33,825 nt of DNA from Acidimicrobiales bacterium. GTDB taxonomy: Bacteria; Actinomycetota; Acidimicrobiia; Acidimicrobiales; UBA8190. Each line of letters starts with the position of its first letter. Position 1 is the first letter of the stretch. The stretch spans positions 1 to 33,825 of the forward strand of contig JARLGQ010000003.1 in assembly GCA_031292675.1 (NCBI GenBank), written 5' to 3'. The notes beneath the pieces were generated by a model. It was given only the letters and a program-made list of their open reading frames with translations, made no database searches and was not told where the DNA came from. Below, piece by piece: positions 1-33,825 of this stretch. Position numbers and translations under genes: made by a program.

Positions 1-474
1 ACGACGTTCCTCTTCGGAACGCCGGAGCTCTATTCGTGGGTCGACAGGAACCCGAGGGTGCGGGTGCTTCGGACAGAAACCGTCAACGATCCCAGCAACA
101 TTGCCGCGCATCCCATGATGTGCTCGCTCAACACGGCGTTGCAGGTCGATCTCTGCGCCCAGGCCAATGCCAGCTTCGTCCATGGCCGCATCTATTCGGG
201 ATTCGGAGGCCAGCCTGATTTCGTGGTGGGAGCCCTGCACTCCGAGGGCGGACACGCCGTTGTGGCCCTGCCCTCGTGGCACGCCAAGAGCGACACGTCG
301 ACCATCGTCTCGCGGCTCGTCGAGCCGACGACCTCGTTCCAGCACTCGGCGGTGGTCACCGAACAGGGACGGGCCCTTCTCTTCGGCCGGAGTCAGCGGG
401 CCCAGGCGCGCCTGTTGATCAGTGAGGTTGCCCACCCGGACGCGCGCGCAGGCTTGTGGGAGTCGCTCGGCTGA
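1..474 (+). CDS. acetyl-CoA hydrolase / 4-hydroxybutyrate CoA-transferase family, C-terminal part (5' end outside window)
   Basis: The reading frame is open from base 1, so the start lies upstream of the window; 157 residues remain. They match the C-terminal domain of the acetyl-CoA hydrolase/transferase family, which moves CoA between acetyl-CoA and carboxylic acids such as acetate, succinate or 4-hydroxybutyrate. Visible hallmarks are GFGGQPDF followed by GALHSEGG, the VVTEQGRALLFGRS stretch (family form: TEyGvA.L.G.s) and the terminal ISEVAHPDARAGLWESL. The catalytic glutamate of the family lies further upstream and cannot be checked, so substrate is unknown. The gene converges on the pyruvate kinase gene with a 58-bp spacer. 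Family assignment is firm; the choice between hydrolase, succinyl-CoA:acetate transferase and 4-hydroxybutyrate transferase is open. Confidence 0.85.
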   Translation, partial: TTFLFGTPELYSWVDRNPRVRVLRTETVNDPSNIAAHPMMCSLNTALQVDLCAQANASFVHGRIYSGFGGQPDFVVGALHSEGGHAVVALPSWHAKSDTSTIVSRLVEPTTSFQHSAVVTEQGRALLFGRSQRAQARLLISEVAHPDARAGLWESLG

Positions 475-483
475 GTCACCACT

Positions 484-531
484 CGTTCGCCGACCCGAGA
501 GAAGCGCGCCATCCCCGGAAGGAGGCGAACG
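484..531. terminator. possible bidirectional stem-loop between convergent genes
   Basis: CGTTCGCC at 484-491 is the exact reverse complement of GGCGAACG at 524-531, giving an 8-bp stem with a 32-nt loop between the 3' ends of the CoA-transferase and pyruvate kinase genes. There is no real T-run, and the loop is long, so this is only a candidate transcript-end structure. Confidence 0.3.
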
Positions 532-532
532 A

Positions 533-2464
533 TTATGCCGTGTCGACCCAACTGCGCAAGGGTCGAAGGAGGGGCGTCTTCTTGCGCTGATGTCCCGACA
601 TGCGCCGCAGGATGTCATCGAGAACGACGATGGCGGTGTCGACGTGAGCCCCTTTGTTCAACATGACGCATTCTGCTCTCTGGGACATGGCCGCATCGGT
701 GACTTCGGCACGAGAGGGCTGTCCCGTGCGCGCCAGCTGGTCGAGCACCTCGGTGGCCCAGATCACCGGCAGGTGAGCCGCCTCGCACAGCCACAGGATC
801 TCCTCTTGAACCTCGGCGAGGCGTTCGTAGCCGGCTTCGACGGCCAGATCCCCCCGGGCGATCATGACGCCCACGAGGGGAGACCGCATGGCATGCAGGA
901 GGATCTCGGGAAGGCGGGCGAACGCCGCGGTGGTTTCGATCTTCAGGATGAGGCCGAGATGTTCACCCCCGACGCGTCGGAGGTACTCGTGGACCTGGTC
1001 GACGTCGTGCTCGTTACGCAGGAACGACACTGCCACCATGTCGGCGTGGGCGGCGGCCACCTCGAGCAGCGGAAGGTCGGCGTCGGTCACGGTGGCCAAG
1101 GGGAGAGCGGTGTCGGGCAGGTTGATCCCCTTCTCGGCGCGAAGACGCGAGCCCTTCGGTGAGGCGGTGAGGATCCGGACCCTGAGCCCGTCTGCCGCCA
1201 CGCCGTCGATCGTGCCGGTCATCTTCCCGTCGTCCAGGATCACCCGCTGGCCGACGTCGGCCGCCTCCAGGGCGGAAGGGAGCGTACAGCCGATGCGGGC
1301 GTATCCGGGCTGGCCGTGCCGCCACGGCGCGGCCGGCTCTAAATCGCTCGTGAGCACGAGGAGGTCCCCGACGCCCAGCACGTGGCATTGAGGGATTCGC
1401 GCCAGCATGCCCACCCGGGTCGCGTCGCCCGCGCACGTCAACGTGGTCCCGGTCTCCACGAAGGCCGTGTCCCAGGCCTCGACAACGAGCCGCTTGGGGG
1501 TGGCCTCCACCACCCGGATCTCCCGCGGCGAGCCGCGGGTATCGACGACATCGAGAACGTCTCCCGGGTGACGGCGCCCGATCCACGACGGGTCCACGGG
1601 CAGCGCTCGAGAGGGGTGGTCTGAATCGGACTCGGGCACCAAGGTGACGAACGCCGGTGCGATCGGCACGCCCCGCAGGTCTCGCTGAGGTCGAAGCTTC
1701 ACGACCCGTGGCCCGTCGAGCAGGGGGCCCGTCCGCATCTTGGGCCCGGGAAGGTCCATCGACACTCGGCAGTGACGATGGGTCTCGTCGGACGCCTTGC
1801 GCACGCTGCGAGCCATGCGTTCCCATCGGTCTGGGTCGTCATGGGCACCGTTGATACGGGCGACGTCCATACCTCGAGCGACGAGGTGTCGCACCAGCAT
1901 GTAGTCGTCAGCGGCCGCGGTGGGCAGCGTGACCATGACGCGTGGCACCCGGCCTGGGGGTCGTGGGCCGAAGAGGGCGTCCGTGTTGCGGTCCAGGGCG
2001 TGACGTCCTTCCTCGAAGCTCAGTGTGGCCGGCCCGAGGTGGGGTTCCCGCCCCTCGAGCGCGGCGTGAACGCTCTCGACGGTGGCGAGCACGTGAGGCT
2101 CGCAGCGCCCCAACGACGACAGACCCCGCTCTCCCAGTTTGCGCTGGAGCTGGCGGACGTCTTCGTGTCGCAGGGCCAGGTAGTGGACGAGGTTGACCGC
2201 GTCCTGCACGTGGTCGGCGTGAACAGTGGCGATCTCCGGCCCATGGACATGCTCAAGGTGGTGCATGAGGGTTTCGAGCGCGGCCAACTCGGCACTGATG
2301 GCGGGCCGTTCGGGATCGCTCGTTGAGCGGCGGTGCAGGGAGCCAAGTCGTGGGCGAACCGTATCGAGCAGCGTCCGCCAAGACTCTCCGACAAGTCGAA
2401 CAGCTCGGATGGCTTCCGAAGTGCCGTGATCGAGGTTGGTGGACTGGCCACTTGGGGTGGACAC
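533..2464 (-). CDS. atypical pyruvate kinase with N-terminal helical extension, no C-terminal allosteric domain
   Basis: 643 residues if started at GTG 2464, which sits 6 nt after a strong AGGAGG; a longer start at 2491 has no good ribosome site. Residues about 30-150 form a helical, His/Leu-rich region containing LVHYLALRHEDVRQLQ and LSSLGR, as in the long bacterial pyruvate kinase-like subfamily. The kinase barrel begins near 174 (RVMVTLP) and contains DLPGPKMRTG near 240, the KIE lysine/glutamate motif and IARGDLAVE near 535, followed by ATEVLD and PSRAEVTDAAM. Normal pyruvate kinases (about 470 residues) end in an allosteric domain; here the protein stops soon after the barrel. Expected chemistry is phosphoenolpyruvate + ADP to pyruvate + ATP, but allostery must differ. 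It lies 63 bp downstream of hsp20 on the same strand, probably co-transcribed. Confidence 0.85.
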   Translation of the reverse strand: MSTPSGQSTNLDHGTSEAIRAVRLVGESWRTLLDTVRPRLGSLHRRSTSDPERPAISAELAALETLMHHLEHVHGPEIATVHADHVQDAVNLVHYLALRHEDVRQLQRKLGERGLSSLGRCEPHVLATVESVHAALEGREPHLGPATLSFEEGRHALDRNTDALFGPRPPGRVPRVMVTLPTAAADDYMLVRHLVARGMDVARINGAHDDPDRWERMARSVRKASDETHRHCRVSMDLPGPKMRTGPLLDGPRVVKLRPQRDLRGVPIAPAFVTLVPESDSDHPSRALPVDPSWIGRRHPGDVLDVVDTRGSPREIRVVEATPKRLVVEAWDTAFVETGTTLTCAGDATRVGMLARIPQCHVLGVGDLLVLTSDLEPAAPWRHGQPGYARIGCTLPSALEAADVGQRVILDDGKMTGTIDGVAADGLRVRILTASPKGSRLRAEKGINLPDTALPLATVTDADLPLLEVAAAHADMVAVSFLRNEHDVDQVHEYLRRVGGEHLGLILKIETTAAFARLPEILLHAMRSPLVGVMIARGDLAVEAGYERLAEVQEEILWLCEAAHLPVIWATEVLDQLARTGQPSRAEVTDAAMSQRAECVMLNKGAHVDTAIVVLDDILRRMSGHQRKKTPLLRPLRSWVDTA

Positions 2465-2527
2465 GTAGCTCCTCCTGACTGCGCCGAGCATGCACCCAAT
2501 GTCGGACCGCTCAGATGTGTCCGGCGT

Positions 2528-2956
2528 TCATGTCCGGGTGACAGGCACCTTGGTGGAGGTCGCTTCGGTCTTTGCTGGGCAAGGGATCCGAACTTCGAGG
2601 ACCCCGTCGGAGTAGGTGGCCTTCACGTCCTCTGCGACTGCACCGCCCGGCAGGGCGATCTCACGCTCGAACTCGCCGTACCGGAACTCAGAGCGGTATC
2701 CCCGCCTCTCCTTGTGCTCGGCCTTCTGCTCCCGGCGGGCGTGGATGCGTACCACCCCGTTCTCGGTAGTGATTTCCACGTCCTTGTCCGGGTCGACGTC
2801 CGGCAATTCCGCCCGAACGACGAGGGTGTCTCCTTCATGGAATTCCTCCACCCGGAGCCACTCCTGATCGCTGTCCAACTCGAACAATCGCCTCCACCGC
2901 TGCCAGGAGACAGGGGGCCAGTCGATCACATGATTCTCACGATGCACGAGCGCCAT
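2528..2956 (-). CDS. Hsp20 / alpha-crystallin small heat-shock protein
   Basis: 142 residues starting at ATG 2956, preceded by GGAG at 5-nt spacing; an in-frame extension to 3097 is Arg-rich and has no family resemblance, so I reject it. The alpha-crystallin domain covers roughly residues 35-128: LRVEEFHEGDTLVVRAELPD, DVEITTENGVVRIHARR, the YRSEFRYGEFEREIALP strand pair and the A.YSDGVLEVRIP end motif. A VPV near the C-terminus may serve as the I-x-I oligomer contact. Role: ATP-independent holdase for unfolding proteins in the cytoplasm. It sits between a zinc-ribbon gene and the pyruvate kinase gene on the same strand. With DUF1918 and UspA genes nearby, this looks like a stress block; that is inference. 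Confidence 0.93.
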   Translation of the reverse strand: MALVHRENHVIDWPPVSWQRWRRLFELDSDQEWLRVEEFHEGDTLVVRAELPDVDPDKDVEITTENGVVRIHARREQKAEHKERRGYRSEFRYGEFEREIALPGGAVAEDVKATYSDGVLEVRIPCPAKTEATSTKVPVTRT

Positions 2957-3105
2957 TTTGTCTCCGTTCGCTGCGGCACGTCTCGGGTGCCCTGTCTCTA
3001 TCCTCCGTCGTTCAGCACGGCCAGAGCTAGAGCCGAACGTCCCATCCCGACTCGCGATGTGTCTCCGTACGTAGAGCCTTCGCCCGTTGCCTTGCACCGA
3101 GTCGA

Positions 3106-3372
3106 CTACGCGCCGCGCCGGCGCCAGGGCGGGCTGTGCAGGGGTTCGGGCTGTGCCTGATGTGGTTTCTCGGCGTGTTCAGGCGCCAGAACCTTCCCCT
3201 CGCCGCGCAAGATCTCCCGGCACCGATGGCACAGCCCCTTCCGTACGCTGTCGTTGGACCCGCAGCGCTCACACACATCCGCGTGAGGATGGGGGTGAAT
3301 GTGCGGGTGCGCAGACGGCCACTGGACTTCGTCGGCCTGCTCACTGCTGTCGTCGTCTTCGTGCGTACTCAC
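3106..3372 (-). CDS. small His-rich zinc-ribbon protein, unknown function
   Basis: An 88-residue protein is proposed from GTG 3372 (GGGAG just upstream). The open frame continues to 3624, but that extension is Ser/Thr/Pro-rich without domain character, so the start is uncertain. Residues 1-20 are acidic (THEDDDSSEQADE). Next comes a histidine run, HPHIHPHPH (22-30), then a two-knuckle ribbon CERCGSND...LCHRC with four cysteines (34, 37, 48, 51; CxxC-10-CxxC). The tail is basic and Pro-rich. The cysteine pairs and histidines suggest Zn or other metal binding; no catalytic family is recognised. It lies 149 bp upstream of hsp20 on the same strand and may share its transcript. The conserved ribbon supports it as a real gene, but I cannot name a function. 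Confidence 0.55.
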   Translation of the reverse strand: MSTHEDDDSSEQADEVQWPSAHPHIHPHPHADVCERCGSNDSVRKGLCHRCREILRGEGKVLAPEHAEKPHQAQPEPLHSPPWRRRGA

Positions 3373-3529
3373 GCTCCCAGCGTCACTCGTTCGCCCGGTG
3401 TCCACCAGGGCCGAAGGTCCACAACAGCAAGACGAGAAGGAATCGCTTCCCGGGGAAGAGGCGAGTTGCCGACGCTGTTGTACCAATTGAGTCCAGTGTG
3501 GATCCGGAGAGGAGGTGGTTAGGGGTGTG

Positions 3530-3640
3530 ATGAGGGTGAATATCGAGCCCGAGGCGAGCGGCGAAGGGGTGGCCAATTTGGCTGGGCAGGCCTCAGACAG
3601 TTCGGCAAGCGGCTTGTTGATCAAGGCGTTGCAGTGGTAG
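3530..3640 (+). CDS. possible 36-residue small ORF, unknown
   Basis: ATG 3530 to TAG 3640 encodes 36 residues: MRVNIEPEASGEG at the start and SGLLIKALQW at the end. An AGGAGGTGG stretch lies about 13 nt upstream of the ATG, a little far, with a closer AGGGG. A T-run hairpin 70 bp downstream reads in the same direction. I recognise no family and it is small, so it may be chance. The aligned ribosome site, ORF and terminator are the only support. Confidence 0.25.
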   Translation: MRVNIEPEASGEGVANLAGQASDSSASGLLIKALQW

Positions 3641-3710
3641 GGCCCACAAGCCCATGAGTAGTGCCTGTTCCCTGGTGTCGTCAGGCCCGGGATCCGGAAG
3701 TCAGGAGAGG

Positions 3711-3746
3711 CGCCCGGTTCCCCTCAATTGTGGGACGGGCGTTTTT
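3711..3746 (+). terminator. rho-independent-type hairpin plus TTTTT, plus strand
   Basis: CGCCCG (3711-3716) and TCCC pair with GGGA and CGGGCG (ending 3741), broken by a 2-nt bulge and with a short ATTG-containing loop; TTTTT follows at 3742-3746. The T-run lies on the plus strand, although the adjacent annotated genes are on the minus strand. It would therefore end a plus-strand transcript from 3373-3711, or protect the 3' end of DUF1918 if it works in both directions. Confidence 0.5.
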
Positions 3747-3759
3747 CGCTTGTCTGCGA

Positions 3760-3954
3760 TCACGCGACCGGGTAGTGCTCGACCACGGCATCTTCCCCAG
3801 GAAAGTACATGCCTTCGTGCCCGTCGTCGCTCCAACGCACCCGGTACGGCGGGGCTCCTTCTGGGCCCTGGACGGCCAGAATGACCGCGTCGCGATCGGA
3901 CTCTCCGACACGGTGGCCACGTACTACGATTTTGTCTCCGATGGCTGCTCGCAT
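3760..3954 (-). CDS. DUF1918 domain protein
   Basis: 64 residues from ATG 3954, 8 nt after AGGAGG; the in-frame upstream ATG at 3999 lacks this support. The sequence MRAAIGDKIVVRGHRVGE, then the PYRVRWSDDGHEG stretch and a closing FPGEDAVVEHY, is a near-standard DUF1918 domain. DUF1918 is a small actinobacterial SH3-like barrel domain, also found fused to other domains; its biochemical role is not established. The gene diverges from uspA over 284 bp containing several palindromes. A second, diverged copy of the fold occurs at 32189-32512. Confidence 0.9.
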   Translation of the reverse strand: MRAAIGDKIVVRGHRVGESDRDAVILAVQGPEGAPPYRVRWSDDGHEGMYFPGEDAVVEHYPVA

Positions 3955-4024
3955 GGTTCGCGCCTCCTCATGAGGTCGGCATTGCCGGCATCTGGCCAAA
4001 ACGGTACGCCCCTCCCTGGTGAAC

Positions 4025-4040
4025 GCAAAGGGTCCTTTGC
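4025..4040. promoter_or_regulatory. palindrome in the DUF1918/uspA divergent spacer
   Basis: GCAAAGGGTCCTTTGC: 7-bp arms GCAAAGG/CCTTTGC around GT, a near-perfect 16-bp palindrome. It lies 71 bp upstream of the DUF1918 start and 199 bp upstream of uspA, where a dimeric regulator could control both genes. No known operator is claimed. Confidence 0.4.
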
Positions 4041-4074
4041 CACTATTGAAGCCTCGTTCTCATCATGCGTCCGG

Positions 4075-4116
4075 AGGTCCCGGGCGGGGGGACCTTCGGC
4101 TCTATCGGTGCCCCCC
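4075..4116. promoter_or_regulatory. overlapping inverted repeats upstream of uspA
   Basis: AGGTCCC (4075-4081) and GGGACCT (4089-4095) are perfect 7-bp arms separated by 7 bp. Overlapping them, GGGGGG (4086-4091) can pair with CCCCCC (4111-4116), which is followed by TTT. The two pairings exclude each other, so this could be an operator plus a leader hairpin or weak attenuator ahead of uspA. The GTCCC..GGGAC order is the reverse of the arm order in the mycobacterial DosR box. Confidence 0.35.
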
Positions 4117-4136
4117 TTTCGAGAGCATGGTGGCGG

Positions 4137-4298
4137 GAGACCTACCGGACCGCCGGTTCTGGGCGCTCGGTGCCACCGGGTCATCTGGACAGGTTCACGA
4201 TGGTCGCGCACTCGGAGTGGTCAAAGGAGGGACGCACAATGACCAAGACTGCACAGCAAGGAAAGGCCGGAGGGCCTCGAGACCTACCGGACCGGCGG
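4137..4298 (+). repeat. 20-bp direct repeat spanning the uspA start
   Basis: GAGACCTACCGGACCG at 4137-4152 recurs at 4279-4294; over 20 bases (4137-4156 versus 4279-4298) there is one mismatch. The second copy encodes the RDLPDRR segment just before the first beta strand of UspA. The first is in the leader, where one frame also reads GDLPDRR. It may be the scar of a local duplication. Confidence 0.5.
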
Positions 4299-4718
4299 AT
4301 CGTCGTCGGCGTGGACGCGTCGGAGCAATCGAAAGAGGCATTGCGATGGGCGGCGCGTTACGCCGAAACTAGCGGTGCGAGCCTCGATGTCGTGCACGCC
4401 TGGCATGTCTCGGACGAACATGCGTGGCTGCAGAGCCTGCCTCCCCCCGCCAACCCGACGGACGTGGCTCGGAAAGCACTCGCGAACGTGGTCGATGAGG
4501 TGGTGGTCCCCGGAACGGTCCAGGTGCGCAGCTCTGTTCTCGAAGGACACGCCGCACACGTTCTGGTGAAGGCCTCTCAGGGTGCCGACATGCTGGTGGT
4601 GGGGAGCAGGGGGTTCGGCGGATTCGACGGGCTGTTGCTCGGGTCGGTGAGCGGGCACTGTGCGATACACGCGCCGTGCTCGGTCGTGATCGTCCGACCC
4701 GCCGCTGCGGTGGGGTAG
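4239..4718 (+). CDS. universal stress protein, ATP-binding UspA type
   Basis: 159 residues from ATG 4239, preceded by AGGAGG 8 nt upstream; a longer in-frame start at 4065 is not supported. A single Usp domain is visible: the first strand RIVVGVDASEQSKEAL carries the adenine-contacting Asp, and near the end GSRGFGGFDGLLLGSVS matches the nucleotide motif G-2x-G-9x-G-S, so this is the ATP-binding subclass. The last strand is CSVVIVRP. The first 20 residues (TKTAQQGKAGGPRDLPDR) are an extra polar leader. Usp proteins act in the cytoplasm in starvation, hypoxia and stress survival. It diverges from the DUF1918 gene and is followed by the NfeD-slipin pair on the same strand after 158 bp. Confidence 0.93.
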   Translation: MTKTAQQGKAGGPRDLPDRRIVVGVDASEQSKEALRWAARYAETSGASLDVVHAWHVSDEHAWLQSLPPPANPTDVARKALANVVDEVVVPGTVQVRSSVLEGHAAHVLVKASQGADMLVVGSRGFGGFDGLLLGSVSGHCAIHAPCSVVIVRPAAAVG

Positions 4719-4841
4719 CAACACGAGCGCCACGTCGCCGCCGGGTCCCGCTGGGCCCAGCCGCTGGGAAGCGATGCCCGGACCTCCCGATGATCCGGTC
4801 GCCGCCGTCGGCCCGCCAACATCGGCGCCGTACCGTGGCGG

Positions 4842-4847
4842 TATGAT
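4842..4847 (+). promoter_or_regulatory. possible -10 element for nfeD-slipin
   Basis: TATGAT (one change from TATAAT) ends 29 bp before the NfeD start, an unusually AT-rich hexamer in this spacer. No clear -35 hexamer is seen. A perfect 12-bp palindrome GCTGGGCCCAGC at 4750-4761 lies upstream. Weak candidate only. Confidence 0.3.
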
Positions 4848-4876
4848 GGCGATGGCGCAACCACGAGGAGGCGCCC

Positions 4877-5371
4877 ATGTGGGTCATCGCCGGAGTCCTG
4901 CTCGGACTGCTGGTTCTTGCTTCGCTGGTCGGCTTCCATACCGGGCCGCACGCGCACTTCGCGGCCGGAGTGATCGGTGTCTGCGCCGCCGCCTGGCTCG
5001 TGTTCATGGCCGTCGACGGTCGGTCCGCCCCGGTCCTGTGGGCCCTGTTGAGCGCAGATGTCGTGGTCTCGGCCGGGATGGGGATCATGGCGTGGAACGG
5101 GTTGTCGGGGCGGGCCACTGCCGTGCACCACGTCCACTCCCTCGAGGGCTCGGAGGGCGTCGCCGTCGGCGATCTGACACCCGTGGGCATCGTGCGGGTC
5201 GGCGGAGAGGACTGGTCGGCGGTGTCGGTCAACGGGAACGTGCGATCGGGCGGCCGGGTCCAGGTCCTCCGCGCCGCGGGTTTGCGCCTGGACGTCTGGG
5301 GCGAGGACATCGAGGCACTTCCCGAAGACGGGACCTTCAGCCTCGACAAGCACAAGGAGCGGAACACGTGA
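4877..5371 (+). CDS. NfeD-like membrane protein
   Basis: 164 residues; ATG 4877 follows GAGGAGG at about 5-nt spacing. Three or four hydrophobic segments fill residues 1-80 (VIAGVLLGLLVLASLVGF, FAAGVIGVCAAAWLVFMAV, VLWALLSADVVVSAGMGI). They are followed by a soluble beta-rich OB-fold domain, about 90-150, with the VGDLTPVGIVRVGG and SGGRVQVLRAAGLRLDVW strands typical of NfeD C-domains. NfeD proteins partner SPFH/stomatin proteins in membrane microdomain organisation and, in some lineages, with a ClpP-class protease. The gene overlaps the slipin gene by 4 bp (GTGA), which indicates translational coupling and fits the usual pair. No protease gene is adjacent. Confidence 0.82.
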   Translation: MWVIAGVLLGLLVLASLVGFHTGPHAHFAAGVIGVCAAAWLVFMAVDGRSAPVLWALLSADVVVSAGMGIMAWNGLSGRATAVHHVHSLEGSEGVAVGDLTPVGIVRVGGEDWSAVSVNGNVRSGGRVQVLRAAGLRLDVWGEDIEALPEDGTFSLDKHKERNT

Positions 5372-6330
5372 TCGTCGGCATCGTCATCGGGGTGGTGGTC
5401 CTCTTCCTGCTCGTCATGTTGGCGTTCTCGGTGAAGATCATCCGTGAGTACCAGAGGATCGTGTTGTTCCGGCTCGGTCGGGCCGTGGGGGTCAGGGGGC
5501 CGGGGCTCGTCCTCATCAACCCCGTGACCGACCGGACCTCGTGGGTGGATCTTCGGGAGCGGTTTCTCGAGATCCCGCACCAGACGGCCATCACCAAGGA
5601 CAACGCGTCCATTTCGATCGACTTCATTATCTTCTACAAGGTCGTCGACCCCTCGATGACCGTTCTGCAGGTGCAGAACTTCGCGGCCGCCGCCCAGAAC
5701 GTCGCAGCCACCACGCTTCGGAGCGTGGTGGGGGACATGCCCCTCGACGACGTGTTGTCCAAACGTGAGGATATGAACGCGTCGCTGCGAGTCCGCCTCG
5801 ACGAGGTCACCGAACGCTGGGGCGTCAAGGTGACCACCGTGGAAGTGCGCGAGGTCAACCCTCCTGCCGGTGTCCTGGACGCCATGACACGCCAGATGTC
5901 GGCCGAGCGCACCCGCCGGGCCGCCATCACCGAAGCCCAGGGCCAGAAGCAGGCCGCCATCACCTTGGCCGAGGGCACCAAGCAGGCCGCCATCCTGGGC
6001 GCCGAAGGGGAGCGGCAGTCCGCCATTCTCCGGGCCGAAGGGCTGGCGGCAGGACTCCAGACCATCCTCGTGGTCGGGCGAGGCCTCGATACCAACACGA
6101 TGCAGCTCCAGTACCTCGAGACGTTGAAGCAAGTGGGCACCGCTCCTTCGACGAAGATCGTCGTCCCCATGGAGTTGTTGGGCGGGATCATGAACGGGCT
6201 ACGGGGAGTGTTGCCCGGAGAGTCGGCCAACGGCACCGGGGCATCCGGCGACGACGGAGCGTCGGGCGGGACCGTGTGGGTCGCCGACTCGACCAATCGG
6301 GGCGAGATCGGGGAAACTGGAGGCTCCTGA
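5368..6330 (+). CDS. slipin / SPFH-band 7 (stomatin-like) protein
   Basis: 320 residues from GTG 5368, overlapping nfeD by 4 bp. One N-terminal membrane anchor (VIVGIVIGVVVLFLLVML, residues 1-18) is followed by a band 7 domain beginning KIIREYQRIVLFRLGRA and RGPGLVLINP, with DNASISIDFIIFYKVVDP and LRSVVGDMPLDDVLSKRE. A long coiled region follows with repeated alanine-rich units (AAITEAQGQKQAAITLAEG, KQAAILGAEGERQSAILRAEG), which drives oligomer ring formation in this family. The Gly/Ser/Asp-rich last 45 residues are probably disordered. Expected role: membrane scaffold protein at the inner membrane, working with NfeD. Confidence in family is high; the cellular process is unknown. Confidence 0.93.
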   Translation: MIVGIVIGVVVLFLLVMLAFSVKIIREYQRIVLFRLGRAVGVRGPGLVLINPVTDRTSWVDLRERFLEIPHQTAITKDNASISIDFIIFYKVVDPSMTVLQVQNFAAAAQNVAATTLRSVVGDMPLDDVLSKREDMNASLRVRLDEVTERWGVKVTTVEVREVNPPAGVLDAMTRQMSAERTRRAAITEAQGQKQAAITLAEGTKQAAILGAEGERQSAILRAEGLAAGLQTILVVGRGLDTNTMQLQYLETLKQVGTAPSTKIVVPMELLGGIMNGLRGVLPGESANGTGASGDDGASGGTVWVADSTNRGEIGETGGS

Positions 6331-6436
6331 TCCCGACCCGGGCAGGCAGGCCGACGGCCGCCCAACACCCCACCGAGACAAGACGGCCCGGACGGGACCA
6401 CCTGCACACGCCCCTGGGCGAAGCGAGGGAGACGAA

Positions 6437-8065
6437 TTGACCCGGCGCGATGTCACGCGGCTGCCACGCCTGGCCGACGAGCACTCACGGGCCGGGCCCG
6501 TGCGGAGTCGGCGTCCGGTCTACGTGGACCTCCTGCCTCCGTGCAATGCCGGGTGTCCGGCCGGTGAGAACATCCAGGCCTGGTTGGCACACGTCGAAGC
6601 CGGCCGTCACGAGGAGGCATGGCGCGCCCTCGTGGTCGACAACCCGTTGCCGGCGATCCACGGGCGGGTCTGCTACCACCCGTGCGAAGGGGCCTGCAAC
6701 CGCGCCGAGCTCGACAGCGCGGTGTCGATCCACTCCGTCGAGCGCTTCCTCGGCGACCTGGCGATGGAGCGGGGGTGGGCGTTGCCGTCGCCCCCGGTCC
6801 GCACCGGCAAGCGGGTGCTGGTCGTCGGCGCCGGGCCCAGCGGGCTGTCCGCCGCCTATCACCTGGTCCGCTTGGGCCACGAGGTCGAGATCCGCGACGC
6901 CGGGAGCGAGCCCGGGGGGATGATGCGTTACGGCATCCCCGCCTACCGGTTGCCCCGCGACGTCCTGGGCGCCGAGTTGGAGCGGATCGCGGCCCTCGGT
7001 GTGCAGATCACCAGCGGGCACCGGGTCGAAGATCTTGCCGACGAGCGGCGACAGGGAAGCTTCGACGCCGTCTTCGTCGCCGTGGGCGCCCATCTGTCCA
7101 AACGCGTGGACATCCCGGCCCGAGACGCGGGGCGGATCGTCGACGCCGTGTCGTTCCTGCGCAGCGTGGCCTCGGGCGAGCGGCCGTCGATCGGCCGCCG
7201 AGTCGCTGTCTACGGCGGAGGCAACACGGCGATGGACGCGGCCCGCACCGCCCGGCGCCTCGGCGCGGACGAGGCGCTCGTCGTCTACCGGCGCACCCGC
7301 GCCCAGATGCCTGCGCACGAGGAGGAGGCCGAGGACGCCGAGCGCGAGGGGGTTCGCATCAACTGGCTCCGGACCATCACCGCCTTCGACGGCCCGACGC
7401 TGACCGTCGAGACGATGGAGCTGGACGAGGAGGGGTTTCCCCGACCCACCGGGCGCTTCGAGGAGCTCGCCGCCGACACGGTGATCCTCGCCCTGGGCCA
7501 GGAGACCGACAGCACCTTCTTGCGGTCCGTCCCGGGTGTGGAGTTCACCCCGGACGGCACCGTCGTGGTGTCGCAGTCCATGATGACGGGATGTCCCGGG
7601 GTGTTCGCCGGCGGGGACATGGTGCCGGCCGAGCGCACGGTGACCGTGGGCGTGGGGCACGGGAAGAAGGCCGCCCGCCACAGCGACGCCTGGCTGCGCG
7701 GAGCCGAGGTGCCCGGTGTGCCCAAGCACGAGGTGGCCGTCTTCGACCTGTTGAACCTGTGGTACTTCGGCGACGCGCCCCGCCGCCTCCAGCCCGAGGT
7801 CGCGCCCGAGGAGCGGGTCGCCGGGTTCGGCGAAGTGCTCGGAGGTCTGTCGGTCGAGGAGGCGGGATACGAGGCGGCGCGGTGCCTGTCGTGCGGCAAC
7901 TGCTTCGAATGCGACGGCTGTTTGGGCGCGTGCCCCGAGGACGCCGTCATCAAGCTCGGCGTCGGCCATCGCTATCGGTTCGACTACCAGCGCTGTACCG
8001 GCTGCGGCGCGTGCTTCGAGCAGTGTCCCGTGCACGCCATCGAGATGGTCTCGGAGCGCGGGTGA
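6437..8065 (+). CDS. GltD-like FAD/NAD(P)-dependent oxidoreductase fused to a 2x[4Fe-4S] ferredoxin domain
   Basis: 542 residues, using TTG 6437 after a GGGAGA site; an internal ATG could be used instead. The N-terminal Fe-S region has PPCNAGCPAGENIQAWL and CYHPCEGACNR (about 35-90), like the small subunit of glutamate synthase. FAD binding: VLVVGAGPSGLSAAYHL near 128, with GGMMRYGIPAYRLP. NAD(P) binding: VAVYGGGNTAMDAAR near 256. ALGQETD and VFAGGDMV follow. The C-terminus adds CLSCGNCFECDGCLGACPEDA (from about 483) and CTGCGACFEQCPVHA, a two-cluster ferredoxin. No glutamate synthase large subunit is present; the next genes are nifJ and a DHOD-like gene, overlapped by TGATG. I infer electron transfer between NAD(P)H and ferredoxin linked to pyruvate oxidation. 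Confidence 0.88.
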   Translation: MTRRDVTRLPRLADEHSRAGPVRSRRPVYVDLLPPCNAGCPAGENIQAWLAHVEAGRHEEAWRALVVDNPLPAIHGRVCYHPCEGACNRAELDSAVSIHSVERFLGDLAMERGWALPSPPVRTGKRVLVVGAGPSGLSAAYHLVRLGHEVEIRDAGSEPGGMMRYGIPAYRLPRDVLGAELERIAALGVQITSGHRVEDLADERRQGSFDAVFVAVGAHLSKRVDIPARDAGRIVDAVSFLRSVASGERPSIGRRVAVYGGGNTAMDAARTARRLGADEALVVYRRTRAQMPAHEEEAEDAEREGVRINWLRTITAFDGPTLTVETMELDEEGFPRPTGRFEELAADTVILALGQETDSTFLRSVPGVEFTPDGTVVVSQSMMTGCPGVFAGGDMVPAERTVTVGVGHGKKAARHSDAWLRGAEVPGVPKHEVAVFDLLNLWYFGDAPRRLQPEVAPEERVAGFGEVLGGLSVEEAGYEAARCLSCGNCFECDGCLGACPEDAVIKLGVGHRYRFDYQRCTGCGACFEQCPVHAIEMVSERG

Positions 8066-11000
8066 TGCGGGTCACGCTCGACGGGAACGAGGCGGCGGCG
8101 TCGGTGGCCTACCGGCTCAACGAGGTCTGCTGCATCTACCCCATCACGCCGGCCTCGCCCATGGCCGAGCTCGCCGACGAGTGGGCGAGCAAGGGGCGGC
8201 CCAACATCTGGGGCGGCGTGCCTGCCGTGGTGGAGCTGCAGAGCGAGGGCGGAGCCGCCGGGGCCCTGCACGGCGCGCTCCAGGGAGGGGCGCTCTCGAC
8301 GACGTTCACCGCCTCCCAGGGGCTCCTGCTCATGACCCCGAACATGTACAAGATCGCCGGGGAGCTGACGCCGACCGTGTTCCACGTCGCAGCCCGCGCC
8401 CTGGCTGCCCAGGCGCTGTCGATCTTCGGCGACCACTCCGACGTGATGGCGGTCCGTCAGACCGGTTTTGCCATGCTGGCGTCGTCCTCGGTCCAAGAGG
8501 CGCACGACCTGGCCGTGGTGAGCCAGTCCGCCACGCTCTCCACCAGGGTGCCCTTCCTGCACTTCTTCGACGGCTTCCGGACCTCGCACGAGCTCAACAC
8601 CATCGAGATGCTCTCCGACGACGATCTGCGGGCGCTCGTGCCCGAGGCGCTGGTGCGCGCTCATCGCCGGCGCGCCCTGTCGCCCGAGCACCCCTTCATC
8701 CGGGGCACCTCGCAGAACCCCGATGTGTACTTCCAGGCACGTGAGACCGCCAACCCCTTCTACGCCCGCACGCCCGGGCTCGTCCAAGACGCCATGGACC
8801 GTTTCGCGGACCGAACCGGGCGTCGCTACCACCTCGTCGACTACTCGGGGCACCCCCAAGCGGACCGTGCCGTGGTCGTGATGGGCTCGGGGGCCGAGAC
8901 GGCCCGGGAGACCGTCGCCCACCTCGGCGCGCTCGGCGAGCGGGTGGGGGTGGTGACGGTACGCCTCTTCCGGCCCTTCCCGGCCGAGGAGCTCCTGGCC
9001 GCGCTGCCGCCGACGGTGACACGCCTCGCTGTCCTCGACCGGACCAAGGAGCCCGGCTCGCTCGGGGAGCCGCTCCTGCTCGACGTGGTCTGCGCCGTGG
9101 CCGAGGCACACGGCAACGGCGAACGCGACGTCATGCCACTGATCACCGGCGGCCGCTTCGGACTGGCCTCCAAGGAGCTCACGCCGGCCATGGTGTCGGG
9201 GGTGTTCGAAGAGCTCGCTCGGGAGCGACCCCGACGGAGATTCACCGTCGGCATCACCGACGACGTCTCGGGGTTGAGCCTCTCCCACCAGGCGTCGCTC
9301 GACATCGAGCCGGCCGAGACGTTGCGGGCGGTCTTCTACGGCCTCGGGTCCGACGGGACGGTCGGGGCCAACAAGAACACGGTGAAGATCCTCGGCTCCG
9401 AAGCGGGGCTGTACTGCCAGGGCTACTTCGTCTACGACTCCAAGAAGTCCGGGGCGCGGACCGCGTCGCACCTGCGCTTCGGGCCCAAGCCGATCCGGGC
9501 GCCGTATCTCGTCGAGCAGGCGGGCTTCATCGGCTGTCACCACTTCGGCCTGCTGTCGCAGGCCGAGGTCCTCGGTCGCGCTGCCCAAGGTGCCACGCTG
9601 CTGCTGAACTTCGGGCATCCCGCCCGCGACCTCTGGGACGCGCTGGCGCGCCCGGTCCAGGAGCAGATCCTGGCCAAGGAGATCGAGCTGTACGTCATCG
9701 ACGCCGGCCGGATCGCACGCGAGGCGGGATTGGGGGGGCGGATCAACACCGTCCTCCAGACCTGCTTCTTCGCCATCTCCGGGGTGCTCGAGCGCGCCGA
9801 GGCGATCGCCCGGGTCAAGGCGGCCATCGCCAAGAGCTACGACCGGCGTGGCGCCAGCGTGATCGAGGCGAACCTCCGGGCCGTCGACCGCGCCGTCGAG
9901 GGCCTCGAGCGGGTCGAGGTGCCCGGTGCCGCCACCTCGAGGCGAGAGCCGGATCCGCTCGTCCCGGCGGGCGCACCGGAGTTCGTCCAGAGGGTCACCG
10001 CCACGTTGATGGCCGGCCGCGGCGACGAGCTGCCGGTCAGCGCCCTGCCGGTGGACGGGACCTGGCCGAGTGGGACTGCGGCCTACGAGAAGCGCAAGAT
10101 CTCCGAGCTCGTCGCCCGGTGGGATCCCGATCTCTGCATCCAGTGCGGCAACTGCGGATTCGTCTGCCCCCACAGCGTGATCCGCGCCAAGTACTACGGC
10201 CGGTCGCAGTTGGAGTCTGCACCGCCCGCCTTCCGATCGGCGCCGCTCCGGGCCCGGGGGCTCCCCGACACCGGCTACACGCTGCAGGTGTACGTGGACG
10301 ACTGCACGGGGTGCGGGCTCTGTGTCGAGGTGTGTCCCGCCCTGGCGCCCGACGACCCGTCCCGGAAGGCGATCAACCTCGCGCCCCTGGAGCCGCTCGC
10401 CCCGGCTGAGCGGGACAACGTCGCGTTCTTCGAGACCCTGCCCGTCGCCGAGCGCGCCCGGGTGGACTTCGGCACGGTGCGCGGCACCCAGTTCCTCCAG
10501 CCGCTGTTCGAATTCTCCGGAGCGTGCGCCGGTTGTGGTGAGACGCCGTACCTGAAGCTCCTGTCCCAGCTCTTCGGAGACCGGGCGGTGATCGCCAACG
10601 CAACCGGCTGCTCGTCGATCTACGGCGGCAACCTGCCCACCACGCCATGGACCACCGACGCCGAGGGGCGGGGACCGGCGTGGTCGAATTCGCTCTTCGA
10701 GGACAACGCAGAGTTCGGCCTGGGCCTGCGCCTGGCCGCCGACCGTCACCTCGCGCTGGCCCGGGCACGGCTCGAGGAGCTACGGGGGGAGCTCGGCGGA
10801 GAGCTCGTCGACGCCATCCTCGACGCACCGCAGCTCTCGGAATCCGACTTCCACTCCCAGCGGCTCCGGGTGACCGAGCTCGAGCGCCGGCTCGCCCCGT
10901 TGGAAGGGCCTTCGGCTGTCGATCTGGCCAGCGTCGTCGACCATCTCGTCCGCCGCAGCGTGTGGATCGTGGGCGGCGACGGCTGGGCCTATGACATCGG

Positions 11001-11634
11001 TTTCGGTGGCCTCGACCACGTCCTCGCCAGTGGGCACAACGTCAACGTGCTCGTGCTCGACACGGAGGTGTATTCGAACACCGGCGGGCAGATGTCCAAG
11101 GCGACGCCGCTCGGTGCCGTCGCCAAGTTCGCGGCCGGTGGCAAGACCGTCGAGAAGAAGGATCTCGCCCTGCAGGCGATCGCCTACGGCAGCGTCTACG
11201 TGGCTCGGGTGGCGATGGGCGCCGACCCCGAACAGACGCTGCGGGCGTTTCGCGAGGCGGAAGCCTACGACGGCCCGTCCCTGGTGATCGCCTACAGTCA
11301 CTGCATCGCGCATGGCATCGAGATGCAGACCGGGCTCGACCAGCAGTACCGAGCCGTGGCCAGCGGGTACTGGCCCCTCATCCGCTACGACCCGATGGTG
11401 CGTGCTGCGGGAGGCAACCCGTTCCTGCTCGACTCGCCCAGACCACGCATCACGCTCGACCAGTACCGGCGTCGGGAGCTGCGCTTTTCGACGCTCGCCA
11501 ACTCGGATCCTCCCGAGGCCGACCGCCTGGGTGCCCTGGCCCAGGCCGCGGTCAGGCAACGCTGGGAGACCTACGAAGAGATGGCGACGCGGCCCGCGCA
11601 TCGCTTCCCTGCCGACGCCCGCAGGGAGCGTTGA
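8065..11634 (+). CDS. nifJ: pyruvate:ferredoxin (flavodoxin) oxidoreductase
   Basis: 1189 residues, normal for the single-chain enzyme; the frame is open upstream too, but ATG 8065 overlaps the previous stop as TGATG and matches the family N-terminus. Domain I starts with NEVCCIYPITPASPMAELAD, and residues near 130 contain FGDHSDVMAVRQTGFAML. The gamma domain carries GTVGANKNTVKILG. Two [4Fe-4S] motifs follow: CIQCGNCGFVCP at about 691 and CTGCGLCVEVCP at about 747. The TPP domain has GACAGCGETPYLKLL, ATGCSSIYGG and GGDGWAYDIGFGGLDH near 970, with YSNTGGQMSKATP. Reaction: pyruvate + CoA + oxidised ferredoxin to acetyl-CoA + CO2 + reduced ferredoxin, in the cytoplasm. Normally found in anaerobes and facultative organisms, it implies micro-oxic or anoxic metabolism here. 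Confidence 0.97.
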   Translation: MRVTLDGNEAAASVAYRLNEVCCIYPITPASPMAELADEWASKGRPNIWGGVPAVVELQSEGGAAGALHGALQGGALSTTFTASQGLLLMTPNMYKIAGELTPTVFHVAARALAAQALSIFGDHSDVMAVRQTGFAMLASSSVQEAHDLAVVSQSATLSTRVPFLHFFDGFRTSHELNTIEMLSDDDLRALVPEALVRAHRRRALSPEHPFIRGTSQNPDVYFQARETANPFYARTPGLVQDAMDRFADRTGRRYHLVDYSGHPQADRAVVVMGSGAETARETVAHLGALGERVGVVTVRLFRPFPAEELLAALPPTVTRLAVLDRTKEPGSLGEPLLLDVVCAVAEAHGNGERDVMPLITGGRFGLASKELTPAMVSGVFEELARERPRRRFTVGITDDVSGLSLSHQASLDIEPAETLRAVFYGLGSDGTVGANKNTVKILGSEAGLYCQGYFVYDSKKSGARTASHLRFGPKPIRAPYLVEQAGFIGCHHFGLLSQAEVLGRAAQGATLLLNFGHPARDLWDALARPVQEQILAKEIELYVIDAGRIAREAGLGGRINTVLQTCFFAISGVLERAEAIARVKAAIAKSYDRRGASVIEANLRAVDRAVEGLERVEVPGAATSRREPDPLVPAGAPEFVQRVTATLMAGRGDELPVSALPVDGTWPSGTAAYEKRKISELVARWDPDLCIQCGNCGFVCPHSVIRAKYYGRSQLESAPPAFRSAPLRARGLPDTGYTLQVYVDDCTGCGLCVEVCPALAPDDPSRKAINLAPLEPLAPAERDNVAFFETLPVAERARVDFGTVRGTQFLQPLFEFSGACAGCGETPYLKLLSQLFGDRAVIANATGCSSIYGGNLPTTPWTTDAEGRGPAWSNSLFEDNAEFGLGLRLAADRHLALARARLEELRGELGGELVDAILDAPQLSESDFHSQRLRVTELERRLAPLEGPSAVDLASVVDHLVRRSVWIVGGDGWAYDIGFGGLDHVLASGHNVNVLVLDTEVYSNTGGQMSKATPLGAVAKFAAGGKTVEKKDLALQAIAYGSVYVARVAMGADPEQTLRAFREAEAYDGPSLVIAYSHCIAHGIEMQTGLDQQYRAVASGYWPLIRYDPMVRAAGGNPFLLDSPRPRITLDQYRRRELRFSTLANSDPPEADRLGALAQAAVRQRWETYEEMATRPAHRFPADARRER

Positions 11635-12644
11635 TGGACCTGTCCACCCGCTACATGGGCCTGACTCTGCGCAACCCGCTCGTGGCATCGCCGTCCCCCC
11701 TGTCCCATACCCTCGACGGAGTGTGCCGGCTTGCCGACGCCGGGGTCGGCGCCCTCGTCCTCTACTCGCTCTTCGAGGAGGAGCTGACCGAGGAGGCGGC
11801 GCGCAACGCGCGTCTGGCCGAGGCCGGCACCGAGAGCTTCGCCGAGTCGCTCTCCTACTTCCCCCCGGCCGCCGGCGACGAGTCCGGTCCCCGCCGGTAC
11901 CTGAGCCTGGTCGAGCGGGCCGCGGCCGCGGTCGAGATCCCCGTGATCGGGAGCCTGAACGGGGTGACGCCCGGCGGGTGGACCACCTTCGCCCAGGCGA
12001 TCCAGGACGCCGGAGCGGCCGCCATCGAGCTCAACGTCTATTACCTCCCGGGTGATGCCAGTGTCTCGGGGCGCGAGGTCGAGATGCGGCATGTCGAGAT
12101 CCTCCAGCGCGTAAAGGACGCCGTGCGCGTGCCGGTGGCGGTCAAGTTGAGTCCACACTTCAGCTCGACCGGGGACATGGCACGGCAGCTCGACTCGGCC
12201 GGCGCGGACGCGCTCGTCCTGTTCAACCGCATCCTGCAGCCCGACATCGACGCCGAATCCCTGGCGATCGTGCCCGGCGCCGGGCTCTCCGGCCCGGCCG
12301 ATGCGCGGGTCCCTCGCACCTGGATCGCGCTGCTCCACGGTCGGGTGCGCGCCTCGCTGGCAGCCTCTACGGGAGTGGAGGATCCCGAGGACGTCGTCAA
12401 GTACCTGCTCGCCGGGGCGGACGTCGTCATGACCACATCGTCGCTGCTGCGCCACGGCCCCGCCCATGCCGCCACCCTGTTGGACGGGCTCTCCGGCTGG
12501 ATGGAGCGCAAGGGCTTCTCCACCGTCGGCGAGCTGCGCGGAAGGCTCGCCGTGCCGCCCGGGGCGGACCCCACGGCCTACGAGCGCACGGGCTACGTGA
12601 GCGCCCTTCGTGCGGCCAACGCCGCAACGTACGGTCCGTGGTGA
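11634..12644 (+). CDS. dihydroorotate dehydrogenase-like flavoprotein (NifJ-associated)
   Basis: 336 residues from ATG 11634, again overlapping the preceding stop as TGATG; GGGAGCG precedes. The protein has a TIM-barrel FMN fold: TRYMGLTLRNPLVASPSPL at the start, IPVIGSLNG, IELNVYYLPGD, VPVAVKLSPHF, ALVLFNRILQPDID and ADVVMTTSSLLRHG. True DHODs have LNxSCPN and a GGLSG phosphate loop. Here the first is replaced by NVYYLPG and no pyrimidine genes are nearby. Proteins of this type commonly sit beside nifJ and are annotated as putative PyrD; I think the orotate function is unlikely. With the upstream flavoprotein it may form a ferredoxin- or NAD(P)H-dependent reductase. Substrate unknown. Confidence 0.85.
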   Translation: MDLSTRYMGLTLRNPLVASPSPLSHTLDGVCRLADAGVGALVLYSLFEEELTEEAARNARLAEAGTESFAESLSYFPPAAGDESGPRRYLSLVERAAAAVEIPVIGSLNGVTPGGWTTFAQAIQDAGAAAIELNVYYLPGDASVSGREVEMRHVEILQRVKDAVRVPVAVKLSPHFSSTGDMARQLDSAGADALVLFNRILQPDIDAESLAIVPGAGLSGPADARVPRTWIALLHGRVRASLAASTGVEDPEDVVKYLLAGADVVMTTSSLLRHGPAHAATLLDGLSGWMERKGFSTVGELRGRLAVPPGADPTAYERTGYVSALRAANAATYGPW

Positions 12645-12728
12645 GCGCGTCTCACGACGGACCACCCTGGGCGGCCCGATGGTGGGCCGGTCGGGGCGGC
12701 GAGCCACGGCCGCCGGCCGAGGACCGGG

Positions 12729-13736
12729 GTGGCTGAGCCGCCCATCGAGGCGTCGGCTCCGGTCCGGATCTGTGACATCGGCGGGTGGACCGACACGTGG
12801 TTCGGCGGCCCGGGTCGGGTCCTGAACATCGCCGTGGCCCCCGGGGTGGCGGTCTCGATCCGCACCACGGAGGGCCCGGACCCCGTGGTGCTCGACGTGG
12901 AGAGCTTCGCCGATCGGTACCCCGTCGTTCCCGGCCGGTCCCGGACAGCCCGGCACCCGTTGTTGGAGGCGGCCATCGACGCCTTCCCGCCTCCCGGGAA
13001 CCGCATGGTGGAGGTGCGCGTCCGTTCTTCGGTGCCGGCGGGCTGTGGCACCGGGACGTCCGCGGCGGTGGCGGTCGCCCTGGTGGGCGGGTTGGCGGCG
13101 ATGCGCGCCGACGACATGTCGCCACGCGACGTCGCCTATGCGGCCCATCGCCTCGAGGTCGAGGTCCTGGGTGCCGAGAGCGGGATCCAGGACCAGTTGA
13201 GCGCCGCCTTGGGCGGGATCAACTACCTCGAGGTCGATCCGTATCCTGAGGCCACGGTGTACGCCATGGGGGTGTGGGAAGAGCTGAGCTCCCGGTTGAC
13301 CCTGGTCTATCTGGGTCGGGCCCATGACTCTTCGGGAGTGCACCGCAGGGTCATCGAGGTCGTGGGTTCTCGGGAGCCGACCTCGTTCTCGCCGTTGAGA
13401 GAGGCGGCGGTCGCGGCGCGCCTCGCGGTGGCGTCCCGGGATCTCCTCGCCTTCGGCCGGGCCATGGTCGCCAACACCGAGGCCCAGAAGTCCCTTCACC
13501 CCGAGCTGGTGGGCGTCGACGCCGCAACGGTGATCGAAGCGGCGGCGGCGCTTGGTGCGCTGGGTTGGAAGGTCAACGGGGCCGGGGGAGACGGAGGATC
13601 GGTCACGATCCTGAGCCCCACCGTCCCGGCCAAGGAGGCGCTCGAGCAAGGCGTGGCCACGGCGGACGCCTGCTACCGGGTGCTCCCCGTCCGGATCAGC
13701 CCGGTCGGGCTCGAGGTCCGGGGGCCCCGGTGCTAG
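12729..13736 (+). CDS. GHMP-family sugar kinase
   Basis: 335 residues from GTG 12729 with GAGG upstream. GHMP landmarks: the N-terminal substrate segment APVRICDIGGWTDTW (as in heptose-7-phosphate, fucose and galactose kinases), the phosphate-binding motif VPAGCGTGTSAAVAVALVGG near 100 (a variant of P-x-G-L-G-S-S-A), the LEVEVLGAESGIQDQLSAALGG stretch, and the C-terminal KVNGAGGDGGSVTIL motif. It probably phosphorylates a monosaccharide or monosaccharide phosphate with ATP; candidates are D-glycero-D-manno-heptose 7-phosphate or L-fucose, which cannot be settled here. It follows the DHOD-like gene by 84 bp on the same strand and may be read through. No sugar-nucleotide synthase is adjacent. 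A second kinase of another fold lies at 16298. Confidence 0.85.
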   Translation: MAEPPIEASAPVRICDIGGWTDTWFGGPGRVLNIAVAPGVAVSIRTTEGPDPVVLDVESFADRYPVVPGRSRTARHPLLEAAIDAFPPPGNRMVEVRVRSSVPAGCGTGTSAAVAVALVGGLAAMRADDMSPRDVAYAAHRLEVEVLGAESGIQDQLSAALGGINYLEVDPYPEATVYAMGVWEELSSRLTLVYLGRAHDSSGVHRRVIEVVGSREPTSFSPLREAAVAARLAVASRDLLAFGRAMVANTEAQKSLHPELVGVDAATVIEAAAALGALGWKVNGAGGDGGSVTILSPTVPAKEALEQGVATADACYRVLPVRISPVGLEVRGPRC

Positions 13737-13788
13737 AGGTCGGGCCTGGTACCGGCGGAGGCCGAGGAGGCTCCCGTCGCAGTGGTGG

Positions 13789-15630
13789 TCATCCTCCGGG
13801 GTCGCCGCTCGTGCCGCTGTGGCTGTTCCAGTTGCGCCACACGAGCCGGTGGACGGGGACGAGGCGGGGGATGTCACGGAGTCCCGGTATGAAGGGCACG
13901 GCCAGGAGGAGGATCGTGGCCACGCCGGTGAGGTAGATGGCGATCAGGTCCACGTTGGCGGAAGTGTCGAAGGGATGCACCTGGTACCACAGGGTGTAGA
14001 GCCAGAGCCAGGGCTGGCCGGGGTAGCTGCCGGTCTCGTTCATCACGCCCCACTGCGTGCCCGAGAGGTGTTGGGCGGTCCCGGCGTCGGAGAAGTACTC
14101 GCCGTCTTCGAGGAACAGCAGCGGTTTGGTGAAGTCCGTGCCGTAGAAGGCGTGGTTGGCGAGGAGGTCGGCGTCGATGGCGCCGCTGCGGGCCAGGACC
14201 GTCTCGGTGCCCAGCATGGTCGGCAAGGGCCCGTCGGCTGCCGCGGGCACGACGGGATTGCCGTTTCGGAACGTGACGTGGGTGACGGCTTTCGAGTACG
14301 CCGTGTTCCACGCAGTCTGGGTCGACGCGGAGGCGCGCTGGTAGCGGTCTAGGGCAGCGGCGAGGGTCGGATCGGTGGGGGCGACCCTCGAGAGTGGCCC
14401 CAGCACGAAGGTCTGGGCAGCGTCCAACGGCTGGCGCACCCCGACGATGGTCTGCGGAGAGAACAGGATGCGCTGGATGCTGCCGGTGCCGTTGTTGTAC
14501 GGCGGTCCATAGGTGGCCGTCTCGCTGGTGCCGGCCAATTCGCTGGCCGCGGTGGCGATGAAGTCGGCCGGCGCCACATTGGCCCACGACGAGACGGTGA
14601 CGGGGGGGACGTCGGGGGAGGAGAGCAGGCCGGCCAGGGCGACCACCAGGATCAGGGCGACGAGAGTGGCGACGGTGGCTTCCTTGACGATGTCGTAGCG
14701 CCTCGTCGGGCCTCGCCAAGCGGCGGCGTCCGCCGCCGCCGCGGCCCGCCGGGCGGCGCGTCCGCGAACCGGGTGGACGGGGAGGGGGTGGACGACCCCT
14801 CGCACGCGCACCGCCAGGACGTGCGCGCCGACGAGGGCCACGAGCACCACCGGGATCAGCACCACGTGCCACAGCAACATCTGGCCGAAGTTCATCAGGT
14901 TGAAGAAGGCGCCCACGCCGACGGCGTTGAACGCGTCCTTCCCGCTGGCGGAGATCCACTGGGAGTCGAAGTTCTGTTGGGACAGGTAGCCGGTGAAGCA
15001 CTCGACCACCGAGGCTACGAAGGCGACGACACCGGTGACCCAGGTGAGCGCCCTCCGGCCGCGCCAGGCGGCCATCCAGAATTTGCCCCACAGGTGGATG
15101 ACCAGGAAAGCCATGAACGCTTCGACGCTCCACATGTGGAGGCTGTTGAAGAAGTGTCCGACCGGGTTGGTGTGCCACCAGTCGGTGCCGCCGAGGGCGA
15201 TGGCGAAGCCCGAGACGATGGCCAGGCCCAGGGCGGCCAGGGAGGCGACGCCGAAGACGTAGATCCAGGAGGCGACGTAGGCGGGTTGGCGGTCGGGGAG
15301 GAGCTTGCCCGGTGGCAGGGCTCCCAGGGCGCGGCGCCGGAGCTTCGAAGTCCACATGTCGGCGTCTTCGTCGTCCCCGAGATCGTCGGCCGAGGTCCCC
15401 GCATGGCGCGGGGCCGAGGTCGGGGCATCGGCGTCGGGAGATGCCCCGGGCGGTGTCGACCGGGACCTTCGACCATGGGGGAACGGGATCGTCAGCGCGG
15501 CGCCGAAGATCACGACCATCACGGCGATGAGGACCAGGTTGGCCTCGGAGATCGTGAAGATCGACCAGTGGAGGTAGCGACCGGGGCTGTCGAGATTGAC
15601 GACCGCAGCCAGCAGGGAATGGGTAACCAT
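13789..15630 (-). CDS. diheme cytochrome b (b6-type) membrane protein with soluble insert
   Basis: 613 residues; ATG 15630 follows AAGGAGG. Residues 28-47 form an extra N-terminal membrane helix, then a polar linker rich in Pro/Asp. The cytochrome b N-terminal region spans about 100-340. Heme ligand pairs are visible: H165/H179 (14 apart, LHMWSVEAFMAFLVIHLWG) and H255/H270 (15 apart, the b6-type spacing). Between them is FTGYLSQQNFDSQWIS. After a helix at 316-336 comes a soluble domain of about 190 residues (including LGPLSRVAPTDPTLAAALDRY), then a last hydrophobic pair (WLWLYTLWYQV, IYLTGVATILLLAVPFIPGL). No Rieske protein, cytochrome c1/f or subunit IV gene is near. Role: quinol or membrane electron transfer, inferred. 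Confidence 0.82.
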   Translation of the reverse strand: MVTHSLLAAVVNLDSPGRYLHWSIFTISEANLVLIAVMVVIFGAALTIPFPHGRRSRSTPPGASPDADAPTSAPRHAGTSADDLGDDEDADMWTSKLRRRALGALPPGKLLPDRQPAYVASWIYVFGVASLAALGLAIVSGFAIALGGTDWWHTNPVGHFFNSLHMWSVEAFMAFLVIHLWGKFWMAAWRGRRALTWVTGVVAFVASVVECFTGYLSQQNFDSQWISASGKDAFNAVGVGAFFNLMNFGQMLLWHVVLIPVVLVALVGAHVLAVRVRGVVHPLPVHPVRGRAARRAAAAADAAAWRGPTRRYDIVKEATVATLVALILVVALAGLLSSPDVPPVTVSSWANVAPADFIATAASELAGTSETATYGPPYNNGTGSIQRILFSPQTIVGVRQPLDAAQTFVLGPLSRVAPTDPTLAAALDRYQRASASTQTAWNTAYSKAVTHVTFRNGNPVVPAAADGPLPTMLGTETVLARSGAIDADLLANHAFYGTDFTKPLLFLEDGEYFSDAGTAQHLSGTQWGVMNETGSYPGQPWLWLYTLWYQVHPFDTSANVDLIAIYLTGVATILLLAVPFIPGLRDIPRLVPVHRLVWRNWNSHSGTSGDPGG

Positions 15631-15698
15631 GAGGCCGACCCTCCTTGGATCGGGGCGAGCCTAACCCAGCGGCCTGAGGCGACCCCGGATCCTGTCCG

Positions 15699-16265
15699 TC
15701 ATCGCCTGCGTACGCACAGGACCAACCCCGAGGCCCAGTCCGTCTCACAGGTCACGAGGGCGGAATGTCGGTGGAGGGCAGCTCGGACCTCGGACTGCTT
15801 CGTGGCCTGCTCTTCGTCCCACTCTGCGGTGGGGGTCATGTCGTCGACGAGAAGGAACCCGCCTCCGCCGAGCGCGTCGACGGTCAGATCGAGCCTCTCC
15901 CATTTCCCGCCCTGTGCGTCGGCGAAGATGAGCGCGAACCGCCCCAGCGAGGGCAGCAACTCGACGGCGTCACCGACGAGGAACCGCACCCCTGCCGGCC
16001 AAGGCTGGCGCCCGGCGGCGGCGGACAACTGGGGGTCGACTTCGACCGTGACCACTTCGACGTCGGGGCGGCCGGCCAGTCCGTGCACGATCCAGGCGGT
16101 GCCGACCCCCACCCCGGTCCCCAGTTCCAACACGCGTCCGTCGGTCGGCACCGAGGCCGCCAGAACGGCGAGTAGCTCTCCCACCCTGTCGTCGCACGAG
16201 TGCCTGAATCCGGACCTCGACGCGGCGCGACGCGCCTCTCGGACCAAGGCCGGCAGGTCGCCCAT
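15699..16265 (-). CDS. O-methyltransferase-like SAM-dependent enzyme
   Basis: 188 residues from ATG 16265. The class I SAM-binding motif is VLELGTGVGVGTAWIVHGL (residues about 45-63), followed by VVTVEVDPQLSAAA (acidic end of strand 2), VRFLVGDAVELLPSL and FALIFADAQGGKW, then FLLVDDMTPTAEW. This order is that of the catechol/caffeoyl-CoA O-methyltransferase family (O-MTase family 3), though the protein is short and could act on a small molecule of unknown type. There is no Shine-Dalgarno at the ATG, and it is only 32 bp from the divergent kinase start, so transcripts may be leaderless. Substrate unknown. Confidence 0.75.
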   Translation of the reverse strand: MGDLPALVREARRAASRSGFRHSCDDRVGELLAVLAASVPTDGRVLELGTGVGVGTAWIVHGLAGRPDVEVVTVEVDPQLSAAAGRQPWPAGVRFLVGDAVELLPSLGRFALIFADAQGGKWERLDLTVDALGGGGFLLVDDMTPTAEWDEEQATKQSEVRAALHRHSALVTCETDWASGLVLCVRRR

Positions 16266-16297
16266 GGCACGTGTTCTAGCGCGGCACCGGTGTCACC

Positions 16298-17458
16298 ATG
16301 GTGGACATGGAGCGTGGCGTCGGATGGGGGGTGCCCGCGTCGGTCATCGACGCCTTCTGTTTCGAAGGGGCGCCCATCGGGGCAGAGCCGTTGGCGGGAG
16401 GCCATATTCACGAGAATGTCCTGGTGAGGTGCACGGGCGGGCGCTACGTCCTGCAACGTCTCAACGACCGGGTGTTTCCCGACGTGGACGCCGTCTTGTC
16501 GAACGGGGAACGGCTGGTGGCGTACCTGCGGGCGAAGGGCCGGCGCGGTCCGGAGCTGGTCGAGACCGGCGACGGCGCGCTGTCGCTCCGGGCGCCCGAC
16601 GGGTCGAGATGGCGCGCCTTTCGCTTCCTCGAGGGGACGGTGGGACGCAGCATCCTCATGGGTCCCGACGACGCATTCGAGTCGGCACGCGCCTTCGCCG
16701 ACTACCTGGTGGCGCTGGCAGACTTCCCGGCACCGCCCCTGGCCGTCACCATCGAGCACTTCCACGACCTTCCCCACCGGCTCGACGCGCTCGAAGCCGT
16801 CTCCGCTGCCGATCCCGTCGGGCGCCGGTCCGGGGTCTCCGAAGAGGTCGACCGCGCCCGGCGCCTCGCCGGAGATGTCGCAGAGCAGCTCCGGGCCGGG
16901 GCGGGGCGCCCATGTGTGCGGATCGTCCACAACGACGCCAAGCTGTCCAATGTGCGATTCGACGCCCGAACCGGTCGAGCGGCCTGCGTGATCGATCTGG
17001 ACACCACCATGCCGGGACACGTCGCGTACGACGTGGGCGAGCTCGTGCGCACGGCCGCCACCCACTCGCCCGAAGACGCCCGGGACGAAGCCACCGTCGA
17101 CTTCGACCGGGATCTGCTCGACGCGTTGGCGTCGGGTTACTTCGCCGCCCGCCCGCCGGTGGACGCGTCGGAGATCGAGGCCATGTCGTTGGCAGGCCCG
17201 CACATGGCCGTCGAGAACGCGCTGCGTTTCCTGGTCGACCACCTGGCCGGGGACCGGTACTTCACCGTCACTCGGTCCGGCCAGAACCTGGACCGGTGCC
17301 GGACCCAACTCCGGCTGACCGAGCTCATGCTCGAGTCCGAGGTCGACTCTCGGGCGTGCTTCGTGCGCGCCGCTCGGTCTGTCCGAGCCGATCCGGCCAC
17401 CGCGGAAGACCGACGTCGCGGACTTCACGGACGAGGGTCGGTGGGGGGCGCATCGTGA
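16298..17458 (+). CDS. phosphotransferase, NahK-like (N-acetylhexosamine 1-kinase / APH fold)
   Basis: 386 residues from ATG 16298 (an alternative ATG lies at 16307). The fold is the aminoglycoside/choline-kinase type: GGHIHENVLVRCTGGRYVLQRLN with the ATP lysine region replaced by glutamine-arginine as in NahK, then FRFLEGTVGRSI, the catalytic loop HNDAKLSNVRFD (Asp213, Asn218) and VIDLDTTMPG (Asp233, Asp235 metal ligands). The segments YVLQRLN..VFPD and IDLDTTMPG closely follow the bifidobacterial N-acetylhexosamine 1-kinase pattern, so sugar-1-phosphate formation is a reasonable guess. The stop overlaps the GNAT start (GTGA), implying a coupled pair. The C-terminal 30 residues are Arg-rich and not part of the fold. 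Substrate unproven. Confidence 0.8.
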   Translation: MVDMERGVGWGVPASVIDAFCFEGAPIGAEPLAGGHIHENVLVRCTGGRYVLQRLNDRVFPDVDAVLSNGERLVAYLRAKGRRGPELVETGDGALSLRAPDGSRWRAFRFLEGTVGRSILMGPDDAFESARAFADYLVALADFPAPPLAVTIEHFHDLPHRLDALEAVSAADPVGRRSGVSEEVDRARRLAGDVAEQLRAGAGRPCVRIVHNDAKLSNVRFDARTGRAACVIDLDTTMPGHVAYDVGELVRTAATHSPEDARDEATVDFDRDLLDALASGYFAARPPVDASEIEAMSLAGPHMAVENALRFLVDHLAGDRYFTVTRSGQNLDRCRTQLRLTELMLESEVDSRACFVRAARSVRADPATAEDRRRGLHGRGSVGGAS

Positions 17459-18297
17459 GCATCGATCTCCCCGTGGTCGGTGCCGAGAGCCTGGACGAGA
17501 TCGCTCGGCTCTGTGCCCGCTCCATGGCGCACGCGCCGTCGGCCGACGAGCTGGGCCGTGCCCTGTTCGCCCCGGATCAGCCCGCGCTGGTGCGGTGCGC
17601 GCCCGGGATCGGTGTCGTGGCCGTCGTACGGGCCCGAGACGACGGCTACGTCCGGCTCTTGCTGCTCGACCCGTCCCACCGGGGCCAGGGTCTCGGTCAC
17701 GTGCTGCTCCGGGCGGCCGAAGACGACTTGGAGGGCGCATCGGCGATCACGGTGGGAGCCGATCCACCGTACTTCTTGTTTCCCGGGGTCCCCGTGGTGG
17801 AGACGGCTCTGTGCTGCCTGCTCGAGCGCCACCACTACACGCGGGAAGAGACCAACTACAACATCGACATCGAGCTCGACCACCTGCCGCCCGATCCCGG
17901 GCTGGCCGTGGTGCCCGGGGCCGGGGATCGCGCCGAGATCGCGCAGTGGATGACCCGGCACTGGCCCAACTGGCGGGGCGAGGTGCTGCGTGCCTTCGAC
18001 CAGGGGTCGTTGTTGCTCCGACGCGACGACAACGACATCACCGGGTTCTGCGCCTACGACGTCAACAGGGCCGGAACCCTGGGGCCGATCGCATCACGTC
18101 CCGACCTGATCGGAAAGGGCGTCAGCGCACCGCTGCTCGTGGGCACCCTGCATCGCATCCGGGCCATGGGTCGCGATCGTGTCGAGGTGCTCTGGGTGGG
18201 CCCGATGGTGCCCTACGCCCGGCTCGGCGGTCGCGTGGGCCGGCTCTTCTTCGTGTACCGCGCACGCCGGAGCTCGACACCTGGTGGAGAGGACTAG
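17455..18297 (+). CDS. tandem GNAT-family N-acetyltransferase
   Basis: 280 residues from GTG 17455, overlapping the kinase stop by 4 bp. The N-terminal GNAT domain carries VRLLLLDPSHRGQGLGHVLLRAAED (about 62-86), with the acetyl-CoA pyrophosphate loop R-G-Q-G-L-G. A second half from about 140 has GFCAYDVNRAGTLGPIA and LIGKGVSAPLLVGTLHRIRAMG (GKGVSA in place of the canonical loop), ending VLWVGPMVPYARLGGRVGRLFFVYR. The second half is thus a diverged GNAT that could bind but not necessarily use acetyl-CoA. Substrate is unknown. Coupling to a NahK-like kinase suggests that both act on one metabolite, for example an amino sugar, but this is inference. Confidence 0.8.
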   Translation: MSIDLPVVGAESLDEIARLCARSMAHAPSADELGRALFAPDQPALVRCAPGIGVVAVVRARDDGYVRLLLLDPSHRGQGLGHVLLRAAEDDLEGASAITVGADPPYFLFPGVPVVETALCCLLERHHYTREETNYNIDIELDHLPPDPGLAVVPGAGDRAEIAQWMTRHWPNWRGEVLRAFDQGSLLLRRDDNDITGFCAYDVNRAGTLGPIASRPDLIGKGVSAPLLVGTLHRIRAMGRDRVEVLWVGPMVPYARLGGRVGRLFFVYRARRSSTPGGED

Positions 18298-18368
18298 CCT
18301 CGGGATCGGGACGAGACCTCTGGCGCCGCGACCGGCAACGTTGGCCCGGTTTCGGCGGCGTGATACCG

Positions 18369-18407
18369 GGCAGTCTGCCTCCAGTTGCCAGCCGTTCGGG
18401 AACGGCT
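18369..18407. terminator. stem-loops in the convergent gnat/akr spacer
   Basis: GGCAGTCTGCC (18369-18379) is an 11-bp palindrome, and AGCCGTT/AACGGCT (18390-18396 and 18401-18407) forms a perfect 7-bp stem with a 4-nt loop. Both lie in the 186-bp spacer between convergent genes, where a bidirectional terminator is expected. No T-run follows either. Confidence 0.35.
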
Positions 18408-18483
18408 GCACATCCCGGACGGCAGACAGCGGGCTGCCTTCCCCGGCAATGGGGGCTCGGCGCGCTCAGCGATCGGGTATTGC

Positions 18484-19512
18484 CTAGGAGGTGGCCGGGA
18501 TGCGCCACAAGTCGATGCCGCCGTCGACGGCGTGGCGATCGATGGCGCTGAGCTGATCGGCGGTGAACTCCAGGTGGTCGAGGGCGGTGACGTTTTGCTC
18601 GAGCTGGGCCACACTGCTGGCACCGATCAGCACGGAGGTGACTCGGGGGTCACGCAAGGCCCACGCGATGGCCATCTGCGCGAGGGACTGGTCTCGATCC
18701 AGGGCGATGTCGTTGAGGGCCCGGATACGGGCGAGGTTGTCGTCGTTGAGCATGTCGCGAGTGAGTGAGCCGTCCTGAGACGCTCTCGAACCCGGGGGGA
18801 TGCCGTTGAGGTATCGGTCGGTGAGCAGGCCCTGGGCCAAGACAGAGAAGGCGATGCAACCGACACCTTCCCTATCGAGAACATCGAGGAGGCGGTCTTC
18901 GATCCAGCGGTTGAGCATCGAGTACGACGGTTGGTGGATAAGGAGTGGCGAGCCGAGCCCGCGCAGAAGGGTGACGGCCTCGGCCGTGCGCTGGTCGGAG
19001 TAGGACGAGATCCCGACATAGAGAGCTTTACCTGAGGTGACAGCGGAGTGGAGGGCACCGAGGGTCTCGTCGAGGGGGGTCTCTGGGTCGTAGTGATGGT
19101 GGTAGAAGATGTCGACGTAGTCGAGGCCAAGGCGGCGCAGGCTCTGGTCGAGGCTGGCGAGGAGGTATTTGCGGGAGCCAAGGTCGCCGTAGGGGCCCGG
19201 CCACATGTCCCAGCCGGCCTTGGTGGAGATGACCAGTTCGTCGCGGTGGTGGTGGAAGTCGTCGTGGAGGATCCGGGCGAAGTTGGTCTCGGCGCTGCCG
19301 TAAGGGGGCCCGTAGTTGTTGGCCAGGTCGAAATGGGTGATGCCCAAGTCGAAGGCTCGGCGCAAGATTGCGCGTTGCGTGTCGATGGGCCGATCGTCGC
19401 CGAAGTTCTGCCACAGTCCGAGCGACAGTGCAGGTAGGAGAAGGCCGCTACGCCCACAACGGCGATAGGTCATGGACCGGTAGCGGTCCTCGGCGGGGCG
19501 GTAACTGGTCAT
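18484..19512 (-). CDS. aldo/keto reductase, YghZ/MgrA (AKR14-like) family
   Basis: 342 residues from ATG 19512, GGAG about 11 nt upstream. Sequence features: LPALSLGLWQNFGD, then HFDLANNYGPPYGSAE with Asp62 and Tyr67, VISTKAGWDMWPGPYGDLGSRKYL with Lys98, and LDYVDIFYHHHYDPETP with catalytic His139, the full aldo/keto reductase tetrad. The GPYGDLGSRKYL and FDPETP-like stretches are typical of the L-glyceraldehyde 3-phosphate reductase/beta-K-channel-like group. NADPH-dependent reduction of a small aldehyde is expected. The upstream gene on the same strand (19700) is 187 bp away; the two could be co-transcribed. Confidence 0.9.
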   Translation of the reverse strand: MTSYRPAEDRYRSMTYRRCGRSGLLLPALSLGLWQNFGDDRPIDTQRAILRRAFDLGITHFDLANNYGPPYGSAETNFARILHDDFHHHRDELVISTKAGWDMWPGPYGDLGSRKYLLASLDQSLRRLGLDYVDIFYHHHYDPETPLDETLGALHSAVTSGKALYVGISSYSDQRTAEAVTLLRGLGSPLLIHQPSYSMLNRWIEDRLLDVLDREGVGCIAFSVLAQGLLTDRYLNGIPPGSRASQDGSLTRDMLNDDNLARIRALNDIALDRDQSLAQMAIAWALRDPRVTSVLIGASSVAQLEQNVTALDHLEFTADQLSAIDRHAVDGGIDLWRIPATS

Positions 19513-19699
19513 GTCGGTGGCTGCTCCATCTCGATGCCGGAGACGAATCTATTCGCAGGAGGCCACGATCAGCCCACCGGACCAAGCCGGAGCTGGCCTA
19601 TGACCGTGAGTCGAAGCAGGCGTTGTCGGTGAGGGTGACCCGTTTGCCCCCAACGTTTCAGACCCGCCTGCTCGGGCATCATCGTATGTCCAATCCGTG

Positions 19700-20587
19700 T
19701 CATCGCCCTCCCCATTCCTGTTCGAGTGTGCGCGTTACCACGGTCACGTCTTGGTGGCCAAAGCCGAGATCGACTGCCTGCTGCCACTCGTCAGCCAAAC
19801 GCTCGAGGGTCCCGAGCCGGTCGTGAGCAGCCTGCTGGGCGAGGCGGACATCCTTCAGGGCGAGTGAGAGTGCGAATTGAGCCGAGAAATCACCCATGGC
19901 GATCCGATGCAGCTTGGCTTCCTGCCAAGGAGACACAAGTGGGTTGCCTTCGAGCGCGTTTACGACCGTGTCGGTCTCGAGCCCTAGGCCGTGCGCCAGT
20001 GCCACGGAGGCGGCCACCGCTTCGGCCGCAAAGGCGAGCCACGTGTTGGCTACAAGCTTGAGTCGAGTGCCAGTCCCGGCGTTGCCGGCCCAGATCGTGC
20101 GCTGGCCCAGGGCGTCGAACAGAGGGGCAACTCGCGGCCTGGCCTCGTCGGGCCCTGACGCGAAGATGGTCAGTTGGCCGCGCTCGGCCGGGTCCTTACT
20201 CCCCGACACCGGCGCGTCGAGCAAGATCACGTCGGGACGCTCCGCGGCTACGGTCGCTGCCACGCGCTCGATCCCTGCCACGCCGATGGTACTCATCTGC
20301 ACCAGAATCGCACCGGGAGCGAGCGCAGCGAGGACACCCTCGTCGCGTGCGATGGAGATGACGGCGTCGGCATCGGTCACCATCGTGATGACGATCGCCG
20401 CCGACCTCGCGGCGTCCGCGGCGGTTTGGGCTACTTCCGCGCCTAGCTTGGCGAGGTCTCGGGTGGCCTCTTGATTGCGGTTCCAAACTGTCGTAGGGAT
20501 CCGGGCGCGCAGAGCAGACGCTGCCATCCCATGGCCCATGGTGCCGATTCCGAGAACCGCAACGGGCTCGTGCTTCTCGTGTGTCAT
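19700..20587 (-). CDS. 3-hydroxyisobutyrate dehydrogenase-like NAD(P) oxidoreductase
   Basis: 295 residues, standard length; ATG 20587 is preceded by AAGGGAGA. The Rossmann motif VAVLGIGTMGHGMAASAL starts at residue 9, with WNRN after the second strand (N/R may favour NADPH). Substrate and catalytic motifs: LDAPVSGSKDPAERGQL at 123-139 and GTGTRLKLVANTW with catalytic Lys177. The family includes 3-hydroxyisobutyrate, tartronate semialdehyde and imine reductases; lacking further clues, the substrate remains undefined. It diverges from the P450 across a repeat-rich 355-bp spacer, so it may belong to the same catabolic or biosynthetic step. Confidence 0.87.
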   Translation of the reverse strand: MTHEKHEPVAVLGIGTMGHGMAASALRARIPTTVWNRNQEATRDLAKLGAEVAQTAADAARSAAIVITMVTDADAVISIARDEGVLAALAPGAILVQMSTIGVAGIERVAATVAAERPDVILLDAPVSGSKDPAERGQLTIFASGPDEARPRVAPLFDALGQRTIWAGNAGTGTRLKLVANTWLAFAAEAVAASVALAHGLGLETDTVVNALEGNPLVSPWQEAKLHRIAMGDFSAQFALSLALKDVRLAQQAAHDRLGTLERLADEWQQAVDLGFGHQDVTVVTRTLEQEWGGR

Positions 20588-20942
20588 TGGTCTCCCTTAG
20601 CCGATGTGAGCCAGTGGATTCCCTCAGCATCGCGCCGCTTGGCCTCTGGCGCCCCAGTTCCATCGGCCGGGCGGCGATCGGGCGGCGATCCTGAGCCGAT
20701 CCTGACGACCACCCCCGGTCTGATAAGAGCAAGCGATCAGGATCATCCGGGGTCGTCATTTGCATGCGCGTTGCTGGCCAGGTCGCGCATCACGGTGCGT
20801 TGCACCGGGTCACATGCCGAAGCTTCCTGCGATTCAGGGATCATCCAGCGACGGCACCCGACGGTGAAGTCACGCGGGCGTTCATGCTCAGGCACCTGGG
20901 GAGACCCCGAGTTGATCGGAGTCGTGCACGGGACCGACCGCC
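20588..20942. promoter_or_regulatory. 355-bp divergent spacer with clustered short repeats
   Basis: No gene seen. The octamer GATCCTGA occurs at 20687-20694 and 20698-20705 (11-bp spacing, one helical turn) and inverted as TCAGGATC at 20737-20744. An 11-bp unit GGGCGGCGATC is tandemly repeated at 20669-20690. GGATCATCC occurs at 20740-20748 and 20838-20846. CGGTGCGTTGCACCG at 20793-20807 is a palindrome with 6-bp arms. The placement between dehydrogenase and P450 suggests a regulator-binding region controlling both. Confidence 0.5.
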
Positions 20943-22223
20943 ATGGTTCAATCAATCCTGCAACTACTTGCGATCGGGGGTCCCATGGGGAAGAGCCCTG
21001 CCGTTGTCTTTGATCCATTCGATGCCCAGCAGCTTATCGATCCCTATCCCGGCTACCGATGGCTTCGAGACAATGCGCCGATGCACTACCTCGAGGAGGA
21101 CGATCTGTGGGTCGTAAGCCGTTATGACCACTGCCTAGAGCTACTCCGGGACCCAACAACGTTTTCGTCGAAGCGTGGCGTCGGCAGACTCATGAGCGGC
21201 GCCCTTGGACGGCGTCACAGCAACACCATCGAGCCACTCCAGTTCCTGTCCGAGCTTCGGGTGTTGATCGCCATCGATCCGCCTGATCACGTTCGGCTGC
21301 GACGCTTGGTCAACCGCCCGTTCACCCCTCGGGAAGTCGGAGCGCACGAGAGTTGGATACGGCCCACATGCGAAGGAAGTTTCCGGGGTCTGCTCGACGC
21401 CGGTGCCGAGGGTGGGGCGGACTGGGTGAAGGACTTTACCTGGCCCTTCCCGGTGACGGTGATCGGGAGGCTGCTCGGCATCCCTGCCTCGCTGAGTGCC
21501 GACTTCAAGCGATGGTCCGATGACTTGGTGGGCATGGTTGGGGGTTTCAACACCGACATCGAACCCAAGATGGCAAGCTTCATGGAGATGTTCACGTTCT
21601 TTGATGAGGCGATCGCTCGTCGTCGCTCCGAACCCACTGATGACCTGATCGGAATGTTGATTCACAACGCCGAGGCCGACGACGAACCACTTGCCGCCGA
21701 CGAGCTGGTTCTGTTTTGTGTCCTTCTGCTCGCCGCAGGGAACGAGACCACGACCAACCTCCTGTCGAACGCCATGAGAATCCTCACTTCGATGCCGGAT
21801 CTGCTCGCCGAGCTGCAGAGCGATCCTGGGTTGATTCCGGCATTCGTGGAAGAAGTCCTCCGTTACGACGGACCCGTGCAGGCACTCCCAAGGGGAACCA
21901 CCAAGCCCACCACGATCGCCGGGGTGACGATCCCCGCTGACTCATCGGTGCTCGTCTACTTCGGGTCGGCCAATCGTGACGAACGCCGCTTCCCAGACCC
22001 CGACCGTTTCGAGGTGGAACGGAATCCAGCAGATCACATCGGCTTCGGGAGCGGCATCCATCTCTGCCTCGGAGCTCCCTTGGCTCGATTAGAAGCTCGA
22101 ATCGCCTTGGAGACTCTGTGCCACCAGGTGACCCAAATCGAGCTCGCCGACGCGCCGGTTCCAACGGAGGGTCCGCTTCTGCGTGGGGCGATTTCGATGC
22201 CGGTCCGCATTCGAGCGGCCTGA
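20943..22223 (+). CDS. bacterial class I cytochrome P450
   Basis: 426 residues from ATG 20943; the ATG at 20985 is equally possible since neither has a strong ribosome site. P450 marks: the I-helix oxygen-activation motif AGNET (265-269), the K-helix ExxR as EEVLRYDG, the LPRGTTKPTTIAGVTIPADS meander and the heme loop GFGSGIHLCLGAPLARLE with Cys375. Other features are IDPPDHVRLRRLVNRPFTPR and PFPVTVIGRLLGIP, typical of soluble CYP proteins that take electrons from a ferredoxin. No ferredoxin or ferredoxin reductase gene is adjacent, so redox partners must come from elsewhere. Hydroxylation of a lipid or xenobiotic is likely, substrate unknown. Confidence 0.95.
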   Translation: MVQSILQLLAIGGPMGKSPAVVFDPFDAQQLIDPYPGYRWLRDNAPMHYLEEDDLWVVSRYDHCLELLRDPTTFSSKRGVGRLMSGALGRRHSNTIEPLQFLSELRVLIAIDPPDHVRLRRLVNRPFTPREVGAHESWIRPTCEGSFRGLLDAGAEGGADWVKDFTWPFPVTVIGRLLGIPASLSADFKRWSDDLVGMVGGFNTDIEPKMASFMEMFTFFDEAIARRRSEPTDDLIGMLIHNAEADDEPLAADELVLFCVLLLAAGNETTTNLLSNAMRILTSMPDLLAELQSDPGLIPAFVEEVLRYDGPVQALPRGTTKPTTIAGVTIPADSSVLVYFGSANRDERRFPDPDRFEVERNPADHIGFGSGIHLCLGAPLARLEARIALETLCHQVTQIELADAPVPTEGPLLRGAISMPVRIRAA

Positions 22224-22442
22224 AGGCCAGCTGTCGCGGAGCGAGCCCTACTTCGGGAAGCCACGCCGATAGAGGTGCCGGAGGTTCCGGCTGGAGCCCG
22301 ATCGCACCCACTCGGGAACACGGCCGGAAAGGGCACGGCGCAGCCCGGCTGGATCGCTCGAAGATGCCGGCACGCCACGGGACCAATACGCCATCTGGCG
22401 AGACGAGATGCGCCGCCGAGCCGTGTGCGGCTGGGCCGTTGC

Positions 22443-23207
22443 TCAATGGACGACCGCCGTCTTGGCGGTGGTCTCGGGGGCTGTCCGACGTCGTGCCCAG
22501 AAAGGGGCGTCGAGCAGCGTGAGGAGCACCAGGGCCACGCCCGCCGCGCTGAGGACGTACCAGGGCCACGGCCCCAGCACGCGCAGCAAGGTCCATTCCC
22601 CGGGGGGTGAGCGCAGGAACATGTAGTTGGCTCCCGTCACGGCGTCGACGATCCCGACCAACGCCGTGTACCCGAGGGTGATGGTGAACACCCGGAGCAC
22701 CGACCACCTCCGGGGCACGATCCCCATGCCCGCCACGAGGAACAGGGCGGCGACCACGATCCCGATGTGTCCGACCAGGTACTGGAAGAACACGAGATGG
22801 GGGAACCCGACGTTGAGGTCGGGAGTGGCGACGGCCTGCAGGGTGCCGGCCAGGCCCCAGAAGTAGGTCAGCTCGACGAGCAGGGGGACGCGCCACCAGC
22901 ACGCCGCCGCCGCCACCAGCACGCCGACGTCGCACAGCGCCAGGGGCAGTGACGTCTTGGGTGACCACGTCCCGTGCACCGCCAGCCCCACGCTGTAGCT
23001 CACGGCGTCGGCCACGAGCGCGATGGCGAGGACCCGGGCCGTCACGATTCTCCATGGGCCCGGCGCTCGCCTCGCCGCCCTGCACAGGGCCACGCATCCG
23101 GCCGCGGCCAGAGCCACCGTCGACCAGTAGGCCAGGGGCGAGACCGTCGCCAGCTGCACCACTCCATCGAAGCAGGAGGGCGGTCCTCGTGTCTCGACGC
23201 GCCACAC
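22443..23207 (-). CDS. TIGR02206 (YwaF-like) integral membrane protein
   Basis: 254 residues from GTG 23207; GTG codons at 23162 or 23159 would remove the odd N-terminal leader and are possible. Around seven hydrophobic segments are visible. Family-typical blocks are LPLALCDVGVLVAAAACWW, VELTYFWGLAGTLQAVATPDL, GFPHLVFFQYLVGHIGIVVAA, then the LGYTALVGIVDAVTGANYMFL stretch and LGPWPWYVLSAAGVALVL. Function of the family is not known to me. The gene diverges from the PIG-L deacetylase with 41 bp between the annotated starts, so the two may share a promoter region. Confidence 0.83.
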   Translation of the reverse strand: MWRVETRGPPSCFDGVVQLATVSPLAYWSTVALAAAGCVALCRAARRAPGPWRIVTARVLAIALVADAVSYSVGLAVHGTWSPKTSLPLALCDVGVLVAAAACWWRVPLLVELTYFWGLAGTLQAVATPDLNVGFPHLVFFQYLVGHIGIVVAALFLVAGMGIVPRRWSVLRVFTITLGYTALVGIVDAVTGANYMFLRSPPGEWTLLRVLGPWPWYVLSAAGVALVLLTLLDAPFWARRRTAPETTAKTAVVH

Positions 23208-23248
23208 ATGGCAGAGTCTTCGAGGCCCGCCGACGAGAAGGGAGACCG

Positions 23249-23950
23249 GTGCAACCTGTCGACGAACAGTGGCAACGGGCGGTGGCCATCGTGGCCCATC
23301 CCGACGACCTGGAGTACGGCGCCGCCAGTGCCGTGGCGCGCTGGACGGCGCAGGGCAAAGAGGTGTCCTACGTCCTGGCCACGATGGGGGAGGCCGGGAT
23401 CGACGCCATGCCCCCCGAGCGAGCCGGACCGGTGCGTGAGGAGGAGCAGCGGCGCAGCGCGGCTCGGGTCGGGGTGGGGCACGTCGAGTTCCTGGGCCAC
23501 CGCGACGGAAGCGTCGAAGCCGGTCTGCCCCTTCGCCGTGACCTGGCCGGGGCCCTGCGGAGGCTCCGCCCCGAGGTCGTCCTCACCATGAACTTCGAAC
23601 TGACCTGGGGCGAGGGCGGGGGCGTCAACCACGCCGATCACCGGGCCGTCGGGCTGACCACGCTCGACGCCTGCCGCGACGCCGCCAACCGCTGGATGTT
23701 CACGGATCTGGGTGAGCCCTGGCAGGGGGTCACGGACCTCTACGTGGCAGGGACCTCGGCACCCACCCATTTCGTCGACGTGACGGCGACCATCGATGCG
23801 GGTGTGGCGTCGCTGCGCGAGCACCAGGCCTACATCGACGGCTTGGGCACCGACTTCGATCCCGACGAGTTCCTGCGCAACATCGCCGGCTACGGGGGGA
23901 TGGCCGCCGGCTGCGAGTACGCCGTGCTCATGCAGCGGTTCCAGGTCTGA
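23249..23950 (+). CDS. PIG-L (LmbE-like) N-deacetylase family
   Basis: 233 residues from GTG 23249 after AAGGGAGA; the frame extends upstream but antisense to the membrane gene, so this start is chosen. The metal motif AIVAHPDDLEYGAASAVARW (residues about 12-31; His and Asp zinc ligands plus the catalytic Asp) is clear. The third histidine is in NHADHRAVG near 129. VLATMGEAGID and EFLGHRDGSVE are also usual. The family includes deacetylases for mycothiol biosynthesis, GlcNAc-inositol and antibiotic precursors. The substrate here is undefined; MshB and Mca have additional features I cannot confirm. Neighbours give no pathway clue. Confidence 0.9.
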   Translation: MQPVDEQWQRAVAIVAHPDDLEYGAASAVARWTAQGKEVSYVLATMGEAGIDAMPPERAGPVREEEQRRSAARVGVGHVEFLGHRDGSVEAGLPLRRDLAGALRRLRPEVVLTMNFELTWGEGGGVNHADHRAVGLTTLDACRDAANRWMFTDLGEPWQGVTDLYVAGTSAPTHFVDVTATIDAGVASLREHQAYIDGLGTDFDPDEFLRNIAGYGGMAAGCEYAVLMQRFQV

Positions 23951-23971
23951 CGCCGGTCCCGGCGCCGACGG

Positions 23972-24811
23972 TCAGGGTTGGCGGACCCGACCCCGCAGGG
24001 CCAACAGCGCCAGCGACAGCGAGATCGCCCCGAATGCCGCGATGGCGAGGACGGCCTGGCCGAGGAAGGCCGCGTTCCAGGCCGGCTCGGGCCCCGGCAC
24101 ACCTCCGCCCCCGACGATGAGTGACCGGAGCCCCTGGAGGATGTAGGTCATGGGGTTGTAGTTGGCGACGGTTCCCAGCCACCCCTGGAGGTAGGGCTTG
24201 GCCACGAAGGTCGTGCTCAGGAAGGTGATGGGGAAGAACAGGATGAAGCTGGCGTTGACCGCGCCCGGATTGCCGGTCTTGAGCGCGATGGCGTAGGGCA
24301 GGCCCGTGAACACCAGACCCCAGATTCCCGACAGCACCACGAACACGACGATGCCGAGCACTCCGCCGTGGAAGCGCACCCCGAGGGCGAGGCCGACGAT
24401 GACGACCGGCACGGCCAGGGCCATCACGAGGGTGAGGTCGGCGGTCATGAGGCCGAGCAGGAGAGGGAGGCGGCGCACCGGGGTGATCATGAGCCGGTCG
24501 AAGTAGCCGTTCTGGATGTCGGTGACCAGAGCCGAGGCCCGTGACACGCCGGTCACGGCGAAGACCACGGCCACGGGGAGCTCGAAGGACTTGAAGCTGA
24601 AGTGGGCGGCGTCGTGCGTGATCTTGGACAGGGCGCCGATGTTGAGGACGTAGAAGAAGATCGGCACGATCAAGGCGGGGACCACCGCCTCGGGCTCGCG
24701 TGGGATCTGCCGGATGGCGCGGCGGGCCACCGAGGCGACATCGACGAAGAAGCCCGCCGGGCGGGCCTGGACCCGCAGCGCCGTGGTGGGCGCGCTCGCC
24801 GGGGCGACCAT
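23972..24811 (-). CDS. ABC-2 type transporter permease (DrrB-like)
   Basis: 279 residues; ATG 24811 overlaps the ATPase stop by 1 bp (TGATG). Six hydrophobic segments: VVPALIVPIFFYVLNIG, SFELPVAVVFAVTGVSR, LTLVMALAVPVVIVGLALG, GIVVFVVLSGIWGLVFTGLP, INASFILFF-type ITFLSTTFV, and the terminal QAVLAIAAFGAISLSLALLAL. DIQNGYFDRLMITPVRR and FFPITFLSTTFV resemble DrrB/NodJ-type exporters. It forms an efflux or lipid/polysaccharide export pump with the upstream ATPase. The substrate is unknown. Confidence 0.9.
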   Translation of the reverse strand: MVAPASAPTTALRVQARPAGFFVDVASVARRAIRQIPREPEAVVPALIVPIFFYVLNIGALSKITHDAAHFSFKSFELPVAVVFAVTGVSRASALVTDIQNGYFDRLMITPVRRLPLLLGLMTADLTLVMALAVPVVIVGLALGVRFHGGVLGIVVFVVLSGIWGLVFTGLPYAIALKTGNPGAVNASFILFFPITFLSTTFVAKPYLQGWLGTVANYNPMTYILQGLRSLIVGGGGVPGPEPAWNAAFLGQAVLAIAAFGAISLSLALLALRGRVRQP

Positions 24812-25866
24812 CAGGCCCGCGCCCCTTCGGCGGCGGTCTGCGCGGACCGGCTCGTGTCGGTCCCCGCTTCGGCATCTTCGCCCTGAGTACCGTGGTCGGC
24901 CCGGTCCGACCCGTCGGCGGACGCGTCACCTTGCAGATGCGACCCGGTGAGCTGGAGGAAGACGTCGTCGAGGGTGGGCGTGCGCAGCGTCAGGCTGACC
25001 ACGGTCGTGCCCGCGGAGTGCAGGGCGATGGCGACCGGGCTCATGACCGTCGCCCCGTTGTCGGCATGCACGGTGACCTCGTCGTGTGACGCCACCACCT
25101 GCTCCACGCCGGGTACGGCCCGCAGCGCCCGGAGCGTTTCGTCGGTCAGGCTCTCCACCCGGGCCACGATGACGTCGGTTCCCACGGTCCGCTTGAGCTC
25201 CTCGGGCGTGCCCTCGGCCACGAGCCGACCGCGGGAGATGATGCCGACGCGGTCGGCCAGCTCGTCGGCCTCCTCGAGGTACTGGGTGGTGAGGAAGATG
25301 GTCGTGCCGTGCTGCTCGTTGAGGCTGCGCACCTCCTCCCACACCGCGGCGCGGCTCTCGGGGTCGAGGCCCGTGGTGGGCTCGTCGAGGAAGAGGATGT
25401 CGGGGTCGTGGATCAGCGCCGCGGCCAGGTCCAGGCGCCGCTTCATCCCACCCGAGTACGTCTTGATCTGACGGTCGATGGCGGTACCGATGTCGACGAG
25501 GCGGAGCACCTGCGCCACCCGCACCGACCGCTCGTCGCGTCGCAGCCCGTAGAGCCTGCCCTGGAGGTCCAGCAGCTCTCGTCCGGTCTGGCGGTCGTCG
25601 AGGGCGGCGTCTTGGAGGGCGACGCCGATCTGGAGTCGGACGCGCTCAGGCTCCAGGGCCACGTCGTGGCCGGCCACGAGCCCCCGTCCCCGAGAGGGGC
25701 GCAGCAGCGTGCACAGCATGCGGACCAGGGTCGACTTTCCCGCACCGTTGGGGCCCAGGAACCCGTAGATCTCGCCCGGGGCGATCTCCAGGTCCACACC
25801 CGCCACGGCCCAGAAGTCGCCGAACTGTCTCGCGATGTCCTCGGTGGCGATGGCCGGCTCGGTCAC
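24811..25866 (-). CDS. ABC transporter ATP-binding protein (DrrA family)
   Basis: 351 residues from GTG 25866. Walker A GPNGAGKST (38-46), the Q-loop VALQDAAL near 82, signature YSGGMKRRL (136-144), Walker B ILFLDEPT (156-163) and the switch LTTQYLEEADELADR are all present. The C-terminal domain around 210-300 (DVIVARVESLTDETL ... TVVSLTLRTPTLDDVFLQLTG) is the daunorubicin-resistance type. After TGSHLQ the last 38 residues are unusually acidic and Ser/Ala-rich, likely disordered, and not part of the family. It is coupled to the permease gene by a 1-bp overlap. Confidence 0.95.
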   Translation of the reverse strand: MTEPAIATEDIARQFGDFWAVAGVDLEIAPGEIYGFLGPNGAGKSTLVRMLCTLLRPSRGRGLVAGHDVALEPERVRLQIGVALQDAALDDRQTGRELLDLQGRLYGLRRDERSVRVAQVLRLVDIGTAIDRQIKTYSGGMKRRLDLAAALIHDPDILFLDEPTTGLDPESRAAVWEEVRSLNEQHGTTIFLTTQYLEEADELADRVGIISRGRLVAEGTPEELKRTVGTDVIVARVESLTDETLRALRAVPGVEQVVASHDEVTVHADNGATVMSPVAIALHSAGTTVVSLTLRTPTLDDVFLQLTGSHLQGDASADGSDRADHGTQGEDAEAGTDTSRSAQTAAEGARA

Positions 25867-25952
25867 GAGCGCTCACGCTACCGGTCACCAGGGGACCGTC
25901 GGGCCAACCGGCGAGGGGCCCCGGATGGGGTGCCCGGTCCTATGGTGGGCAA

Positions 25953-26765
25953 ATGCCATTGGCCGACTATGCAGACTTCGAGCACCTGACCTTCGACCGT
26001 CGTCCGGACGGGGTCGTCCTCGTGACCTTGGACCGCCCCGAGGTCCTGAACGCCGCCAACGTCCGCATGCATCGCGAGATGGCGGAGGTGTGGGCCGTCA
26101 TCGACGCCGACCCCGACGCGCGGGTGTCCGTCGTCACCGGGGCCGGCCGCGCCTTCAGCGCCGGCGGTGATCTCGACATGATCGCCGAGATCACCGAGGA
26201 CTACGCCGCCCTGCTCGAGCAGTGGCGCGACGCGCGCGGGATCGTGGAGCGGATGCTCAGTGCCGACAAGCCTGTGGTGTCGGCCATCAACGGGGTGGCC
26301 GTCGGCGCCGGCTTGGCCGTGGCGCTCATGGCCGACATCAGCATCATGGGGGAGTCGGCGCGTGTGTCGGACGGCCACGTGCGGCTCGGGGTGGCCGCCG
26401 GGGACCACGCCGCCTTGCTGTGGCCGATCCTGTGCGGCATGGCCAAGGCGAAGTACTACTTGCTCACGGCGGACTTCGTGTACGGGCCCGAAGCCGAGCG
26501 CATCGGGCTGGTGACCAAGTGCGTCCCCGACGACGACGTGCTCCCCGAGGCCCTGGCGGTGGCACAACGGCTGGCGGCGGGAAGCGCCACGGCGGTGCAG
26601 TGGACCAGGAGGGTCATGAACCACTGGCTGTCTCAGGCCTTGCCCACCTTCGGCGAGTCGGTTGCGCTCGAGATGCTCGGCTTCCTGGGGCCCGACGCCC
26701 GGGAGGGCCTGGCCGCGGTGCGCGAACGTCGGGATCCGAAGTTTCCTTCCGCACCCGCCCCGTAG
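25953..26765 (+). CDS. enoyl-CoA hydratase/isomerase family (crotonase), substituted active site
   Basis: 270 residues from ATG 25953. Crotonase fold: [16 protein letters not shown] at the start, the CoA/oxyanion hole segments [15 protein letters not shown] and [19 protein letters not shown], and [13 protein letters not shown]. In hydratases the two catalytic glutamates sit in PEi.lG and the GgtqrL region; here these positions read DGHVRLG and [11 protein letters not shown], so neither Glu is present and an Asp is. Some crotonase-fold enzymes use other residues for isomerisation, hydrolysis or dehalogenation, so I would not call this a hydratase on sequence alone. It diverges from the ABC operon; no beta-oxidation genes are adjacent. 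Confidence 0.85.
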
Positions 26766-26819
26766 TGGTCGTGGCCGCGTGCGGCCCGGAGCCCGCCCGG
26801 GGCGATGCCCGCCGATGGG

Positions 26820-27962
26820 TTACTCGACGGTGACGAGGGTGCCGAGCGGCGTGTAGGGGTACACGACCTCGGCGTTGGCGGGGGGCATCTCGACGCACCC
26901 GAGGCTCTGGGGATAGCCGTAGCCCGGCCGGATGAAGCCGTGCAGGGCGTCTCCGCCGTGAAAGTAGCTGACCCAGGGCACTCCGGGGTCCGCGTAATGG
27001 CTACCGTCGGGGTTCGTCCCCTTCATCGTGGTGGACACGTAGCGGGCGTAGACGGGGTACGTGCCCAACTCGGTCGGTGCCGCCCGGATGCCGGTGTTGG
27101 CGCGGGTGGCGTACACCATCTGGCCGTCGCGCCACACGCTGACGTGCTCGGGAAGCGACGTGCTCACGTCGACCCAGTCGTAGTGCCCGTAGGCGTCCAC
27201 CTGGTCGGCGGCGAACGCTTGGAGAAGGGCCTGCCACACCTTGGGGCCCGCGATGCCGTCGGTGGTCATGTGCTCCTGGCTCTCGAATGCCATGACCGCA
27301 CCTTGGGTGATCGTGTTGGGCTCACCGGGCGACCACAGCGCGGTGAAGTAGCTCGGCATGGCCCACCGCCACGCGAACGAGCCCACCTGGGGCGTGGCCG
27401 CTTCGTCGGGACCTCCGCTGGCCGGGGCCGCGGGGGTGAACGACAGCGGCAGGTAGCCGAGGGTGGCGAGCACTTGTTGGACCCGCAGCATGGAAAGGGG
27501 TGTCACCGTGAATTTCGTGGTCAACGGGTCGGCGAGGCGCTGCCCCTGGCTTCCCTCGACGCCGTCGGGCCCGGCGGGGACGGACACCGAGATCGTGGCG
27601 CCGGGCGGCAGCGGCCCAGAGGCGTCGAAGGCGAGTGTGTCCGCCGAGGTCTGCACCCACGTGCCGGGGAGAGCGGGATCGAGGGTGGGCATGGGGGTGT
27701 CGGGTGACAATGCCACGGTGAAGGTGACGCCCACGCTGGCGTCCGACGGGACGTCGGTGGCGTCGGGAGCGGGCATGCTGGTGACCACGGAGAGGCGGCC
27801 TGGCGACGCAGTCGGTGTCGCTGCTGCCGAGGGAGGACCTACCCGTGTCGCCATCAAGGCCGTCGTGCCGGCTGCGAGCGCGCACAGCGCGACGACGACC
27901 GCGGCGATCATCCAATGATGCCGGGCGTCGCTCCTCCGGCGTCGATGTGCGGCTTCCGGCAT
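26820..27962 (-). CDS. secreted L,D-transpeptidase (YkuD) with Ig-like and peptidoglycan-binding regions
   Basis: 380 residues from ATG 27962, GGAG 8 nt upstream; the open frame begins earlier at 28007 without a better site. A basic start and one membrane/signal segment (MIAAVVVALCALAAGTTALM) give export. Residues about 50-150 form a Big-5-like Ig domain (MPAPDATDVPSDASVGVTFT). A peptidoglycan-binding-like segment follows: LRVQQVLATLGYLPLS through MAFESQEHMTTDGIAGPKVW. The YkuD domain has HGFIRPGYGYPQSLGCVEM with His341 and Cys356 as catalytic residues. It probably makes 3-3 cross-links or attaches proteins to peptidoglycan outside the membrane. It lies 85 bp downstream of glnD on the same strand; no functional link is known. 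Confidence 0.9.
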   Translation of the reverse strand: MPEAAHRRRRSDARHHWMIAAVVVALCALAAGTTALMATRVGPPSAAATPTASPGRLSVVTSMPAPDATDVPSDASVGVTFTVALSPDTPMPTLDPALPGTWVQTSADTLAFDASGPLPPGATISVSVPAGPDGVEGSQGQRLADPLTTKFTVTPLSMLRVQQVLATLGYLPLSFTPAAPASGGPDEAATPQVGSFAWRWAMPSYFTALWSPGEPNTITQGAVMAFESQEHMTTDGIAGPKVWQALLQAFAADQVDAYGHYDWVDVSTSLPEHVSVWRDGQMVYATRANTGIRAAPTELGTYPVYARYVSTTMKGTNPDGSHYADPGVPWVSYFHGGDALHGFIRPGYGYPQSLGCVEMPPANAEVVYPYTPLGTLVTVE

Positions 27963-28047
27963 GGCATGCGCTCCAATGCAATTGTACCCGTAGCCAAGGG
28001 ATGGCAACGATCGACCCGGGAGATTTCTTCCCTATTTGGCATTTCCC

Positions 28048-30495
28048 TCACGTCGGCCGCGCCGGTCGCGTTGTCGATGCGTTGATCGCACGCACCACAC
28101 CATCTCTGACCTTGTCGATCTGTGACGGGTCCGTCACCTTCCCGCCCGTGGTGGTGTCACGGACATAGAAGGCGTCCACCACCTCGTGGCCGGTGGTCGA
28201 CACCCGCGCCGCCACGACGTCGAGGTCGAGGGCGAAGAGGGCGGCGGTGATCCGGTGCAGCAGCCCCACGTCGTCCTCGGCTCTGATCTCCACCACGGAC
28301 GAGCCGGCCGAGGCGGCGTTGTCGATGGTCACGCGGATCTCCACAGGGCGGGACGACACCGATCGTCGGCCGTCTGCATAGGCGCGCACCTGTTCGGCCA
28401 GACGTTCCTCGAGGGGGAAGCTGCCGCGCAGGACCGCCTCGAGCTCGTCGGCCACGCGCTCGAAATCCGGCCACCGGCCCCGCGACGGCTCCACCACGAA
28501 GGTCTCCACCGCGAAGCCTCCTTCCCCGGCGACATCGGCCGAGCGGACGTCGAGACCCCGCAGGGCGAACACACCTGCCACCGACGACAGCAGTCCGGGC
28601 CGGTCGCGTGCCACCACCGTGACGTTGGGTACGTCGGCGGCGACGACCGAGCGACCCAGGAGCTCGACCTGGCGCATGAAACCGCGGTGGCGTTCCGACA
28701 GCGGGGGTGGTGTCCGGCGCAGCTCCCCACCCGCTAGGTATGTCTCCACCCGGTGCACGAGGTCGGCGACGAGCCCCGCCTTCCACTGGCCCCATGCGGC
28801 GGGGCCGGTAGCCAGGCTGTCGGCCTCGGTGAGCGCGGCCAGGAGGAGCAGCTGGGGACGGTCCTTCACGGCCGCGGCCACCGTCTCGACGGTGGCGGGG
28901 TCGTCGAGGTCGCGGCGGGTGGCGACTTCGGACAGGAGCAGGTGGTTGCGGACGAGCCCGGTCAGGACGGCCACGTCTTGCGGTGAGAAGCCCATCCGGT
29001 GTCCCATCTCGCCGACGACTCGCACTCCCGCCTCGGTGTGGTCTCCGGGGAAGCCCTTCCCGATGTCGTGCAGCAGCGCTCCCACCAGCACCAGGTCGGG
29101 GCGATCCACTCTGGCGGTCAGAGCCGCCGCCTGGGCGGCGGCTTCGAGGAGGTGCCGGTCGACGGTGAAACGGTGATAGGCGTTGCGCTGTGGCCGGTTG
29201 CGCACCGCGGCCCATTCCGGGATCAGCCGGACCAGCAACCCGCGCTGGTCGAGGGCCTCGAGCGCCGGAATGGCGCCGTGACCGGTGGCGAGCACCCTGA
29301 CGAGCGCGCTCCGCATGTCACCGGTCCACGGTTCTGGGGGAGGGGGTGCCGCCGCCGCCATGGCGTCGAGCGAGCCCCGCCCGATGGGAAGCCCCCGTTC
29401 GGCGGCGACGGCGGCCACGCGCAGGGCGAGTGTCGGGTCGTCGCCGGGATCGGTCCCCGGCTCGAGGACGACTTCTTTCGGGCCACCGCCACCGAACTGC
29501 TCCAGAGCGACGCCCCTCTCGACGGGGGCGACCGCGGGTGCGGCCTCCCCGCTCGGCGACGAGGCGCCACCAAGGGGCCACCGCCGCCTTCGGGGAGCTC
29601 CGGTGGGCCATGTCGGTCTGCGTCGCCAGACGTCGTCGGTCACCCAGGCGATGGTTCGGCCCGCCTCCGCGATCGATGCCATGAGCGCGTCCGCGTCCTG
29701 GTACCGGAGTGCTGCGGCTACCTGGTCCTGTTCCTGGAGGAGGAGGCGGTCCGTGGCGCGGCCGGTGAAGCGGTGCAGCTCGACGCGCGCCGCGGTCAAC
29801 GTGCTGCGTGGCCCGGACAACGAGGCCAGGTCCACCTGCGCCGCCACGCTGTTCACGGCCAGGGCCGCGGCCCGCACTGCAGCCACGTCGCGCAGGCCGC
29901 CGTGTGCCTCTTTCAGGTCCGGCTCGAGCAAGAAGGCGACGTCACCGTGGGCGCGGTGGCGTTCGTCGACCTGGGCTGCGAGCACGGGGAGCCATCGGGC
30001 GGCTCGAGCCCGCCACTGCTCGAGCGCCGTCGCCAGCATGGGCTCGGCCACTGACGGGTCACCGGCCACGACCCGCCCGTCGAGCAGTCCGAGTTGGGCC
30101 CGCAGGTCCTCTTTCGCCACCGCCAGGACCTCGGCGGGGCGGCGCACGGAGTGGTCGAGGCGGATCCCCTCGTCCCAGACGGGGTACCAGACGGCGTCGG
30201 CGACCCGTCGGATGTCGCGGCGCCCGTTGTGGACGAGCACGACGTCGAGGTCGCTGTAGGGGCACAGCTCGCCTCGTCCGTATCCACCCACGGCGACGAG
30301 CGCGACGCCCCGTGGTTTCCCGTCGGTGGCCTGCTCGAGCAGGCCCGCCAGCCACTGGTCGGCGGCTGCCGAGAAGGAACGGCAGAAGTCGTCGCCTTGG
30401 AGGTCCGATTGCGCCAGCAGCTCCTGGCGCAACGAGCGGAGAGACACGGGCGACGGTAGCACCGGGATACCCCGGTCCTGTCGGAGGGGTCCCAC
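28048..30495 (-). CDS. glnD: [protein-PII] uridylyltransferase/uridylyl-removing enzyme
   Basis: 815 residues using GTG 30495; another GTG at 30462 is possible. The nucleotidyltransferase domain has GGYGRGELCPYSDLDVVLVH with metal Asp82 and Asp84. The HD hydrolase domain around 473 has LLHDIGKGFPGDHTEAG. Two C-terminal ACT domains contain VARDRPGLLSSVAGVFA (near 625) and RAEDDVGLLHRITAALFA (near 732). It senses glutamine and uridylylates or de-uridylylates the PII protein GlnB/GlnK; in some actinobacteria the enzyme is an adenylyltransferase instead. An Arg/Pro/Ala-rich insert near 290-330 is probably disordered. No amtB or glnK occurs in the window, although these are its neighbours in many actinobacteria. 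Confidence 0.95.
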   Translation of the reverse strand: MGPLRQDRGIPVLPSPVSLRSLRQELLAQSDLQGDDFCRSFSAAADQWLAGLLEQATDGKPRGVALVAVGGYGRGELCPYSDLDVVLVHNGRRDIRRVADAVWYPVWDEGIRLDHSVRRPAEVLAVAKEDLRAQLGLLDGRVVAGDPSVAEPMLATALEQWRARAARWLPVLAAQVDERHRAHGDVAFLLEPDLKEAHGGLRDVAAVRAAALAVNSVAAQVDLASLSGPRSTLTAARVELHRFTGRATDRLLLQEQDQVAAALRYQDADALMASIAEAGRTIAWVTDDVWRRRPTWPTGAPRRRRWPLGGASSPSGEAAPAVAPVERGVALEQFGGGGPKEVVLEPGTDPGDDPTLALRVAAVAAERGLPIGRGSLDAMAAAAPPPPEPWTGDMRSALVRVLATGHGAIPALEALDQRGLLVRLIPEWAAVRNRPQRNAYHRFTVDRHLLEAAAQAAALTARVDRPDLVLVGALLHDIGKGFPGDHTEAGVRVVGEMGHRMGFSPQDVAVLTGLVRNHLLLSEVATRRDLDDPATVETVAAAVKDRPQLLLLAALTEADSLATGPAAWGQWKAGLVADLVHRVETYLAGGELRRTPPPLSERHRGFMRQVELLGRSVVAADVPNVTVVARDRPGLLSSVAGVFALRGLDVRSADVAGEGGFAVETFVVEPSRGRWPDFERVADELEAVLRGSFPLEERLAEQVRAYADGRRSVSSRPVEIRVTIDNAASAGSSVVEIRAEDDVGLLHRITAALFALDLDVVAARVSTTGHEVVDAFYVRDTTTGGKVTDPSQIDKVRDGVVRAINASTTRPARPT

Positions 30496-30645
30496 CCGGC
30501 CCGACCGGGTGCGCCGAGCAGGACCGCGCAGGGGGAGACGGCTCGGGCCCTGTCGAGGAGCCGCAGGGGCTGCATCCGCTCACGGCAGGCTTGGGCGTAG
30601 CGTGGCGGTTGGCGCGCCGGGCAGCCGGAGCCGATGGAGGGTCAG

Positions 30646-30849
30646 ATGAGCGACAACGAGACAAAGGGTTCCGGGCTGAGCGTGCTTGACACCGCGCTCG
30701 TGGTGGCGGCGGTGATCGGAGGAATCTTCGTCGTCCTCTGGCTCGCTCACGCCGTGCTGGGCCTGGTGCTCTTCGCCTTCAAGGTCGTCATCCTGGTAGT
30801 GGTGGTGGCGGTGATCGTGCGGATCGTCCACGCCTTTTCGCGTCACTAG
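30646..30849 (+). CDS. small membrane protein, unknown
   Basis: 67 residues from ATG 30646, GGAGGG 4 nt upstream; an ATG 12 nt earlier is inside the ribosome site. The layout is a short polar N-terminus (SDNETKGSG), then two hydrophobic helices: LDTALVVAAVIGGIFVVLWL and VLGLVLFAFKVVILVVVVAVIV, ending RIVHAFSRH. No family recognised. It diverges from glnD (150 bp upstream) and converges on a glycosyltransferase gene. Clear ribosome site and helices make it a likely real gene of unknown role. Confidence 0.6.
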   Translation: MSDNETKGSGLSVLDTALVVAAVIGGIFVVLWLAHAVLGLVLFAFKVVILVVVVAVIVRIVHAFSRH

Positions 30850-30892
30850 GACTGAGGAACCCCTCCACCGAGCTCGACCCTGCCGATCCCGT

Positions 30893-31921
30893 TCAGCGCT
30901 GGGTGAGTTCCCGGTACAGCTCGATATGGTCTGCCACCATCCGCTGGGTGGAGAAGTACCCTTCCACCGCGGCCCGGCAGTCGGCGCGCGAAAGCTGGCC
31001 GATTCTCCCCAAGGCCTCGGCCATGGCAGTCTCGTCCTCGCACAGGAAGCCCGTCTTGCCGTCCTCGACGACCTCTGGCACCGCACCTTCGGGAAACGCC
31101 AGCACGGGCGTGCCGCATGCCATGGACTCGAGCATCACCATCCCGAAGGGTTCGTTCCATCGAATCGGGAAGAGCAGGGCGCGAGCCTGGGACAACAATC
31201 GCAGCTTGTGCTCGTGGGGGACTTCGCCCAGATAGACGGCGTCGGGCCCCAGCAGGGGGGCGACCTGTTCGTCGAAGTACGAGCGTTCCCATTGCTCTCG
31301 CATCTTCGCCGCCAGCAGCACCCTCATCCCCGCCTTGCGGGCCACCTCGATGGCGCGGTGGGCGCCCTTGTCCGGCGCCATCCGTCCCAGGAACAAACAG
31401 AACTCTCCGTCCGCGTCGCCGGAGCCGTCGCCGAAGGGGAAGGCCGATGCGTCCAACCCGTGATGGATCACCCGTGCGATCGGTACGTCGGGTGCCGCCC
31501 GATGCTGGGCGTGAGAGATGGCGACGATGGGCACACGCGGCGCCAGCACCCGGTAGAGGTCGGTGAGCTCGTCGTTGAAGGGCCCGTGGATGGTGGTGAC
31601 GACCGGGAGGTCGGGATAGCGCTCGGCGTAGAAGGGCCCCATCACCGTGTGGTCGTGCACGACGTCGCTCTCGGAGACGGCTTCGTAGGCGTGGACCACG
31701 TGGCGGAGCTCGGGTACGGCCATGCCGATCCGCATACCCTCCGCGTGCTCCAGCACCCAGCGTTTGGGCACCGGGCACGTCGAGTCTCCTGTGGTGAAGA
31801 GGGTGATGTCCTGGCCCGCCGCAGCCAGGCCACGGGCCATCTGGTCGACCACGAGCTCGATCCCGCCGTACAAAGGGGGTGGGATCGGCGTCCACGGGGG
31901 GGCGATGAGCGCGATCCGCAT
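30893..31921 (-). CDS. GT4-family glycosyltransferase
   Basis: 342 residues from ATG 31921 (MRIALIAPPW, a typical GT4 start; upstream in-frame ATG 31960 adds a non-conserved leader). GT-B fold: PPPLYGGIELVVDQMARGLAAAGQ (glycine-rich first loop), VVHDHTVMGP, TIHGPFND, then the nucleotide-sugar half FLGRMAPDKGAHRAIEVARKAG and EPFGMVMLESMACGTPVLAF, with the E-x7-E motif, followed by GAVPEVVEDGKTGFL. Likely transfers a sugar from UDP- or GDP-sugar, donor and acceptor unknown. The tail STQRMVADHIELYREL is typical. It stands alone between a small membrane gene and tRNA-Cys. Confidence 0.9.
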   Translation of the reverse strand: MRIALIAPPWTPIPPPLYGGIELVVDQMARGLAAAGQDITLFTTGDSTCPVPKRWVLEHAEGMRIGMAVPELRHVVHAYEAVSESDVVHDHTVMGPFYAERYPDLPVVTTIHGPFNDELTDLYRVLAPRVPIVAISHAQHRAAPDVPIARVIHHGLDASAFPFGDGSGDADGEFCLFLGRMAPDKGAHRAIEVARKAGMRVLLAAKMREQWERSYFDEQVAPLLGPDAVYLGEVPHEHKLRLLSQARALLFPIRWNEPFGMVMLESMACGTPVLAFPEGAVPEVVEDGKTGFLCEDETAMAEALGRIGQLSRADCRAAVEGYFSTQRMVADHIELYRELTQR

Positions 31922-32067
31922 GGACCGATTCAACCACTTCGGCGCTCCGGTCCCATGCATCTGCCCCGTCTCCGGGGGGACTCGGGCGGGGAACGGGTGC
32001 GTCCGCAGTCGGCGAGCTGCGTCTGGCGGGACGGCCGGTGCCAGCAGATAGGCTCGCTGGGCGGCGC

Positions 32068-32139
32068 GGCGGCGTGGCCGAGTGGTTTAGGCAGGGGCCT
32101 GCAAAGCCCCGTACGGCGGTTCGATTCCGCCCGCCGCCT
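32068..32139 (+). tRNA. tRNA-Cys (GCA)
   Basis: 72 nt forming a cloverleaf: acceptor GGCGGCG/CGCCGCC, anticodon stem GGGGC/GCCCC with loop CTGCAAA (anticodon GCA), T-arm GGCGG-TTCGATT-CCGCC. The discriminator base is T, as expected for tRNA-Cys. CCA is not encoded. Confidence 0.95.
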
Positions 32140-32188
32140 CTGGTGACCGGGTCTTTTCGATCGGTGCCCGACAAGACAAGGAGACGCA

Positions 32189-32512
32189 ATGGCCGTAGTG
32201 GGTGACAGGGTTCAAGTTCCTTCGAAGCGGGTGGGTCAGCTGCCCCGAGAAGGGGTCGTCATCGGCGTGACCGGCGGCATGTTGCGGGTGAAGTGGTCCG
32301 GGGGGGAGGAGTCCTCGATGACTCCCTCGATGGGATCCCTGATCGTGGTGGGAAAGGTCAAGGTCGGCGTCGAGAAAGGCGTCCCGGCGGCAAAGGCGCC
32401 TTCGAAGAAGGCCGCCAAGACGTCGGCGAAGAAGCTCGCCAAGACGTCGGGCAAGGCCGGATCCGCAAAATCACCGGCCAAGCGGTCAGGGGCGCACAAG
32501 CGAGGCCGGTGA
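32189..32512 (+). CDS. DUF1918-like domain with histone-H1-like Lys/Ala tail
   Basis: 107 residues from ATG 32189, AAGGAGA 5 nt upstream. Residues 1-57 (MAVVGDRVQVPSKRVGQLPR, GVVIGVTGGMLRVKWSGG, EESSMTPSMGSLIVVGK) resemble a DUF1918 small barrel: same VGD..V and RVKWS..G..S pattern as the gene at 3760. The following 50 residues are a low-complexity basic repeat in AAKTSAKKLAKTSGKAG style, ending KRSGAHKRGR. H1-like tails bind DNA or RNA without sequence specificity, so I infer a nucleoid- or RNA-associated protein. It starts 49 bp after tRNA-Cys, perhaps in its transcript. Function of DUF1918 is unknown, so the role is open. Confidence 0.72.
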   Translation: MAVVGDRVQVPSKRVGQLPREGVVIGVTGGMLRVKWSGGEESSMTPSMGSLIVVGKVKVGVEKGVPAAKAPSKKAAKTSAKKLAKTSGKAGSAKSPAKRSGAHKRGR

Positions 32513-32549
32513 CCTGGTCTTTGTCAGGTCGCGGTGGCGGTGCGGTCGT

Positions 32550-33419
32550 TCAGGTCCCGGGCGCTTTGGCGTAGTCCCACACGAGTGAGGAGTCGTCCTC
32601 GGTGCCGAGGAGCAGCTTCCCGGGATGCTGCTTGTCGATGTGGCCGATGAGCCCGTTGTAGATGGAGAAGCCGCACAGCTCTTGCAGCCGTCGTGGGAAC
32701 CGGCGCACGGTTTCGAGCGGGATGCCGAGCTGTTGGTTCTCCTGCTGGCGGACGTAGCCGGCGCAGTAGTTCATGGCGATCCCCACACGGCGTGCACCGG
32801 TGGTGTTGGCTCCCCCTCCGTGCCACAGGCTCCCGACCCAGACCAGGACGCCGCCCTTGGGCATCACGGCCGGGATGGAGTCGTAGTGCTCCAGGAGGTT
32901 GGGGGAGTGGTCGGCGAGATGGGTTCCGGGACACAGACGGGTGGCGCCGTTTTCCTCGGTGAAGTCGGTGATGGCCCACATCGTGTTGCAGATGAGCGGA
33001 GGATGAGGCTTGGGCAGCGGGATGAGTTGGTCATCGGAATGGATGGGCTGGGCCAGCTCGTCTGCGCCGATGGCGATCGAGGACAGGGACGAGATGAGCA
33101 GGCCGGGGTCGAGTACCTGCTCGACGACAGGGAGGACGTTCGGGTGGACGGGGATCCTCTGGTAGAGAGGCCCGTGCGTCAGCAGGTTGTAGATGCGGGT
33201 GGTCCGGAGCCCTTCGAAGAGGTTCTCGGCCGGCATGATGCCGAGATCCCGTTCGAGGCGGAGGAGGTCCTCGGAGATGGCGTCGGCAAGATCGGGCTCG
33301 ATGGCATTCTCGATGACCGACCAGCCTTCGGTGCGAACCCGTTGGGCGTGTGCCGCGATGGTGGCGTCGTCGAGGGTCCGTTTGTCCGGCGGGACTCCGT
33401 CGGCGGCCGCTGTGTCCAT
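32550..33419 (-). CDS. phytanoyl-CoA dioxygenase (PhyH) family Fe(II)/2OG oxygenase
   Basis: 289 residues from ATG 33419, ideally placed after AGGAGG; GTG 33425 lies inside the ribosome site. The double-stranded beta-helix ligands are visible: QPIHSDDQ with His127 and Asp129, then GATRLCPGTHLADHS, PKGGVLVWVGSLWHGGGANTT with distal His200, and RR near 210-211 for the 2-oxoglutarate carboxylate. It hydroxylates an unknown substrate using Fe(II), O2 and 2-oxoglutarate in the cytoplasm. PhyH proteins act on lipids, ectoine, or natural products; neighbours do not decide. The gene is alone on its strand, converging on the DUF1918/H1-tail gene. Confidence 0.88.
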   Translation of the reverse strand: MDTAAADGVPPDKRTLDDATIAAHAQRVRTEGWSVIENAIEPDLADAISEDLLRLERDLGIMPAENLFEGLRTTRIYNLLTHGPLYQRIPVHPNVLPVVEQVLDPGLLISSLSSIAIGADELAQPIHSDDQLIPLPKPHPPLICNTMWAITDFTEENGATRLCPGTHLADHSPNLLEHYDSIPAVMPKGGVLVWVGSLWHGGGANTTGARRVGIAMNYCAGYVRQQENQQLGIPLETVRRFPRRLQELCGFSIYNGLIGHIDKQHPGKLLLGTEDDSSLVWDYAKAPGT

Positions 33420-33531
33420 GATCACCTCCTGCAGGTCGGTTGAACGGGCAGGATCAATGGTGCCAGGGTACCGTCAGTGCCGCTCGCTCCGGAGATGCGG
33501 GCGAGGCAGGCGGTGGTAGGGTCGGGGACAC

Positions 33532-33604
33532 GGGCCGTTGGCGCAGTTGGTAGCGCACTTGCATGACGCGCAAGGGGTCAGAGGTTCGAGTCCTCTACGG
33601 CCCA
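33532..33604 (+). tRNA. tRNA-Val (GAC)
   Basis: 73 nt: acceptor GGGCCGT/ACGGCCC, D-arm GCGC/GCGC around AGTTGGTA, anticodon stem CTTGC/GCAAG with loop ATGACGC (anticodon GAC, reads GUC), T-arm AGAGG-TTCGAGT-CCTCT, discriminator A. CCA is not encoded. Confidence 0.93.
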
Positions 33605-33708
33605 CCCCTGATGACCTGGTCTGATAGCTCGTTTCGACATGTGCCAGACAGGCTGTCTACAGGCGAAGGGAGCCGTTCCGACACGCGGCGCACCGGCGTC
33701 TCGATCGC

Positions 33709-33825
33709 TCAGCGGCTGATAATGGCACTTATGCCGGTAATCGCGTCAAGTCGTTGCGGGATATGCCGGTAATCGGCGGGCCCCACCACCTTCGTCGGAG
33801 GCAGGACCCGCCGCGGCCGGCGTGA
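33709..33825 (-). other. possible 3' end of an ORF cut by the window edge
   Basis: The minus strand is open from 33825 to TGA 33711-33709, giving 38 residues with PADYRHIPQRLDAITGIS near the end. I recognise no family. The stretch contains the 14-bp direct repeats listed next, read in two different frames, so it may be noncoding. Confidence 0.2.
33730..33775. repeat. 14-bp direct repeats near tRNA-Val, possible mobile-element end
   Basis: TATGCCGGTAATCG occurs at 33730-33743 and 33762-33775, 32 bp apart (about three helical turns), with a GGCACTTATGCC inverted repeat at 33724-33735 over the first copy. Sub-terminal repeats of this style are seen at the ends of some insertion sequences and tyrosine-recombinase elements; here only about 220 bp beyond tRNA-Val are visible, so no element can be confirmed. 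Confidence 0.45.

Follow-up and report, generated by a model that had tools for sequence, protein, structure and literature searches.

In mycobacteria, the DUF1918 family has been connected with starvation or hypoxia; structures have been solved for some of its members and, to our knowledge, no function has been assigned to it. The surface of one member, Rv2302, was reportedly described by Buchko et al. in 2006 as mainly negative, and PDB entry 2A7Y is the structure of this protein. A structure of a second member, Rv0569, has been published (Kim et al. 2014, cited in PMC11203133). Rv2302 contains a five-strand antiparallel sheet and a mobile loop with an arginine whose importance has been proposed (PMC6151718); its C-terminal helix packs against the sheet. 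Rv0569 is listed among the dormancy genes in a review (PMC11203133).

Lysine-rich tails have been described on several other bacterial proteins. The tail of mycobacterial HupB is needed for nucleoid association (PMC5676037). Lysine repeats stabilise actinobacterial TopA on DNA and confer processivity, and they occur on Ku and HrdB as well (PMC7398561). The CarD protein of M. xanthus is comprised of an N-terminal RNAP-binding region, which does not bind DNA, and an unfolded HMGA-like tail, which does; CdnL, a homologue of the N-terminal region, has a Tudor-like module of five strands (PMC4182748).

The window analysed here is the whole 33,825-nucleotide stretch of DNA from the genome of an Acidimicrobiales bacterium (G000, a MAG of about 86% completeness and 7% estimated contamination). 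It contains a gene in which a DUF1918 barrel is fused to a lysine-rich tail, as well as a second DUF1918 gene. The features are the following:

3760-3954, minus strand: stand-alone canonical DUF1918 paralogue of 64 aa, acidic (net charge -4) and tail-less (Pfam, 92.7 bits)
4065-4718, plus strand: Usp gene, divergent from the DUF1918 paralogue (Pfam, 100.6 bits)
32068-32140, plus strand: tRNA-Cys with GCA anticodon (ARAGORN), regarded only as a neighbour, without a role in the function
about 32178-32183, plus strand: likely ribosome-binding site AAGGAG (read from the sequence)
32189-32512, plus strand: gene of the DUF1918-tail protein P0001, 107 aa (open reading frame; stop codon 32510-32512)
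32189-32359, plus strand: short-hairpin DUF1918 barrel, residues 1-57 (Pfam, hhalign, AlphaFold with a block pLDDT of 86-92 for residues 1-50 in the full-length model)
32360-32509, plus strand: Lys/Ala-rich, H1/HupB-like tail, predicted to be disordered, residues 58-107 (composition, charge, pLDDT)

The interval 32068-32512 therefore runs from the tRNA-Cys to the stop codon of the P0001 gene (ARAGORN and the list of open reading frames), and 48 bases separate the tRNA from the start of the open reading frame. A purine-rich site is also found in G001 (same genus) and G008 (same family). The scan for promoters and terminators was uninformative: it gave a single weak terminator-like site (32139-32151), where 0.5 would be expected. 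Both the fusion and the stand-alone DUF1918 gene beside usp had been proposed in a sequence-only reading of the window, and both are real; besides the P0001 gene, the source genome contains three canonical DUF1918 genes.

P0001 matches the DUF1918 model PF08940 over residues 2-50 with 26.7 bits (E 4.3e-6, Pfam scan), which is above the gathering cut-off of 24 bits. The short-hairpin subfamily to which it belongs aligns with canonical DUF1918 with an hhalign probability of 99.1% (E 9.4e-19, 55 columns), and the main difference between the two profiles is the absence of about four residues from one hairpin. P0001 is thus similar to Rv2302 and Rv0569 in its Pfam match, its profile homology and its five predicted beta strands, and differs from canonical DUF1918 in the shorter hairpin and in a barrel net charge of +3 instead of about -3. 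In the position of the C-terminal helix of Rv2302, P0001 has its basic tail. A PDB sequence search with P0001 or with the short-type profile gave nothing meaningful, and the canonical paralogue retrieves 2A7Y in such a search. No family was found in NCBIfam. The Pfam scan of P0001 gave no KOW hit with an E value of 1 or less and no match to the HU fold (PF00216), the HU genes being located elsewhere in the genome. Comparison of the P0001 gene with its orthologues from G001 and G008 gives a dN/dS of about 0.12-0.17 for the barrel, which is under purifying selection; the tail is under selection as well, with a value of about 0.29 against the same-genus orthologue. The open reading frame at 32189-32512 is a real gene because of these values.

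The tail (residues 58-107, 50 aa) is composed of 26% lysine, 22% alanine, 12% serine and 12% glycine, contains no aspartate and one glutamate, and carries a net charge of +15 compared to +3 for the barrel. The original description of a 50-residue Lys/Ala/Ser tail is borne out, with glycine as a further abundant residue. Lysine makes up 1.7% of the residues across 310 called genes (360 kb of genome G000), and at this frequency the 11 lysines among the last 40 residues of P0001 have a binomial P of about 5e-11. A comparable tail is absent from the other 309 genes, in a census that is approximate, the genes of the sampled 360 kb having been called by a simple script. Because the tail is the only one among the 310 genes and lysine is so rare in them, it is not due to chance. 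It evolves faster than the barrel, yet its composition is maintained among relatives, and this in a high-GC, lysine-poor genome.

The closest counterparts of the tail seen in the same genome are those on HU. Both HU genes of G000 (L179 and L180) encode C-terminal tails rich in Lys, Ala and Arg, and the L179 tail resembles that of P0001 in its fractions of lysine (0.24 vs 0.26) and alanine (0.25 vs 0.22). Actinobacterial HU proteins (HupB, HupS) and P0001 have in common a Lys/Ala tail of disordered type and similar composition, whereas the folded part is the HU fold in the former and a DUF1918 barrel in the latter. The tails of chlamydial HC2 and eukaryotic histone H1 are Lys/Ala-rich and disordered too. 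This resemblance is compositional only: P0001 has no match to the HC2 profile PF07382 in the Pfam scan, and its relative L088 reaches 24.8 bits, below the cut-off of 40. No match to Lsr2 was found in G000, a MAG about 86% complete, in which the two tailed HU proteins are present. Near the HU gene L179 (G000:C199) there is an open reading frame of about 115 aa consisting almost wholly of Ala/Lys/Arg repeats (MAVKRARKTAKRAPARKAAK...).

Based on these findings, we consider it somewhat probable that the DUF1918 barrel is held on nucleic acid by its tail, DNA being the likeliest target, and that the barrel supplies the specific contact. We infer that the Lys/Ala-rich tail would bind nucleic acid non-specifically, in the cell most likely chromosomal DNA, and would keep the barrel on the nucleoid, a role that the tails play for the folded parts of HU, TopA and Ku in actinobacteria. 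The contact made by the barrel would be either with nucleic acid, by way of the basic loop 1, or with a protein partner, since SH3-like barrels also bind proteins.

A survey of tail-bearing DUF1918 proteins, suggested together with the first description of the gene, showed that such tails recur. The survey scanned 297 genomes from the order and 396 from the phylum, with subsequent reading of the open reading frames, and found DUF1918 in roughly one in five of the sampled genomes. A C-terminal Lys-rich tail is present in 23 of the 176 distinct DUF1918 proteins, a biased rate because the sample mixes scans with both profiles; the Pfam-only scan of the phylum gave, by reading, tails in 10 of 82 DUF1918-bearing genomes. 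The tailed proteins belong to 11 families of Actinomycetota, both within the order (f1, f26, f30, f39, f47 and f49) and elsewhere in the phylum (f74, f75, f78, f106 and f109). One protein of the 176, L239 (G364:C11), has a Lys/Ala-rich N-terminal extension, the mirror image of the C-terminal tail. Despite differences in sequence and in length, which ranges from 15 to about 149 aa, the positive charge of the tail is kept in all tailed relatives.

A minority of DUF1918 proteins carries the tail, mostly members of a divergent subfamily in which the hairpin is short and the barrel neutral or basic, while the canonical proteins, including the paralogue beside usp, are mostly acidic and tail-less. 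The median net charge of the barrel is +1 in tailed short-type, 0 in untailed short-type and -3 in untailed long-type proteins. Untailed short and long barrels differ in charge with a P of 5e-12, and tailed and untailed barrels of the short subfamily do not differ significantly in it (P 0.29), in values that ignore relatedness. Among the 18 genomes of the order with a short-type barrel, 12 have the tail and six do not, and one further copy (G009:C123) is cut by the end of its contig. Since the tail is missing from these six genomes, the barrel can do without it. On the barrel tree the distribution of tails requires at least 10 changes (mean of 23 after shuffling), at least 8 when branches with SH-aLRT below 80 are collapsed and at least 4 when those below 90 are; the tree is built on about 60 columns, which makes these counts rough, and it fits both gain and loss of tails. 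In three close barrel relatives from Acidimicrobiaceae bog MAGs (L024, L030 and L031, the latter two with assembly gaps (N) inside the barrel) a short Arg-containing end replaces the tail, possibly as a result of tail loss.

The same strands (residues 6-10, 20-28, 31-36, 41-44 and 52-56) are present in two AlphaFold models, one of full-length P0001 and one of the barrel alone; block pLDDT is 80-92 for residues 1-50 and 46-64 for the tail, and the input alignments contained only 6-7 rows. P0001 is accordingly predicted to be a five-strand SH3-like barrel followed by a disordered tail, in agreement with the five-strand sheet of Rv2302. A C-terminal helix like that of Rv2302 is not predicted in P0001, whose model is of low confidence after residue 58. 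This helix is a feature of one solved member and lies outside the 58 positions of the Pfam model, and hence does not define DUF1918. Loop 1 of the barrel contains K13, R14 and R20, the last of which is invariant in the short-type alignment; these basic residues may correspond to the arginine in the equivalent mobile loop of Rv2302.

The comparison with KOW and SH3-like folds, also suggested earlier, gave matches of this kind, none of them significant. In a Foldseek search of the PDB, SH3-like domains come first (PWWP with ssDNA, Tudor, KOW of Spt5), several of them taken from complexes with nucleic acid or chromatin, and further matches include two ribosome chains of 6rm3 and the SH3-like parts of NdhS and myosin. 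TM scores to KOW, Tudor and PWWP, normalized by query length, are 0.5-0.65, and the best E values are 0.014-0.018, none being below 1e-3. Because NdhS and myosin, whose SH3-like parts have no nucleic-acid role, score similarly to the nucleic-acid domains and nothing reaches an E of 1e-3, the predicted fold fits nucleic-acid or chromatin binding without proving it.

In architecture, the closest analogue of P0001 is Myxococcus CarD, in which a Tudor-like N-terminal module is combined with an unfolded, HMGA-like tail equivalent to that of H1. In a CarD-like arrangement the barrel would bind a protein of the transcription machinery, RNA polymerase for example, and only the tail would touch DNA. 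As this precedent shows, a protein built in this way may bind another protein with its barrel and DNA with its tail (PMC4182748), and some of the stronger structural matches of P0001 are Tudor domains. However, no sequence homology was found, the Pfam scan of P0001 gave no CarD_CdnL_TRCF match with an E value of 1 or less, and CarD is a larger protein with a further domain between module and tail. We regard this arrangement as possible but rather unlikely.

DUF1918 is found fused to other domains as well. L192 (G601) combines it with HTH_3/HTH_31 and Pyridox_ox_2 according to Pfam, and L195 (G584) and L201 (G630) resemble this fusion by eye. All three come from the phylum scan, where this combination of DUF1918 with an XRE-type HTH and a pyridoxamine-oxidase-like domain was met in several genomes of a single family, which are large (6-9 Mb). 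In four genomes DUF1918 is fused to an Rv2632c-like domain, which was recognized by Pfam in L015, L017 and L241 and by eye in L242. A fusion to DUF1508 is present in L113 (G094:C42). Rv1738, to which Rv2632c is related, is a putative hibernation factor (PMC9386245); in vitro it inhibits the translation carried out by Mtb ribosomes (PMC7324553). The HTH fusion points to DNA and the Rv2632c-like fusion to the ribosome.

The latter fusion, the effect of Rv1738 on translation, the place of Rv0569 among the dormancy genes and the two ribosome chains among the good fold matches would all agree with a stress factor associated with the ribosome or with RNA, whose basic tail binds rRNA and whose DUF1918 domain works with factors of the hibernation type. 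Such a function is unlikely for P0001: the Rv2632c-like fusion occurs in no tailed member, and the nearest analogues of the tail seen in G000 are those of HU.

It is very unlikely that the tail is a by-product of the expansion of Ala/Lys codon repeats and has little or no function. Near-perfect repeats in the relatives L104 and L105, an imperfect 24-nt tandem repeat in the window copy and the wide range of tail lengths are what such expansion would produce, but the rarity of lysine in the proteome, the dN/dS of the tail and the retention of its charge in all tailed relatives argue against it.

The adjacent tRNA-Cys, which the sequence-only reading had mentioned, is real; its position is incidental and reflects inherited synteny at the family level. 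In G001 and G008 the whole block is conserved, including the glycosyltransferase, PhyH-like, GlnD-like and L,D-transpeptidase genes, the tRNA-Cys and a tRNA-Val. The flanks fetched for the remaining tailed or short-type relatives contain no tRNA. The possession of this block by relatives also argues that the contig belongs to the source lineage of the MAG, its estimated contamination notwithstanding. Outside the family no neighbour consistently recurs beside tailed genes, the exception being one block common to two genomes of another family. At 30634-30849 the window encodes a 71-aa probable membrane protein, which matches no Pfam family above cut-off and the position of which is conserved in three related genomes. 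That the P0001 gene acts together with this tRNA-Cys, or is processed from it, is practically out of the question, although only 48 bases lie between them and three genomes of the family share the arrangement: within the flanks fetched, the pair is confined to this family, where the entire block of genes is conserved.

The tether to nucleic acid, most likely DNA, thus remains the preferred reading for P0001. The sequence-only reading went further and took the fusion to suggest that DUF1918 proteins act near nucleic acid. It is supported in part: the H1/HupB-like tail is real and recurrent, HU of the same genome is tailed and fusions to HTH and Rv2632c-like domains exist. The recurrence of such tails across the phylum suggests that the family may well act near DNA or RNA, but the extension to DUF1918 at large is weak because tails occur in a minority and the canonical members are mostly acidic and tail-less. 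Tentatively, and with more doubt than confidence, the tailed proteins may form an undescribed actinobacterial class of nucleoid-associated proteins, in which H1-like tails were added more than once to a stress-related barrel that would serve as a docking module for transcription or translation under stress. The open-access part of the literature that names DUF1918, as far as its available text extends, treats neither tails nor nucleic acid, and an earlier description may exist. The recurrent H1-like tail, together with the fusions to HTH and hibernation-factor-like domains, provides a consistent hint as to where DUF1918 acts.
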